Positions 1 to 64,000 are shown, numbered from the stretch's first letter. The stretch: 64,000 bases of DNA from Symploca sp. SIO3C6 (GCA_010692425.1 JAAHHJ010000024.1:1-64000), one strand, 5' to 3'. Numbers and translations are program-made. Notes: generated from the letters alone by a model not told the origin.

Positions 1-51
1 AGTTTAATGAAAGTCGAGGAATGGGCAGAGAAAAACTTTAAATTTACCTAA
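1..51 (+). CDS. possible 3' end of an upstream gene (partial)
   Basis: From base 1 an open frame runs 16 codons to a TAA at 49-51, giving a charged tail ending EEWAEKNFKFT. This could be the C-terminus of a gene that begins before the window. It is too short to assign, and chance openness is possible. Confidence 0.3.
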   Translation, partial: SLMKVEEWAEKNFKFT

Positions 52-153
52 GTATTTTTACTCAGCAACTGCCTCGATTTAGCGCTCGCCTTGAACTCCC
101 TCAGTCCATGTGACAGTTGAGGGTGCGGAATGTGGGTTTAAATAACGAACAGC

Positions 154-173
154 CTAGGCACTTTGGTGCCTAG
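154..173. terminator. perfect 8-bp hairpin between genes
   Basis: CTAGGCAC and GTGCCTAG form a perfect 8-bp stem around a TTTG loop, 35 bases before the GNAT gene. No T-run follows on the + strand, so it may be a weak terminator for the upstream gene or a palindromic binding site. Only the base pairing is directly visible. Confidence 0.4.
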
Positions 174-207
174 CCAAAATCACAGTTCAACTCCAGAATA
201 AAAAAGA

Positions 208-702
208 ATGTGCCAATTGAGGGAAGCTACAGAAAAAGATTTTGAAGGAATATGCAAGCTCATTAAAAGCCAAGAAGAACTATTTCTAATTTACCCAAAC
301 GGCAAATATCCCTTAACTGTAGCCCAAGTCAAAGAACTCTCTCAAGTAAGAAAAGAATTAACTGTAGCAGTTGAAGGAAAAACAATTATTGGTTTTGCCA
401 ACTTTTATGATTATCAGCGAAGTAAACATGCTTTTATCGGTAATGTAGTTATTGCTCAAAGCTGTCGAGGTAGAGGACTAGGGAAAAAAATTGTTTCATA
501 TATGCTGAAAATCGCCTATGAGAAATATAATCTACCAGAAGTAAGAATTTCAGTATTTAACCAAAATACACCAGCATTATTACTATATTCAGGTTTGGGT
601 TTTACTCCCTATGAAATTGAAGAACGCAAAAGCCCACAAGGCAATAGAATTGCACTTATTCACATGAAAGTAACGAGGATAAATCATGACTCTGAACAAT
701 GA
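208..702 (+). CDS. GNAT-family N-acetyltransferase
   Basis: This 164-residue protein has the length and layout of a single GNAT domain, which transfers an acetyl group from acetyl-CoA to an amine. The acetyl-CoA pyrophosphate loop is visible as QSCRGRGLGK at residues 84-93. A motif-B-like stretch, NQNTPALLLYSGLGF, lies at about 118-132, as in RimI/YjcF-type enzymes. No signal peptide or membrane segment is seen, so it should be cytosolic. The substrate cannot be told from sequence. It converges on the acyltransferase gene to the right, with 7 bases between the two stops. Confidence 0.85.
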   Translation: MCQLREATEKDFEGICKLIKSQEELFLIYPNGKYPLTVAQVKELSQVRKELTVAVEGKTIIGFANFYDYQRSKHAFIGNVVIAQSCRGRGLGKKIVSYMLKIAYEKYNLPEVRISVFNQNTPALLLYSGLGFTPYEIEERKSPQGNRIALIHMKVTRINHDSEQ

Positions 703-709
703 ACTATCC

Positions 710-1600
710 TTACTGCACTTCTTGAATCAAACTATCTAATGCCCATTGCATCTGAGAACGAACAAGTTCATAACAAGCATCAACATATTGGCGATCGCTT
801 GCTGCGGCCCGTCCATAACGTTCAAATATAATTGGTGCACAGACACGAGTATGAATTTGCACAGGTATAGGAATATTCATCGTCGGCCCAATTCCTATTC
901 CCCAAGGCAACCCCAAAAGAATTGGAAATACCCCTATATCAGGTTCTAGTGAAAAAGGCAAGCCCCAGGCTTTAAGTTGCTGCACTTGTTCGTAAATATC
1001 TGTCAGCACAATTAAGGTATCGTGGGCACCATGAGCAATGATTGGCACAATTGGTACCTCTTCCCGCAGCGCCAGTTTAATGAATCCCTTGCGCCCTGCC
1101 AAGTTAATTAAATGCCTTTGGCTGTGGGGGCGGAACATATCTTGAGCCCCTCCAGGATAGACAAGTACCGCCGCATCCCTCTGCAAAGCTGCGATCGCTA
1201 CTTTCGGATGAGCTATAATTGCCCCTACCTGTGATGCTAGTCGAGAAATGCCGGTAAATTGCCAAGCCAGTGGATGCATGAGTCCGTAGGCGGGACGCTC
1301 GTGACCAAACCGAAGATACCAATCATACATGAACATTGAGGTATCTGGTGAGGCATAACCTCCATTATGGGAACCGACAATTAGCACTTTTCCTTGAGCA
1401 GGCATATGATGCCAGCCGTCGGTTTGTACTCGAAAATAGTAGCGGTAGAACCATTCAGCAATCGGTATCCAAGCTTCAATTACTTTAGGATCACGTTCGT
1501 CTAACGACCAACCATCCAAACGAGGGCCAGAGGTATTGCCCTCACGAGAGTCACTTTTGTTAGGAAAATTGCTCCTGAGGAGCTCAAAATATTCAAACAA
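710..1600 (-). CDS. lysophospholipid acyltransferase-like protein (PlsC/LPLAT superfamily)
   Basis: A 296-residue protein resembling bacterial glycerophospholipid/lysophospholipid acyltransferases. The first acyltransferase block is GSHNGG (residues 76-81) with an Asp five residues later, a variant of the usual H-x4-D. The block YPGGAQ (148-153) matches the PEG/PGG substrate-binding motif. The HNGGYASPD spacing is unusual, so it may be a divergent subgroup. The frame opens with TTG at 1600; a nearby ATG at 1610 is out of frame, so the exact start is uncertain. A role in membrane lipid remodelling is inferred from the family. Confidence 0.7.
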   Translation of the reverse strand: MFEYFELLRSNFPNKSDSREGNTSGPRLDGWSLDERDPKVIEAWIPIAEWFYRYYFRVQTDGWHHMPAQGKVLIVGSHNGGYASPDTSMFMYDWYLRFGHERPAYGLMHPLAWQFTGISRLASQVGAIIAHPKVAIAALQRDAAVLVYPGGAQDMFRPHSQRHLINLAGRKGFIKLALREEVPIVPIIAHGAHDTLIVLTDIYEQVQQLKAWGLPFSLEPDIGVFPILLGLPWGIGIGPTMNIPIPVQIHTRVCAPIIFERYGRAAASDRQYVDACYELVRSQMQWALDSLIQEVQ

Positions 1601-1640
1601 GGTCTTTCATACACCAACAATGATCCTTTTCAAAAGTAAC

Positions 1641-4526
1641 TCAAAAATCTCTACAGCCAGCAGGTTGATGCCAGGAACCCTTAACGGTACTATTAGGAAC
1701 CTGTGCTATTAACTCCACTTGACCTGAATTATTAACAATCCAGCTAGTTGCCTCGACGATAGTAATCTGCTGAAGCGGTAATCTCACCTCAGCATTGGGT
1801 TGCTGTAACTGGACTACAGGGGAAGGGTTATTTTCTCGATCATCTAAAAATCGCCAATCCTGCCAAGCTTGCTGAGTTGGTAAAGTTTGAGTGGGATTGA
1901 GAGGTAAACCACCTTGTCCAGTAACGACAAATGTATTTCCCTTATCAGCAGGACAAGCGGCAGCAATTTGACTACTTTGGTCAGTGATATCGGTAGGCAA
2001 CTCCACTAACCCAGCACTAGGGTCAATCTCGGGAGTATTTAGTTCCACAATACCGTAAAATTCAACACCAAGCTCAGAGGTAGCAGTAATATCACTCTCT
2101 GGGGTTAGTTGTTCCCTAAACTCAGTGCCAAAGATACCTTGAGCGGTAATACTTACTCGCCCCCCTCTGCCCTGTTGAGCATTAGCGGTAATATCGCTAT
2201 TTTCTAGAGCAGTCAAAGTATTGGTGTCAATGATAATATTGCCACCATCTGTATTACCCGCATTAGTGGTAATTTTGCTACCGCCAAGTAACAATAACTC
2301 TTGGGTTTGTAGCGTTATGTCACCACCTTCACCCCTAGCAGTGGCAGCATTAAGAGTAGCGCCATTATCCAACCGGAGCGAATCGGCAACAACTTCCAGC
2401 CTACCAGCATTCCCGGAGCCAAGACTATTAACGGCAATTGCTGCACCATCCCGGATAATCAACTCGCCAGCATTAACTCTGAAAATGCCAGCATCACCGC
2501 TAGCTTGAAGATTAGGAAAATCTGCACGTCCGGAAGAAGATACTAAACTAGTGGGAACCTCTACAGGTACCCCTTGTCTGTTAGTAATTCCGGTTCCGAT
2601 TAATTCTAGAGTTTCAGAGACATTAACCGTCAATATTCCTCCTTGCCCAGCACTGAAAGTGGTGGTTGAGATATTTGCACCACCACCAATTGTCAAATTC
2701 CGAGATGAAACACTCACATCTCCTGCTGGGGAGTCACTAAAGCTGCTACTGCCTGGACCACTACCAAACCTACCATCAGGTGATAAGCCAGATATTTCTA
2801 TAAAATCTGAGACATTCAAGACTATATCTCCTGCTGGTCCTCCCAAGGGAATTATTTCAGTTCCCACCAGCGACCCAGTCTGAGTTCCCACTTGTGCCCC
2901 CCCTTGCATAATCATCCGTTGTGTATTAACTTCAATATTGCCCCCTGCGCCAGTACCAAAAAGACTGTTGGCGAAAATACCAGCAGGAACTAGCGCCCCT
3001 GCCGGAGTTCTCAGTAGTTCCACAGATTCGGAGGCATTAACTAGCAAATTTCCCCCTGCTCCTTGACCAAAAGTAAAGGCTTGCAGGAGTCCCCCATCTT
3101 GCACTATTAACTGCTTGGTATCAACATTGAGATTCCCTGCGGCTCCAGTTGTCCTCTGTAAAGTTCCAGTTACAAATAAAGAACCAGTAATTTCCATAGA
3201 TTCAGAGGCTCTGACAACTATATTGCCTCCTGCACCTGTACCACCTGTGGTTGTAGATACAAGCGCACCATCTTGAAGTGTTAACCGAGTTGTATCAATA
3301 GTTAACTTCCCAGCTGAACCAGTCCCTGCTGCTGCCGCCAGTAAACCGCTTTCTGCATCAGAGATTTCCAGTTCGCCAGATATACCAGATGATAAAATAT
3401 TTCGCTGTAAATTCTCAAATCCAGAGCCACTTAGTTCCACTGACTCGGAAGCACTAATAGTTAAATCTCCCCCTCGCCCCTCACCAAAGGTTGTTGCCGA
3501 TACTAATGCCCTATCCTGGACTTGCAACTGCTCTGTGGCAATAATTAAGTCTCCACCAGCTCCAGCACCTATAGTATCAGCCTGCAAACTGCTGAGCAAT
3601 TGACCATCTGCTGAGGTACCACTCACGGCTACTAACTCGGTGGCGTTTACTCTCAAGTTGCCCCCTGGTTGAGAACCCTCAGTAATTGTCAACACCTGTG
3701 AGCCACCGCTAACTAAAACTTGTCGCCCTTGAAGCTGAATCTCACCGCCACCTTCCCCACTGGCATTGATTGCTGAGTTTTGGAACAGTTGAATGTCTTG
3801 AAATTTATCGACGCCCTCATATCCCAAGGCAAAACCTGCTGCGGTTGGGGTAAGACTAACTGAAGCCTGAGCAACGCTGCCCATTTCAATTCTTCCTGAA
3901 GAGGCAGTAATAGTACCCCCCGTTAGGGTAACATCTCCCCCCAGCAGAGCTAGGGTATTACCCGGTTTTACTGCTAAACCAATACCGTCTGTGCCTGCTA
4001 TCTCAATAGCACCAGGATTTTGCCCCAACTGCAAGCCAATGGGAACACTTATTGTCAGCAAGGGTGGTGCGTTGGCTTCACTGGCACTGAAAAAGCCGCC
4101 CTCTGCAAAGATTACACTCTCGGCTGTAGTGCCCAGAAAAGAGCCACCAAGCTCCAATCTGGCATTTTCCCCAAACACAATGCCATTGGGATTAATGAAA
4201 AATAGGTTAGCTTTACCGTTGGCACGGATTAAACCATCAATATTGGAAATTTGTCCTCCGGTAACGCGGCTAATAATATGGTCGATGGTCAGAGCATTGT
4301 TAAAAAATGCTTCTGTACCTATGGGAACTGAAAACTCTTGGAAACTATGGAAGAGATTACCGCCAGAAGTTGTGCCACCTTCAATTACAAAGCTGTTGCC
4401 CTGTTGGTTAATGTTGGAGTTGATTGGCAAAGTTTCATCGCCTAGGATTTGGGCATTACTAGGTTGTTTAGTAACTGCTAATAGAGTGCAAGTAACAATA
4501 GAGGAGAGCAGGAGTTTAAGCTTCAT
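1641..4526 (-). CDS. filamentous haemagglutinin N-terminal domain (TpsA-like) surface protein
   Basis: A 961-residue exported protein. A signal peptide (basic N-terminus, hydrophobic core, cut near SNA-Q at about residue 25) is followed by the TPS/haemagglutination domain at about 30-160, with the characteristic segments NLFHSF, IISRVTGG, IDGLI and NLFFINPNGIVFG. The rest is a long series of GxGGN(L/I)xVxAxE repeats typical of a right-handed beta-helix. The C-terminal region has two separated Cys residues (CPADK near 895 and the final CRDF). Such proteins are exported by an outer-membrane TpsB/ShlB transporter; none is encoded in this window. It is divergent from the CHAT gene across a 456-base gap. 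The ligand is unknown. Confidence 0.85.
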   Translation of the reverse strand: MKLKLLLSSIVTCTLLAVTKQPSNAQILGDETLPINSNINQQGNSFVIEGGTTSGGNLFHSFQEFSVPIGTEAFFNNALTIDHIISRVTGGQISNIDGLIRANGKANLFFINPNGIVFGENARLELGGSFLGTTAESVIFAEGGFFSASEANAPPLLTISVPIGLQLGQNPGAIEIAGTDGIGLAVKPGNTLALLGGDVTLTGGTITASSGRIEMGSVAQASVSLTPTAAGFALGYEGVDKFQDIQLFQNSAINASGEGGGEIQLQGRQVLVSGGSQVLTITEGSQPGGNLRVNATELVAVSGTSADGQLLSSLQADTIGAGAGGDLIIATEQLQVQDRALVSATTFGEGRGGDLTISASESVELSGSGFENLQRNILSSGISGELEISDAESGLLAAAAGTGSAGKLTIDTTRLTLQDGALVSTTTGGTGAGGNIVVRASESMEITGSLFVTGTLQRTTGAAGNLNVDTKQLIVQDGGLLQAFTFGQGAGGNLLVNASESVELLRTPAGALVPAGIFANSLFGTGAGGNIEVNTQRMIMQGGAQVGTQTGSLVGTEIIPLGGPAGDIVLNVSDFIEISGLSPDGRFGSGPGSSSFSDSPAGDVSVSSRNLTIGGGANISTTTFSAGQGGILTVNVSETLELIGTGITNRQGVPVEVPTSLVSSSGRADFPNLQASGDAGIFRVNAGELIIRDGAAIAVNSLGSGNAGRLEVVADSLRLDNGATLNAATARGEGGDITLQTQELLLLGGSKITTNAGNTDGGNIIIDTNTLTALENSDITANAQQGRGGRVSITAQGIFGTEFREQLTPESDITATSELGVEFYGIVELNTPEIDPSAGLVELPTDITDQSSQIAAACPADKGNTFVVTGQGGLPLNPTQTLPTQQAWQDWRFLDDRENNPSPVVQLQQPNAEVRLPLQQITIVEATSWIVNNSGQVELIAQVPNSTVKGSWHQPAGCRDF

Positions 4527-4982
4527 TCGTTAAGACCTAAAATAGAGAAAGTTAATGTCAGCAAAATTTTGAATAAAAATTCAAAATTTTCTTTTATGGC
4601 AATTATTTTGGATCGAATTATTACAATTTCAGGGAGAAAAAACTAATCTTTTTATTAACTGCTAGACTAACATTAAGCTAAATAAAAGCACTCAAAAGGT
4701 AGCAACCAAGCTTGTACGATCTGGTTGTTTATTGCAGAAAAAGCAATTGTGAACACTAACTGACACTATGTTAAAAATCAGCAAGCCAAAATACGCTTAG
4801 TAAGCTAATGTGCATTTAAATTACATATTCTTCAGTTAAGAAACAAACTGTCAAATCCTCTCCCTGTCTCTGTATCTCCGCGTCTGCCTGTCTCCGTATC
4901 TCCGTATCTCCGTATCTCCCTGTCTCCGTGTCTCCGTGTCCCCGCGTCTATCTCAACAAGCAATTTAAAAACTTGAGAGCTT
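4527..4982. other. intergenic region between TpsA-like and CHAT genes
   Basis: This 456-base AT-rich spacer separates two divergent genes and should hold both promoters. I see no reliable promoter consensus and no ORF. Its right third is the C/T-rich minisatellite listed separately, which places repeat DNA directly upstream of the CHAT gene. Confidence 0.6.
4857..4952. repeat. C/T-rich minisatellite (units like TCTCCGTA / TCTCCGTG)
   Basis: Imperfect tandem units of about 8 bases (TCTCCGTA, TCTCCGTG, TCTCCCTG, CCCCGCG) run for about 95 bases. Read on the other strand they are GGAGACACGG/GGAGATACGG, the same unit as the array at 51264-51430. It ends about 30 bases before the CHAT start codon. 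Confidence 0.85.
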
Positions 4983-7844
4983 ATGCCTAGAGCTAGTTTT
5001 TTGAGGTTACGCTATCAGAGTATTTGTGTTGGCATAGCATTGCTGACATGCTTGTTAGTGATCTCAATTTCCCCTGGTTTGGCTCAGAAGTCACATTTTC
5101 AAGAAGTGGGGGATTCAAAACCCACTGACTGCCTGCCGCCAGGAAATTCCTGGCAATTGGGCAGAAAAAAACCTTCTGCCTTGGGGCTTCTGCCTCCTGC
5201 CTTTGCTTTTGAGTTGCCTCAACCTGAGAAATTATTGGCTAGCGCGAAAGTCGAAACAAAATTGTCATCTACCCCGAGACTTCTTAGTAAGCAAGAAGTT
5301 ATCAACTCTAAAAATAGCGCTGACGTTTACAGTTTGTTAGAGCGAGGTAAAAAACTTTTTGCAGAGGGAGATTTTACTGAAGCCCATCGAGTTTGGCAAC
5401 AAGCAGCTCAAAGTTACCAGCAACAACTCGATTGGCTTGGACAAGCGCGAGCGCTCAATTATGTGTCCTTGGCTCAATTAAATTTGGGAGCATGGGAAAC
5501 AGTCCAAAGCACTATTAATCAAAGTTTAAATCTCTTAAAAAGTTCTGAAAACTTAAACCTAGAGGGAAAAAAAATACTAGCTCACACTCTCAATACCCAA
5601 GGCAATATTCAACTAGTACTCGGACAAGCCGAAGAGGCACTCGTTACCTGGCAACAAGCAGCGATAATCTATCAGTCTGTTGGAGATGTTAGCGGTTTTC
5701 TAGGCAGTCAAATTAATCAAGCTAAAGCCTGGCAAAGTTTAGGAAACTATCAACGATCACAGCAGCTTTTAGATGCTTCACTTACTCAACTCCAATCCCA
5801 ACCTGATGCCGCAATTAAAGCCACAGGCTTAAGAAGCTTAGGAGTTGCTCTGCAAGCAGTAGGAGACTTGAGTCAATCGCAGATCAGCTTAGAGCAAAGT
5901 TTAACAATTGTCGAAGGATTAGAGGTAACAAACCCAGTATTTGCTAGAGAAAAGACAGCTATTCTCATGGCTTTAGGGAAAACTCTCGCCGCTTTGCAAA
6001 AGACAGAGGAAGCATTAGAACGCTATCAACAGGCAGCAGCAACAACTGATACTTTAACTAGCACTAAAGCCCAACTCCTTCAACTTAGCCTATTGCTCGA
6101 AATTATAAATAAAAGTTGTTCCTCTACTATTACTCCTGGTGGTGAAGAACTAGGAAAGTGGACTCAAGTTCTAGCCTTATTACCCCAAATTCAATCTAAT
6201 CTTGTCAAGCTTTCCCCTAGTCGAGAAGCAGTTTATGCCAGGGTTAATTTTGTCGCTAGCCTGATGAAGATTAGGAGAGGGGGAGATGGGGAGAGGGGGG
6301 AATGGGGAGAGCAAGTTGGAATCAATTACCAAGAGCTGGCTCGAATTTTGGCTCAGGCTGTTGCTCAGGCGAGAAGGTTGCAAGATTTGCGGGCCCAAAC
6401 CTATGCTTTAGGTCAATTGGGACACTTGTATGAAAGTTCTAGACAATGGCAAGAGGCAAAGGAGTTAACCCAACAAGCCCTACTTATTGCTGTGGAGAAT
6501 AATGCCCCAGATATTGCCTATCAGTGGCAGTGGCAACTGGGGCGAATTCTTCAACAGCAGGGCAAAACTTCAAAAGCGATTACTGCTTACAGCAATGCTA
6601 TTACTAACCTACAATCTTTGCGCCAAGAACTAGTTATTCTCAACTCCGATGTACAGTTTGCATTCACAGAAACTGTCGAACCAGTTTACCGAGAGTTAGT
6701 GGCATTGCTATTACAATCTGCTCCTAATCAAAACAATCTTCAACGAGTTCGTGAACTGATAGAAGCTCTGCAAGTTGCTGAACTGGAAAACTTCTTTCGG
6801 CAAGCCTGTCTACAGCCTTTAGCCAAACAAATTGACGAGGTAGACCTTAAAGCTGCAGTCATTTATCCAATTATGCTACCAGATAGTTTGGTAGTAATTG
6901 TCTCTACTCCTGGACAACCTCTATTCCACTACCAAACTCAACTAACTCAGGCTGAAGTTGAAACTGCGATCGCTCAGCTCAGATTATACTTGAATCCTCA
7001 TTTCTTTGATGAGGATCGTTTGCAGCGCTCCCAACAAATTTATGATTGGCTGATTCGACCTGCAGAAGCAAAATTCATGAAAAATGGTGTGGAAACTTTG
7101 GTTTTTGTGCTGGATGGTCTTTTGCGCAGCCTACCAATGGCAGCTCTCCATGATGGTCAAAATTATCTAATTGAAAAATATAGTATTGCCCTTACTCCAG
7201 GACTACAACTTTTAGAACCTCAAACTTTAGCAAATAAGCCTCTCAAAGCCTTAACTGCTGGACTCAGTGAATCTCGTCAAGGCTTTGCCGCTTTGCCAGC
7301 GGTAGAAAATGAGGTAAACCAAATTGCCTCTAACTTTAATTCTTCCATCCTACTTAATCAAAACTTCACCTCAGAACAGTTGAAAAAGCAAATTAATAAG
7401 CTGCCTTTCCCCATCATTCATTTAGCTACTCATGGTCAATTTAGTTCTAACTCCCAAGAGACATTTCTGGTAACTTGGGATGGTCGTCTCAACGTTGACG
7501 ATTTAAATGAATTACTACGGGCTAAACAACAAGACCTTAACAATCCGATAGAATTACTGGTTCTCAGTGCTTGCCAAACTGCAACAGGGGATAAAAAAGC
7601 AGCTTTGGGATTAGCAGGATTAGCTGTGCGCTCTGGTGCCCGTAGTACCCTTGCGACTCTTTGGCAGGTGAAAGATGAATCTACTGCTAGTTTAATGGTT
7701 AAATTTTACCAACAACTAGCCCAAGAGCAGAGTATGACAAAAGCTCAAGCACTGCGTAAGGCTCAACTTGAACTCTTAAAGCAACCTCAGTACCAGCACC
7801 CCTTTTATTGGGCACCCTTTGTACTTGTAGGAAACTGGTTATAG
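4983..7844 (+). CDS. exported TPR-CHAT (caspase-like) protein
   Basis: A 953-residue protein. Residues 1-35 form a signal peptide or anchor ending near GLAQ. A TPR/helical-repeat region spans about 110-560, and a C-terminal CHAT domain spans about 640-953. CHAT is a caspase/separase-clan peptidase fold; the expected dyad is present as HLATHG (His817) and LSACQTA (Cys864), so proteolytic activity is plausible. The end IxHPFYWAPFVLVG is the standard CHAT terminus. Export to the periplasm or surface fits its adhesin neighbour. Two in-frame repeat insertions are visible: residues about 52-74 just after the signal peptide, and residues 431-443, a Gly/Glu/Arg-rich linker encoded by a minisatellite. 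DUF928 and CHASE2 kinase genes follow on the same strand. The substrate is unknown. Confidence 0.9.
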   Translation: MPRASFLRLRYQSICVGIALLTCLLVISISPGLAQKSHFQEVGDSKPTDCLPPGNSWQLGRKKPSALGLLPPAFAFELPQPEKLLASAKVETKLSSTPRLLSKQEVINSKNSADVYSLLERGKKLFAEGDFTEAHRVWQQAAQSYQQQLDWLGQARALNYVSLAQLNLGAWETVQSTINQSLNLLKSSENLNLEGKKILAHTLNTQGNIQLVLGQAEEALVTWQQAAIIYQSVGDVSGFLGSQINQAKAWQSLGNYQRSQQLLDASLTQLQSQPDAAIKATGLRSLGVALQAVGDLSQSQISLEQSLTIVEGLEVTNPVFAREKTAILMALGKTLAALQKTEEALERYQQAAATTDTLTSTKAQLLQLSLLLEIINKSCSSTITPGGEELGKWTQVLALLPQIQSNLVKLSPSREAVYARVNFVASLMKIRRGGDGERGEWGEQVGINYQELARILAQAVAQARRLQDLRAQTYALGQLGHLYESSRQWQEAKELTQQALLIAVENNAPDIAYQWQWQLGRILQQQGKTSKAITAYSNAITNLQSLRQELVILNSDVQFAFTETVEPVYRELVALLLQSAPNQNNLQRVRELIEALQVAELENFFRQACLQPLAKQIDEVDLKAAVIYPIMLPDSLVVIVSTPGQPLFHYQTQLTQAEVETAIAQLRLYLNPHFFDEDRLQRSQQIYDWLIRPAEAKFMKNGVETLVFVLDGLLRSLPMAALHDGQNYLIEKYSIALTPGLQLLEPQTLANKPLKALTAGLSESRQGFAALPAVENEVNQIASNFNSSILLNQNFTSEQLKKQINKLPFPIIHLATHGQFSSNSQETFLVTWDGRLNVDDLNELLRAKQQDLNNPIELLVLSACQTATGDKKAALGLAGLAVRSGARSTLATLWQVKDESTASLMVKFYQQLAQEQSMTKAQALRKAQLELLKQPQYQHPFYWAPFVLVGNWL
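5138..5204 (+). repeat. palindromic dispersed repeat inserted in frame in the CHAT gene
   Basis: Two nested palindromes lie side by side in coding DNA: GCCAGGAA/TTCCTGGC (5138-5154) and GGCAGAA/TTCTGCC (5160-5180). They are followed by the repeated CTTCTGCC/CTCCTGCC motif. The encoded peptide RKKPSALGLLPPAF (residues 61-74) resembles one in the gene at 11524-13032, and the DNA resembles the core of the elements at 53905 and 55635. Confidence 0.7.
6272..6311 (+). repeat. G/A-rich minisatellite inside the CHAT gene
   Basis: Units GGGGGAGAT and GGGGAGAG run in frame for about 40 bases and encode the low-complexity linker RRGGDGERGEWGE (residues 431-443). The unit matches the intergenic array at 51264-51430, so this is probably the same repeat type tolerated within a linker. 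Confidence 0.75.
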
Positions 7845-8077
7845 TTGTTAAGGATTAATACCAAGTTGCTTTTTGGACAGAGGGCATGAATAATCTAATA
7901 ATTAGCTCTTAAAAAGCAACTTATTATAAATATGACTATGGAGAGTTTGCTGAGTCTCAGATAGCAAGTTTTAATAAAAAAGGCAGATTTATTTCTTGCT
8001 CCCGTTCGTACCTGATAGACAGCTTGAACTGATAGCCCTAATTATGTTAGCGATCGCGGATTGAATGGAAATAGTTG

Positions 8078-8851
8078 ATGAGAATTGCAAAATCCAAAAT
8101 TACCAAACCAATGAATTTCGGTTTAAGTACTCTATCTCTTTCCATAGCAGTTTTCTCGGGTTTATTAACCCAGCTTAGAGCTCAATCAGAAATAAATTTC
8201 AGGGGCAATTATGGCGACAGCAAAATTACCTCTATTGTTAAGTTTGTTCCCCCCAGTGATCAAATAGTTGACAATAGTCGAGGAGGAGCATCCCGCGCTG
8301 AAATAAAATGCAGTCATGATCAAGCCTACAATCATTCTTTTAAGGCTTTGCTACCAGCTTCTAACCAGGGATTAACTGTTGCCACTCATCCCAGCTTCTT
8401 AGTTTATTTACCTAAAACTTCTGCCCCGATAATTCATTTTACTTTGAGGGATGAAAATAACCGTGGAGTTTACCAAACAACAGTTCCAATTGTGAAGACA
8501 GGAGGTATTGTTAGCATCAGTCTTCCTGAGGATCAACCACCTCTACAACTTGGCAAAACTTATCAGTGGTCTGTAGCCTTAATTTGTCAACCAACCCAAA
8601 CTGATATTCCCTTTGCCAGTGGTAAAGTAAGGCGTATCGAACTCAATTCATCTCTAAGTAGTCAGCTAGACAACAAGAATCTTCTACAACAAGCCTTTTC
8701 CTACGGACAAGCGGGTATTTGGTATGAATCTCTAGTCATTCTTGCCCAGCTCCGAAAAACTAGACCAGATGACCAAACTATCGCTGATAATTGGCTGCAA
8801 TTATTAAATTCAGTAGGACTAGAGGAGATTGCTGCTGAACCACTTCTTTAG
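8078..8851 (+). CDS. DUF928-type exported protein
   Basis: A 257-residue protein beginning at the ATG at 8078; a TTG one codon earlier is also open. The N-terminus has a signal peptide ending near LRAQ. The central part carries the DUF928 signature: a Cys/His-containing lead-in, HPSFLVYLPKTSA, then FTLRDEN, then LGKTYQWSVALICQP with a conserved Cys. The tail ends in an alpha-helical SYGQAGIWYESL segment. DUF928 has no known function but in cyanobacteria is commonly found near CHAT, CHASE2 and TPS-type genes, as here. A periplasmic partner role is inference. Confidence 0.8.
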   Translation: MRIAKSKITKPMNFGLSTLSLSIAVFSGLLTQLRAQSEINFRGNYGDSKITSIVKFVPPSDQIVDNSRGGASRAEIKCSHDQAYNHSFKALLPASNQGLTVATHPSFLVYLPKTSAPIIHFTLRDENNRGVYQTTVPIVKTGGIVSISLPEDQPPLQLGKTYQWSVALICQPTQTDIPFASGKVRRIELNSSLSSQLDNKNLLQQAFSYGQAGIWYESLVILAQLRKTRPDDQTIADNWLQLLNSVGLEEIAAEPLL

Positions 8852-8925
8852 GGCTCTGAGTTTGTTCATTTTTGATGGTCATTGATGCAAGTATGTTACT
8901 TATCCCCGGAATTTAATAAAAATTA

Positions 8926-11355
8926 ATGCGGTCAAAATTCACAGAAGTTATAAGGGGATGGAAGAGTGTACTAATTACTGCTCCAGTAATGGCGGGATTA
9001 GTAATTGGAGTTAAATTAACTGGAACTTTTCAACTCCTAGAATGGGCTGCCTACGATCAGTTTTTTCGCCTGCGTCCACAAGAGCCTATTGATGAGCGTC
9101 TTCTAATTGTCTCAGTTGATGATTCAGATATTAACTATGTGGGACAATGGCCGATTCCCGATGCAACTTTAGCGCAATTAATAACAAATCTCAAGCAACA
9201 TCAACCGGTAGCAATTGGTTTAGATTTCTATCGCGATTTACCTGTAGAACCAGGCCATAAATTATGGGTAGAAGTGATGAAATCTACCCCTAATCTAGTG
9301 GGAGTAGAAAAAGCAGTGGGCAAACAAGTAGCTCCCCCTTCGATTTTAAGAGAAAAACAGCAGGTTGGTTTGACTGATTTGTTAGTAGATGCTGATGGCA
9401 AAATTCGCCGCAGCTTACTTTCTCATTACACTCCAGATGGTCAAATGAGATATTGCCTCGGCGTACATTTAGCTTTAAATTATCTTAAGGAACGCGGGAT
9501 TACTCTAGAACTAGTTGATTCTAACCAGAAAAATTACCGCTTAGGTCGGACAATCTTTACTCCATTTACAGGTAATGATGGCGGATATGTCCGCACCAAC
9601 AGTGGTGGCTATCAGATACTATTGAATTACCGTGGGCAGCAAGATTCCTTCCCCACTGTATCACTAAGACAGGTTTTAGAAAACCAGGTGGATCCAGAGT
9701 TAATTGGCAATCGCCTAGTCTTGATTGGTAGCACAGCAGAAAGCCTTAATGATTTATTTTATACACCCTACAGCAGTCCCTTCACCAATACCCCCCAACC
9801 TGCCCCTGGCGTAGTGATTCACGCCAATGCAGCTAGCCAAATTTTAAGCGCTGCCATCGATGGCAGAAGCCCAATTCGCGTTTGGAATGAACTAGGCGAG
9901 TGTTTATGGATTTTACTTTGGTCTAGCATTGGCGCTACTGTACATTGGGGATTATTAGAAATTGATCGGCAAAGACAGAGGATTACTGCTAGATGGATAG
10001 TTATAAGTATTTACATTTGCCTTGGTGGGGGTGTTCTCTTCACTGTTAGCTATGCTGCCTTTCTAGCTGGTTGGTGGATTCCCTTGATTCCACCGCTAGT
10101 AGCCTTGAGTGGCTCAGCAATTTTAATCACAGCAGAGCAAATCCGTAAGCTACAGCAACAGCGCTTAGAACTAGCCATCCAAAAATTTAAGCTCAAGCAA
10201 GAGAAAATCCAAGCTGAAGCAGCTTCGGCGGCAAAAAGTCAATTTCTAGCAAAGATGAGCCATGAACTGCGAACTCCCCTCAATGCTATTTTAGGGTTTA
10301 CCCAAATTATGAGCCACAGTTCTGAGCTTAGCACAGAACATCAGGAATATCTAGGCATCATTAGCCGCAGTGGTGAGCATTTGCTCCAATTAATTAACGA
10401 TATCTTGGATTTATCTAAAATTGAAGCTGGCATGATGTCCCTTAATGAAAGCAATTTCGATCTGTATAGTCTGCTGGATGGGCTGGAACAGATGTTTAGA
10501 ATTGAAGCTTTCAATAAAAATTTAAAGTTAGTATTTGAGATTAATCCTAATGTGCCTCAATATCTCAAAGCAGACACCAAAAAATTGCGAGTTTGTTTAA
10601 TTAATCTCCTCTCAAATGCTATCAAGTTTACTCAAGCAGGCAGTGTGACGCTGCGCGTGGACTTGGAGTTATTGTGCCAGGTAATAGGAAAGCCAGACAA
10701 GCAGAGAGAACAGATGGATAATAAATTATCAACAGCTTCTGTAGCTCACAATTTTAGTTCTACCTCACCTCCTCAATTGCAACTGAGGAGGCTACTATTT
10801 GAGGTAGAAGATACTGGTTCTGGTATTGCTCAGACAGAAGTTGATTCTTTGTTTGATGATTTTGTACAAACTAAAACAGGGAAACAAGCTGATCAAGGAA
10901 CTGGTTTAGGTTTATCAATTACACGGAGCTTTGTGCAATTAATGGGAGGAGAGATTACTCTCAACAGCGTGGTTGGCAAGGGTACAGTTTTTAAATTTTT
11001 TATTCAACTAGAACCGTTGAATTCATCGGCGACAATCCATTCATTTCCACCTCAATATCAAGATGTTTCTCCATCAAAACTGGATCTTAAAAAATCAAAT
11101 TATACTTACCAACAATCAAACTCATTCTTACTAGAAGGGTTAGCTAAGATGCCCTACAGTTGGGTTGAAAAGCTCCATCATTCAACTTTACGGCTTGATG
11201 AACAAGTTATCTTAGAATTAATTGAGCAAATTCCAGAAGAAGAGGCTATGCTAGCGGCAGCCTTAAGAGATTTACTTAGTAATTTTCGTCTGGATTTGCT
11301 GCATCAATTTACTCAATCAGTTCTTGATAAATCTGGAAACTCCTCTGATTCATAA
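8926..11355 (+). CDS. CHASE2-domain sensor histidine kinase
   Basis: This 809-residue transmembrane kinase has an N-terminal membrane anchor (about 15-37), an extracytoplasmic CHASE2 domain (about 45-310: AAYDQFFRLRP, VDDSDI, LDFYRDLP) and three further membrane segments (about 325-400). A short coiled linker is followed by HisKA with the phospho-acceptor His446 in MSHELRTPLNAI. The HATPase_c domain has its N box (LINLLSNAIKFT), G1 (DTGSGI) and G2 (GTGLGL). The last 100 residues are helical and match tails seen on hybrid kinases, but there is no receiver domain and no response regulator next door, so its partner is elsewhere. The signal is unknown; neighbours suggest envelope or surface status. 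Confidence 0.9.
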   Translation: MRSKFTEVIRGWKSVLITAPVMAGLVIGVKLTGTFQLLEWAAYDQFFRLRPQEPIDERLLIVSVDDSDINYVGQWPIPDATLAQLITNLKQHQPVAIGLDFYRDLPVEPGHKLWVEVMKSTPNLVGVEKAVGKQVAPPSILREKQQVGLTDLLVDADGKIRRSLLSHYTPDGQMRYCLGVHLALNYLKERGITLELVDSNQKNYRLGRTIFTPFTGNDGGYVRTNSGGYQILLNYRGQQDSFPTVSLRQVLENQVDPELIGNRLVLIGSTAESLNDLFYTPYSSPFTNTPQPAPGVVIHANAASQILSAAIDGRSPIRVWNELGECLWILLWSSIGATVHWGLLEIDRQRQRITARWIVISIYICLGGGVLFTVSYAAFLAGWWIPLIPPLVALSGSAILITAEQIRKLQQQRLELAIQKFKLKQEKIQAEAASAAKSQFLAKMSHELRTPLNAILGFTQIMSHSSELSTEHQEYLGIISRSGEHLLQLINDILDLSKIEAGMMSLNESNFDLYSLLDGLEQMFRIEAFNKNLKLVFEINPNVPQYLKADTKKLRVCLINLLSNAIKFTQAGSVTLRVDLELLCQVIGKPDKQREQMDNKLSTASVAHNFSSTSPPQLQLRRLLFEVEDTGSGIAQTEVDSLFDDFVQTKTGKQADQGTGLGLSITRSFVQLMGGEITLNSVVGKGTVFKFFIQLEPLNSSATIHSFPPQYQDVSPSKLDLKKSNYTYQQSNSFLLEGLAKMPYSWVEKLHHSTLRLDEQVILELIEQIPEEEAMLAAALRDLLSNFRLDLLHQFTQSVLDKSGNSSDS

Positions 11356-11523
11356 ACTAATAGCACTTAGTTAAGCTTCTGGTAGGGGATTAATTAAGGC
11401 TCCAAGGCAGTCCCGATGAAAAAATTTTTTCATCATCAAGCATTAAAGAGGGTTATTTCCCCTACACCCAGGTGAACGAAATTTTGCGTGGGATTTGAAT
11501 TCTCCGCGTCTCCGCCTCTCCAC

Positions 11524-13032
11524 TTAAGGGGAGTTAGACTTAAATAGAGGGTTAATGAGTTGCGATCGTTGTGCTCGCTTAGAGGATTTTTGTTCTGGGG
11601 ATGTTTGCTGCTCAGGAGTAGACTCTGTTGGGGAAGATTTTTGTTCAAATAAAGGATTAATGGTGGACGATTGCTCAGAGGATTTTTGTTCTGGAGATTT
11701 CTGCCGCTGATGGGCAGACTCTGTGGGAGAAGACTTAGATTTAAAGATAGGGTTAACAGTTTGCGAGTCCTTATTTGGTTCCGATGCTGCCACTTCTTCC
11801 TCTTGAGGCTCCTGTGGAGATATTTGGTTTTCAAATAAAGGGTTTAGTGGTTGCGATTGCACCAAACGTGATTTGGATGGTAATTTAGTTGATTCCGGAT
11901 ATCTTGGAATTACCTCGACAGGATTATCTTGGTTTTCAGGAGGCGATTGATTAGATTGATCCTCAATAGGCTCGGGCTTAGGAGGATGTACAATAGACTT
12001 CTTACCCAAGTCTTTTCCCAATGCTATTGGCGTTAATTGTTGTCTATTGTTCCCCCTTTCTTGTTCCCTATTTCCAACTTTTTTACCAAGTCTAATCTTT
12101 ACCCAATCCTCTGCTTGCCAAACAACGTTGCTTCCAGTTGAGCCCACCGCCTCATCCGATAAAGATAAAATGTGAGCTGTCAAACTGATGCGACGCTTCA
12201 CAGAAGTTGAAACCAGAAATATGCTGCCGTTAATTAAGGTATCTTCTGGGAGCTGTTCGATGTGAAGTCGAATCTCGTTGCCACCTGGAGTAAGATGGCG
12301 CGGGTAAAATTCTAATCCCGAGATATTGGCAGAAATTTTACAAGCTACTGGCACCACAATCCGTAGCAATAAATCATGTTCTCTGCCGTGAGCTAGTTGC
12401 CCCAGATAAAGTGAATTAGGATATTTCCATTCGCCCTCCTCTTCTGGTATGCCCATAACTAATCCTCGCACTTCGACATGATTAAACTGCGATTTTGCTG
12501 CTGATTTCAGCAGTATTGCACATTTATCTTCAGGGTTAATTGTTACCTCCTCTCCTGTAACTTCAATTCTTAGATTGCGCAGCTTTACTTGCTCCGACTC
12601 AATTGAAATTACAGGTCCAGTTAGAGCCCAAATAGTTGCGCCCTGACCATCTAAACTTAGAGGATGATTAATGATAATCGGACCTTGGTATTCGCCGCCA
12701 GCAGGCCACAATTGCAGCGTGGCTCCATCTTCTAAGGAATTGATCTGTTGTTGAAGTGTTACCGGCTCTGGTTGAAGAGATTTCTCCTTAACAGGAAATG
12801 CTCTAGGCTCAAGGGCAGAGGCAGAAGGTTTTTTTATACCCCATTGCCCTCTGTCTTCCTTCACTTCCAAGTCTTCAGCAGTCTTTGGTTGAGAATCCTC
12901 CAATTGAGTAGCCTCTGTTGGCAGTTGCTGAGATGGTTCGATAGTTGTCAATTCTTGAAGATTATCAGGCTCTGAATGATCGAGCAGAAAACCCTTAATA
13001 CTCTCAATGATTCTGTTGATAAAATTAAACAT
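11524..13032 (-). CDS. beta-helix-like protein with NPLF/SP repeat tail, coupled to the kinase gene
   Basis: A 502-residue protein whose ATG (MFNFINRI) overlaps the kinase stop by 8 bases (ATGTTTAA), a classic translational-coupling arrangement. An upstream TTG at 13053 is less likely. Residues about 85-200 look like a right-handed parallel beta-helix (LQLWPAGGEYQGPIIINHPLSLDG, then VKLRNLRIEV), as in pectate-lyase-like or NosD folds. Residues 200-310 form a second beta-rich domain. The last 150 residues are a disordered Ser/Pro/Glu/Gln tail with four copies of NP(L/I)F followed by xxSP. Residues 67-79 (KKPSASALEPRAF) come from a dispersed repeat. No signal peptide is visible. The exact function is unknown; a substrate or scaffold for the adjacent kinase is inferred from context. 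Confidence 0.75.
   Translation of the reverse strand: MFNFINRIIESIKGFLLDHSEPDNLQELTTIEPSQQLPTEATQLEDSQPKTAEDLEVKEDRGQWGIKKPSASALEPRAFPVKEKSLQPEPVTLQQQINSLEDGATLQLWPAGGEYQGPIIINHPLSLDGQGATIWALTGPVISIESEQVKLRNLRIEVTGEEVTINPEDKCAILLKSAAKSQFNHVEVRGLVMGIPEEEGEWKYPNSLYLGQLAHGREHDLLLRIVVPVACKISANISGLEFYPRHLTPGGNEIRLHIEQLPEDTLINGSIFLVSTSVKRRISLTAHILSLSDEAVGSTGSNVVWQAEDWVKIRLGKKVGNREQERGNNRQQLTPIALGKDLGKKSIVHPPKPEPIEDQSNQSPPENQDNPVEVIPRYPESTKLPSKSRLVQSQPLNPLFENQISPQEPQEEEVAASEPNKDSQTVNPIFKSKSSPTESAHQRQKSPEQKSSEQSSTINPLFEQKSSPTESTPEQQTSPEQKSSKRAQRSQLINPLFKSNSP
12796..12834 (-). repeat. dispersed repeat segment inside the beta-helix gene
   Basis: On the coding strand an A-run followed by CCTTCTGCCTCTGCC and CTTGAGCCTAGAGC encodes KKPSASALEPRAF. 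The CHAT gene at 5163-5204 carries the same DNA start (AAAAAAACCTTCTGCCT) in the same reading frame. The gene is therefore a second host of this repeat type. Confidence 0.65.
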
Positions 13033-14446
13033 GGAGCATCTGAACCTCAACAATCCTACCGTGTGGCTCTTGGGAAAGCCTAAATTGTACTCTATCCTCT
13101 AATTGAACTGCGCTTTTTGGCGCGACTGGATTACCTTTGGGCGAAGTTAGAGAAGACAGATTTTGGTTAATTAATAGCCATTGTCCCTGATGAAATACGA
13201 AGTAAGCTTGAGGAGTTCGATCAGCTTCTTCACCTGGTCTAAGATTATCAAAAACATGCCATTTAAATAGAGAGAGATTGTGGTAAACAACTAACTGTCC
13301 ATCTAGCAACCACTGCCCTGGGCGACGTTGCGATCGCAATCTGAGAATTGGTATATTCCCCTTAGGTTTTGAGCCGCAAAAAGGACATTTCACATTAGTT
13401 GTGTCCTTTAAAATAAACCATTTACTAGGACAATAACTATTCCTACAGGGAAAAAGCAAATCCCAAGTTTTAAGCAATCCCCGCTCCCATTCAATGGCTG
13501 CAGGTCGCTCGTTTACTAAGTGTAAACCCTTGACAAATGACCTTTCAAGTAATTTACTCAAGTGTGAACCTAGGGCAGTGTAAGGTACATGTAAATTTTG
13601 AGGTCGATTAGAATGGTCAGTGGGGTTTTCAATAAAAAGTGCCTTAGAACCCATCTCTAGACGCTCCTGTTCCTCTGCTGAGGAGGCTGGATGAATCTTT
13701 GGTCCTTCTAGGGGATGCCGACCTAAGAGATACTGATAAATTAGAACAGCCAGAGCATGTTGATCAGTATTGGCAGAGGGACTCTTGCGCTTGGAGTCGT
13801 TTAGAGGTAGATGAATTGTTGAGAGAACTTCCGGCGCGATATATCCTCGTGTTCCCAACACATCTGGAGGAAACAAGTCGGGCACAACTAATGAGTCAAT
13901 ATCGATAACTACGCATTGCCCAGAGCTTGGATCAATTAAGATATTTTTATTAGATAAATCGGAATGTGCTAAACCTGCTTGGTGCATGCGTCTAACAGCC
14001 CGAGCTAGAAGAATACAAATTTTAAAATAATTAAGCCAAGTTCCAGCTTCTTCTGTGGGCAAGAGTTGGCGAAGTTTTGGTCTTACAAACCAAGTACTTT
14101 CCTTCTCCTTACCTGCCCACGAACCTGTGGTAAAGAAGTAGTTTTCTGGATAAGTAGGTGCGATAATACCTAAGTGGGGTTGAACGACAATGCCTGTCGG
14201 CCAGCAAAACAGCTTTTTGAAATAATCACCAGTTTTCGGATCAAGAGTGGGATTAAACCTACCCAAAATTGCTTCTAATCGTGCCATCCGATTTAGATCT
14301 GAACCAGCACTGTGATCTTTATAAAAACAGACTACAGCTGATTTGTCAGCAGTAAAATAAACCTGTTTCATCCCCCCTTCACCAATGAGCTCGGGAATAT
14401 ACTCAATAGTATTGCCATCAGCAAGGGTTGCTGTCACTGTACTCAT
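13025..14446 (-). CDS. Ser/Thr protein kinase-like protein of a TerY-type triad
   Basis: A 473-residue protein. The kinase fold spans about 15-330: Gly-rich loop IGEGGMKQVY (21-30), probable nucleotide Lys43, catalytic HSDLSNKN (161-168), DID in place of DFG (182-184) and APE (204-206). All key residues are present, so activity is expected. It continues with a treble-Cys-pair-like zinc ribbon (C334-x4-C339 and C354-x2-C357) and a beta-rich end of about 110 residues that resembles an FHA-type domain. The ATG overlaps the phosphatase stop as ATGA, with GAGAGG upstream as ribosome site. Kinase, PP2C and vWA TerY together form the known TerY-associated phosphorylation triad; the target is unknown. 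Confidence 0.85.
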   Translation of the reverse strand: MSTVTATLADGNTIEYIPELIGEGGMKQVYFTADKSAVVCFYKDHSAGSDLNRMARLEAILGRFNPTLDPKTGDYFKKLFCWPTGIVVQPHLGIIAPTYPENYFFTTGSWAGKEKESTWFVRPKLRQLLPTEEAGTWLNYFKICILLARAVRRMHQAGLAHSDLSNKNILIDPSSGQCVVIDIDSLVVPDLFPPDVLGTRGYIAPEVLSTIHLPLNDSKRKSPSANTDQHALAVLIYQYLLGRHPLEGPKIHPASSAEEQERLEMGSKALFIENPTDHSNRPQNLHVPYTALGSHLSKLLERSFVKGLHLVNERPAAIEWERGLLKTWDLLFPCRNSYCPSKWFILKDTTNVKCPFCGSKPKGNIPILRLRSQRRPGQWLLDGQLVVYHNLSLFKWHVFDNLRPGEEADRTPQAYFVFHQGQWLLINQNLSSLTSPKGNPVAPKSAVQLEDRVQFRLSQEPHGRIVEVQMLHV

Positions 14447-15963
14447 TTGATAACCTCTCGATAAAGGATAGTCAAGGTGCGGTCATCAAATGAGGCTCGC
14501 CGATAGTAGGAATCAAGCCAAATGCGCAACTTTTCTTCTGGGGATTGGTTTTTGCCCTGCTTCCACATTGTCTCCCCATTAGAGCCAGCCCACAACAGAG
14601 TGTGATTAGCGATAACCTTTGACAGAGAAACATCAAGCTCCTTGGCATAGCCAGCAACTGAGCGAATGCATACAGTTTTTGCCTCATCTGTGGCTTGAGC
14701 AGCCATGATCCGCTTTTCCGTTGAGATGAACTTGTCTTTGGCTTCTTCTACCCCAGCGATACTTCCCAAATTTGTCTGACGCAGCTGATTAGCAATATCT
14801 TCATCATCGGCTTGAGGAGTCTCAATTACCTGATTAAGGAGCAAATCGCCATAAAGTTCTAACATACGAGGATTGTAGGGGAAGTAGTCCTCAGCTACTC
14901 CATCAGTCATTACCATTAAAGCCTTGATCGGACTGAAAAAGGGAAAGGTATTGCCGATGAGATTGTTTTTATCTAACTTATTTTTAGAGGTAAGAAACTC
15001 AGTTTGACCAGCAAATTCTCCCTTATCTGGTTGACATAATAACTGAAGTTCATAGTTGTGATCTACAGCAGCAATCATGCCATCTCCAACTTGACAGGTA
15101 AGTACAAAGCTATAGTCATTTTCTTTATAGCTGACGATGGTATGCACGGCGAGGAGTAAAGTTGCTGACAAATCCTTGATGTTGAGTCTTCTATTACCCA
15201 AAATTTGATAGTGATCAACACTATTGTTTCGTGCCATCGCCGCTTTCTCAACTGCTTCATAGGCAGCTTTCACGGCTTTATGTAACTTCTGTTGAACAAA
15301 CTCTAAATCTTGTTGAGCAAAAGCTCCCGTAGTTTGATCACGTTTGAAGGTATCAACAGACCATTCATCTCGCTCTTGTAACTGGTACTCTTTGAGTTCT
15401 TGAGCCAATAGTTGACATGCAGCTTCACAGGATACTTTAGCACCAACACGAGAGAACTTTTTCGAGCCGGCACCATCGGAAACAGCGATAATTGTCCAGG
15501 AACCGCTAACAACTAACTCGAACCAATCATCACAGTTAGTTCCTTCGTGTTTATGTCCTTTCCCTCGCACTCTTGCACCGATAAGCTTTAGGTTCCCTGG
15601 CGGGTTTTCATGTTTAGAATCAAACTCATCATGTTTATCTGGTTTCTCTGGCACTGGCAGATATTTCCACACCGCAGTAATCACTGAAGGAGTATTATTT
15701 TGGGGATCCTGTTGAGGCTCACTCTCAGGATGGGCATTCGGTAAAGGGGAAGCCTCAGAAGACTTTTTCAGCAAGACTTCGCTTAATTCCTGGCGTAATT
15801 TACTTTGCAATTGATCTGTTTTAGTCGAGTCAAGGGCTGCTGTGAACTTATGCAGTAAGTCTGTGAATTTATTGTCTGTAGACTCTTGCTCTTGTTTGCT
15901 ATTGAGCCCAAGTTTCCAAATAATGGCTTTAACCAATTGTTTTATTTCTATTTCCGACCACAT
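14443..15963 (-). CDS. PP2C-family protein phosphatase of the TerY-type triad
   Basis: The chosen start is the ATG at 15963 (506 residues), preceded by AGGAGA at a suitable distance; a GTG one codon upstream or a TTG at 16014 are alternatives. An N-terminal helical region (about 1-130) precedes the PP2C domain. Metal-binding motifs are visible as VSDGAGS, the LSATLLLAVH segment, VGDGMIAAVD and MTDGVAEDYFP, so a Mn/Mg-dependent Ser/Thr phosphatase is expected. GTNCDDWFEL is the short form of the N-terminal metal site typical of PP2C_2-type proteins. It is translationally coupled to the kinase and probably opposes it. Confidence 0.88.
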   Translation of the reverse strand: MWSEIEIKQLVKAIIWKLGLNSKQEQESTDNKFTDLLHKFTAALDSTKTDQLQSKLRQELSEVLLKKSSEASPLPNAHPESEPQQDPQNNTPSVITAVWKYLPVPEKPDKHDEFDSKHENPPGNLKLIGARVRGKGHKHEGTNCDDWFELVVSGSWTIIAVSDGAGSKKFSRVGAKVSCEAACQLLAQELKEYQLQERDEWSVDTFKRDQTTGAFAQQDLEFVQQKLHKAVKAAYEAVEKAAMARNNSVDHYQILGNRRLNIKDLSATLLLAVHTIVSYKENDYSFVLTCQVGDGMIAAVDHNYELQLLCQPDKGEFAGQTEFLTSKNKLDKNNLIGNTFPFFSPIKALMVMTDGVAEDYFPYNPRMLELYGDLLLNQVIETPQADDEDIANQLRQTNLGSIAGVEEAKDKFISTEKRIMAAQATDEAKTVCIRSVAGYAKELDVSLSKVIANHTLLWAGSNGETMWKQGKNQSPEEKLRIWLDSYYRRASFDDRTLTILYREVIK

Positions 15964-16092
15964 CACTGCTGAATCTCCTGAGGCTAATGGTTTCTTCAAC
16001 CAACGCTTTAACAAACAGCACCGCTAATATCAAATATAAAAAAGCAAGCCACAAATAGTTTTATGTTAAGTAATCAGTGACAGAATAAACTT

Positions 16093-16129
16093 TCTTACTT
16101 ATTACTTATTACTTATTACTTATTACTTA
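16093..16129. repeat. 7-bp tandem repeat (ACTTATT)n
   Basis: About five copies of the heptamer TTACTTA lie in the 171-base gap between the vWA and phosphatase genes. This is a short tandemly repeated repetitive (STRR) sequence of the type known from filamentous cyanobacteria; the same unit recurs at 18853-18900. Confidence 0.9.
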
Positions 16130-16185
16130 AAAAATATTTGTAGCCAACATTTATGTAATCGATATCAGAGTGTAAAAGAGTAGCC

Positions 16186-16824
16186 CTAGGGTACAATTTG
16201 AATCTGTGGTGGTGGTGGTGGTAAATTAACTGGCTGATCATCTGCCATTACCTGAGATACACTCTGAGATGTCTGCTTAATTGACTGCGTTACCCACTTA
16301 AAGAATGCCTTGAGAGTATCCGGCTGAAGATTATCTAGTTTGACAACAATTTCAGTAATGCGCTTGAGTAGATATTCATCAGCATTGGCACCAGCTGCAC
16401 AAGCAATAATATTGGCTGGTTTCTTCTGTTTGAGTTCATCTGCCGCCCTCTCCCAACTGTCAGTGGGCATGCCATCAGTCATCAGGAATACTAAAGGCTT
16501 CCAATCTCCCTTTTGGGTATCGCTAGCTTTATTTACATCTTCATCAAAGCACTTGCTTAAAAGTTTTAGGGCTTCACCTAGAGAAGTAGCTCCACCGGCT
16601 ACTAAGTTTGGTTCTTGGAATACTAAGAGCTCGGTGAGTGGACAAACTTGTCGGGCAGTGCTTTCAAATGCGATTACTGACAGGTAAGCTGTTTCTATAG
16701 CATAAGGTTCATTCTTAAGATCTGCTACTAGCGCCTTGACTCCTAAGCGTACTGCCTGGATAGGATCACCAGACATAGAACCAGAACAATCTAGTACTAA
16801 ATAGACAGGTAAACGACGTGACAT
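16186..16824 (-). CDS. TerY-like von Willebrand factor A (vWA) protein
   Basis: A 212-residue single vWA domain with an intact MIDAS metal site: DCSGS at residues 12-16, Thr80 in GGATSLGEAL, and Asp117 in MTDGMPTD. This matches TerY, the vWA component of tellurite-resistance-type stress loci. The last 15 residues are proline-rich (PPPPPQIQIVP), a possible docking tail. The ATG is preceded by AAGGAG at 7 bases. No signal peptide is seen, so it should be cytosolic. It lies 11 bases downstream of the CAP gene, so the two are very probably co-transcribed. Confidence 0.88.
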   Translation of the reverse strand: MSRRLPVYLVLDCSGSMSGDPIQAVRLGVKALVADLKNEPYAIETAYLSVIAFESTARQVCPLTELLVFQEPNLVAGGATSLGEALKLLSKCFDEDVNKASDTQKGDWKPLVFLMTDGMPTDSWERAADELKQKKPANIIACAAGANADEYLLKRITEIVVKLDNLQPDTLKAFFKWVTQSIKQTSQSVSQVMADDQPVNLPPPPPQIQIVP

Positions 16825-16835
16825 TTGTCAACTCC

Positions 16836-17360
16836 TTAACAGAAATTTTGAGTTATGTAAACTTCGTTTCGCTCTAAAGCAACTGCCACACCTATACCTT
16901 CTTGGTCATAAGTTGCCGTTAGTATATTTTTACGGTGTCCAGGACTAGACATCCAACCATTAACAGCAAGATTGGCTAGTTTATCTTGAGTCATCCAATC
17001 ATAGTAAGGGACGCCATTATAGTAGGTTACACAACTATATAGATGACTCTTAAATATATTTTCGCTTATTCCTTTAGTATAGTAAGCTCCATAATCTTTA
17101 CGACAGTGATAATTAGCTGCTATTCCTCTATCTGCTGGAGTTTTACCTTCTGGAGTGTGATGAGCGAAAAAATTCCTCTTTGCCATATCCTTACTATGTC
17201 CTCTGGCAATATCTGCCAACTGGGAATCAAACTGCAAAGAATTTAGCCGATATTTTCTTCTTTCATAAGAAATTAATTGATGAATTTTCTTTTCTAGACC
17301 AGAAATAGAGAGTTGTGCTGGCTGGGAGTTTCGCCTTTGTTGTCTTAAGCTGTTATGCAT
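16836..17360 (-). CDS. CAP-domain (SCP/PR-1-like) protein without a visible signal peptide
   Basis: A 174-residue protein dominated by one CAP domain: INxxR-like start, HSKDMAKRNFFAHHTPEGKTPADR with the tandem His, GISENIF, and WMSSPGHRKNIL with the second conserved His. Several Cys residues (CRKDYG, SCVTYY and the terminal FC) could form disulphides. CAP proteins are normally exported, but the N-terminus here (MHNSLRQQRRNS) is polar and basic with no hydrophobic core. Either the start is misjudged or this one is cytosolic. It is packed tightly upstream of the TerY-like gene, which ties it to the phosphosignalling island. Confidence 0.85.
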   Translation of the reverse strand: MHNSLRQQRRNSQPAQLSISGLEKKIHQLISYERRKYRLNSLQFDSQLADIARGHSKDMAKRNFFAHHTPEGKTPADRGIAANYHCRKDYGAYYTKGISENIFKSHLYSCVTYYNGVPYYDWMTQDKLANLAVNGWMSSPGHRKNILTATYDQEGIGVAVALERNEVYITQNFC

Positions 17361-17472
17361 TTAACTTGTAGATTCGTTTGTTATCTGTTTATGACTGAAA
17401 CTCTTGTTACTTCTGCCTTCTTCCTCCTACTTTTTCCCTTGCTATTATGCATTTTTAAGGCACGACAGCTTA

Positions 17473-18543
17473 CTATCCATTATCTTTGGGTAAAATGACC
17501 GTTTGTCGAATTCTTTGACCATAAACTTCTAATTCAAACCATTGGCAACTGGCAGGCAGAGAAAGAGATACCTTGGCAGGAAGTCCATCAGTATATTGCT
17601 TGATTCTATTGCCAGCAGAATCATAGATAGTTCCTGTTGGTGCTACTATTTGGTTTTCATCAACCACCTCCGCAAATATCTCCACTAAAGCCTTCATATC
17701 CTGAGCAATTTTATAGTCCCAAATATCAATACCAGTTCCTGTGGAAAAATCATCAAGTTCTTCCAATTGATGCTGATCAATGTCACTGCCTACTCCTACC
17801 AAAACGAACTTAACAAAATTACGCTTATTGTCGGCAATCTGCTTAGCTAGCTGAATTGTATATTTCTTAACTGCATCTAAATCATCCAGTTTGCCATCAG
17901 TTATAAAAACGTACATCCCCCGCTTGGCATCTAGAAAACGCTCGGCAAAATATTTAACTGCAGGGGTAAGGACTGTACCTGAACCAAAAGCAATGCTTTT
18001 TGGTCCTTTAACCTCAAGTTGACGACACTGTTGTTCTGTAAAATCACCTAAAATTTCAATGGCACTACCATCACCTCCTGCCCAATAAATTACCGTTGTT
18101 CCACCATCAGCATCGAGATTACTTGCTAGGTAAGCGATAAACTCTTGAGCCAGAGGTTGAACCAAATTTTCACTAGGCTTTAAATGACCCTTACTAATAG
18201 CATCTTCATAAGCCGATTTATGAATTATTTCAATGGTTTTACCATCTTGAACATCACGTTCAATCCATCCTTGCTTTTGGTACTTAACTTGCAGTTGTTC
18301 CGGAATTTTACCTAGAAGATGTCGTCCATACCAACCTCTCATCGAGGCACTGGCATCCAAAGCCACACCTGTTTGCCAACCTTCAGCTTCAGCTCCTTGA
18401 GGTTCCATCAAAATAGTAAACATAACCTGGATTTCATTACCCAGGTTGCGGATATTTACTTCTCCAAGTTCTTTGGCAACAATGGTACTAGGTAATTGGT
18501 GACTGCGCTGTTCGTTTACTGAATAAGAGCTTTGACCATTCAT
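17473..18543 (-). CDS. vWA-domain protein, paralogue of the gene at 18944-19894
   Basis: A 356-residue vWA protein. The MIDAS first strand is VALDASASM (Asp63) and the later loop is FITDGKLDD (215-217). A beta-rich C-terminal extension (about 295-356) carries GTIYDSAGNRI, YTDGLPA and FELEVYG. The same extension occurs in the upstream paralogue (GRILNQDGKN, YPDGVPA, FSLEFPG), so the two share a two-domain architecture distinct from the TerY-like gene. No signal peptide is seen. A scaffold or adaptor role within the kinase/phosphatase island is inferred from position. Confidence 0.82.
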   Translation of the reverse strand: MNGQSSYSVNEQRSHQLPSTIVAKELGEVNIRNLGNEIQVMFTILMEPQGAEAEGWQTGVALDASASMRGWYGRHLLGKIPEQLQVKYQKQGWIERDVQDGKTIEIIHKSAYEDAISKGHLKPSENLVQPLAQEFIAYLASNLDADGGTTVIYWAGGDGSAIEILGDFTEQQCRQLEVKGPKSIAFGSGTVLTPAVKYFAERFLDAKRGMYVFITDGKLDDLDAVKKYTIQLAKQIADNKRNFVKFVLVGVGSDIDQHQLEELDDFSTGTGIDIWDYKIAQDMKALVEIFAEVVDENQIVAPTGTIYDSAGNRIKQYTDGLPAKVSLSLPASCQWFELEVYGQRIRQTVILPKDNG

Positions 18544-18723
18544 AATTCTATGTTTACCTTCACTGTTATTTAAGCCCTTTACAACATCCCTTATCTCCTA
18601 AATTGAAGTTCCGAAAACAGAACCAGCACTTCCTAATAGGAAACTTCTTAAGCAAGTAATAAGGGAGTTGGGAGTTGGAAATTTAAGTGATAAAAAAATG
18701 TACCTCATCAATTCGATAAATAC

Positions 18724-18848
18724 TATAGCAATTCTATTTCTAGCGTGAGATACACTTCATTTTCTTACCTGTTCGCTGTTCGTTGTTCTCTGTTAAGAAT
18801 TTCCTAAAGCCCAAGGAGTGTACCCCATCAAGCAAGAGAAACGCTATA
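18724..18848. mobile_element. MITE-like element with TATAGC ends
   Basis: The 125-base segment begins TATAGCAATTCTATTTCT and ends with the reverse complement of TATAGCGTTTCTCTTGCT; both arms continue to a shared TACACT about 28 bases in. It has no coding capacity. The termini match those of the elements at 53905, 55635 and 57675. Confidence 0.55.
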
Positions 18849-18852
18849 TACC

Positions 18853-18900
18853 CACTTATTACTTATTACTTATTACTTATTACTTATTACTTATTACTTA
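18853..18900. repeat. 7-bp tandem repeat (ACTTATT)n
   Basis: About seven exact copies of ACTTATT abut the right end of the preceding MITE-like element. The unit is identical to that of the array at 16093-16129. Confidence 0.92.
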
Positions 18901-18943
18901 CCCTGATAGTGACTCTCTGCTCAGAAGTTCCCTCTTAAAGTTG

Positions 18944-19894
18944 TTAGAGAACTTCAGAAATGTCTTGGGTGACGCTTCCTCCTGGAAATTCTAAACTGAA
19001 TGCAGTTGAACCAACCGGCAGAGTAAATCTTAGTAACGCGGGAACACCATCAGGATATTCCTGACAATTTTTACCGTCTTGATTTAAGATACGACCAGAG
19101 CCAATAACAATCATGTCTTCAGAAACGAACTCTTTGAATACCTGTTCTAGTTTTTGCATATCGCTAGCTAACTGGTGGTCCCAAAGATCGATATCTTTTC
19201 CTGAACTATCCTTGATACCACTACCTTCAAACATGTCATCAAGTTCATCCATTTGACCTTCATCTACTTCCTCACCAACACCGATAAGCAAAAACTTAAT
19301 AAAAGGTTTGTGTTCTTGGGAAATTTCTTGAGCATACTGTAAACAGTATTGCTTGACATCTGTTAAGTCTTCGATAATTCCATCGGTTACAAACAAACAA
19401 ATAGCTCCTGGTTCTTTTACTCCTTTGGCTGGAGCATCTTTGAATTTGTCAACGAAGTACTTTAAAGGAGGCAACAATTTAGTTCCTCTTCCCCAGGGAA
19501 GTTTTTTGGGGCCTGAGATTACCAAGTTTTGTATATCTTGTTCTTCAAATTCTCCTAATGGTTCTATTTTTGAACCATCCGGACTGCAAGCCCAATAAAT
19601 TAAATCTACCTTGCCATTAGAAGAGAAATTCGCCAAATAACTGACCATGGTGCGAGCCACAGGTTCAACGACGTTAGGAGTGCTGGCTGCGGCTGCCTGG
19701 GCAAAAACTGAACCCACAATACCACTTACTCCATACATCTTTTTCATGGATGCAGAACCATCAAGTGCTAGACCAATTTTTGCACCTTCAAGATCAGGAA
19801 CAGCGAGAATAGTGGCAACAACGTGAAGCTCACCACTATTTTGTTTGTAAACATTGACTTCGCCGAATGGTTCAACTACCTTAGCTAGCTGCAT
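18944..19894 (-). CDS. vWA-domain protein at the head of the kinase/phosphatase island
   Basis: The ATG at 19894 (316 residues, MQLAKVVEPFGEVNV) is preferred over an upstream ATG at 19939 because GGAGAGG lies 8 bases before it. The vWA MIDAS site is LALDGSASM (Asp45) with LFVTDGIIEDL further on. The C-terminal beta-rich extension with YPDGVPA and FSLEFPG is shared with the next gene. It is the first gene of a minus-strand series ending at 11524, although repeats interrupt some gaps. No export signal is seen. The specific role is unknown. Confidence 0.82.
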   Translation of the reverse strand: MQLAKVVEPFGEVNVYKQNSGELHVVATILAVPDLEGAKIGLALDGSASMKKMYGVSGIVGSVFAQAAAASTPNVVEPVARTMVSYLANFSSNGKVDLIYWACSPDGSKIEPLGEFEEQDIQNLVISGPKKLPWGRGTKLLPPLKYFVDKFKDAPAKGVKEPGAICLFVTDGIIEDLTDVKQYCLQYAQEISQEHKPFIKFLLIGVGEEVDEGQMDELDDMFEGSGIKDSSGKDIDLWDHQLASDMQKLEQVFKEFVSEDMIVIGSGRILNQDGKNCQEYPDGVPALLRFTLPVGSTAFSLEFPGGSVTQDISEVL

Positions 19895-20106
19895 ACTAAA
19901 AACCTCTCCTGTTTTTGAGCATATTTGGAAATAACTCAAGGTTCATCCTCAGACAGCCACCTTTTGAATTTGAGATTACGACTGAAGTATTTAAAGACAA
20001 CACTAACATCGCCTAAGAACGCGTTAAGTTGCCCTCAGGCTGAAACTGAGGCGATTCTAACAATAGAACAATAGAAAGTAATCTTCTCGAAATTTTATTC
20101 AAACTG

Positions 20107-20127
20107 CTCTTAATTAGAAATTAAGAG
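20107..20127. promoter_or_regulatory. perfect 9-bp palindrome in divergent promoter region
   Basis: CTCTTAATT and AATTAAGAG pair around an AGA loop. It lies about 210 bases before the vWA start and 280 before the asparagine-synthase-like start. It could be an operator or an RNA hairpin in the leader of the minus-strand island. Confidence 0.4.
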
Positions 20128-20153
20128 TTCAGGCAATGAAGCACCCCACAATT

Positions 20154-20174
20154 GACTGCTTAACCGCAGCAGTC
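20154..20174. promoter_or_regulatory. 7-bp inverted repeat in divergent promoter region
   Basis: GACTGCT and AGCAGTC pair around a 7-base loop, 27 bases from the preceding palindrome. Its function is unknown. Confidence 0.35.
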
Positions 20175-20403
20175 GTACAATATATCTCAAATTGTAGTCT
20201 ATTTTCCTAGACTTGACTCCGTTGACCAGTAAACTTATTTACGAAATGACCTGACTAGTTGATCTTGAGGCTAATTGTTAATAAATGTTATAACGAACGG
20301 ATTTAATTCGTCAACAAGCCTAACCCTATTACCTAATATCTTTAACAAACTTATCGCCTTGTCTATACTGGCTCGAAAACTCCTGATTCCTGGTTAATCA
20401 ACT

Positions 20404-22134
20404 GTGAAATGGTCTTTCCCTTGGTCAAAATTACCAAAATCTACTTTAAACTCCAAAACTACTCCTCCACTTAACCCAGCTTGGTATCTAGTTTGGGGTA
20501 AAGTAGAATCTGAGCCAGTAAGCTGTAGCTTCTATGTTCCTGGAAAGTTAGCTATTGCTCACGCTCAACCAGCCTTGAGTCCTCAAGGGCGATTTGTCGT
20601 AGTGGGAGATTTATGGTTAAGCAACCGAGTTGAATTACTGCGACAGGTCAAATTAGAACCAAATGAATGGTTAGGCACTGATACCCAACTAATAGCACTA
20701 CTTTGGGAACGCTGGAGCTTGGAGTGTCTTAACTATCTCCAAGGGGCATTTAGTATGGCGATTTGGGATCAATCTCGCCAGGATTTATGGTTAGTGCGTG
20801 ATCCAGTTGGTGCCAAAACTATATATTACTTTAAGAGAAACTCTAACTGTTGGATAGCTCCTAGATTAAGAACCCTTTCTCAGTGGCACTCAGCCCAATT
20901 AGATTTAGTAGCGCTGCGCGATTATCTTTGTTGTGCCTTTGTTCCAGGAGAACGTACTTTGTGGCAAGAAGTTCGAGAATTGCGTCCTGGCACAGCATTG
21001 TCCTTGACTGAGGAAAAAGTTTATACTTACTGGCAGTTGCCAGAGAAGAATGCTAATCTTGACCAACCCCTAGAATGGCATGCTCAAAAATTACGATCGC
21101 TCTTAGAGGAAATTGTCCAAGAATATCTACCTAGCCAGGAACCAGTAGGTGTTTATTTGTCAGGGGGACTCGATTCCAGTTGCATTACCGCCTTAGCTGC
21201 CAAACTCCATAACCACCCTGTACATACCTACTCGATTCACTTTGGCGCTAATTGTCCCCATGAATTAGAATTTTCCAGTTTAGTTGCCCAACATTGTCGC
21301 ACCAAGCACCACATTTTAGAAATTACACCAGAGGCAATGTGGGATCAACTAATTACAACTATGGCTTATTTAGATGATCCCATTGGAGATCCTTTAACCG
21401 TTCCCAATTATCTTTTAGCTCAACTAGCAACAGAAAACACTAAGGTTATCCTCAATGGGGAAGGGGGAGACCCTTGTTTTGGTGGTCCCAAAAACCAACC
21501 CATGTTACTTAATCAAATCTACAATTCTGTCGGTACTAAGCCAGACCTAGTCTCAGCCTACCTCACTTCCTTTAAAAAATGCGCCCTCAATCTACCACAA
21601 CTTTTAAAGCCGGAGGTATGGACGTCTATAAACACAAAGCCTTCTGTATTTGCAGCTGATTTGTCCTCGGATGCTAAATATTTGAACAAACTAATGGCGC
21701 TTAATATTAAATTCAAAGGCGCTGATCATATTCTAACCAAGGTTAATAATCTCACAAACTCAGCTCAAATACAAGGGCGATCGCCTTTATTTGATCAGCG
21801 CCTTGTACAGCTAGCAATGCAAATTCCCCCAGAATACAAGCTGGTTCAAGCACAAGAAAAAGCAGTACTCAAACAAGCAGTGGCAGATTTATTGCCCATG
21901 ACCATAGTAAATCGTCCCAAAAGTGGGATGATGGTACCAGTGCAGTTGTGGTTTCGCCAACACTGGCAGCGTCAAGCACGAGCCTTATTGTTAAATAAAC
22001 AAGCTGCAATCTCACCCTATCTCAATCAAAAACTAATTCAAGACTGGTTAGATTACCGTGGAGATACCTGGCATCGATATGGAGCCAAATTGTGGCTACT
22101 GGTGAGTTTAGAAACAAAGTTAAAATTAAACTAA
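20404..22134 (+). CDS. asparagine synthase-like protein with degenerate glutaminase domain
   Basis: A 576-residue AsnB-type protein starting at a GTG. The N-terminal half keeps the class-II amidotransferase fold signature (FVVVGDLWLSNR, LQGAFSMAIWDQSRQDLWLVRDPVGAKTIYY). It lacks the catalytic Cys that normally follows the initiator Met, the sequence being MKWSFPW. The C-terminal synthetase half has the ATP-pyrophosphatase loop SGGLDSS (253-259) and later LNGEGGDPCFGG and RPKSGMMVP. It may therefore use free ammonia, or make another amide or lactam bond as in asparagine-synthase-like enzymes of RiPP or lasso-peptide pathways. No precursor peptide is evident nearby. Cyanobacterial AsnB proteins are otherwise usually about 600-660 residues. 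Confidence 0.82.
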   Translation: MKWSFPWSKLPKSTLNSKTTPPLNPAWYLVWGKVESEPVSCSFYVPGKLAIAHAQPALSPQGRFVVVGDLWLSNRVELLRQVKLEPNEWLGTDTQLIALLWERWSLECLNYLQGAFSMAIWDQSRQDLWLVRDPVGAKTIYYFKRNSNCWIAPRLRTLSQWHSAQLDLVALRDYLCCAFVPGERTLWQEVRELRPGTALSLTEEKVYTYWQLPEKNANLDQPLEWHAQKLRSLLEEIVQEYLPSQEPVGVYLSGGLDSSCITALAAKLHNHPVHTYSIHFGANCPHELEFSSLVAQHCRTKHHILEITPEAMWDQLITTMAYLDDPIGDPLTVPNYLLAQLATENTKVILNGEGGDPCFGGPKNQPMLLNQIYNSVGTKPDLVSAYLTSFKKCALNLPQLLKPEVWTSINTKPSVFAADLSSDAKYLNKLMALNIKFKGADHILTKVNNLTNSAQIQGRSPLFDQRLVQLAMQIPPEYKLVQAQEKAVLKQAVADLLPMTIVNRPKSGMMVPVQLWFRQHWQRQARALLLNKQAAISPYLNQKLIQDWLDYRGDTWHRYGAKLWLLVSLETKLKLN

Positions 22135-22345
22135 CTTGAATGCATCCTATGTTTTTCCAAACCTCTAAGACACGAGCGCAAGTTCTTAATTGGTTGAGAA
22201 TTTTTAATGGAGTTGTCAGTTATGACTGGTGGGGTGATAAGTGTTTACTGAAGAATTAAAAGCCTTTGAAAAAACTGGCTAGTGAAGTAAGGATGGCGCC
22301 AGCCACGGAATAATAATACTTATATGAAATCATCCCAGTATATAA

Positions 22346-22777
22346 ATGCTTGTGATCGTCTTAATTTTCAATGTCCTGATTTCTCTGCTATGTCTTTATG
22401 TAGCTTGGCAAGTGTGGAACCTGCGTCAGGCTCTAGCCAACGCTGCCGAAATTATGACAGCTGCTGAACGCAGTGTCTATAATGTATTACACAATGCTCC
22501 CGATGCTATTGAAAAAGGTCAATTAGGAGCAGACAGACTCAGACACAGTTATCAGCGACTCGAACTTCAGATCAAACAAATTAGGCAAGTTTTGATGCTA
22601 TTGGGTTTGGTAAACAGTATTTGGCGTTCTACTGTTAACTCTGTGTCCACTAGTAAGGTTTCGTCTCGCCATAAACCTCTCAAGTCATCTCCAGAAGAAA
22701 AATACTCTTCAGAGCAATTGCACAATCTTAAGCGTCATCGCCAGTTACGCAAGCGGAAAGGACACGGATCACGCTAA
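22346..22777 (+). CDS. small membrane-anchored protein, unknown function
   Basis: A 143-residue protein with one N-terminal membrane helix (about 2-24), an amphipathic helical stretch with possible coiled coil (about 28-95), and a basic tail (KRHRQLRKRK). I do not recognise the family. It precedes YtxH-like and DUF948-like genes on the same strand, all of which share the plan of one membrane anchor plus a soluble helical region. Confidence 0.6.
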   Translation: MLVIVLIFNVLISLLCLYVAWQVWNLRQALANAAEIMTAAERSVYNVLHNAPDAIEKGQLGADRLRHSYQRLELQIKQIRQVLMLLGLVNSIWRSTVNSVSTSKVSSRHKPLKSSPEEKYSSEQLHNLKRHRQLRKRKGHGSR

Positions 22778-22935
22778 CCTTGTTTTGGATAAAAACACTA
22801 GAAGCAATGTAAAGAAGACCCTGTAACTCCCGTTAAGGGAACTCCTGGAGAAGGCACTTAATATTTTCAACTTAAGTATAGTGAAGTACTCGCCGTCATA
22901 GCGCGTAAAATTGGTGTAGGAATATAAACTAGAAA

Positions 22936-23289
22936 ATGTCAAACAAAAGTGCTGGATCATTTATAGTTGGTTTGCTTATGGGCGGCGCTGTAGGAACCAT
23001 CGCTGGTTTACTAATTGCACCCCGCAAAGGTAGGGATACACGCCAACTATTGAAAAAATCTGCAGACGCCTTGCCAGACTTAGCAGAAGATCTATCTACC
23101 AGTGTGCAACTACAGGCTGATCGTCTCTCAGAATCAGCACTGCGTAATTGGGATGGTACACTAGCTAGGCTGCGGGAAGCGATCGCAGCTGGTGTAGAAG
23201 CTTCTGGGCAGGAGAGAATGGAACTTCAGCAGCCCAGTAATGAGACCCAAGCGGCGTCTAACCCATCAGTTCCTGACAATAAACTGTAG
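22936..23289 (+). CDS. YtxH-domain small membrane protein
   Basis: The 117-residue sequence opens with the YtxH signature: a short Gly-rich membrane helix (GSFIVGLLMGGAVGTIAGLLIAP) followed by RKGRDTRQLLKKSADAL and a helical tail. YtxH proteins are general-stress-associated membrane proteins without a defined biochemical role. It ends 8 bases before the DUF948-like gene, so the two are probably co-transcribed. Confidence 0.8.
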   Translation: MSNKSAGSFIVGLLMGGAVGTIAGLLIAPRKGRDTRQLLKKSADALPDLAEDLSTSVQLQADRLSESALRNWDGTLARLREAIAAGVEASGQERMELQQPSNETQAASNPSVPDNKL

Positions 23290-23297
23290 GCTAGTTA

Positions 23298-23858
23298 TTG
23301 GTGATTGACCCTCTATTTTGGCTAGGATTATCTATCTTGCTAGTAGCAGTTAGCTTAACTGCTGTTTTAGTAACGGCGCTGCCTGCTTTGCAGGAGTTAG
23401 CTAGAGCAGCCCGCAGTGTAGAAAAGTTAGCTGACACTCTCAGTAGGGAATTGCCACCCACCTTAGAGGCAATTCGCCTTACAGGTATTGAGATTAGCGA
23501 CTTGACTGATGACGTCAGTCAAGGTGTTAAGAGCGCCTCTCAAGCAGTTAAACAAGTTAATGAAAGTCTTAGTAGCACTAGAAACCAAGCAAGAAAGCTG
23601 CAAGTCAATACTCGTAGCATAGTCACAGGTGTCAAAGCGGCATGGAAGACTTGGAATCGCCCCTCTACAGGGCGCCGACCAATTCCTAATTTGCCGTCAG
23701 CTTCGAGAAATACTATTGAACCACGCCCAACTTCAAAATCTACGCCCATAGATGAACCATTAACAGACACTAATGGTTATCAAGGGAGTGATACCGATTA
23801 CTATAAGGTCGATCCTCACAGTAGAACCTCACCTTACCAGGATCATAACAGAGATTGA
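23298..23858 (+). CDS. DUF948-like membrane protein
   Basis: A 186-residue protein starting at TTG 23298 or the adjacent GTG 23301. One N-terminal membrane helix (about 6-30) precedes a long helical region with LARAARSVEKLADTL, IRLTGIEISDLTDDV and VKSASQAVKQVNESL, the usual DUF948 pattern. The C-terminal 70 residues are polar and probably disordered. DUF948 proteins are often encoded beside YtxH proteins, exactly as here. A role in envelope or general-stress physiology is inferred. Confidence 0.75.
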   Translation: MVIDPLFWLGLSILLVAVSLTAVLVTALPALQELARAARSVEKLADTLSRELPPTLEAIRLTGIEISDLTDDVSQGVKSASQAVKQVNESLSSTRNQARKLQVNTRSIVTGVKAAWKTWNRPSTGRRPIPNLPSASRNTIEPRPTSKSTPIDEPLTDTNGYQGSDTDYYKVDPHSRTSPYQDHNRD

Positions 23859-24170
23859 GGCTCATGGTTCATAGCTCATTGGATGGTATGGGGCAGTTGT
23901 GAAATATTTTCCCTTCAGAACAATCAACAATGAACTATGAACAGTCAATGGTTCACCAATGTCAGCCCAAGTAACATAACATATCCGGGTTAAGGAAAAA
24001 TTTTCTTTGAAGATAAATAAATTTTAGGTAAAATTACTTAAAATTACTTGTTAAAAATTAGGCGATCGCCGCTAAGATTAAATTAAGGTAAACAAGTGTA
24101 AAGAAATAATTAGCTTTAAATTGCTCTTGTTCTCAAGCCTCTTTCAGCGTCTATTGCTTTACAGATTACG
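23859..24170. other. intergenic region with long inverted repeat
   Basis: This 312-base spacer has no ORF. GGTTCATAGCTCATTG (23866-23881) and its near-perfect inverse CAATGAACTATGAACA (23928-23943) could form a hairpin serving as terminator for the preceding small-gene cluster. The rest is AT-rich and includes one HIP1 octamer; it should hold the promoter for the Psb32-like gene. Confidence 0.5.
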
Positions 24171-24974
24171 ATGCAGCATCTTTTCCCGAAACGACTCCTA
24201 GTAGGAATCTCAGCCTTATTCCTTGCCTTCTCAGTTTGGGCGATTGCGCCAGTGGCCCATGCCTACGACAATCCAGAATTACTGCCGGATACTCAAACAC
24301 CAGTAATTGATCTGGCTAATTTCATCCCAGAAATTCAGGAAGAGACACTAATCAAAGATTTGGAAAGCTTTGAGGCTCAAACAGGCTGGAAATTAAGAGT
24401 TTTGACTCAATTTGACCGAACTCCTGGCAGGGCAGTCAAAAAATTCTGGGGACTTAATGATAGAAGCGTTTTATTGATTGCTGACTCACGGGGCGGTAAT
24501 ATTCTGGGTTTCAATGTAGGTGATGAACTTTATAAGTACCTTCCTCGTACCTTCTGGGTTGAGTTACAGACGCGCTTTGGCAATCTCTACTATGTACGTG
24601 AGAATGGTGAAAACACATCCATAGTTAAATCAATAGAGACCATTAAAACCTGCCTGCTTCAGGATGGTTGTAGAGTTGTACCAGGTTTGCCCAGGGAACA
24701 ATGGATTCTCACTCTAATTACTTCCGTTGTCGGTGGAGTAGTATTTGGATTGGCAGCTATACCCCGCAAGCAAGGGCAAATTTTTGCTTGGCAGTGGGCT
24801 CTAATTTTCTCTCCTCTTTGGGGTATCCTATTTATAGCCTTTGGCGTTGGACCAGTAGTTACCAGAACTTCTGAGTGGCTACCACTATTTCGCAACGTTA
24901 TTGGGTTTCTCTTAGGTGCTTTAGTTGCTTACTTGTCACCAATGATCAGTGAATCTGCTGGCTCTGAAACTTGA
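24171..24974 (+). CDS. TPM-domain protein, Psb32-like (photosystem II maintenance)
   Basis: A 267-residue protein. A signal peptide (cut near AHAYD) leads to a lumenal or periplasmic TPM domain (about 40-165: VIDLANFIP, LESFEAQTGWKLRVLT, SVLLIADSRGGNILGFNVGDE). Two C-terminal membrane segments follow at about 182-260. This layout matches cyanobacterial Psb32, which protects photosystem II and speeds its repair; related TPM proteins in plants have phosphatase activity. The family assignment is strong, and the specific PSII role is from homologues. Confidence 0.8.
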   Translation: MQHLFPKRLLVGISALFLAFSVWAIAPVAHAYDNPELLPDTQTPVIDLANFIPEIQEETLIKDLESFEAQTGWKLRVLTQFDRTPGRAVKKFWGLNDRSVLLIADSRGGNILGFNVGDELYKYLPRTFWVELQTRFGNLYYVRENGENTSIVKSIETIKTCLLQDGCRVVPGLPREQWILTLITSVVGGVVFGLAAIPRKQGQIFAWQWALIFSPLWGILFIAFGVGPVVTRTSEWLPLFRNVIGFLLGALVAYLSPMISESAGSET

Positions 24975-25020
24975 TGTTAACAATGGATCCTGTTTCTTGA
25001 TCCTGTTAGCGTTAGGTTAA

Positions 25021-25080
25021 ACGGAGCCGTGCCAAAGGCTGCACTTGTGCTGCAGCGTCACTCCGTGAGGAGCGAGGCAC
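25021..25080. repeat. structured intergenic repeat block before cobH
   Basis: The block contains GCTGCA...TGCAGC and CTCC-GTGA-GGAG inverted repeats in tandem and is more GC-rich than its surroundings. It resembles the short palindromic repeats scattered in cyanobacterial genomes. A terminator role for the Psb32-like gene is possible. Confidence 0.45.
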
Positions 25081-25108
25081 TTCTGTAACTCCTGACTACT
25101 CTAACTCC

Positions 25109-25738
25109 ATGGAATGGCATGCGACTGACGCCCAAAGTCTGGCAATTATTGACCGCGAAATCGACAGCCACGCTTTTTCAGCTGCCGAATACGAGATTGT
25201 GCGCCGGGTAATTTATGCAACTGCAGACTTTGAATATCAGCATTTAATTCGTTTTTCTGATCGTGCTTTGCAAGCTGGAGCAGCAGCTTTGGCAGCTCGT
25301 ACTACGATCGTGGTAGATGTACCCATGGTGCAAGTGGGTATTACTCCTCAAATTCAAGATACTTTTGCCAATCCGGTGTATTGTAGTCTGGAGACTCTAA
25401 CACGACCTCAGAAAGAAAAGACGAGGTCTGCTTGGGGTATTGATACCTTAGCTAGACGCTACCCAGAAGGCATTTTTGTAGTCGGGCAGTCACAGACAGC
25501 TTTAACGGCATTGATTGAGTTAATTGAGGCGGAGGAAATTAGGCCAGCATTGGTGATTGGTACGCCTTCAGGTTTTATTGAAATTGATGTCGCTAAATCT
25601 CGACTGAAGGATTCTCTGATTCCTCATATTCGGATTGAAGGGCGCAAAGGTTCTGCTGTAGTGGCGGCTGCTATTGTTAATGGGCTAGTGGATTTGGCTT
25701 GGCAAGCCTATGGGCAGGATAGTAATGGGGTTACTTGA
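25109..25738 (+). CDS. cobH: precorrin-8X methylmutase
   Basis: A 209-residue protein of normal CobH/CbiC length. It shifts a methyl group from C-11 to C-12 of precorrin-8X to give hydrogenobyrinate or cobyrinate in cobalamin synthesis. Family motifs are visible: SFAAxE-like opening (HAFSAAEYEIVRRVIYA), DFEYQHLIRF with the catalytic-region His, VVDVPMVQVGI, and the C-terminal GRKGSAVVAAAIVNGL. It is cytosolic. No other cobalamin genes adjoin it, and I saw no cobalamin riboswitch upstream. The alternative name is cbiC. Confidence 0.9.
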   Translation: MEWHATDAQSLAIIDREIDSHAFSAAEYEIVRRVIYATADFEYQHLIRFSDRALQAGAAALAARTTIVVDVPMVQVGITPQIQDTFANPVYCSLETLTRPQKEKTRSAWGIDTLARRYPEGIFVVGQSQTALTALIELIEAEEIRPALVIGTPSGFIEIDVAKSRLKDSLIPHIRIEGRKGSAVVAAAIVNGLVDLAWQAYGQDSNGVT

Positions 25739-26002
25739 AAATTGAGAAATACCCCAAATCCCAATAGCGATAGCGATTATATTTAGTCTGAGTCAATCCA
25801 TAATTGGATACTTTTTACTAATTCTTTTTTAACTTAAAACTGCTGTATAAAAACTGGCTACTTTCTCAAACTTTTTGTGACTGAAAAAAACTCAGAGTGC
25901 AGGTTATTCTCAAATAGCATGGATTTTTTTCCTTTCTTCTCTCAACTGTTTTTGGTGTAAGGTCTTAGAAGTACTTTCCCACTCAACAATGAGCAACCAA
26001 CC

Positions 26003-28111
26003 CTAAGGACTATATATAGAAGCATTAATTCCCTGCTGCTGAAGTTGCTCAACTAAGTTTTTTGCTGTATCTGGATTTTTAAATACACCCATTTGTATTC
26101 GCGGCCCTTCTGGAAATTCACGTACAAAGGCATCAGGAATAAATTTTCTAGCTTCTTCCATAGCACGCCCACTAACTTCTGTACTCAATACATAGTGCAT
26201 TTGTTCTTTTGATTGAGATACTGATTGTTCAGCTATTGGCTCTGGCTCCACTGGCTGCTGAGTTTGATTAGCTTCTTCCTGAGTTTTCTTCTTAGCTTTG
26301 GCTTGAGCTACTTGCTGCTTAGCTTCTTCTACTTGTCGCTTCAATAAATCTGGCCAATAACGTTGCTCAGGAAAATCACTATCTGTGGCAATAATTACCA
26401 CATCAGCCCATCGCCTTTCCTCATACGCTTGTTTAACTCGCTCAAATTTTTCTTTAGCAGTTCGCACTTCCTGACGCCATTTCTCAATTTTAGCTTGGGC
26501 GTCTTTGAAAGTAGAGCTGCCTGGAATAATTGAATCAGCTGCGGCGATTGCTCCCTCGATATCTCCTTGCTCATACTTATCTGTTGCTGTTTCCAAACTA
26601 TCGGAATTTTCAATAACTGGTTGGGGTGTGGGTGCTGGTGGTTTGGGTTGAGTAATTTCGGCCGGTTTGGGAGTTTCCTTAGGTTTAGGAGTTTCTATAG
26701 CTTGAGTAATTTCGACAGGTTTAGGAGTTTCCTTAGGTTTAGGAGTTTCCTTAGGTTTGGGAGGAATTGTAGTAGCAATTTTCTGAGTCGGAGCGCTACA
26801 GTTTACATATTTACTGTTTTTAAAAACCCATCCTTCCACTGGTGAGTCAATTTCAGCCCAGCCATTTTGTTGTTTACCAGTAAGAGAAAGATCTGTTCCT
26901 TTGGGAACGGTATTAACAACGTTATTATTAGCACTAGTAGGTTCTGAGCGAACATTGAGTCCAGGAACTGCTACTTGGCAAGTTGTTGTTGAGCTATCCT
27001 GATTACTATCGCTAACCTGTGACTCTTGATTAAGGGCTTGTCTTAAACCAAATCCTCCCACAATTAATGCCAAGCCAATGCCAATCACCATCGGCAGGTA
27101 ATCTGATTTAGAAGTCTGGCGTGCTGGAGCAGGTGTTGGCTCTCTAGAAGGACGAGCCGGACTAGCTACTACAGTACCTTGTTGTGAGAGTGTTGCTGAG
27201 CTTGCTGACGATACTTTACTATCAGGAATCGGAGTATTTTTTGCTGCAGCATATCTAGATTCAGAGTTAGACTGCCGAGGTGAAGGAGGGGTTTGCAGTC
27301 TGCGTAGTGCTTCTAGAACTTCAGTTGCTGACTGGTAGCGGTCTTTAAAGTGATAGCGTACCATTCTAGTGATAACGTAGGCTAGCCCTCTTTTAACTGA
27401 TGCCAGTTGCTCCCAAAGAAGTTCACCAGTTCTAGGGTCTTCTTGGAGCTGAGTTGGTAGAATACCAGTGAGTGCCTGGATCGCAATCATTCCCAATCCA
27501 TAAACATCGCTATTGGGACGAGGTTGACCGAGGGCTTGCTCACTTGACATATAGCCTGGAGTACCGATAGAAACTGTATTGCTCGATTGCCCTTCACTAA
27601 CAGCCAATTGAGTACGTATTTGTTTGACTGCACCAAAATCTACCAAGACTAATTTATTGTCTGATTTGCGCCTGATTAAGTTCTCTGGCTTGATATCGCG
27701 ATGAATGACACCTTGACTGTGGACAAATTCTAAAATTTCTAGAACTTCTTCTAATAGCTTAATTACCTGGCTATCTTCCCATTTTTGACCATAGATTAGC
27801 TCTTGGCTAAGGGTATGTCCTGCGATATATTCTTGTACTAAGTAGAATTCTTTTTCTTCCTCAAAGTAGGCAAGCAGTCTTGGTATTTGGTCATGATCAC
27901 CAAGCTGTTCTAAAGTTTCAGCTTCACTACTGAATAGGCGTCGGGCAGTTTCCAAGAAACTGGTTTCACAAGTAAGAGGCTTAAGTTGCTTGACGACGCA
28001 GATAGGGTTACCAGGACGTTTGGTATCTTGTGCTAAGAAGGTTTGACTAAAGCCGCCAGAACCCAGTGCCTCTGTAACTTGGTAACGCCCGTCAAGTAAC
28101 TTGCCAATCAT
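26003..28111 (-). CDS. membrane Ser/Thr protein kinase with SH3b and SPOR domains
   Basis: This 702-residue kinase has an intact catalytic domain (about 10-275): GSGGFSQTF (17-25), Lys41, HRD (137-139), DFG (158-160) and a GTPGYMSSEQ activation segment. A single membrane helix at about 337-355 places the remainder outside the cytoplasm. The exterior holds a bacterial SH3 domain (about 375-440), a linker with repeated KPKETPK units and a C-terminal SPOR-like domain (about 645-702, including RIQMGVFKNPDTAKNL). SH3b and SPOR modules bind peptidoglycan or denuded glycan, so it probably senses wall status. It is a Hanks-type kinase separate from the triad kinase. Confidence 0.9.
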   Translation of the reverse strand: MIGKLLDGRYQVTEALGSGGFSQTFLAQDTKRPGNPICVVKQLKPLTCETSFLETARRLFSSEAETLEQLGDHDQIPRLLAYFEEEKEFYLVQEYIAGHTLSQELIYGQKWEDSQVIKLLEEVLEILEFVHSQGVIHRDIKPENLIRRKSDNKLVLVDFGAVKQIRTQLAVSEGQSSNTVSIGTPGYMSSEQALGQPRPNSDVYGLGMIAIQALTGILPTQLQEDPRTGELLWEQLASVKRGLAYVITRMVRYHFKDRYQSATEVLEALRRLQTPPSPRQSNSESRYAAAKNTPIPDSKVSSASSATLSQQGTVVASPARPSREPTPAPARQTSKSDYLPMVIGIGLALIVGGFGLRQALNQESQVSDSNQDSSTTTCQVAVPGLNVRSEPTSANNNVVNTVPKGTDLSLTGKQQNGWAEIDSPVEGWVFKNSKYVNCSAPTQKIATTIPPKPKETPKPKETPKPVEITQAIETPKPKETPKPAEITQPKPPAPTPQPVIENSDSLETATDKYEQGDIEGAIAAADSIIPGSSTFKDAQAKIEKWRQEVRTAKEKFERVKQAYEERRWADVVIIATDSDFPEQRYWPDLLKRQVEEAKQQVAQAKAKKKTQEEANQTQQPVEPEPIAEQSVSQSKEQMHYVLSTEVSGRAMEEARKFIPDAFVREFPEGPRIQMGVFKNPDTAKNLVEQLQQQGINASIYSP

Positions 28112-28329
28112 GAGAAGGATGCGCCTAATTATCTACCCTATAGATCTTGACATGCAGTACATAATCATTTGTTTCCCGGTTGTGCCAATTCTTTTTTTGG
28201 TGCTAAGAATATAGCTTAGCAAGGAACAGGAGATTTTTAGGTAAAGATTTTTCTGATAACAGTTTTCACACTTGATAAAGTACAACGTCTCTTAGTTCTC
28301 GGATAAAAATCAGCCCAGAAAAATAAATT

Positions 28330-28383
28330 CTCCCCCTCTCCCCCTCTTCCCCTCTCCCCATCCCCCCGTCTCCTCCTCTCCCT
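28330..28383. repeat. C/T-rich tract
   Basis: Units such as CTCCCC, TCCCCCTCT and GTCTCCTCCTCTCC run for about 50 bases just after the GATase-like gene (minus strand). It belongs to the same G/A-versus-C/T minisatellite type seen at 4857 and 51264. Confidence 0.7.
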
Positions 28384-28403
28384 TCAACTAAATTGCCGAC
28401 AGC

Positions 28404-29798
28404 TTATTCCTGCATTCCTGCATATAGTAGTCGCACAAATAGCCTTACCCCATCGTCCACTTTCAACTCACTATAGGATGGAGGCTGACGAATACCTACT
28501 ACTCGCAAATCAGATAGTAACTCTGGATGAAATTGGCAAGTGAAAGAACGACTGACTTCTTTAGTTTCAAAATCTGTATAGTTAATACAAGTAGCAGAAC
28601 ATTCAGTTACTACCTCACCCTTCTCAGCAGTTGAACATAAAATTTCTACTGCATCAGGGAGTTTAATTAGCCAGGACAAAGGACTATTGGCGACTAGATG
28701 GCGACAGGGAATTAGAGCATCATGAATTTTTCGATAAGCCCAATTGGCAAATAAAATAGCTTCTTCATTCACCTCATCAGAGTGAAACATGGCAATATTT
28801 AATTCCCGCTCGTATTCAATTGAAGTGTCAATCACCCCTTCGTGTTCATCAGCTGTGACTTCATGAGCCATAATTAGCTCTTCAGGAAGATTAGAAGTCT
28901 CGTAATCGGGAGATTGGTAATGTTGTAACTGACGTTCTCCCACTTCTTTGAGTTCATTCTCAGCCACAGCAAATTCCGGATGTTCCCAATTATCTGCTAC
29001 CAAGCGTCCATTGTTTTTCTTGATAGCTAGGGAACTGCCCACAGCTTGGATTTGTTGACAAACTCTTTTGAGTATTCTTAAGGCTTTACCATCAGGATCG
29101 CTCTCCAAAGTGTTTAACTCTAAAACAGCTTTAGTGGCTTTTTGAATTAAACTGATATGGGCTTGAGCTGCCAGTTGATGTCCCAGGCAAATAAAAATAG
29201 CAGGTGCGCTACTGGGAGAGCGAGCTAATAAAATCTTCTCGGTTAACTTAACCATTTCTCCATGGGAACACCTAGAACCAGCGAAGGAATCAGGATTGCG
29301 GACTGAGGGATTTCCCCCTTCCATAACAATTGCTAAACCTGAACTAATGATTGGTACTAGCTTATCAAGATCCAATGATCCTGAAGACCAACAAGGAAGA
29401 ACAATTGAATCACAATCAGCGATTTTCTGAGCTAAGTAAGCAATATTGACAGAGGCACGAACCTCCTCACCAAGGGGATTAACACCTACATGTTTCCAGG
29501 GTTCAATAATTGCGATCGCATTGCGGAATAACTGAGGATTCATCATCAGATGCTCCAAAGCTTCTTGAGAATCAATGACTTTTTCTAAGGGTTTTCCTAA
29601 TCCCCACTCAAACTTAGGATTATCATCTAGAAGTGAGGTATTAGTAATGGGATTGGGAGAATGCCTGTCTGCTAAAAATCGACCGAGTAAGATTTGGACA
29701 GACTCAAATTCCGAACCTCCTGGACTCAAATAACCTGGCTTTAATCGCCAATTGCTAGTATTAGTTTTTGCGCTTTGGTAAGATTCGGATGTAGACAT
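28404..29798 (-). CDS. class I glutamine amidotransferase-like protein, orphan
   Basis: I do not recognise this 464-residue protein as a named enzyme. It carries the landmarks of a GATase1 triad: a nucleophile elbow FICLGHQLA (Cys204) and a late CQFHPEL (His424, Glu426). About 220 residues separate them, far more than in a usual 200-residue GATase1 domain, so a large insert is present. The N-terminal 200 residues include DCDSIVLPCWSSGS and could be a degenerate Rossmann-like part. It lies 92 bases downstream of the SNF2 gene on the same strand, so co-transcription is possible. The substrate is unknown; a non-enzymatic fold relative is an alternative. Confidence 0.6.
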   Translation of the reverse strand: MSTSESYQSAKTNTSNWRLKPGYLSPGGSEFESVQILLGRFLADRHSPNPITNTSLLDDNPKFEWGLGKPLEKVIDSQEALEHLMMNPQLFRNAIAIIEPWKHVGVNPLGEEVRASVNIAYLAQKIADCDSIVLPCWSSGSLDLDKLVPIISSGLAIVMEGGNPSVRNPDSFAGSRCSHGEMVKLTEKILLARSPSSAPAIFICLGHQLAAQAHISLIQKATKAVLELNTLESDPDGKALRILKRVCQQIQAVGSSLAIKKNNGRLVADNWEHPEFAVAENELKEVGERQLQHYQSPDYETSNLPEELIMAHEVTADEHEGVIDTSIEYERELNIAMFHSDEVNEEAILFANWAYRKIHDALIPCRHLVANSPLSWLIKLPDAVEILCSTAEKGEVVTECSATCINYTDFETKEVSRSFTCQFHPELLSDLRVVGIRQPPSYSELKVDDGVRLFVRLLYAGMQE

Positions 29799-29890
29799 AT
29801 TAATGATGTTATTACTAGATTTGCTCTAGATTGTTGTAGACATGAAGAACCATAACATGTCATTGAACAGACTTCAATCTACCAAGAAAT

Positions 29891-32800
29891 CTACTCATCA
29901 ATCACTGCATTTCTATCTAGCAATAACAGCGATCGCAACTGGTCAGTATCCATCTCAGTTACCCACTCTTCTCCAGCTTCAACTGTTTGTTCTGCCAGTT
30001 GTTTTTTACTTTCAATCATATCATTAATTCTTTCTTCTAAAGTGCCAGTACAAATAAACTTATGTACTTGAACATTACGGGTTTGACCAATCCGAAAGGC
30101 GCGGTCAGTTGCTTGATTCTCTACTGCTGGATTCCACCAACGATCCACATGAAAAACATGATTTGCCCTAGTTAAATTGAGTCCAGTACCGCCAGCTTTC
30201 AGAGATAAAATTAAGATGCGTGGACCTTCAGGGTCATTCTGGAAACGGTCAACCATTTCCTCCCGTTGTTGTTTGCGAGTTGCTCCATACAAAAACAGTA
30301 TTTCTCCCCCCAACTGTTTTTCTAAATAGACTTTGAGCAGTTTACCCCACTCAGCAAATTGGGTAAAAATCAAAGCATGATCGCCCTCTTCAATAGCTTC
30401 CTCTAACATTTCCTGTAGCCTGAGCAATTTCCCAGAACTCTTAGAATCATCTAACTTTTTCTGCTTCAAAAATAGCGCTGGATGATTACAAAGTTGCTTG
30501 AGTTTCAACAGCAAAGTCAAAATCAGTCCTCGACGCTGAATGCCTTGAGAACTTTCAATCTCTGCCATGGATTCATCAACTAATTTCTGATATAGTGAAG
30601 CCTGCTCTCCAGAAAGACCACAAAAGACATTCATCTCCTGCTTTTCCGGTAAATCTTGAATGATGTTTTTATCAGTCTTAAGACGTCGGAGAATAAAAGG
30701 TCCCACTAGCGATCGCAAAGTTTGTAAGGAAGCAGTATCTCCAAATTTCTCAATTGGCATGGCAAAGCGGCGTTGGAAAAATTGTCGATCTCCCAAATAT
30801 CCAGGATTGAGAAAATCTAAAATTGACCACAACTCCGAGAGGCGATTTTCCACTGGCGTACCTGTTAAAGCAATGCGAAAAGGAGCAGAAGTTCCATTTT
30901 CCATGTGAGCAATTTGCCTGACTGCTTGCGACTGCTTCGCCCCTGGATTTTTAATATTTTGTGCCTCATCCAAGACAATACCTTGCCAATCAACCCCCTG
31001 AAGAGTTGCACTATCTCGATACACCAAAGGATAACTAGTAATTACCACCTGCTTATCCTTAACTGCTTTAGCAAAAGTCTTACCTTTACGTCGCTTATCC
31101 CCATGATGAACTACAACTTGGAGTGAGGGAGCAAACTTCTTAACCTCTCGCTCCCAATTACCCAACACTGAAGTTGGGCAAACCAATAGTGTGGGTTCAG
31201 TTAATACCCCTTGCTCCTCTAGATGCAGCAGAAAAGCAATTAACTCAATAGTTTTTCCCAACCCCATATCATCTGCTAAACAGGCACCCAAACCCCAACG
31301 CTCCAGAAAAGCTAGCCAGCTAACCCCCAGTGCCTGATAGGGACGCAGTTTTCCCTGAAAACTGGCTGGTGTCTCTAGTGGTTCTAGGGACTGATTACCA
31401 GTTAAATTAGTAATTAACTCTTGCAATGCCCCGGAAGCTTCAAAATTCACTACCGGCAATTTACCCATAGTACTGGTATCGCCGGTACTCAAACGCAGGG
31501 CGTCTTCCACCTTAAGACTCATCTGAGTTTTAGACTCAACAAACATCTGTTGAGCCGCTTTCACCTCAGCCGGTTGCAAGGCAATCCACTCACCATTAAC
31601 CTCCACCAGTGGAGATTGAAGAGCCATCAGCCGTTCAAACTCTTTTTGAGAAATTTTTTGGTTGCCAATTGCTAATTCCCACTTGAATTTCAGCAGGCTT
31701 TGTAGTCCCAAGCGCTCATGTTTTTTGCTTTTGGGAACCTCTGCACTAATACTAATCCCTAGACGCTTTTCCCCTGCCCCTGGCACTAAAGATGGTGGCA
31801 GCACAATGCCCAAGCCACTATCTTGCAAACGCCAAGCACTAGCTTTAATAAATTCATACACTTCTATTGGCGTCAGAGAGCAAGAGCAAGGGCGTGGTTC
31901 ATGCAAACTGCCTTCCATAGGGGGATAAAGTCGGCAAGCCAAACCTAAACCTTTCAGAAATGTCTCTTGAGGCTGTTCAATTGTTCGCTCTTGATACTCC
32001 AATTCCTCAACTGACTGACTCCAAATAGTCTCCGCCTCAACTAAAAATTCAGGATTATCAATAGCTTGCAAATAATATTGCAAGCGCCAATTACTTTGAG
32101 CTGAATTTGGAGGTTGCAGAGAAAAGCAAGTGCGAAACAGATTTTTACTGGAGTTTTCCAACATGGGTGCAACTAAGTGCTGTTGCACCGGAGTTGTCCA
32201 AGTAGAGAGTGCCCCTGCCAATCGTGCTCCTGCCGCCTGCTCCACTTCCAGTTGCCTTGAGGTACTCGATGATAGCCCCTGTAACCACTCTTGTAGAGGA
32301 GACTCTGCTGTTGGCAGAGACTGAGTCTGTAGCCAATTGCGCACCTGAGCATCAATTACACTACTCAAGAATTCCAGTAATAATTGGCGAGGTTCAATCC
32401 ATTGTTGATCTTGAGTAAGTGAAATGCCCTCTGGTTCGACTGCCCCATAAACACGGCAGGCAGGAGGCATCAACTTAGTAAACTTGTCAATACGAGCTTG
32501 ATCTACAGCACTGTCAAGTAGGGGTTGCCATTGACTGACAAGCTCACCCTGCCCTAACCGATATAATCCTGGCAAAAACTTACGACGACTCAGCAAGTCC
32601 AAACTCCACCGCATCACCTGGGACCAAAAACGCAGCTGAGCTCCTACATAAGCATCAGAAGCTTTAAAAGAACCAAGGGGTAGGGCTTGTAAAAATTGCA
32701 CTGCTTCTAGAGGAGCCAGACGAAAGCCCCCAACTTGCCAAAGTCGTAATTCTAAAGGTTGTACATCTGCCTCAGCCAGGGGCATTTTAATAGACAATAC

Positions 32801-33160
32801 TGGGTATTGAGCCTCTCCACCATCGGAAGTAAGAGTAGGCAGGGCAACAACTTGAGAGTGCCACTTAAAAGAGGTACTTTCACCAGAGTTGCGGCGCGAC
32901 TTCCTCTCAGGCTTACTTTCTGGCAGGCTTGGGCGATTGGTTTGAACATAACCTACAGCTGTCTGTAAAAATTTATCGATCGCCAGAGAGTGAGAATGCA
33001 AAAAAGACTTAAACTCTACCTGCGTCATGGCAAAAGGATGAGAGGGAACACCATCTGTCGATGAAGACTCCACCGACGCCAGTGTGCGCCAAGTTTCTCC
33101 CCAGATAAATAGATGATTGCCAATCTCATGAGGTATCCAACTACCATGTAAAATTGCCAT
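29891..33160 (-). CDS. SNF2-family helicase/ATPase (HepA-type)
   Basis: A 1089-residue protein. A long N-terminal region with a bacterial SNF2-associated domain (about 380-560) precedes the ATPase core (about 610-1075). Helicase motifs are visible: QALGVSWLAFLERWGLGACLADDMGLGKT (Q motif and I), LLVCPTSVLGNWERE (Ia), VLDEAQNIKN (II), LTGTPVENRLSELWSI (III), LKAGGTGLNLTRA (V) and DRWWNPAVENQATDRAFRIGQ (VI). Such ATPases remodel protein-DNA or RNA-polymerase complexes. The gene begins with ATG at 33160. The downstream neighbour is the GATase-like orphan. Confidence 0.93.
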   Translation of the reverse strand: MAILHGSWIPHEIGNHLFIWGETWRTLASVESSSTDGVPSHPFAMTQVEFKSFLHSHSLAIDKFLQTAVGYVQTNRPSLPESKPERKSRRNSGESTSFKWHSQVVALPTLTSDGGEAQYPVLSIKMPLAEADVQPLELRLWQVGGFRLAPLEAVQFLQALPLGSFKASDAYVGAQLRFWSQVMRWSLDLLSRRKFLPGLYRLGQGELVSQWQPLLDSAVDQARIDKFTKLMPPACRVYGAVEPEGISLTQDQQWIEPRQLLLEFLSSVIDAQVRNWLQTQSLPTAESPLQEWLQGLSSSTSRQLEVEQAAGARLAGALSTWTTPVQQHLVAPMLENSSKNLFRTCFSLQPPNSAQSNWRLQYYLQAIDNPEFLVEAETIWSQSVEELEYQERTIEQPQETFLKGLGLACRLYPPMEGSLHEPRPCSCSLTPIEVYEFIKASAWRLQDSGLGIVLPPSLVPGAGEKRLGISISAEVPKSKKHERLGLQSLLKFKWELAIGNQKISQKEFERLMALQSPLVEVNGEWIALQPAEVKAAQQMFVESKTQMSLKVEDALRLSTGDTSTMGKLPVVNFEASGALQELITNLTGNQSLEPLETPASFQGKLRPYQALGVSWLAFLERWGLGACLADDMGLGKTIELIAFLLHLEEQGVLTEPTLLVCPTSVLGNWEREVKKFAPSLQVVVHHGDKRRKGKTFAKAVKDKQVVITSYPLVYRDSATLQGVDWQGIVLDEAQNIKNPGAKQSQAVRQIAHMENGTSAPFRIALTGTPVENRLSELWSILDFLNPGYLGDRQFFQRRFAMPIEKFGDTASLQTLRSLVGPFILRRLKTDKNIIQDLPEKQEMNVFCGLSGEQASLYQKLVDESMAEIESSQGIQRRGLILTLLLKLKQLCNHPALFLKQKKLDDSKSSGKLLRLQEMLEEAIEEGDHALIFTQFAEWGKLLKVYLEKQLGGEILFLYGATRKQQREEMVDRFQNDPEGPRILILSLKAGGTGLNLTRANHVFHVDRWWNPAVENQATDRAFRIGQTRNVQVHKFICTGTLEERINDMIESKKQLAEQTVEAGEEWVTEMDTDQLRSLLLLDRNAVIDE

Positions 33161-33321
33161 GTTTACAGACTTTTGAGTTTCTTCAGGAATAGGAGGGATA
33201 GTATCTTGAATATTTTAATTAGAGCCTGATCTTCAATAAATCATTTTCTACTTCCACTATTTTTTGACATCCCAAATTATGAGCTAATAACGATTTCATT
33301 TATATTGGCTACGGATGCTGA

Positions 33322-33355
33322 TGACGCGGTGACGCGGTGACGCGGTGACGCGGAG
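33322..33355. repeat. 8-bp tandem repeat (GACGCGGT)n
   Basis: Four consecutive GACGCGGT units end in GACGCGGAG. They are GC-rich against an AT-rich background and allied in sequence to the GGAGACACGG minisatellites elsewhere in the window. Confidence 0.88.
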
Positions 33356-33442
33356 ATTATTGTATAGCAGGCATCCAGGAAATTAGTATAAATTCATCCC
33401 CTGCTGAGACGAACTATAATTTCAATTTACCTGTCAATAGTT

Positions 33443-33471
33443 CAATCAACAATCAACAATCAACAATCAAC
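33443..33471. repeat. 7-bp tandem repeat (AATCAAC)n
   Basis: Four exact copies of AATCAAC, an STRR-type heptamer array, lie about 120 bases upstream of pnp. Confidence 0.9.
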
Positions 33472-33590
33472 TATAACAGCAGAGTCTTAAAACCATAGCC
33501 CCCATCAGCATCTAACCGAAAGCAGCATTAGTACATAAATGCTACGATTGCGACAGAGAAAGAAAATGATGAAGAAGGACAAAGTACCGA

Positions 33591-35732
33591 ATGGTAGAGT
33601 TAGACAAGTCAATATCCTTTGATGGACGGGATATTAGACTGAAAGTGGGTTTACTTGCCCCACAGGCTGGTGGTTCTGTGCTAATTCAGTCGGGAGATAC
33701 TGCCGTGTTGGTAACGGCTACCCGCTCCGAGAGTAGAGAAGGCATAGATTTTTTGCCCTTGTTGGTTGACTATGAAGAAAGGCTCTACGCAGCCGGTAGA
33801 ATTCCTGGCGGATTTTTACGACGAGAAGGGCGCCCCCCAGAAAAGGTGACGCTTACTAGCCGTTTGATTGATCGTCCCCTGCGCCCCTTATTTCCCAGTT
33901 GGCTACGAGATGATATTCAGATCGTAGCAACAACTTTGTCAATGGATGAACAGGTGCCACCGGATGTTTTAGCAGTTACCGGTGCTTCCATTGCTGTGAT
34001 GCAAGCGCAGATTCCCTTCTACGGTCCGATGGCAGCAGTGCGTGTGGGTCTATTAGGGGATGATTTTATCATTAACCCAACCTATAGAGAAATTGAATCA
34101 GGAGACTTGGATTTAGTTGTTGCCGGTTCTCCCTATGGTGTAATTATGGTAGAAGCTGGTGCTAACCAACTACCAGAGCAGGATATTATTGAGGCAATTG
34201 ACTTCGGTTACGAAGCCGTGCAGGACTTGATCTCGGCACAGCAAGAAATGCTCACAGAGTTGGGAATTGATATCACTGTTGTTGAACCGCAAGAAGATGA
34301 CTCGGCACTAGCTCAATTTGTTCGTGAAAATGCTACTAATCCGATTAAACAAGTACTCTCTAAATTTGATTTAGACAAGAACTATCGTGATAAAGCTTTA
34401 GAGGAAATTGAGCAAAATACTTTAACTGCCATCGAACACCTGCCAGAAGAAGACTCTGTGCGTGTATCCATAGCAGAAGGTAAAGACCTTGCTAAGACCT
34501 TTAAAAAGCTTACTAAAGAGCTAATGCGCCGTCAGATTGTGGAAGAGGGCGTCAGAGTTGATGGTCGCACACTTGATCAAGTACGACCAGTTTCCTGTCG
34601 AGTGGGTATATTGCCTCGGCGTGTACATGGCTGCGCTTTATTTAATCGGGGGTTGACTCAGGTAATGTCAACTGTCACCTTGGGGACACCAGGGGATGCC
34701 CAAACCCTCGATGACCTTAACCCGGAAGAAGAGAAACGCTATCTGCATCATTACAATTTCCCTCCCTTTTCCGTTGGTGAAACTAAACCGATGCGCTCAC
34801 CTGGACGTCGTGAAATCGGTCACGGTGCTTTAGCAGAACGTGCCCTAGTGCCAGTTTTGCCCCCTCAGGAGGAATTCCCCTATGTGATCCGGGTAGTGTC
34901 GGAAGTCCTCTCTTCCAATGGTTCCACTTCCATGGGTTCGGTTTGCGGTTCTACCCTGTCTTTGATGGATGCTGGTGTGCCGATTTCCAAACCTGTTAGT
35001 GGTGCAGCAATGGGTTTAATTAAAGAGGGGGATGAAGTCCGTATTCTGACAGATATTCAAGGTATTGAAGACTTTTTGGGTGACATGGATTTCAAAGTCG
35101 CTGGTACCGATGATGGCATCACGGCTTTGCAAATGGATATGAAAATTACTGGTTTGTCGATGGATATCGTTGCCAAAGCCATTGAGCAAGCCAAACCTGC
35201 CAGAATACATATTCTTGAGAAAATGTTGGCTGTACTAGAGCAACCTTCTCAGAATATGTCGCCCTTTGCCCCCAGACTGCTGATCATCAAGGTCGATCCA
35301 GATCTAATTGGTTTAATTATTGGTCCTGGAGGGAAAACCATCAAGAGTATTACTGAGCAAACTGGTGCCAAGGTAGATATTGAAGACGATGGTAGTATAA
35401 CTGTTTCTGCCGTCGAAGCCGAGCGAGCGCAAAGAGCGGTTAAGATGATTCAAGGTTTGACTCGCAAGCTCAATGAGGGGGATGTCTATGCTGGGCGCGT
35501 TACCAGAATTATTCCCATTGGTGCTTTCGTGGAGTTACTCCCTGGCAAAGAAGGAATGATTCACATCTCTCAACTGGCAGACTATCGAGTCGGCAAGGTG
35601 GAGGATGAGGTAGCTGTTGGGGATGAGGTAGTTGTTAAGGTGCGAGAAGTAGATAATAAAGGTCGCATTAATCTTACGCGCTTGGGCATTCATCCAGACG
35701 AAGCAGCAGCAGCGCGGGCAGCTGCAACTTAG
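33591..35732 (+). CDS. pnp: polyribonucleotide nucleotidyltransferase (PNPase)
   Basis: A 713-residue protein of full PNPase length. It degrades RNA 3'-to-5' using phosphate and can also extend tails. Two RNase PH-like cores (about 10-140 and 310-540) flank a helical linker; the second core has [30 protein letters not shown] and [26 protein letters not shown] domain with [12 protein letters not shown] (about 565-620) and an S1 domain (about 630-700) with [17 protein letters not shown] follow. It is a cytosolic homotrimer. The ATG is preceded by GAAGGAC. No rpsO gene adjoins it. Confidence 0.97.
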
Positions 35733-36075
35733 TACAGTTAGTTGAACAGAAGTTACAGTTTTAGGGGTGTAAGACCAATGGATAGAGGGGTGCTGACAAG
35801 AACAATTCACCCCATCTTCCGAGTTTATAGCGTTTTTCAATCTTTGTGAGGTAAACCTGGTTGAAGGGAGATGCCTAGACACACCAGACACACCAGAAAT
35901 TATTCTTCTGGGTTGACTTTGATCTCAAGGACGAAGAGGCGTCATACCTCATCAAGCGTGAAAACTGCTCTAAATTCCTAGAAACAAGCCCGATAGTTTT
36001 TAGCGGCGACAATTTAGACAAACTAAGCTTTACACTAAAGAATGCGTTATCTTTTGGAGAAAACTTAGTTAAGCT
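35733..36075. other. intergenic region between pnp and tpiA
   Basis: This 343-base spacer has no credible ORF and no strong hairpin with a T-run. It contains short direct repeats (GACACACCAGA twice at about 35879-35895) and should hold the tpiA promoter. Confidence 0.45.
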
Positions 36076-36801
36076 GTGCGGAAAATTGTTATTGCTGGCA
36101 ACTGGAAGATGTATAAAACTCAAGAGGAATCCTCTGAGTTTTTACAGGGATTTATACCTAAACTAGAGCAAACTCCCAAAGACAGAGAAGTTGTTTTGTG
36201 TTCTCCTTTTACTGACTTGGGGAGTATGTCCCAGACTCTACAGGGTACTCGTGTACAACTGGGATCTCAAAATATTCACTGGGAGGACTCAGGAGCCTAT
36301 ACTGGTGAAATCTCCGGATCGATGCTGACGGAAATCGGTGTTCGCTATGTCATTGTTGGCCACAGTGAAAGGCGTCAGTACTTTGGTGAAACTGATGAAA
36401 CCGTCAATAAACGACTTCTGGCTGCCCAGCGTCACGGCTTAATTCCCATCCTCTGTGTAGGGGAAACTAAGCAACAAAAAGATGCTGGTGAAACTGAAGC
36501 TGTGATTAGCAAACAATTGACCAAAGACCTTATCGACGTCAAACAGCAGCAGTTAGTGATTGCTTACGAACCGATTTGGGCAATTGGCACTGGTGATACC
36601 TGCGAGGCATTACAAGCTAATCGGGTAATTGGCTTAATTCGCTCTCAGTTACAGGTAGCTGATGTCCCGATTCAATATGGTGGTTCAGTTAAACCCAACA
36701 ACATTGATGAGATTATGGCTCAACCAGAAATTGATGGAGTCTTGGTTGGAGGGGCTAGCTTGGAGCCTGAAAGCTTTGGGCGGATTGTTAATTACCAATA
36801 G
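36076..36801 (+). CDS. tpiA: triosephosphate isomerase
   Basis: A 241-residue TIM-barrel enzyme interconverting dihydroxyacetone phosphate and glyceraldehyde 3-phosphate in glycolysis and the Calvin cycle. It starts at GTG, giving the family-typical [14 protein letters not shown]. Catalytic residues are visible: Asn/Lys of GNWKM (9-13), His in IVGHSERR and Glu in [11 protein letters not shown]. The C-terminal phosphate-binding segments YGGSVKPNN and VLVGGASL are intact. Confidence 0.97.
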
Positions 36802-36929
36802 TAATTAAGGTAAAATAGGGAATAGGGGTTAGGAGATTAGTAAAAAAGATTAAAATTGCGACTATTGTGATTAAGTTCTGAGTAAAACTTCAAAATCTTC
36901 TCCCCATCTCCCCCTCCCTCCATTCCTGT

Positions 36930-39587
36930 TTAAGAAATTGCCTGAGGTTGAGATATTTTAACTGCTACCTTTTTATTGAAAGTAAGTGCATGCTCAACAC
37001 AATCAATGACAATTGTGTCCCCTTCGACAAAAGAATTTTCTAGAATTTTAGTGGCGATCGCGTTTTCTACTTCCCGCTGAATTGCCCTTTTCAGGGGACG
37101 AGCGCCATAAACTGGATCGTAACCAACATCAGCTAAATAGTCTTGAGCCTTTGAAGAAAGTTCCAGCTTGATTTTTTGATCAGCCAATAGACGCTCAATC
37201 CGTTTGAGTTGAATGCCGACAATTTTTCGTAATTCGGCTTTACTGAGGGTATGAAATATAATGGTGTCATCGACACGGTTGAGGAATTCTGGGCGAAAAT
37301 GTCCCCTCAAGGCATTTGTTACCCGCTTGTGCATTTCCTCGTATTGAGAGTCATTACCAGCGACACTGAGAATATGTTCACTACCAATATTGCTGGTCAT
37401 GACAATAATCGTATTACGGAAATCTACTGTTCTGCCTTGAGAGTCAGTGATGCGCCCGTCGTCAAGCACCTGCAACAAAATGTTAAAAACATCGGGATGA
37501 GCCTTTTCCACTTCATCCAAAAGTACCACTGAGTAAGGGCGACGGCGAATTGCCTCTGAAAGTTGCCCTCCTTCTTCATAACCCACATACCCTGGCGGGG
37601 CTCCAACCAAGCGTGAGACAGCATGTTTTTCCATGTACTCTGACATATCGATCCTGACTAGAGCCTCATCACTGTCAAACAGAAACCTAGCTAATGCCCT
37701 AGCCAGCTCAGTCTTCCCAACGCCAGTGGGGCCCATAAACAGAAAGGAACCAATGGGACGTCCAGGATCTTTCATCCCTGCCCTAGCACGACGAATCGCT
37801 GCTGCCACAGCTGAGACGGCTTCGGTTTGCCCAATCACCTGTTTATGCAAATGTCCTTCCAGCTGTAGGAGTTTTTGACGCTCCGACTCCAACAACCGTT
37901 CTACAGGTATCCCAGTCCATTTACCCACAATGGCAGCAATATCGGCTTCCCTAACTTGCTCACGCAGCAGGGCAGTGCCGCCAGCCTGGATTTCTAACAT
38001 CATACTCTCTTTAGCTTCGCGGTCACGCTGTAGAGTCTCCAGGCGTCCATACTTGAGCTGCGCCGCCTTTTCTAGATCATAAGCACGTTCTGCCTGTTCT
38101 ATTTGTACTCGCAATTGGTCTTCTTCTTCTTTGAGAGTATTAATATCTTGCAATAGCTGCTTTTCCGATTGCCATTGATTGCTAAGTTGCTGTTGTTTAT
38201 CGCGCAGAGTAGCAATCTCTTGATCAATACGTTCTAAACGGGCTTTGGAGGAGCTGTCAGCCCTACTAATACCGCTGCGCTTATCTTCTCCTTCTATGGA
38301 AAACTTTTCCATTTCCAACTGCATCAGCCTGCGGTCAGTCACTTCCAATTCTACTGGTTTGGAAGTAATTTCCATTTTTATTTTGGCAGCCGCTTCATCT
38401 ACTAAGTCAATGGCTTTATCTGGCAAAAAGCGGTCATTAATATAGCGTTGAGACAAGGTAGCTGCCGCCACCAGAGCCGAGTCAGTAATATTAACTCCAT
38501 GATGGACTTCGTAGCGTTCCTTAAGTCCCCGTAGAATTGAGATTGTGTCCTCTACGTTGGGCTGTTTAACATAAACCTGCTGAAAGCGCCGCTCTAGAGC
38601 TGCATCTTTTTCAATATGCTTACGGTACTCATCAAGGGTAGTTGCTCCAATGCAACGCAATTCTCCCCGCGCCAGCATCGGTTTGAGCAGATTTCCGGCA
38701 TCCATTGATCCTTGTTGGGTAGCACCAGCACCGACAACTGTGTGCAATTCATCAATAAACAGTACAATCTGACCATCAGAGTGAGTAACTTCCCGCAGCA
38801 CAGCTCGGAGACGGTCTTCAAATTCTCCTCGATATTTAGCTCCTGCAATTAAGCTACCCATATCTAGGGAAATCAGCTGTCGATTTTTCAAGGATTCGGG
38901 AACATCGCCATTTACTATGCGTTGAGCCAATCCTTCAGCAATCGCCGTTTTTCCCACACCAGGCTCTCCAATCAAGACGGGATTATTTTTCGAGCGGCGA
39001 GATAGAACCTGAATTACTCGGCGGATTTCTTCATCCCTACCAATTACTGGATCCAGCTTACCGGCTTTAGCTTGTTCTGTTAAATCGCGCCCGTATTTTT
39101 CTAGGGCTTCGTAGCGAGCCTCAGCACTTTGATCTGTGACTGTTTGAGAGCCTCGAATTTCTTTAATTGCCGCTTCTAGTTTTGGTTTGTCCTGGTTATA
39201 GGTTTTGAATAAGCGACGTCCTACCCTGTCATCTTCTGCAAATGCTAGCAGCAAATGCTCAACAGCAATGTACTTATCTGCCAAAGCAGCTCGAGAAGCC
39301 TCGGCGTTATCGAGCATTATATCTAAAGCACGACCCAGATAAAGTTGATCAGCAGCATTAACTCTGGGTTGGCGCGTCGCAAAGGCTTCTAGCTGCTGCT
39401 TAAAGTTGGGGATATCAATGGCTATTCGAGAAAAAATCCGATTTGCCAGCCCTTCTTGTTCCAGCAATGCGATCACTACATGCTCCACTTCTAGCTGTTG
39501 ATTTCTACAGCGGCGGGCAACATCTTGGGATTTAACGATCGCTTCCCAAGCTTTATCAGTGAATTTGCTAGGGTCAGTGGGCTGCAT
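36930..39587 (-). CDS. clpB: ATP-dependent disaggregase ClpB
   Basis: This 885-residue Hsp100 protein extracts polypeptides from aggregates together with DnaK. It has an N-terminal Clp_N repeat domain (about 5-145), AAA1 with Walker A GEPGVGKT (207-214), the ClpB-specific coiled-coil middle domain (about 400-530) and AAA2 with GPTGVGKT near residue 620. The middle domain and the absence of an IGF/IGL loop separate it from ClpA/ClpC. Expression is probably heat-induced by family analogy, but I found no CIRCE element upstream. Cyanobacteria often carry two clpB genes; which one this is cannot be told. Confidence 0.95.
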
Positions 39588-39654
39588 TTACTCAAACAAA
39601 CTTAGATTCTATAGTATCTCCCAGTAGGCAGTATAACAATCTAGTGCTACACAA

Positions 39655-39671
39655 GACTTCTTACAGAAGTC
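39655..39671. promoter_or_regulatory. 7-bp hairpin upstream of clpB
   Basis: GACTTCT-TAC-AGAAGTC is perfectly self-complementary and lies 68 bases before the clpB start. It could be an operator or a leader hairpin; it does not match the CIRCE consensus. Confidence 0.35.
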
Positions 39672-39743
39672 GGGAACTTTTTAGAAGTGGCGAGGCATGT
39701 CTATTAAACATCTCCAAAATTAAATATGCCTTATCCGCCAAAC

Positions 39744-39778
39744 CTTGTCGAGAAGTTGCAATTTAACCTCTCGACAAG
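39744..39778 (-). terminator. perfect 10-bp inverted repeat between ispH and clpB
   Basis: CTTGTCGAGA and TCTCGACAAG pair exactly around a 15-base loop, about 80 bases after the ispH stop (minus strand). The stem is stable and well placed to end ispH transcription, although no T-run follows. Confidence 0.5.
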
Positions 39779-39858
39779 ATGAAATATCGCGTCTCTACAT
39801 TCTTTTTCAGCAGATGTCTATTGACTACCTCGCAACATCCTCTAAAAATCCCCTTCAT

Positions 39859-41070
39859 TCATGTAGGGGAGTGCATTAACTCTTTTAACTGGAAAATTTT
39901 TAAAATTGTATCTTCTACCACTTTATCTGGTGTTGAGGCTCCAGAAGTAACGCCAACGACAATCTCGCCAGCAGGTAGCCAATTTTCCTTTACCTCTAAG
40001 TCTTGATGCAATGGCTTATGTTCTATCTTATTTCCTGAACCAATCCGCTGGGCGCTGTCAATATGATAGGAAGGAATCTTATGCTCAATAGCAATTTCTT
40101 GCAGGTGAGTGGTATTAGAGGAGTTAAAACCACCAATTACCACCATTAAATCCAATTTTTCTTTAACTAACTCCGACATGGCATCCTGGCGCTCTTGGGT
40201 AGCATCGCAAATGGTGTTGAAGCTTTGGAAGTGTTGATTAAGTTGGGCTGGACCATATTTTTTGAGCATTGCATGTTCAAATAACTTACCAATCTGCTCA
40301 GTTTCACTCTTGAGCATCGTAGTTTGGTTAGCAATGCCAATACACTCCAAATCACGATTAGGGTCAAATCCTACTGAATGAGCACCTTTAAACTTAGTCA
40401 TAAACTCTTGCTCACAGCCACCATTGAGAATGTAATTAGCGACGTACTCAGCCTGGACCAGATTGAGTACTACTAGATACTTACCAGCAAAGGAACTAGT
40501 AGCTACAGTTTCTTCATGCTTGTATTTGCCGTGAATAATTGAGGTATAGTCTTTTTTCTTATGCTTCTCAACAGTATTCCAGACTTTAGATACCCAGGGG
40601 CAGGTAGTATCGACAATCTTGCATTTTTTATCGGCAAGCAACTGCATTTCTTGAACGCTAGCCCCAAAAGCCGGTAGAATCACCACCTCACCAGTATCAA
40701 CCACGGAAAAGTCTTTCTGTCCTTGCTCCACTGGAATGAAACCCACTTCCATCTGTTGCAAACGCTGATTCACAGAAGGGTTATGAATAATCTCATTAGT
40801 AATCCAGATACGCTCATTGGGGAAGTGTTGACGGGTTTCATAAGCCATGGCAACAGCTCTTTCCACACCCCAGCAAAAGCCAAATGCCTCTGCCAAAAGG
40901 ATAGTAACATCTCCTCGTTGCAGCCGATAATTGCGATCGCGAATTTCCTGAATCAGGTTACTTTGATACTCTAAATTCAGTTTTAAAGCCACTTCTTCCT
41001 CGTGACCAAATCCCCGGCGATGGTAGTTGTCTGAACTGTGGAGTGAGCGTTTAAATGCTTTTGTATCCAT
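39859..41070 (-). CDS. ispH: 4-hydroxy-3-methylbut-2-enyl diphosphate reductase
   Basis: The final enzyme of the MEP isoprenoid pathway, an iron-sulphur protein yielding IPP and DMAPP. The ATG at 41070 (403 residues, [13 protein letters not shown]) is chosen because it gives the standard cyanobacterial N-terminus; the frame stays open to 41103. The three cluster cysteines lie in [24 protein letters not shown] and [20 protein letters not shown] and the late [10 protein letters not shown] motif are also present. It is of the long cyanobacterial/plant type (about 400 residues). Confidence 0.95.
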
Positions 41071-41288
41071 GCCTGGCGTTCTTGTGCAAATAACTCTATA
41101 CAAATCTTATCAATTGGGGTGTGAAAGTAGTACTCCATACCCCATCTCCCCCTCTATTAAGTACCTGCGATCTTGATAAAGTTTACTGGTTGAGGCAGGG
41201 TGTAGAGTGTAGGGTGTAGGGTAACGTTTACGGATTTCATAATTCTTTACATAGAGCCATTTACATAGAGCCATTTATTTATATCCGA

Positions 41289-42137
41289 CTACTTACCCAC
41301 TACAACTTGATAAGTAACTCGTATAGCATTACGCCAGATCAGGTATCCTTCAGGACTAAGGTGTAAGCCATCGGTGGTTAACTCAGTGAGAAGGGCACCG
41401 TTAGCGTCGGCAAAGAGTGGGTAAAGATCAAGATAAATAGCTCCTTCGGTTTGGGCAATTTTCTGAGAGCGTTGGTTAATTTTGCGGATACGACTATTAG
41501 GGATAGATAGCAGGCGCTCACGTCCTTCCCAGGTTACTGATGCTTCAGAGTGAGGTAAAATCGATTGCAGGATAATTGTTGCCTGAGGATGCACTCGCCG
41601 CAAGTAGCGAATAATTAGCCTTTGGTTTGCTAAAATCGTCTCGCTTTTAACTCCTCGAATTAGGTCGTTAATACCGACCATTACAAAAATAGCACTGGGC
41701 TGAGTCTGGTCCAATAACTCCAAGCGTCTGAGTAATCCAGCTGAGGTTTCACCAGAAATCCCCTGATTGAGGAAATTTAGCTCTGAAGGCAAGATTTGAC
41801 TTGGAAACCACAAGCTCAATGAATCCCCAAGTAGAATGGTTAAATTTTCAGGATTTTGGGAAGCTACGGCTTGTGCTTCTCTTGAGAGCAAGCTCACCCA
41901 CTGACGATAATTGAGGTGATGGCGCGGCCCTAGTTCCGGTGTTTGCTCAGAGGTGAGTTCCGGTAAGGGATAGGAAAGTTCGTTAATTACTGCTGTTGGT
42001 TGAACATTTAAGGGCATCTGAGAGCTGTGCTGACGCAGTAATAGCCCAGTAAATGCCAACGTCAGCAACCCATTAGCGGCTAGAGAAAAAATAGCCCAAC
42101 TAGGACAACTCTTCAATACAACACGAACACTTCTCAA
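41289..42137 (-). CDS. SGNH/GDSL-family hydrolase, membrane-anchored
   Basis: A 282-residue protein with one N-terminal hydrophobic segment (about 12-34), probably a signal anchor. The SGNH catalytic blocks follow: GDS (104-106, ILLGDSLSLWF), a Gly in NQGISGE, GxND (VMVGINDL) and the C-terminal DxxH (TDGLHLSPEGY). Such esterases act on acyl or acetyl groups of lipids or glycans; the substrate here is unknown. The frame opens at TTG 42137 without a clear ribosome site, so the exact N-terminus is uncertain. Confidence 0.85.
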   Translation of the reverse strand: MRSVRVVLKSCPSWAIFSLAANGLLTLAFTGLLLRQHSSQMPLNVQPTAVINELSYPLPELTSEQTPELGPRHHLNYRQWVSLLSREAQAVASQNPENLTILLGDSLSLWFPSQILPSELNFLNQGISGETSAGLLRRLELLDQTQPSAIFVMVGINDLIRGVKSETILANQRLIIRYLRRVHPQATIILQSILPHSEASVTWEGRERLLSIPNSRIRKINQRSQKIAQTEGAIYLDLYPLFADANGALLTELTTDGLHLSPEGYLIWRNAIRVTYQVVVGK

Positions 42138-42242
42138 CAGTAGCTAACGTCATAGAACCCCTTCAAGACAAATTGGGGGGTTGATTTATCCTGATGCTCA
42201 ATCTGTATCTTACAGTGATCAACAAGCTAGCCCCCCACTAGG

Positions 42243-43814
42243 TCACGAACTAGAAGCCATATCACTAGCTCCACCAGTTAATCCTGCACCAGAGCCACTT
42301 GCTATTTCATGCATGCCTGCTTCTTTGAGGAAACCACTGTAGGCTTCCATACCGTGTTCACTAATATCCAAGCCTTCGAGTTCCTCTTCAGGAGTTACTC
42401 TCATGCCTAAGATTGCTTTGAGCACGAGCCAGAAGATAGTACTGGCAACGACAGTGAAGGCTCCGATCGCTACAATACCAGTAATCTGGGTAATAATTTG
42501 ACCAATGCCTCCTCCATAAATCAAGCCCAGTTTTTGACCGTCGTCATTTTCTGCGAAGGTAAAAATGCCCACTGCTAGGGTTCCCCAGGCTCCATTAACA
42601 AGGTGAACTGAAATTGCTCCCACTGGGTCATCAATTCTAATCTTGTCAAAGAAGGCAACGGCAAACACTACCAAGACTCCGGCAATAGCTCCGATTACCA
42701 CTGCTGACCCATAGGCAACAGCATTACAAGGGGCAGTAATTGCTACTAAGCCAGCCAAAATCCCGTTAATAATCATAGATAGGTCTGGCTTGCCATCTTT
42801 CAACCAAGAGACGAAGGTGGCGGTGACTCCACCTGCTGCTGCCGCGAGGTTGGTGGTAACGGCAATATAGGGAACAGCTTCACTTGCTGCTAACTCTGAA
42901 CCAGGGTTAAAACCAAACCAGCCAATCCAGAGAATCAAGCAACCGAGTGTGGCAATACTCATATTGTGACCTGGCAGAGCCAGAGGTCTGCCGTTTTCAT
43001 CGTATTTGCCTAGGCGCGGCCCTAATATGGCAGCTCCCATCAAAGCTGCCCAGCCGCCCACTGAGTGGACGACTGTGGAACCAGCAAAGTCTGAAAAGCC
43101 CATGTTGCCAAGCCAGGCATTTCCTGACCAAACCCAATGCCCAGTGATGGGGTAAGCAATTCCTGTCAGTAGGAGGCTAAAGATTAAAAAGTCAACGAAT
43201 TTGATTCTTTCGGCGACAGCTCCAGAAACAATTGTGGCAGCAGTGCCGGCAAAGGCAGCCTGAAACAGAAAGAATACAGAGATAGGCAAACCGCCCGGAA
43301 AAGGGTCTAGTCCGTAGGTACTAGGATCCTCACTACTGAGGAAAAAGCCGCCCATACCAATGAAGGGATTACCCTCACCAAACATAAAGGAAAAACCAAT
43401 AGCCCAAAAGGCAAGAGTTGCTATGGCAAAAACAATTAGGTTTTTCGAGAGAATGTTGACGGCATTTTTCTGCCGACAGAAGCCGGTTTCTAGCATTCCA
43501 AATCCGGCATTCATGAAGATCACTAACACAGCTGCCACTAAAACCCAGATCGCGTTTAGGGTTCCCTGCACGGTTTCGGCGCTTAGCGCTTCCCCATCCT
43601 GGGCGACAGCTGCACTATTCCAAACCACTACAATTATGGCTACTAGAGGAATGCAAGCTAGCCAATAGGGCGAAAAGGATTGGGCGATGATTTTTAAAGG
43701 CTGGAAATAAGACCAATCCCAGGGAGATTGGGAAGGCTCTCGTCCATCAAGCCGCCCAGGTTTTGATGGCAGTCTTTCTTGGCTGGAAGTTTTCTTTAAT
43801 TTGGCTCTAGACAT
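42243..43814 (-). CDS. amt: ammonium transporter (Amt family)
   Basis: A 523-residue membrane protein, about 11 transmembrane segments after a long N-terminal part of about 75 residues. Amt signatures are seen: [36 protein letters not shown] with the pore His, and [27 protein letters not shown] second pore His is in [16 protein letters not shown]. It imports ammonium/ammonia. Transcription by NtcA would be expected, but I could not find a GTA-N8-TAC site upstream. No glnB/glnK gene is adjacent. Confidence 0.92.
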
Positions 43815-44107
43815 ATTGAGTTAATTTTCCTCCCTATAAATCTGTTGAACAGATAAATCCCAACGCTAAGCTTGACAAGCTATAAATCAAGTAACTGGGA
43901 GTGAAGGGCACACCTGATTCAAGGTACTCAGCATGACATAAGTCTTGTCATTTTTACAAGTATTACTGCCAGCTACCATATCGGTGCCTGCTTAAGGTAG
44001 GGAGCTTTTTGCCAGTTGAATCATAATCTACAATACAGAAGCACCTTACAAACAACTGGGAATATAGTCAAGATAAAAAATTCTTCTTAAGGATAGCTTT
44101 CTTATTT

Positions 44108-44641
44108 TTAACTACAGGACATGCGATTAAGGTATCGCTGGTAGCCTAAGTTTTCAAGCTCGGCTTGCTTATCCATGACTGCTTGGGCTAAATTATGTCG
44201 GTATTGCTCAACTCGTGCCAGTAATTCTGGCTGGTGAGATGCTAAAATTTGTACCGCTAACAAACCTGCGTTTTTAGCGTTACCAATGGCGACTGTGGCG
44301 ACAGGAATTCCCCCCGGCATTTGCACAATCGAGTAGAGGGAATCGAGCCCTTGTAAGTGGCGACTCGATACTGGTACGCCAATTACGGGTAAAGGAGTAA
44401 GGGCTGCTACCATGCCTGGTAGATGGGCAGCACCACCAGCTCCGGCGATAATGACTTTGAGACCTCTGTGGTGGGCGCTTTGGGCGTATTCCAACATCCT
44501 TTGGGGGGTGCGGTGAGCAGAAACAATCGCGATTTCGCAGGGAACAGTGAATTCTTCGCAAATAGCGATCGCTCCCTGCATGGTGGGTAAGTCGGAATCA
44601 CTACCCATAATAATGCCAATGAGGGGTTTTTCGTTAGTCAT
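44108..44641 (-). CDS. purE: N5-carboxyaminoimidazole ribonucleotide mutase
   Basis: The ATG at 44641 (177 residues, [17 protein letters not shown]) is chosen because PurE begins just before the [12 protein letters not shown] nucleotide-binding loop; the frame is open to 44761 but would add unrelated sequence. SAHRTPQRM holds the catalytic His, and [14 protein letters not shown] and [24 protein letters not shown] complete the class I PurE signature. It catalyses a step of purine synthesis. It is divergent from nagA with 94 bases between the starts. Confidence 0.95.
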
Positions 44642-44735
44642 TGCTACTTGTAGTACCAGCGTGCCGCTAGCATACCAGAATATTTCTGTTCTAAGGTTAT
44701 TATCAGGATTTGAGAATAATTTGGGAAGAGATTTA

Positions 44736-45944
44736 ATGGGTGTCAATCTGGAGATTATCAAGGCGCGATTGCCTGGTTATCAAGGCTTGCAGTGTCTCAA
44801 GATTGACGAGTTCGGTAGGATTAGAGCCATTGCACCAATGGAGGTAGGAGCAATTCAAGACAACTCTACCCTATACGGAGATGAAGAGGAAAGCCGATTA
44901 AACATTAATCAATTAACCACAATTGATGTTGCGGGTGATTGGGTATCTTTAGGTGGGGTAGATTTACAGATTAATGGGGCGCTAGGGTTGGCATTCACTG
45001 ATGTCGAGAGGGAGGATATTGAGTGTTTACACGAGATTTGTCAATTCCTGTGGCGTCAGGGCATTGATGCTTTTGTTCCGACTTTAGTAACTACTTCTAC
45101 ACAGAAGATTAAGCGATCGCTATCGGTATTTGCTGATTTTGTAACAACTCAGGCACAAGAGCAAGCTGCTGCTAAGATCTTGGGTGTTCATTTGGAAGGG
45201 CCTTTTCTCAATCAGCAGAAGCGAGGAGCCCATCCTGCCGAGTACTTACTGCCGCTGACAGTTGAGAATGTCAAGCTGGTATTGGGAGATTATGCAGATG
45301 TTGTCAAGGTGATGACGCTGGCACCAGAATTAGACTCAACTGGTGAGGCGATCGCTTATTTGCGTTCTCTGGGAATTATTATTAGTCTAGGTCACTCTCT
45401 GGCAACTGCTGCCCAAGCTGAATCTGCTTTCGCCTTGGGGGCATCCATGGTGACTCATGCTTTTAACGCCATGCCTGTATTACACCATAGAGAACCAGGA
45501 TTACTGGGAGCAGCGCTGCTAGATCCTGCTGTAAAGTGCGGTATGATTGCCGATGGTCAGCATGTCTGTCCGATAATGATGCAATTGCTACTGCGTGCTG
45601 GTGGCTATGAGCAAGGAGTTTTTCTGGTTAGCGATGCTTTGGCACCGATAGGATTACCAGAGGGCATATATCCTTGGGACACTAGGCAAATTGAAGTTAA
45701 AAATGGCACGGCACGACTACTAGATGGCACTTTATCTGGAACAACACTACCTTTATTAGTGGGGGTAGATAATTTAGTAAGGTGGGGGATTTGTGGAGCC
45801 GAAAGCGCGATTGCCCTTGCCACTGAAGCACCTAGAGAGGCTATTGGTTTACCAGGAATTAGGGTGGGACAAGCTGCTAATTTACTACGCTGGCATGTTG
45901 ATGAGGTGACATCCAAGCTTAGTGGGAAACGCCTTAAGTTTTGA
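44736..45944 (+). CDS. nagA: N-acetylglucosamine-6-phosphate deacetylase
   Basis: A 402-residue amidohydrolase, starting at ATG 44736 with GGGAAGAG upstream; the longer open frame overlaps purE and is rejected. It removes acetate from GlcNAc-6-phosphate in amino-sugar recycling. Visible metal and substrate residues are [31 protein letters not shown] and the catalytic Asp of LVSDALAP. The N-terminal metal motif of other amidohydrolases is replaced by DLQINGALG, as usual for NagA. It is cytosolic. No nagB or transporter adjoins. Confidence 0.93.
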
Positions 45945-46017
45945 CTTTTATAAATGCAGCGATTTTCAATAGCTGCTTCTGCTAAATACCAGATTCTCTA
46001 AATCAACAATCTATGAT

Positions 46018-46863
46018 TTACGAGTTTTGAGATAAGTTTTTGTCAACGATCATCAAGTCAACTTGTTGGGGTAAAACATATTGATCATGTTGTTGATTAT
46101 AGGACTCTTGTAACTTTTCTTTGAACAGAGGGAGTACATCTACTTCATTATTAAGAACGGCTTTCTTTAAATACATCTCTAGTACAGTTCTATCCTTAGG
46201 GCTGATTTTATGATCAAAAGATATGGAAATTGTTTCGTAGTTTAGCTTTAAAGAGTTGAAGATACTTCTGATATCTTCTGCTGTCACCAAATTTTGGGCG
46301 TTGGCTAAGGGATAGTGATTTATGTAAAAATTGTACAAACTATTATAAGAAGATTGTCTAGTCAGTTGAAAAACTATTATTTTACCATTAGGCTTAAGCA
46401 AATCAATAAGATACTGAAAGACTTTATTCATTTGACTCTTGTCAACTGTAGACAAAGCATGAATTGCCCAAATTAAATCGTAATGATTATTATAGGTCAA
46501 GACTAAGGGTATATTTTCTATAGAAGATAAATATTTTTCGCCAGTAACAAAATGCTCAAGTTCATTGAACAAACGCTCTGATTTCTGTAGGCAATATTCT
46601 GAGGCATCAAATAAGTCTGATAATAGACAAACATCACTAGAAATTTGCCGGTCTAATAAACTAGGGAATTTCCCAGTACCACAGCCTAGGTCAAGAAGTT
46701 TAATTTCTGGTTTGGAAAAGGATTTTAGTATAGTTTCAAATGGATAGGTCTCGATGAGTTTTTTGTAATCAATTGCAGCAATTTTCCACCAAGATTCTAA
46801 ATCAAGTTGATCTGGTTGATAGTAGTCTCGGACAATTTCAAAATTATCGCGGTTGGTTGTCAT
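46018..46863 (-). CDS. class I SAM-dependent methyltransferase, unknown substrate
   Basis: A 281-residue protein with a Rossmann-like SAM site: KLLDLGCGTGKFPSLL (motif I, about 72-88), an acidic residue after the second strand (LLSDLFDAS), and YDLIWAIHALSTV (post-motif). The C-terminal 90 residues are charged and contain no recognised domain. It is strongly AT-rich compared with nearby housekeeping genes, which may mean later acquisition. It lies opposite the chlM gene, with no functional partner evident. Confidence 0.78.
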   Translation of the reverse strand: MTTNRDNFEIVRDYYQPDQLDLESWWKIAAIDYKKLIETYPFETILKSFSKPEIKLLDLGCGTGKFPSLLDRQISSDVCLLSDLFDASEYCLQKSERLFNELEHFVTGEKYLSSIENIPLVLTYNNHYDLIWAIHALSTVDKSQMNKVFQYLIDLLKPNGKIIVFQLTRQSSYNSLYNFYINHYPLANAQNLVTAEDIRSIFNSLKLNYETISISFDHKISPKDRTVLEMYLKKAVLNNEVDVLPLFKEKLQESYNQQHDQYVLPQQVDLMIVDKNLSQNS

Positions 46864-47093
46864 TGACTAATTCGCTTTAATGTTTGCTGGGGATAGTTTT
46901 TTTTGTGCCCCGTGATGTAGAAACACTAGCTCTGACAAGAGCCTGTAGCGTAACATAATTTTGTTGTCAGGAGAGCAACTGGGCATCGCCTTGTTTGCCA
47001 TCCAGTGAAGGATATCTGTAAATCTTCAAATTTGTGTATACACGCTGGTAAAGTAGTTAATCGTCCCCATACTTCGACTAAAATTAAGATTTT

Positions 47094-47783
47094 ATGAAAA
47101 GCGTAGTTGATGACAAGAGAATTGTTAAAGAATATTTTAATGCCACTGGTTTTGACCGCTGGCAGCGGATTTATGGTAGCGGTGAGGTAAATAAAGTCCA
47201 ATTAGACATTCGTAATGGACATCAGCAGACGGTGGATGCTGTCGTCAGTTGGTTGCAATCTGATGGTAATTTAGAAGCTTTATCCATCTGTGATGCTGGT
47301 TGCGGTGTCGGTAGTCTTAGTATTCCTCTTGCCCAAGCTGGTGCCCAAGTTTTTGCCAGTGATATCTCGGAAAAAATGGTAGGTGAAGCTCAGCAAAGAG
47401 CTCAAGACACTTTGGGTGATACTAAAAATATTACTTTTGCCGTGCAGGACTTAGAGGAATTGAACGGTACCTACCACACAGTCATTTGCCTCGATGTACT
47501 CATTCACTATCCCCAAGACAAGGCAGCGCAGATGATTACACACCTAGCAAATCTAGCAGAGTCCCGTTTAATTCTCAGTTTTGCTCCTAAAACCTTTTTA
47601 CTTACTATTCTCAAAAAAATCGGTGAGTTGTTTCCAGGACCAAGCAAAACTACTCGCGCTTATCAGCATCGGGAAGCCGAGATTATCAATATCTTGCAAA
47701 GTAATGGCTTTTCGATTAAAAGATTTGGGATGACCAGTACTCGCTTTTACTATTCCCGTATCTTAGAAGCTACTCGCAATTAA
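47094..47783 (+). CDS. chlM: magnesium-protoporphyrin IX methyltransferase
   Basis: A 229-residue protein that transfers a methyl group from SAM to the ring-C propionate of Mg-protoporphyrin IX in chlorophyll synthesis. Motif I is CDAGCGVGSLSIPLAQAGA, with VFASDIS as second strand. The family-typical VKEYFNATGFDRWQRIYG near the N-terminus and the late KTTRAYQHREAEI and RFGMTSTRFYYSRILEA identify ChlM rather than a generic methyltransferase. It is the clearest photosynthetic marker in the window. Confidence 0.93.
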   Translation: MKSVVDDKRIVKEYFNATGFDRWQRIYGSGEVNKVQLDIRNGHQQTVDAVVSWLQSDGNLEALSICDAGCGVGSLSIPLAQAGAQVFASDISEKMVGEAQQRAQDTLGDTKNITFAVQDLEELNGTYHTVICLDVLIHYPQDKAAQMITHLANLAESRLILSFAPKTFLLTILKKIGELFPGPSKTTRAYQHREAEIINILQSNGFSIKRFGMTSTRFYYSRILEATRN

Positions 47784-48100
47784 AAAAGAAGATAGAGTGT
47801 TTTTTTGCTTTTTAATGCTTCTTCTGAACAGGTATCGGGGATTAAAATTGAGGAATTAGGGAAGAGAGTATAAGGGTATTTAAACCTAATGTTTTTGAAC
47901 AGAAACAGAGATTTGATAATTTATCTTTACCTTACCATTTCCCCTATCTCAAGCTCTTGTTCCTTAAGTAAGTACCTGGACATAAATTATGTCGAGTGCG
48001 TTAAAAATCTTGAAAATGCTAAATTGTCTTCTGTTCTCTAATGTGTCTTTGTCTCCATAGTTAATTTTAGTTTGATCCAACTACTTAGTAGGAGGAATAA
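47784..48100. other. intergenic region between chlM and the DUF423 gene
   Basis: This 317-base AT-rich spacer has a T-run shortly after the chlM stop and no ORF. At its right end is a near-consensus ribosome site (AGGAGGAATAA) for the next gene. Confidence 0.5.
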
Positions 48101-48478
48101 ATGACTCGAATTTTTTTAGTGATCGCGGCAATTATGGCAGGATTTTCAGTTGCTGCTGGTGCTTTTGCTAGCCATGCCCTGAAAGCCAAATTAACAGAAA
48201 GGGCGATAGCAATTTTTGAAACTGGGGCAAGATACCAAATGTATCATGCCCTAGCACTGCTGTTAGTAGCACTTCTATTGAGTCGCGCTCCAACCCCGCA
48301 GATACCGCTGATTGCAGCTGGTTCAGCTTTTATCATTGGCATTGCTTTATTTTCTGGTAGTTTGTATGCTTTGAGTTTGAGTGGGATTAAGTGGCTAGGC
48401 GCAGTTGCACCACTGGGAGGAGTAGCATTTATTGTGGGATGGGGCTGTCTAGCGATCGCCGCCTGGAGTTTCCAGTAG
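48101..48478 (+). CDS. DUF423 small membrane protein
   Basis: A 125-residue protein with four transmembrane segments. DUF423 signatures are FSVAAGAFASHALKAKL near residue 18, a YQMYHALALLLVALL segment, and IALFSGSLYALSLSG near 90. The family has no established function. It is preceded by an almost ideal Shine-Dalgarno sequence, unusual for cyanobacteria, which suggests strong translation. A hairpin terminator follows. Confidence 0.9.
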   Translation: MTRIFLVIAAIMAGFSVAAGAFASHALKAKLTERAIAIFETGARYQMYHALALLLVALLLSRAPTPQIPLIAAGSAFIIGIALFSGSLYALSLSGIKWLGAVAPLGGVAFIVGWGCLAIAAWSFQ

Positions 48479-48506
48479 TATAGAGTTAATTTAGCGAAAA
48501 AGCTTG

Positions 48507-48541
48507 TGAAACCTGGGTCTTTATGCCTAACCTAGGTTTCA
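48507..48541 (+). terminator. hairpin terminator after the DUF423 gene
   Basis: TGAAACCT and AGGTTTCA form an 8-bp stem, with a further GGT/ACC pairing inside, followed by ATTTTAG. It lies about 30 bases after the stop codon. Confidence 0.6.
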
Positions 48542-48654
48542 TTTTAGTGATAATGATCTCTAACTAATTATTACCTATTGACCTATTGCTTATTCCCGGT
48601 TAAGAGTTCCATATAATCTACGGCTAAACACCTCCTCAGAAGTTATGAGTGTTC

Positions 48655-49167
48655 CTATATAGTTATTGCATTCAGGCAAAGTGTTATTTTTTCTAATAAG
48701 TGATGATTAGAAAAACTTAACCGAACTGGATTTAAATCCCAACCCTTAAAATCAGGTGCCAGTCGAATCATTTTGTGCAGAATCGCCTCATTTATCCACA
48801 AAATAAGAGGAAAGGGGAAACGCTTGCGGAACTCATCTCTGACCAAGTTAGTTGCACTCAAAACTTGATCGATAGCCTCCACTGAATCTAGACCAAAAAC
48901 GATTAAAGCTGACGGCAGGGGGTTTTCAAGTTCTTGTAGGATACTAGTCAATAGGGTTTGAATTGATGGTTTCACCACTAATTGCTGGATTTTGATTGAA
49001 GAGAGTTCTTGCAACTGGTTCGCCACTTCCAATCCCAAGCTCGGACGGTCACAGCAAACTAGAATCAGAGAGAATTCTCCTTGAGACATGACAATTGCTC
49101 TCGCTAGCCTTTGTAGCGATTGCCTATTGTTTAGGGCCAAATATTCTGAATCATAATCGGTATTCAT
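48655..49167 (-). CDS. stand-alone N-terminal domain of cyanobacterial TPR proteins
   Basis: A 170-residue protein similar to the N-terminal region of large cyanobacterial tetratricopeptide-repeat proteins: YLALNNRQSLQRLARAI, FSLILVCCDRPSLG, and FPFPLILWINEAILHKMIRLAPDFKGW. Those proteins continue into TPRs, but here the frame stops after LCLNAITI. It is either a genuine single-domain member or a truncated remnant; no TPR coding is visible downstream. Function is unknown. The comparison is from memory of the family, not a search. Confidence 0.6.
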   Translation of the reverse strand: MNTDYDSEYLALNNRQSLQRLARAIVMSQGEFSLILVCCDRPSLGLEVANQLQELSSIKIQQLVVKPSIQTLLTSILQELENPLPSALIVFGLDSVEAIDQVLSATNLVRDEFRKRFPFPLILWINEAILHKMIRLAPDFKGWDLNPVRLSFSNHHLLEKITLCLNAITI

Positions 49168-49353
49168 AAGGAAATATTAAGGTAATTTTTATGGAAAGCC
49201 CTCAATAAAAAACTTTTTTTAAACTTTGTCAGCTTGGGCAATTTTGTGTGATTCTCAGAATAAATTGCAAAAATCTGGTAGTCTAACAATCTAATCAAGT
49301 TTAAGAAAAATGAATCGGGGTTACTTGTTTCACAAAGGTTTGAGCATCCATCT

Positions 49354-51255
49354 ATGAAAAATTTTCTCACAAAATGTTATACAGCCTGTGCAGACAGGCT
49401 TGTTGCTTTAAGGATGACTTTTAGGCGTAAGTCGCGGCTAGTTTCCCTATTTATCTTTGGGATCACGATTACTCTGTTGCATACACCAGTGGTTGCTCAA
49501 ACGAAGTTGAACGATATCCAAGGTAATTGGGCGCAAACTTGTATTGAACAGCTGAGTCAGCAGCAAATTATCAGCGGTTATCCAGACGGCAGTTTTGAAC
49601 CTAATCAACCAGTAACTAGAGCTGAATTTGCGGCAATGCTCAATCGAGCTTTTCCTGAGTCTGCTCCAGCACGGGACGAAAGAAAATTTGCTGATGTTCC
49701 CTCAACTTACTGGGCTAGTGAAGCAATTAGCAAAGCTTATCAAATGGGGTTCCTTAGTGGTTATCCTGGTGGTGTGTTTAGACCAAAGCAAAATATTCCC
49801 CGTGTACAAGCGCTGGTATCTTTAGCAAATGGTTTAAATTACGTGCCCGTAGGACCAACCCTGGAAACTTTGGAGCGAGCTTTTACTGATGCCCAAGAAA
49901 TTCCTGAATACGCCCAAAGTGCAATCACTGCTGCCTTAGAAAATCAACTAGTTGTTAATTATCCCAAGGTGGGAACTCTCAACCCCAACAGCCAAGCTAG
50001 TCGAGCTGAGATTGCAGCATTTCTGTGTCAGGCTACTCAAGGGACTGGACTTGTTGCTTCAGAGTACATTCGGCAATTAGACATACCGACTGATTTGACT
50101 GCTGAGTTGCGAGGGGTGTGGCTGACAAATATTGATAGTGAAGTCTTATTTTCTTCACAAACATTAGCTGCTGCCCTCAAGAAATTAAAAGAACTCAACT
50201 TCAACACAATCTATCCTACTGTCTGGAATTGGGGTTATACTCTTTATCCCAGCGATATTGCTCAAAGGGAAACGGGGCGACAGGCGAGGATATCGACGCC
50301 CTTGGAGAAAGATTTATTTGATCCCGAAAAGGGCTTAAAAGAAGGAAGAGATGTACTTCAAGAAGTGATAGAGGCATCACATCAAGGGGGGATGAGAGTA
50401 ATTCCCTGGTTTGAATTTGGCTTTAAAGCTCCTTCTTATTCTGAATTAGCTAAACGTCATCAGGACTGGCTCACTCAAACTAGAGAAGGTGTCAAGACTC
50501 AATTTCCAGAAGGTTTAACACCCGAGGAGCAAAAATTGCATGAGATTGTCTGGCTCAATCCCTTTAAGCCTGAGGTACAGCAGTTTATCGAAGATTTAAT
50601 TATCGAAGTGGTCAGCAACTATGACATTGATGGTATTCAATTAGATGACCACTTCGGTTTGCCATCTAAATTTGGTTATGATCCCTTCACGGTAGAGTTA
50701 TATAAACAGGAGCATCAGGGTAAATCTCCCCCAACAGACCCCCAAGATACTGAATGGGTACGCTGGCGAGCTAACAAAATTACTGATTTTCTAAAAAAAC
50801 TGTTCCGGGCAGTTAAAGAGCGTAAGCCGGATGTAATTATCTCTATTTCTCCTAACCCACAGCGCTTCTCTTACAATTCCTTTTTAGCAGACTGGGAACA
50901 GTGGGAAAGACAGGGTTTAGTAGAAGAATTGATTGTGCAGATTTATCGAGATAACTTCAGCACTTTTGTTGGAGAATTAGAGCAACCAGAACTTACCGCA
51001 GCACGCACTCATATTCCTGTCGGGATTGGTATTTTGAGTGGTTTAAAAAAGCGAGCAATTCCCTTCTGGCAAATCCAGAAGCAAGTTGAGGCAGTGCGCA
51101 GGCGAGGATTTGCTGGTGTGTCCTTCTTCTTTTACGAGACTTTATGGAATATTAGCGATGAATCTTGGCAGCAGCGCCAAGCGGCTTTTGGATCACTGTT
51201 CCCAAAACCGGCACAAGCTCCGGATCTATCACAAGATTGGCAGCCTTCTAGTTGA
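49354..51255 (+). CDS. SLH-domain protein with glycosyl-hydrolase-like (DUF187/GHL10) domain
   Basis: A 633-residue exported protein. A signal peptide ends near VVAQ; the ATG at 49414 (residue 21, MTFRRKS) is a credible alternative start. Three S-layer homology domains follow (about 50-95, 110-160 and 170-225), recognisable by GYPDGSFEPNQPVTRAEFAAML, GYPGGVFRPKQNIPRVQAL and the third AEIAAFL. The barrel domain (about 250-605) begins ELRGVWLTNIDSEVLFS and contains DGIQLDDHFG and IISISPNPQ, typical of GHL10/DUF187 glycan hydrolases. It should be tethered to the cell wall and act on envelope polysaccharide; the substrate is inferred only by family. Confidence 0.88.
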   Translation: MKNFLTKCYTACADRLVALRMTFRRKSRLVSLFIFGITITLLHTPVVAQTKLNDIQGNWAQTCIEQLSQQQIISGYPDGSFEPNQPVTRAEFAAMLNRAFPESAPARDERKFADVPSTYWASEAISKAYQMGFLSGYPGGVFRPKQNIPRVQALVSLANGLNYVPVGPTLETLERAFTDAQEIPEYAQSAITAALENQLVVNYPKVGTLNPNSQASRAEIAAFLCQATQGTGLVASEYIRQLDIPTDLTAELRGVWLTNIDSEVLFSSQTLAAALKKLKELNFNTIYPTVWNWGYTLYPSDIAQRETGRQARISTPLEKDLFDPEKGLKEGRDVLQEVIEASHQGGMRVIPWFEFGFKAPSYSELAKRHQDWLTQTREGVKTQFPEGLTPEEQKLHEIVWLNPFKPEVQQFIEDLIIEVVSNYDIDGIQLDDHFGLPSKFGYDPFTVELYKQEHQGKSPPTDPQDTEWVRWRANKITDFLKKLFRAVKERKPDVIISISPNPQRFSYNSFLADWEQWERQGLVEELIVQIYRDNFSTFVGELEQPELTAARTHIPVGIGILSGLKKRAIPFWQIQKQVEAVRRRGFAGVSFFFYETLWNISDESWQQRQAAFGSLFPKPAQAPDLSQDWQPSS

Positions 51256-51263
51256 TGCAAATT

Positions 51264-51430
51264 GGAGAGGGGGAGACACGGAGAGGGGGAGACACGGAGA
51301 GGGGGAGATACGGAGAGGGGGAGATACGGAGAGGGGGAGACACGGAGAGGGGGAGATACGGAGATGGGGAGATACGGAGATGGGGAGATGGGGAGACACG
51401 GAGAGGGGGAGATGGGGAGATACGGAGATA
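51264..51430. repeat. G/A-rich minisatellite (GGGGGAGACACGGAGA)n
   Basis: About ten imperfect 16-17-base units combine GGGGAGA, CACGGAGA and TACGGAGA. It fills the gap between the SLH gene and the EamA start codon. Both strands show open frames through it (Arg/Gly/Glu-rich), but these are an artefact of repeat composition. Confidence 0.95.
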
Positions 51431-51436
51431 GAAATA

Positions 51437-52363
51437 ATGCTTTTGGGTAATAATATAAACTTCTTGAATACCAGTTTCCCAGGAGAATTGGCGGCTCTGG
51501 GTGCTGCTGGTTTATGGGCAGTAGCGACAGTAGTTTATGGACGTTTAGGAAATTTTTACTCGCCTGTACAATTGAATTTGATTAAGGGGGTAATTGCGAT
51601 CGCCTTACTCGTTCTAACTCTGGTTGTGGGTAAAGATCAACTGCCATTATTCAACCTTACCGCCTGCGGACTATTACTTATCAGTGGTGTGGTTGGTATT
51701 GCTTTGGGAGATACAGCTTATTTTAAAGCCTTAAATTATTTGGGAGCCCGCCGCGCCCTGCTGATGGAAACCTTAGCACCGATTTTTGCAGCCATCCTAG
51801 CACTGATATTTTTGCAGGAAAAGTTAACTATTGGTGCTTGGTGCGCTATCTTGTTAACGATTGTGGGCGTTGCCTGGACAATTGCTGAGAGGGTTCCTGG
51901 TTCAAGCTTAGAGCAGGGGCTCTTAATAAGAGGAATTGGCTTTGGTGTCTTGGCAGCAATGGCACAGGCAAGTGGTATCGTTTTCTCGCGGGCAGCACTG
52001 GCAGATACAACAATCAGCCCTCTCTGGGCAGCGCTATTGCGTCTAAGTGCAGGGGTGTTGATGCTGCTATTACTAGCAATACTATTGCGATGGAATATTA
52101 GTTTGGGAGTCAAAGGTTTATTCTCGGGGCGGGCATTGGGGGCAGTTTGCTTCGCAGCTTTTTTCGGTACTTACTTGGCAATCTGGCTACAGCAAACAGC
52201 GCTAAAATTTACGGCAGCTGGTATTGCCCAAACTCTGATGACCACTAGCCCTTTGTTTGTGCTGCCAATTGTGGCTTTCATGGGAGAGGTAGTAACCACC
52301 AGAGCAATCTTGGGAGTTCTAGTGGCAATTACAGGAGTAGCATTACTCGTAAGTTGGCAATAA
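51437..52363 (+). CDS. EamA-family (DMT) transporter
   Basis: A 308-residue membrane protein with ten transmembrane segments arranged as two EamA repeats (about 12-145 and 165-305). Typical features are GELAALGAAGLWAVATVVYG, ALGDTAYFKALNYLGARRALLMETLAPIFAAILALIFLQEKL, and the matching second half ending FMGEVVTTRAILGVLVAITGVALLV. Such carriers export metabolites or amino acids; the substrate is unknown. ATG 51437 is chosen because the upstream open frame runs only through minisatellite DNA and the previous gene. The minisatellite occupies its ribosome-binding region (GGAGATAG). Confidence 0.88.
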   Translation: MLLGNNINFLNTSFPGELAALGAAGLWAVATVVYGRLGNFYSPVQLNLIKGVIAIALLVLTLVVGKDQLPLFNLTACGLLLISGVVGIALGDTAYFKALNYLGARRALLMETLAPIFAAILALIFLQEKLTIGAWCAILLTIVGVAWTIAERVPGSSLEQGLLIRGIGFGVLAAMAQASGIVFSRAALADTTISPLWAALLRLSAGVLMLLLLAILLRWNISLGVKGLFSGRALGAVCFAAFFGTYLAIWLQQTALKFTAAGIAQTLMTTSPLFVLPIVAFMGEVVTTRAILGVLVAITGVALLVSWQ

Positions 52364-52404
52364 GTTCCACACAAATTTATTTCGGTTGTTGTAAGGTTTA
52401 GGAA

Positions 52405-52426
52405 TCCCGCGCTTTTAGCGCTGGGA
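52405..52426. terminator. bulged GC hairpin between EamA and gor genes, IS605-end-like
   Basis: TCCCGCGCT pairs with AGCGC-T-GGGA around a TTT loop, with one bulged T, flanked by GGAA before and AGATGTCAAG after. It sits between convergent genes, so a bidirectional terminator is the simplest reading. The layout GAATCCC-stem-GGGA-GATGTCAA also resembles right ends of cyanobacterial IS200/IS605 elements. Confidence 0.5.
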
Positions 52427-52443
52427 AGATGTCAAGCTAGTAA

Positions 52444-53793
52444 CTAGCGCATAGTTACAAATTCCTCAGCTGTTGAGGGATGAATACCAACAGTGGCATC
52501 AAAGTCTTTTTTGGTTGCTCCCATCTTCAGGGCAATTGCTACTCCTTGAATTACTTCGGCGGCGTCTTCACCTACCATGTGAGCTCCCAAAACCTGATCA
52601 GTGTTTTGATCAACCACCAATTTCACCATTGTTTTTTCATCCCTACCGCTTAGGGTATGGTACATGGGTCGAAAACGGGCACGATAAATTTTGATAGCAT
52701 CGCCTAGTTTTTCCCGTGCTTGGGCTTCTGTCAAACCCACAGTGGCAGCTTCTGGGGTACTAAAAATAGCTGTAGGTATATTGGCATAGCTCATCAGCCT
52801 GGATTTGCCTCCAAACTCAGTATCGGCAAAGGCACGACCTTCGTTGATAGCAACAGGTGTTAAATTAATGCGGTCTGTACAATCGCCCACAGCAAAAATA
52901 TTTTCTTGCGTAGTGCGGCTATACTGATCAACAATAACCGCTCCTTTGTTAACTTCCACCCCAGTATTTTCTAAACCCAGTTTATCAAGATTGGGTTTGC
53001 GTCCTGTAGCAGCAAGACTAACTGTATCTACAATTATTATTTCTTCAGAATCACCTTTAAGATTGACCTTGAAACCTTCTGAGGTCTTTTCAATCACTGG
53101 TGGCTCAATAATCTTAACAATATGGATGCCGTGCTTTTGCATCCCCTCTTGAACCCCAGAGCGAATATCTTGGTCAAATCCCCTTAAAATTAAATCACGC
53201 CGACTCACTAGCGTCACTTGAGAACCCAAGCCCTGCATGATACTAGCAAACTCCACACCAATGTAGCCACAGCCAATAATTACCATTTGCTTTGGTTGCT
53301 CTGGCAGGTGAAAGATATCATCAGAAGTAATAGCGTGTTCTATACCTGGAATTTCTGTTGGTTTAACTGGATACCCTCCCACAGCAATCAAAATTTTATC
53401 TGCTGTAATTTTGCGCTCTCCAATCTCGATGGTATGAGGTTCAAGAAATTTGGCGTATCCATGAATTAGTTCTACACCCGCTTTGTCTAGCATCCTCTGG
53501 TATACTCCGTTGAGGCGCTCGACTTCCTGGTTAACAGCCTTAATCATCTTTGGCCAGTCAAGGGTACTATTACTTGGACTCCAGCCGTAACCCTGTGCAT
53601 CTTCATACAGGGCAGAAAAATGAGAAGCATAAAGCATAAGCTTTTTAGGAATGCAGCCACGATTAACGCAGGTTCCACCTAAGGTATTAAATTCTGCAAC
53701 TCCTACTTTGGCACCGTATTCTGCTGCTCTCCGGGCAGAGGCAATTCCACCAGAACCGCCTCCAATAACGAATAAGTCGTAATCGTAGCTCAT
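52444..53793 (-). CDS. gor: glutathione reductase
   Basis: A 449-residue flavoprotein disulphide reductase that keeps glutathione reduced. The FAD site is VIGGGSGGIASARRAA (9-24), and the redox-active disulphide is GTCVNRGCIPKKLM (Cys42, Cys47). A second nucleotide-binding site is VIIGCGYIGVEFASIMQ, FAVGDCTDRINLTPVAINEGR marks the FAD ribose region, and the C-terminal HPSTAEEF carries the catalytic His-Glu pair. This pattern fits glutathione reductase better than dihydrolipoyl dehydrogenase, whose motif is GTCLNVGC. Cytosolic homodimer expected. Confidence 0.92.
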   Translation of the reverse strand: MSYDYDLFVIGGGSGGIASARRAAEYGAKVGVAEFNTLGGTCVNRGCIPKKLMLYASHFSALYEDAQGYGWSPSNSTLDWPKMIKAVNQEVERLNGVYQRMLDKAGVELIHGYAKFLEPHTIEIGERKITADKILIAVGGYPVKPTEIPGIEHAITSDDIFHLPEQPKQMVIIGCGYIGVEFASIMQGLGSQVTLVSRRDLILRGFDQDIRSGVQEGMQKHGIHIVKIIEPPVIEKTSEGFKVNLKGDSEEIIIVDTVSLAATGRKPNLDKLGLENTGVEVNKGAVIVDQYSRTTQENIFAVGDCTDRINLTPVAINEGRAFADTEFGGKSRLMSYANIPTAIFSTPEAATVGLTEAQAREKLGDAIKIYRARFRPMYHTLSGRDEKTMVKLVVDQNTDQVLGAHMVGEDAAEVIQGVAIALKMGATKKDFDATVGIHPSTAEEFVTMR

Positions 53794-53904
53794 TATTCCA
53801 TCGCTTCTGTTTTTACACTCAGTATAGTGTGTGAAGTTTTAGCAACTGTTCTTACAGGACAAGGTTTAAGTTAAGGATGAATCAAGTAGCCGACAAAACC
53901 TGTT

Positions 53905-54005
53905 TATAGCGCTACGCGCAAGGCTCCAGGGCAGAAGGCTCCAAGGCAGAGTTTGACAAAGTTTTAGCGATTTAGCTTGTCCTAACCTTAATACGTACTG
54001 CTATA
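53905..54005 (-). mobile_element. MITE-like TATAGC element, copy A
   Basis: On the minus strand the 101 bases run TATAGCAGTACGTATTAAGG ... GCGTAGCGCTATA. It is nearly identical to copy B at 55635-55743 in opposite orientation. Ends are TATAGCnnTACG inverted repeats with 10 of 12 matching. The core contains CTTGGAGCCTTCTGCC. It is non-coding and overlaps the end of the Uma2 pseudogene. Confidence 0.75.
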
Positions 54006-54256
54006 CCCGTCACTTTCATTTCAGGAAAAGTCCGAGAAACAATCTGCTGATTGTCCCTAAACTCAGTTGCTCTGTAAGTACCATCTGCCAGTAATAATAC
54101 AGTTACAAGCTGCTGTGTGGGGTCAATAATCCAATACTCAGAAATGCCAAATTATTGATACTGTTGCCGCTTGTCAATGTAGTCGCGCTTATAGTTCTTA
54201 TCGTTGTGGTCATTGTAAGGGTTAATACACTGGAGAAAGTACTCCAACGTAGGCAT
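53972..54256 (-). pseudogene. Uma2-family (DUF820) endonuclease-like pseudogene
   Basis: A 95-codon minus-strand frame, too interrupted to appear as an ORF, reads MPTLEYFLQCINPYND, then NYKRDYIDKRQQYQ, an in-frame TAA, then FGISEYWIIDPTQQLVTVLLL and TFPEMKVTG. RDYIDKRQQY, ISEYWIIDP and FPEMKV are hallmarks of the Uma2/DUF820 PD-(D/E)XK-like family. The N-terminal half of the family is missing, one nonsense codon breaks the middle, and the C-terminal end runs into MITE-like copy A, which supplies the final stop. Confidence 0.75.
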
Positions 54257-54356
54257 TAATACCCCGCGTTAAGCGATCGCATCAAGGATTGGCAAAACCT
54301 GTAGAACAAGCAAGGAATTGGTGAAGTTAAGTTGCTGGGTAAAAAGGTAACAGAGC

Positions 54357-55070
54357 TTATTGATGCTTTGGGGTAGTCGGTGAAGTGTGTGCTCCTGGAG
54401 TGCCAGTTGAATCTGCCTCTGGTAAATGTCCCGGAGGAGGTTCATTTTGCAATTGCTGACGCCCGTTACGAATTACCCTCAGCATTTCACTCAGTTGCTG
54501 ATCAATATTTGCCAGCACTTCATTGGCATAGTCATAGGCACCATTTTGAATATCCTCACATTCAGTCAGTGCCAGTTGGCGCATGTGTTCAATTTCCTGC
54601 TGCGCCTGTCTGCGTACACGCTCAATATCAGAAAAAGTTTGTTCTTCTAGGGTTTCGCACTCTTGCTGAACTCGTTGTCGAATTTGCTGTGCTTCTTGTT
54701 GAGCCTGCTCAATGATACCCAATTCATCCAACATTTGATCGGCACGCCGCTCTGCCGCCTCCATAATTTCTTGGGCATATTCTTCCGCCTGTAGTATAAT
54801 TTCCTCACGCTGGCGGACTATTTTTTCAGCTTGATCAAAAGCATCAGGGAGATTTTCCCGCACGAGGTCGAGCTGAGCAAGTAAAGTTTCTTCATCAATC
54901 AGCGTCAGCCTGGTAAAGGGGATATGTGGGCTATCGAAAACTATCTCTTCAATGCGGTTAAGTTCCCGCCCGATATTTACCCCTCTGGATCCATCGTGCT
55001 GCGGTTCAGTGTGGTTGCTGGGTTGATTGTTATCGGGGAGTTCGCTCCTGACTGAGTCTCGGCGTAACAT
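54357..55070 (-). CDS. cdv3: DivIVA-like cell-division protein (Cdv3 type)
   Basis: A 237-residue protein starting at ATG 55070 ([13 protein letters not shown]); a TTG two codons earlier is also open. After a polar N-terminus comes [35 protein letters not shown], the cyanobacterial Cdv3 signature, then a long coiled coil (about 75-205) rich in Glu, Gln and Arg, and a Pro/Thr-rich tail. Cdv3 is a DivIVA-like component needed for normal division in Synechococcus. The start lies 94 bases inside the 3' end of coaD, so the two are overlapping and probably co-transcribed. The cdv3 symbol rests on recall of the family. Confidence 0.72.
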
Positions 55071-55531
55071 TGGCAAATATCTAAAGCAACCTGCTTAGGG
55101 ACAAGATGATCGACTGAGCCGCCAAACTTGGCAATCTCTTTTACTACGCTACTACTTAAGAAACTATACTCGTTAGAGGTAGCGAGAAAAACTGTTTCAA
55201 TTTCATGCCAGAGGGTGTGATTGGTGTGAGCCATCTGGAGTTCTTTCTCAAAGTCTGAAAGTACCCGCAGCCCCCTTAGAAGTACTTTAGCATTCTTGAG
55301 TTTGGCGTACTCCACTGTCAGACCTAAAAAACTGTCAATTTCTACATTCGGCAGATGTTGTGTACAAGAGTGAATCTGTTCAAGTCGCTGTGGCACAGTA
55401 AATAAGGGCGATTTCTCATGGTTGCGCAGCACAGCCACGATCACTCGCTCAAAAAGTGTGCAGCCCCGTTCGATGATATCGAGGTGTCCTAGGGTAATGG
55501 GATCGAAGCTACCTGGATAAATGGCAATCAC
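54977..55531 (-). CDS. coaD: phosphopantetheine adenylyltransferase
   Basis: A 184-residue nucleotidyltransferase making dephospho-CoA from 4'-phosphopantetheine and ATP. The family opening [23 protein letters not shown] carries the T/HxGH-type motif, [19 protein letters not shown] is present, and [16 protein letters not shown] matches the ISST-type C-terminal motif. Bacterial CoaD is usually about 160 residues; here about 25 extra residues lie in the region overlapping cdv3. Cytosolic hexamer expected. Confidence 0.94.
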
Positions 55532-55634
55532 AAGGAAAAATTCAGGAAAGTCACTGAGGCGATTATAGTTCCAAAATTCCCAACCTGGTGGATTTCACAA
55601 ATTGCATTGCCGTTGGGGCAGGTTTTTCTCTATA

Positions 55635-55743
55635 TATAGCAGTACGCATTAAGGTTAGGACAAGCTAAATCGCTAGAACTTTGTCAAATTCACCCCTTTT
55701 GCCTTGGAGCCTTCTGCCCTAGAGCCTTGCGCGTAGCGCTATA
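55635..55743 (+). mobile_element. MITE-like TATAGC element, copy B
   Basis: 109 bases from TATAGCAGTACGCATTAAGG to GCGTAGCGCTATA. It matches copy A (53905-54005, opposite strand) over almost its whole length, differing by a few substitutions and an insertion near CACCCC. The two copies bracket the Uma2 remnant, cdv3 and coaD as an inverted pair. Confidence 0.78.
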
Positions 55744-55794
55744 TCTCTATCTATTAGTAGCTCAAGCCAAAGTCTTTCCTGATTATCTGTTACT

Positions 55795-57501
55795 TTAACG
55801 ATCACTAATTCCTTCTCTGGCTTTGAATTCCTGTATCACTCGGTTTAACTCATTTACCGAGGAAGAGCTAATCAAATAAAATTTGAAGGGTTCTTGGCTA
55901 ATATATTCGGCATAAGATGATTGGAGATAAGGACGATATTCAGAATTAGTAACAACATGGACTTCCAAAAATGACAGCATCATCGCGTTGCCATAATCAT
56001 CGATTAAGCTTTGCGGTGGCAATTTCAAATTAGGGAGAGAGTCAATCATTGCCTTAGTCCCAGCATCTAGTTGGGAAAAGTTAAGGTGTGCCTGTCCTTC
56101 CAATAGCCCTAGATGCTTATTAGGGGTATTTAGCCAGGTAAAAGAGCGCATCTGTTCTAATACGGCTGGGGTAGCTGGATCGAGAGTACCTGCCCCCAGA
56201 AAGACTGGAATTTGAATCTTACTTAAACCTTTAGGTCCGAAGACGCTACTATTGACTGGATTAATTGCGATCGCAGCTTTGACTCTGGGGTCTCGAAAAT
56301 TGTAAGCTTTTCTCGGTAGCTCCAAAGCACGACACTGAACCAGTAGAGACAGATTCGGATCCCAAACCACACGATTACAGTCTGTTTCAAGTCGCTCGAA
56401 ATCGATTTCGGCACCTGCTAGAGCTAGAGCTGTATAACCGCCAAAGGAATGACCGATTACTCCTACCTCTTGGAGATTGAGTTTTCCTGCAAACTCAGCT
56501 TGGTTGCGCCGTGCTAGTTCATCTAGTACATAGCTTACGTCTAGGGGACGATCAATAAATTCTTCTATTCTAAAGATGTCTCTCGAATAGCCAGCAAGCG
56601 TATTCTGAAGATAGGTGAGATCACTGCCTGGATGCTGAAGCAGTGCCACCACATATCCATAGGAAGCTAGATGTTGCGCTGGCTGTTCAAAGTGTTCTGG
56701 TGTTGAAGCTAAGCCATGAGAAGCAATAACCACAGGGGTTTGACCTGCTCTCCACCTTTGAGGTTGGTAAAGTTCGACTCTAAACTCACGCTGGCGGCTA
56801 TTATCTTTAAGGGTAATGATTTGTTTGCGGAAGCCAAACTCTCCAGTTTTTCTGATATCTGGTAAAATTGAAAAATTAACTGAGTTTTCAGTAGCTGCTT
56901 CAGCTGCTGCCAAGCGGCTAATCTGACTCACCATTTCGTCTGTTGCCTTGACTATTTTTTCAAGTAGTCCCGAAACCTCAAGAATCTGATCAGTGTTGAG
57001 TTCAATATTGGTGGAGAACTTGCGCATGAAATTGAGGACGGTAAGCCCTTCGGGATCAGCAGCCGCTTGTACCAGCGCACCTCGAATGCTATACTTGCCG
57101 TTGCGACCACCTTGAACCTGAATAATTTTGCCAAATCCGGTTAGTAACTGTTCTCCTATGGGGGTGCGGAAAAAACGATAGAGTTGGACTGGATCAACCT
57201 CTTGTTTGGTTTGTAGCACCTCGCGAAAGGTGGCTTGATTTTCTTCACTTACTCTTTTCAAATAGAACTCTAATTCCTTGTTAATCTTGCCTTCTTTAGC
57301 AAAGGTTTCCAAGGAATCAACGCTAATGGATAAAGCCAGGGGGCCGTAATCGAAATAAATGCGCTCAGCGGCATTGACGGGAATAGCGCTTAAAATTGTA
57401 CAGATAACCCCTAGTCCCAGGGAACGAAACCAACGCCGAAAGACTAATTGATTAGGTCTAATAAGATTTTTCAATTCCTTACCAAAGGTTTTGCTTTCCA
57501 T
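55795..57501 (-). CDS. alpha/beta hydrolase with DUF1400 N-terminal domain
   Basis: A 568-residue exported protein. A hydrophobic segment (about 27-46, ending VNAAERI) acts as signal peptide. A DUF1400 domain (about 48-165, helical, typical of cyanobacteria) follows, then an alpha/beta-hydrolase fold (about 225-565). The nucleophile elbow is GHSFGG (Ser352), HGLASTPEHF forms the oxyanion region, and GQAHLNFS supplies the late His. The fold resembles platelet-activating-factor acetylhydrolase/dienelactone hydrolase types. Envelope lipid or ester cleavage is likely; the substrate is unknown. Confidence 0.87.
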   Translation of the reverse strand: MESKTFGKELKNLIRPNQLVFRRWFRSLGLGVICTILSAIPVNAAERIYFDYGPLALSISVDSLETFAKEGKINKELEFYLKRVSEENQATFREVLQTKQEVDPVQLYRFFRTPIGEQLLTGFGKIIQVQGGRNGKYSIRGALVQAAADPEGLTVLNFMRKFSTNIELNTDQILEVSGLLEKIVKATDEMVSQISRLAAAEAATENSVNFSILPDIRKTGEFGFRKQIITLKDNSRQREFRVELYQPQRWRAGQTPVVIASHGLASTPEHFEQPAQHLASYGYVVALLQHPGSDLTYLQNTLAGYSRDIFRIEEFIDRPLDVSYVLDELARRNQAEFAGKLNLQEVGVIGHSFGGYTALALAGAEIDFERLETDCNRVVWDPNLSLLVQCRALELPRKAYNFRDPRVKAAIAINPVNSSVFGPKGLSKIQIPVFLGAGTLDPATPAVLEQMRSFTWLNTPNKHLGLLEGQAHLNFSQLDAGTKAMIDSLPNLKLPPQSLIDDYGNAMMLSFLEVHVVTNSEYRPYLQSSYAEYISQEPFKFYLISSSSVNELNRVIQEFKAREGISDR

Positions 57502-57674
57502 TAACTAGATAGTTTCCTAACTAATTGAAGGTTTCTCTACTTCGGGTGCAGAGGTTAGTTGTTGATAGTTCATCGTTAATATTTCACTGTTTATAGTTTT
57601 TACATCAATCATGAACAATAGACGATAACAGCATTGTTGGTTGGTTTTCCTACTTACCCTGTCATGGATTTAGA

Positions 57675-57782
57675 TATAGCAGTTGCCACAACTGTTAGGA
57701 CACTTTCACGGTTCCCTGTTAAGAGTTAGGAATTCCCTTTGAATCAAAATAGGATGTCCTAACTGACATGTCTGTTGCTATA
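57675..57782. mobile_element. MITE-like TATAGC element
   Basis: 108 bases. The left arm TATAGCAGTTGCCACAACTG then TTAGGACA, and the right arm read in reverse TATAGCAACAGACATGTCAG then TTAGGACAT, form long imperfect terminal inverted repeats. It is non-coding. Ends match the elements at 18724, 53905 and 55635, though the core differs. Confidence 0.65.
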
Positions 57783-58044
57783 ACTGTTAATTCACAGTTG
57801 ATGGTCTTGCTTTAAGGGATTACTTTAATTAAATTACCGAATGATGAAAACTCAATCAGGAAGCTTTTACAAAAATTAAAATTCACATAAGGTACTTACT
57901 AACGACATCAAGAAGACAGCATTTTTGCTAAGAAATAGGTGGTGAATTTAATAGCATAACAAGGGCATAATAAATACTTAAACTAAATTTAATAACACAA
58001 TCATCAAGTATAAAGCACTAACCATCATCCATTTTTAATTTAGA

Positions 58045-58242
58045 CTATGAACAATTTTTTTCGTTGAAAAAATAAAATGCTGTTTTGGTGTTAGTAGAAG
58101 CTGCCCATTTTTCCTTATACTCTTCTTTCCAACCAGGCTTTACCACCAGGTAAATCAACGAAACTTCCTTGAACAACTGATAATAACTACTGCCTCTAAC
58201 TTCTACACTAGCTTCAATGACTGCTGCCTCAAACGCTTCTTC
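58045..58242 (-). pseudogene. short open fragment without start codon, probable gene remnant
   Basis: The minus-strand frame after a TGA reads EEAFEAAVIEASVEVRGSS, then YYQLFKEVSLIYLVVKPGW and KEEYKEKWAAS, ending at TAG (65 codons). Composition looks protein-like and not random, but there is no in-frame ATG and no recognisable family. A frameshifted remnant is my best reading. Confidence 0.35.
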
Positions 58243-58303
58243 TCAATAAGCTGACTATTCCTCCTGCTTGATGTAGTGAGATTTGTTTAAGTAGTCAAGA
58301 AAT

Positions 58304-58771
58304 TCAAAGACAGCCAACAACAGATGCCCTGTAGCTTTTGCCGATATTATCTGCTTCACCCACAAATAGATTCACCTGATAGGGCTGCTCATTGTTACGG
58401 GGTGTAGCTCTAATTTCTAAAGGTTCACCTGCATTTAATCGAGAGTTATTTACATCATAGAATTTATCTTCAGTTTCGTCACTGTACTTTAGATACATCC
58501 TGATATCAAAGACACCACCCTCTGGGGACACAATTGTTGCTGCAAAGCTCTTAAACAGCTGCCCAGAGGGAACTAGCCAATCTGTATTCCAATTATTTCT
58601 GGTGATTCTCACCCCAAATGGCCCAGGAACAGTTGGTACAGAAACCGTCTTTTCTACCTCGCTGCCTTCTCCACCAACTAGCGCCAATGATGTACAACTT
58701 TGAGACTGGGCTGGCAAGCTAACGCTTAAAATTGTGACAATAATGCCAAAAGCAGTAATGCGATCAAACAT
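58304..58771 (-). CDS. secreted protein of unknown function, paralogue of next gene
   Basis: A 155-residue protein: signal peptide (cut near LPAQSQS), then a beta-rich domain with CTSLALVGGEGSEVEKT, WNTDWLVPSGQ, YLKYSDETEDKFYD and a final SVVGCL. The two Cys residues, just after the signal and three residues from the C-terminus, probably form a disulphide that closes the domain. I do not recognise the family. It lies 43 bases downstream of its paralogue on the same strand, so a tandem duplication is likely. Confidence 0.75.
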   Translation of the reverse strand: MFDRITAFGIIVTILSVSLPAQSQSCTSLALVGGEGSEVEKTVSVPTVPGPFGVRITRNNWNTDWLVPSGQLFKSFAATIVSPEGGVFDIRMYLKYSDETEDKFYDVNNSRLNAGEPLEIRATPRNNEQPYQVNLFVGEADNIGKSYRASVVGCL

Positions 58772-58814
58772 AAGTAACCATCCTCAACCTAGGGTCAATC
58801 CTATCAAGATGACT

Positions 58815-59294
58815 TCACCGACACCCAACAACTGAAGCCGTATAGGTATCATCAACTGCATTCAACCCGCCAACCTCGATATTTACTTGGTAAGGTTGCA
58901 TTTTGCTTCGGGGTTCAGCTGTGAGAGTTAAGGGTTGATTCACACTCAAGGGTACATCGTTTTGATCATAAATCTCATCTGCAGTCTCATCGGGATACTT
59001 TAAGTACACTTCAATATTGTAGTTGCCAGTTTCCTGAGGTACTATTGTCACCACAAACTTTTGAAAAACTTGACCTCCTGGTACTGCCCAATCTGTATTC
59101 CAATTGTGTCTAATGCTAGTGCTGAAAGGGCCTGGAAGTGGTACAGGAATGGTTGGAGGAGAAGATGTCTTCTTAACTTCAGTTCCCTCGCCTCCAACAA
59201 CATTAAGGGGGGTACAGTTTGGCTGGGCTTTGACTGACAAAGCAAGACTCAATAATGTGGCGGCGATGCCAATAGCAGCTACACGGTCAAACAC
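58815..59294 (-). CDS. secreted protein of unknown function, paralogue of previous gene
   Basis: A 159-residue protein closely matching its neighbour: signal peptide (cut near VKAQPN), CTPLNVVGGEGTEVKKT, a Pro-rich insert (PPTIPVPLPGPF), NWNTDWAVPGGQVFQKF, YLKYPDETADEIYDQN and a closing SVVGCR. The shared Cys pair and WNTDW core indicate one fold. Function is unknown. The frame opens with ATG at the left of an AAGAGGAATTT ribosome site. Confidence 0.78.
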   Translation of the reverse strand: MFDRVAAIGIAATLLSLALSVKAQPNCTPLNVVGGEGTEVKKTSSPPTIPVPLPGPFSTSIRHNWNTDWAVPGGQVFQKFVVTIVPQETGNYNIEVYLKYPDETADEIYDQNDVPLSVNQPLTLTAEPRSKMQPYQVNIEVGGLNAVDDTYTASVVGCR

Positions 59295-59340
59295 AAATAA
59301 ATTCCTCTTTTAATCTTCTTCACCAACTTACTACTTTGAT

Positions 59341-59378
59341 TGTTCATTGTTCATTGTTTATTGTTCATTGTTTATTGG
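59341..59378. repeat. tandem repeat (TTGTTCATTG / TTGTTTATTG)
   Basis: About four 8-10-base units of TGTTCATT and TGTTTATT follow one another upstream of the secreted pair. It is a short low-complexity array of the STRR kind. Confidence 0.85.
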
Positions 59379-59523
59379 GTTGAGGGGTACTCAGAATAAA
59401 GGAGTTTGAGGAAATTACTCCAAGTTTTCAAATTCTAAACTTTTTTGAGCGCAGCTCAAAGGAGGAGGGAGAAAATACTTCCGTAACTCCTATAAATACT
59501 TGGAGATTTGTTACAGGCAAAAT

Positions 59524-59763
59524 TCAAGAATAGTCAAGTTTAATTTCTCCTGTAGCAACTTTTTCTTGAATAAGAGTTCTAATCATTGCCAGCTCTTGAA
59601 CAGTGACTTTATTATCGGCATACATTGCTGCTGTTATGGTTTCTCTCTCGCCTCTGGTGATCACACCATCGGCTGTAGCTCGTTCAATAATAGTTCTGAA
59701 CTTTTCGAGTTCTTGAAGTTCCTCAGGAGTAAGTTCTTTATGGTTAGGATAGAAAACTTTCAT
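59524..59763 (-). CDS. small acidic protein with repeated DG/DN motifs, unknown function
   Basis: The ATG at 59763 gives 79 residues (MKVFYPNHKELTPEEL); a GTG ten codons earlier is also open and no ribosome site decides between them. Two helix-loop-helix-like units are visible: FRTIIERATADGVITRGERETI and AMYADNKVTVQELAMIRTLI. This DGxI/DNxV pattern recalls EF-hand-like or TerB-like helical proteins, but the resemblance is weak. It is preceded downstream by the secreted paralogues on the same strand. No export signal is seen. Confidence 0.6.
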   Translation of the reverse strand: MKVFYPNHKELTPEELQELEKFRTIIERATADGVITRGERETITAAMYADNKVTVQELAMIRTLIQEKVATGEIKLDYS

Positions 59764-60209
59764 GGTATTTCTTTTGAGAACTCTTACACTCACAAGTGTA
59801 TTAGATAAAGGTAATGAACCAGACCAGTATCTATGTTAATTTTGATTGACATCTATCTTCTTGGGACTAGTACCGCTCTGGCTCCAACTCAAAAGCAGGT
59901 GCTGAGTACGACGAATGTTCCACAAAACTTTTCTAAAAAGCTTTTCGCCAATTAGGAATGGTAGCTTTATTTATTCCTGGCTGGACTAGCGTATACTTAT
60001 CTAGAGCAGTCTATACTTAACGAAAACTTAATAGGGAATTAAACATTTTCAAGGTTGCTGTAAGATAGTATACTGAAGTTAATCGCCTAGAGCTCATTAC
60101 CTTAAGGAGAAGTAAGCGAGATTCTCTGCAGTTTGTCATCTGTCTTTTTTTCTGTCAATTTCTTGGTAAAGAAGCTCACAAATTCAAGACAACGAGGTAG
60201 GATTTGACC
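59764..60209. other. intergenic region upstream of phosphoketolase
   Basis: This 446-base spacer separates divergent genes and has no ORF. GAGGTAGG at 60194-60201 is the ribosome site that fixes the phosphoketolase start. No operator is recognised. Confidence 0.5.
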
Positions 60210-62621
60210 ATGGTTCAAGCACCAGCACCTCAAACTATAGCTCAGCAAAGTCCTCTCTCTACAGAAGAGCTGCGCAAGATAGACGCCTATTGGCGTGCCT
60301 GTAACTACCTTGCCATCGGCATGATCTATCTGCGGAACAATCCGCTACTCAAAGAGCCTTTAGTAGCAGAACATGTTAAATACCGTCTATTAGGTCACTG
60401 GGGTGCAAGTCCAGGATTAAGCTTTGCCTACGTACACCTCAACCGAGTGATCAAAAAGTACGACCTGAATATGATTTTCTTGGCAGGTCCCGGTCATGGT
60501 GCTCCAGGCGTTCTCGCTCCAGCATACCTAGAGGGAAACTATTCCGAGGTTTATCCTGACAAGAGCGAAGATCAAGAGGGAATGCAGAAATTCTTTAAGC
60601 AGTTCTCTTTCCCTGGCCACATTGGTAGCCATTGCACTCCCGAGACACCAGGCTCGATCCATGAGGGCGGCGAGTTAGGTTACAGCGTCTCCCACGCCTA
60701 CGGTGCTGCCTACGACAATCCCGATTTAATTGCGACAGTAATGGTGGGTGATGGTGAAGCCGAAACTGGACCATTAGCTACTGCTTGGCACTCCAACAAG
60801 TTTCTCAACCCCGTCCGTGACGGTGCAGTTTTACCTATTTTACACCTGAACGGCTACAAGATTGCCAACCCCACAATTTTATCAAGGATTTCACCTGAAG
60901 AACTCGAAAGCCTATTTCGAGGTTACGGCTATACACCCTACTTTGTAGAAGGGGAAGATCCAGAGCTTATGCACCAGCAGATGGCAGCCACGCTGGAAGA
61001 ATGCATTAACCAAATTCGCGCTATTCAAGAAGAAGCACGCCGCAGTGGCATCGCCAAACGCCCCCGTTGGCCGATGATTGTCTTGCGCACTCCCAAGGGT
61101 TGGACAGGACCAAAGGAGGTAGATGGTCATAAAGTCGAAGGCTTCTGGAGAGCCCACCAGGTACCAATGGGAGCAATGCACAGTAATCCCCAACATCTCA
61201 AGATGCTGGAAGAGTGGATGAAGAGCTACAAGCCAGAGGAACTCTTTGATGAGCATGGTAAGCTAATTAGCTCCCTCAAGGAACTGGCACCCACAGGCAA
61301 CCGCCGCATGAGTGCTAACCCCATTACCAATGGCGGTGTCGTGCGCAAGCAATTGCTGATGCCTGACTTCCGTGACTACGCAGTGGAAGTGACTAAGCCG
61401 GCGACAACCGAGGTGGAAAACACCCGTGTTCTTGGTCAATTCCTACGGGATGTCATGGCAAAGAACATGACAAATTTCCGAGTCTTTGGACCAGATGAAA
61501 CTGCTTCCAATCGCCTCAATGCTATTTACGAAGTTAGTAAGAAAACTTGGCTAGCAGACTATTTGCCCGAAGATGAAGACGGCGGTGAACTCTCCCCCGA
61601 CGGTAGGGTAATGGAGATGCTGAGTGAACATACCCTTGAAGGCTGGTTAGAGGGTTATCTGCTGACAGGGCGTCACGGTTTCTTCCACACCTATGAAGCC
61701 TTCGCCCACGTGATTGACTCCATGTTCAACCAGCACGCCAAGTGGTTAGACATCTGCAAGCACGAGGTTCCCTGGCGAGCACCGATTTCTTCGTTAAATA
61801 TTCTACTCTCCTCCACTGTCTGGCGTCAGGATCATAATGGGTTTTCACACCAAGATCCTGGTTTCATTGATGTGGTTACTAACAAGAGTGCTGAAGTTAC
61901 TCGCATTTACTTACCTCCTGATGCCAACTGTTTGCTCTCGGTAGCAGATCACTGCCTGCGCAGCACTAACTACGTTAATGTTATTGTTGCTGACAAACAA
62001 AAACACCTCCAGTACCTGAGTATGGAGGAAGCAATCAAGCACTGTAGCAAAGGCATTGGGATTTGGGAGTGGGCTAGTAATGATGATCAGGGTAAGGAAC
62101 CTGATATCCCTGATGTGATTATGGCTTGCTGCGGAGATGTGGCGACGATGGAATCTTTGGCGGCAACTGCAATTCTTTTGGAGGAGTTCCCTGAACTTAG
62201 GGTTCGCTTTATTAATGTTGTCGATTTGTTCAAGCTGCAATCGGAGAGTGAACACCCCCACGGTTTGTCCGAGCGTGATTTCGACACACTATTTACCACT
62301 GATAAGCCAGTTATTTTTAACTTCCACGGTTACCCTTGGCTGATTCACAAGCTTATCTATCGCCGCAGTAATCAAGAACGCATTCACGTGCGTGGCTACA
62401 AGGAAGTGGGTAATATTAACACTCCTCTGGAACTGGCAATTAACAACCAGATTGACAGATTTAACTTAGTCATTGATGTGATTAATCGAGTTCCCAAACT
62501 TGGTTCGGCAGCTGCCTACGTTAAAGAGCGCATGAAGAATCAGATTATCGAGAACCTCCACTATTCCCATGAACAAGGTATCGATAAAGCTGAGATTACT
62601 GAGTGGAAGTGGCCTCACTGA
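60210..62621 (+). CDS. xfp: phosphoketolase (xylulose-5-P/fructose-6-P)
   Basis: An 803-residue ThDP enzyme splitting xylulose 5-phosphate or fructose 6-phosphate with phosphate into acetyl phosphate and a shorter sugar phosphate. ATG 60210 is preferred to the TTG at 60204 because GAGGTAGG lies 8 bases before it. Motifs: [56 protein letters not shown], the ThDP site [18 protein letters not shown], and in the second half [17 protein letters not shown] and [13 protein letters not shown]. Cytosolic. Next on the strand are PPK2-family and glycogen phosphorylase genes, so it belongs to a carbon-overflow/reserve group. Confidence 0.95.
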
Positions 62622-62997
62622 GTTAGTTATCAGTTGTCAGTGAACGGTAAATAGTGAAGACTGTTGACTGGCAATTGGTAATTGATAAAAGTATTAGGTA
62701 TTAGGTTTTGTCGCTAATGCCTAATACCTACCACCTCAAAGCTCATTGACAAGATGTGTAGATAAAGTTTTAGCCAGTTGGTATAGCAAATCCCAGTTAC
62801 CAGGAAATAAAAAATAACTTCTTTTCGAGAGTTAGCCATTGGTTTTAACCAATGGTAGTGGAGCGAGATACTCCGATTTATCTAGGTGATATTTTTGCCA
62901 ATGTTTTTGTTGTAAAATAATTCTATTTTTTTTCTTCATTTGATAGCTCATATTTGCCCTTTTATTAAAAATCGAACTTTGTGATGACAGCAGATTA
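62622..62997. other. intergenic region between xfp and the PPK2 gene
   Basis: This 376-base AT-rich spacer has no ORF and one strong palindrome (62836-62855). The distance suggests that the PPK2 and glgP genes have their own promoter. Confidence 0.5.
62836..62855. promoter_or_regulatory. perfect 9-bp palindrome CCATTGGTT/AACCAATGG
   Basis: The two 9-base arms are separated by TT, about 140 bases before the PPK2 start. It may be an xfp terminator or an operator; neither is proved by a T-run or a known consensus. Confidence 0.45.
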
Positions 62998-63867
62998 ATG
63001 AAACACGCTCACTTTATTGTCCCACCCGGTTCCAAGATTGCTCTCAACAAGGACTATGACCCAGCAGACAAGGCTGATTTTCTGACCAAAGTAGATGCTA
63101 AAGGTAGATTACAAGAAGGTATCGAACGGCTGGCGAAATACCAGGATGTTCTCTATGCCCATAATATCTACGCCCTACTGCTTATTTTCCAAGCCATGGA
63201 TGCAGCAGGTAAAGATAGCACCATTAAGCATGTTATGTCTGGAATAAATCCTCAGGGATGTCAGGTTTTTAGTTTTAAAGCTCCTTCTGCAGAAGAACTA
63301 GACCATGACTATCTCTGGCGAGCATGCAAGTCACTACCGGAAAGAGGGAGAATTGGGATCTTTAATCGTTCTTACTATGAAGAAGTTCTGGTGGTGCGTG
63401 TTCATCCAGAAGTCTTGGAAAGACAGCAAATCCCAGCAACTGTAAAATCTAAAAAGATCTGGAAGCATCGTTTCGAGGAAATCAATAATTTTGAAAAATA
63501 TTTAGTCAATAATGGTATTGTGATCCTTAAGTTTTTTCTTAATGTCTCCAAATCAGAACAGAAAAAAAGATTTTTAGAACGGATTGATAGGCCAGAAAAA
63601 AACTGGAAATTTTCAACCAGTGATGTCAAAGAAAGAGCCTTTTGGAATGACTATATCAGTGCTTACGAAGATGTTTTCAATCACACTAGTACTGAGTGGG
63701 CTCCCTGGTATATTATTCCTGCCGATCATAAATGGTTCACACACTTAGTTGTTGCTGACATTATTAGCGAGAAATTAAAATCACTCAACTTAACCTATCC
63801 CATACTTAGCCAGGAGCAGAAGCAGAAACTTTTGGATGCTAAGAAAATGCTGGAAAATGAGGCATGA
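62998..63867 (+). CDS. ppk2: PPK2-family polyphosphate kinase
   Basis: A 289-residue P-loop kinase that uses polyphosphate to phosphorylate nucleoside mono- or diphosphates, or the reverse. Walker A lies in FQAMDAAGKDSTIKHV, the PPK2 SFKAPSAEELDHDYLWR block follows, and Walker B is GRIGIFNRSYYEEVLVVRVH. LKFFLNVSKSEQKKRFLERI and WAPWYIIPADHKWF are typical of the class. Length fits single-domain class I/III members; which substrate is used cannot be told. It lies 42 bases before glgP, so they are probably co-transcribed. Confidence 0.92.
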   Translation: MKHAHFIVPPGSKIALNKDYDPADKADFLTKVDAKGRLQEGIERLAKYQDVLYAHNIYALLLIFQAMDAAGKDSTIKHVMSGINPQGCQVFSFKAPSAEELDHDYLWRACKSLPERGRIGIFNRSYYEEVLVVRVHPEVLERQQIPATVKSKKIWKHRFEEINNFEKYLVNNGIVILKFFLNVSKSEQKKRFLERIDRPEKNWKFSTSDVKERAFWNDYISAYEDVFNHTSTEWAPWYIIPADHKWFTHLVVADIISEKLKSLNLTYPILSQEQKQKLLDAKKMLENEA

Positions 63868-63909
63868 TTTCTGAAATTGAATAGCTTTAATCAATAAAGG
63901 AAAAGACTG

Positions 63910-64000
63910 ATGAACCCGCCCCTTGACGCCACTATTAAAAACCAAGTCCAAATTGAAGATGACCGCACAGGGTTAAATATAGAAACCCTGAGACGAGCTA
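63910..64000 (+). CDS. glgP: glycogen phosphorylase, 5' end only
   Basis: The window ends 30 codons into this gene. The start MNPPLDATIKNQVQIEDDRT followed by GLNIETLRRA matches the N-terminus of cyanobacterial glycogen phosphorylases (…EDDRTGMSIETLKRAFLDN…). It would release glucose 1-phosphate from glycogen. AAAGGAAAAGACTG before the ATG is the ribosome site. The assignment is from recalled family sequence, on a short stretch. Confidence 0.75.
   Translation, partial: MNPPLDATIKNQVQIEDDRTGLNIETLRRA

Follow-up and report, generated by a model that had tools for sequence, protein, structure and literature searches.

The window analysed here is a stretch of 64,000 nucleotides from Symploca sp. 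SIO3C6 (genome G000), in which a seven-gene island occupies positions 11524-19894 on the minus strand, with the gene order vWA7, vWA6, CAP, TerY, PP2C, kinase and BH from 5' to 3' on that strand. The genes and the features within them are as follows:

18944-19894, minus strand: vWA7, with the MIDAS DGSAS/T/TDG and a sub-threshold match to the Pfam vWA-TerF-like model (E=0.004)
17473-18543, minus strand: vWA6, a paralogue of vWA7, with the MIDAS DASAS/T/TDG
16836-17360, minus strand: CAP-domain protein, YkwD-like (Pfam CAP PF00188, E=3.8e-16)
16186-16824, minus strand: TerY-like vWA protein (Pfam VWA, 1e-12), with the MIDAS DCSGS/T/TDG
14443-16014, minus strand: PP2C phosphatase (PP2C_2 PF13672, E=1.9e-40), with intact metal-binding Asp motifs
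13025-14446, minus strand: Ser/Thr kinase of the TerY-P type (Pfam Pkinase, 4e-12), with GEGGMK, HSDLSNKN and DID motifs
13376-13447, minus strand: zinc ribbon of the kinase, C334-x4-C339 ... C354-x2-C357
11524-13032, minus strand: BH, a beta-helix/Ig adaptor-like protein with a repetitive tail (from the open reading frame, an NCBIfam match and a structural model)
12157-12771, minus strand: BH core, made up of a beta-helix (residues ~88-195) and then an Ig/PapD-like sandwich (residues ~205-292)
11527-12087, minus strand: BH tail, with four (I/V/L)NP(L/I)F repeats

The seven minus-strand genes listed by the first-pass annotation were recovered as intact open reading frames at the same coordinates, together with the ATGA overlap between PP2C and the kinase (14443-14446) and the 8-base overlap between the kinase and BH (13025-13032); vWA7 starts at ATG 19894 and BH at ATG 13032. 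Comparison with the sister genome (G364) indicated purifying selection on all seven genes (dN/dS 0.04-0.50), the highest values being those of CAP and BH. The MIDAS motifs of all three vWA proteins and the catalytic motifs of PP2C and the kinase are intact, and hydropathy analysis revealed no obvious transmembrane (TM) segment or signal peptide in any of the seven products. The immediate flanks in the window encode a CHASE2 histidine kinase, a DUF928 protein and an asparagine synthase. A search for the signature of a mobile island found no clear element boundary, since the GC content of the island (0.41) is near that of the window (0.43) and the flanks differ from those in G231, G510 and G359. 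Scans for sigma-70 promoters and terminators gave matches at chance level and have no bearing on operon structure.

Judged from their sequences, TerY, PP2C and the kinase are a bona fide and intact TerY-P triad, and both the Pfam matches and the motifs agree with the conserved grouping of a vWA TerY protein, a PP2C and a zinc-ribbon kinase that had been recognized initially. The TerY MIDAS, annotated as intact, was located with DCSGS at residue 12, T at about 80 and TDG at 116, and PP2C contains the motifs SDGAG, VGDG, TDG and DDRT. As the 5' extension of PP2C is not conserved in the sister genome, the true start of the gene is probably GTG 15966 or ATG 15963. An N-terminal truncation of PP2C was ruled out, as the sister genome differs merely by a shorter low-complexity linker; a PDB sequence search with PP2C gave no match. 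The kinase, which is 45-97% identical to those of 80 other loci, almost all of which have a visible triad, has a conserved tail domain beyond the zinc ribbon at its C-terminus. This tail was suspected by eye to be FHA-like, an idea that found no support when 31 tails were run in profile searches against PDB and Pfam, and the domain is left unassigned.

The paralogues vWA6 and vWA7 share 41% identity; vWA6 had no Pfam match and vWA7 no significant one, and PDB sequence searches with both returned no match. In the AlphaFold model of vWA6 (pLDDT 82) the vWA domain is flanked by N- and C-terminal strands that make a beta-sandwich, with inter-alpha-inhibitor heavy chain 1 as the best PDB match, and by homology to this model vWA7 is likewise predicted to be a vWA domain inserted in a beta-sandwich. 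Of the shared C-terminal domain initially assigned to the two paralogues, the reality of both proteins stands, but the "domain" itself corresponds in the vWA6 model to sandwich strands around the inserted vWA. Elsewhere, vWA6 is fused to a TM-OmpA arm (L160), a hydrophobic segment joining it to the OmpA domain in G193, and both Nostoc and a Pyrinomonadaceae MAG have TM-OmpA genes next to vWA6. The fusion suggests an envelope-linked arm, and from adjacency, fusion and co-inheritance we infer a connection of the vWA pair with the envelope.

The CAP protein retains its His/Glu motifs (GHSKDM, FAHHTP, SENI and GHRKNIL). A secretion signal is usual for CAP proteins; by hydropathy, no hydrophobic N-terminal segment was detected in any of the four island CAPs. 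These proteins form a subfamily of their own (65-86% identical), which was not detected anywhere else in the 14 genomes checked. They are carried by the window genome, its sister, G231 and G278, four genomes of three genera. Their gene always occupies one slot, which in related loci is taken by TM-OmpA genes, and in G278 an OmpA N-terminal remnant precedes it. CAP is absent from about half of the islands and is an optional yet island-specific component.

BH had no Pfam match, a NosD-like NCBIfam match at residues 100-203 and marginal matches only in the PDB sequence search. The AlphaFold model of its core (pLDDT 89.6) consists of a short beta-helix and then an Ig/PapD-like sandwich, for which the best PDB match was the PapD-like domain of HYDIN. 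The label of beta-helix protein is consequently accurate for about 100 residues, but the remaining conserved core is the sandwich. In other loci the core of BH has several fusion partners, namely a TerY-like vWA (L063), a TerD domain (L066, L067) and WD40 repeats (L064), and it forms the N-terminus of MkoA-like (Mokosh-like) helicases (L162-L164) that lie beside MkoB-like PLD proteins. The other BH cores in the window's order are found mostly in open reading frames of about 1400-1750 residues, and the examined ones were Mokosh-like. Because of this range of fusion partners, the BH core looks like a portable adaptor.

The tail of BH indeed bears the repeats noted at the outset, with four copies reading NPLF, NPIF, NPLF and NPLF and located at residues 397 (11833-11844), 427 (11743-11754), 459 (11647-11658) and 494 (11542-11553). 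The pattern [NSP]x[LIV]F was counted 29 times in 11 BH tails, whereas composition-preserving shuffling predicts 2.4 (at most 9 in any of 2000 shuffles). This excess describes conservation and is no independent test, since the pattern was picked after the tails had been inspected and the copies share ancestry among related tails. The motif occurs in 10 of the 11 tails, usually near the C-terminus, the exception being the WD40 fusion, and the sister genome keeps 16 of 16 motif residues, the tail as a whole being 76% identical. Adjacency, fusion and co-inheritance point to BH as a substrate or adaptor and to the tail motif as a putative docking site.

The genomic context of the triad was determined by a scan with a kinase alignment, using one genome per species, which yielded 519 related stretches, and neighbourhoods were obtained from the best 80 of these 519. 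Among these 80, PP2C and/or TerY lay beside the kinase wherever the flanking DNA was long enough, and BH was directly downstream of the 9 most similar kinases, from four phyla, as compared to 0 of the next 71. In the kinase tree a single clade of 14 (aLRT 100) included 13 BH carriers and, as a long branch, one non-carrier; this clade spans Cyanobacteriota, Acidobacteriota, Abditibacteriota and a Bacillota MAG, and kinase relatives with BH are confined to about a dozen genera. Profile searches with vWA6/7, BH and the kinase were performed over the same 361 genomes of the window's order. Eight genomes had the kinase, one of them as a fragment, 10 had BH as a stand-alone protein and 12 had strong matches to vWA6/7. 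Every one of the 8 with the kinase also has stand-alone BH and the vWA pair, usually contiguously (Fisher p 7e-15 for BH and 7e-14 for vWA6/7, relatedness not corrected).

Complete seven-gene synteny was observed in G231 (L039) and in G364/Symploca (L059/L167), and the same gene order recurs in different genomic contexts. Two-component genes interrupt the island on one contig in G116, and in G424 the blocks vWA7-vWA6-TerY and PP2C-kinase-BH lie on different contigs; vWA7, vWA6, TerY, PP2C, kinase and BH are all retained in both genomes. In G407 and G418 island parts are broken together, and G278 has lost the triad and half of the BH core and kept vWA7, vWA6 and CAP. Relatives of vWA6/7 without a triad occur in G193, G282, G298 and G561, which together with G278 shows that members of the island can be maintained separately. 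Co-occurrence, retention after splitting and joint decay are what a functional unit would be expected to show, as opposed to neighbours by chance. A merely accidental or historical neighbourhood of the triad and unrelated genes could be argued from the gaps of 112-401 bp that flank vWA6 and vWA7 and from the heptanucleotide repeats in intergenic stretches of the island, which could hide separate promoters, but the 8/8 co-occurrence strongly opposes it, as do retention after physical splitting, constant order across contexts and the domain fusions, and we consider it highly improbable. On this genomic evidence the seven genes are a real co-inherited unit whose extra members are not accidental neighbours, and the extension of the triad into a larger module, as proposed by the first-pass annotation, is borne out by the kind of neighbourhood and co-occurrence comparison which that annotation had suggested. 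BH and the vWA pair track the kinase in the co-occurrence analysis, but CAP is optional, the vWA pair is free of the triad in a few genomes, and the BH core also resides in Mokosh-like helicases.

The triad is the same as in ter loci, and the island might accordingly serve a canonical Ter-type response to metal or oxidative stress, the extra proteins being lineage decorations; TerY_C proteins and TerD or TerD-vWA proteins in some related loci (L067, L042) and calcium-type P-ATPase genes near 3 of 9 BH islands (L062, L063, L067) are compatible with such a role. However, no match to PF02342, and hence no TerD gene, was found in the window genome or its sister, TerD, where present in the other cyanobacteria checked, lies away from the island, and the co-inheritance of BH and the vWA pair with the triad indicates that these are not mere decoration, so that we regard this explanation as improbable. 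The tellurite link attributed to the triad does not hold for this genome, and since TerD is lacking, a tellurite-type output of this island seems unlikely.

We regard it as on balance probable that the island is an extended TerY-P phosphosignalling module with BH as its dedicated adaptor and likely substrate. BH would serve the kinase/phosphatase pair as adaptor and likely as substrate; its beta-helix and Ig-like core would recognise a target or effector, and its disordered tail would display several copies of the [N/S/P]x[L/I/V]F docking motif. The kinase and PP2C would set the phosphorylation of the Ser/Thr-rich tail, which would decide when BH engages the metal-dependent vWA scaffold formed by TerY, vWA6 and vWA7. 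The switch would probably report on or act at the cell envelope, a role proposed because vWA6 is tied in related systems via a TM helix to a peptidoglycan-binding OmpA domain; in the window the slot of the OmpA arm is occupied by the island-specific, signal-less CAP. More speculatively, the BH core may be an undescribed portable recognition/adaptor domain through which TerY-P kinase/phosphatase, TerD and vWA inputs, and likewise a Mokosh-like antiphage helicase, reach one common type of target, the tail of the island BH acting as a phospho-switchable multivalent ligand of vWA proteins that links cytosolic phosphosignalling to peptidoglycan.

Phage defence or envelope stress, and not tellurite resistance, are the leading candidates for the output of the module. 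As an anti-phage or conflict system, the island would use the triad as switch, BH for recognition, and vWA6/7 with envelope domains as an effector arm that possibly acts on the cell wall. This is a tentative though serious alternative, consistent with the BH core being shared with Mokosh-like MkoA/MkoB loci, with TerY-P triads accompanying CoCoNuTs and occurring in OB-fold versions as stand-alone defences (PMC11090510), and with the patchy distribution in 8 of the 361 genomes of the order. In Nostoc the island is followed by a gene for an EAD1-trypsin protein, a pairing of domains that is characteristic of conflict systems, and mad3-like (L066) or Iet-like (L065) genes are near two islands. 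Yet none of the seven genes has a recognised killing domain, be it a nuclease, TIR, pore or other, the genes immediately flanking the island in the window are not defence genes, and PADLOC gave partial matches to the seven proteins, mostly to the kinase domain, through which alone the kinase matches MkoA.

Taking the extended phosphosignalling module as the preferred reading, its interest lies in the fact that TerY-P triads are widespread, as seen from the 519 related stretches that a single scan of species genomes yielded, and that a subclass with one dedicated co-inherited downstream protein provides a concrete candidate substrate, with which the output of the switch becomes testable. The presence of the BH domain in Mokosh-like helicases and TerD fusions moreover ties together three poorly understood stress and defence families via one testable module. 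The literature searched, the 2012 Ter paper lying outside that search, gave no description of the BH core family, its place behind one kinase clade, its fusions or its tail motif, nor of the vWA-in-sandwich pair, and the BH core family and the vWA-in-sandwich pair are provisionally considered to be undescribed.

Several known systems resemble parts of the island. The vWA-MoxR (VMAP/iSTAND) ternary conflict systems of multicellular bacteria are also vWA-centred, some with TM and OmpA peptidoglycan-binding arms (PMC7159879), but a scan of the seven proteins and of three flanking genes gave no AAA match (MoxR AAA+ ATPase). Type I Mokosh (MkoA/MkoB) has the BH core on MkoA-like helicases beside MkoB-like PLD proteins, whereas no SF1 helicase or PLD nuclease domain is present in the seven proteins, the BH module alone being common to both. 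Among the right-handed beta-helix proteins, NosD, a periplasmic protein of the copper pathway, matches about 100 residues of BH, but BH is devoid of a signal peptide and extends further, with an Ig-like domain and then the motif-bearing tail. Type II/III-A CoCoNuTs are associated with TerY-P systems with duplicated vWA domains (PMC11090510), and share with the island the combination of a triad and extra vWA genes in one operon; the extra vWAs of the island are instead vWA-in-sandwich proteins and not short TerY copies, and no gene of the CnuB, CnuC, CnuH or CnuE type was annotated among the seven or the three flanking genes. The triad itself is already known as a TerY-like vWA, a PP2C and a kinase with a C-terminal zinc ribbon (Anantharaman, Iyer and Aravind 2012, as described in PMC11090510), and the island reproduces it with an adjacent TerY vWA with intact MIDAS, PP2C and zinc-ribbon kinase, to which, in a genome without TerD, it adds BH, vWA6, vWA7 and CAP.

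Two gaps between island genes hold heptanucleotide repeats, (GTAATAA)n, that resemble cyanobacterial short tandem repeats; in the sister genome, the stretch between TerY and PP2C was without them. A domain of ~100 residues, C-terminal to the kinase zinc ribbon, was conserved in every TerY-P kinase examined and received no assignment in Pfam and PDB searches.

Window 13028-13375, kinase tail domain
Window 16095-16129, repeat, TerY-PP2C gap
Window 18854-18900, repeat, vWA6-vWA7 gap

The genome of the window encodes a second TerY/PP2C/kinase triad, distant from that of the island (L056, G000:C225), which adjoins a Band_7 (SPFH)-vWA protein of 1722 residues. At L175, a trypsin-like protease and Hsp70/Hsp70-vWA proteins share an operon with a divergent vWA6/7-like pair.

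Genes for calcium-type P-type ATPases were located close to three of the nine islands carrying the beta-helix/Ig protein (BH):

L062 13045-13771
L063 5721-7757
L067 2480-5503

The BH core (beta-helix and Ig/PapD-like part) was also identified at the N-terminus of MkoA-like SF1 helicases:

L162 9376-16018
L163 2267-9640
L164 9590-16691
L176 300-7429

No kinase domain was found in the two of these helicases that were scanned. Provided that every large BH-core ORF is an MkoA-like helicase, such proteins would occur in up to ~29 of the 361 genomes searched in the order. Other models of Mokosh MkoA have an N-terminal kinase where these four helicases have the BH core. The BH-core helicases possibly represent an unreported Mokosh variant.
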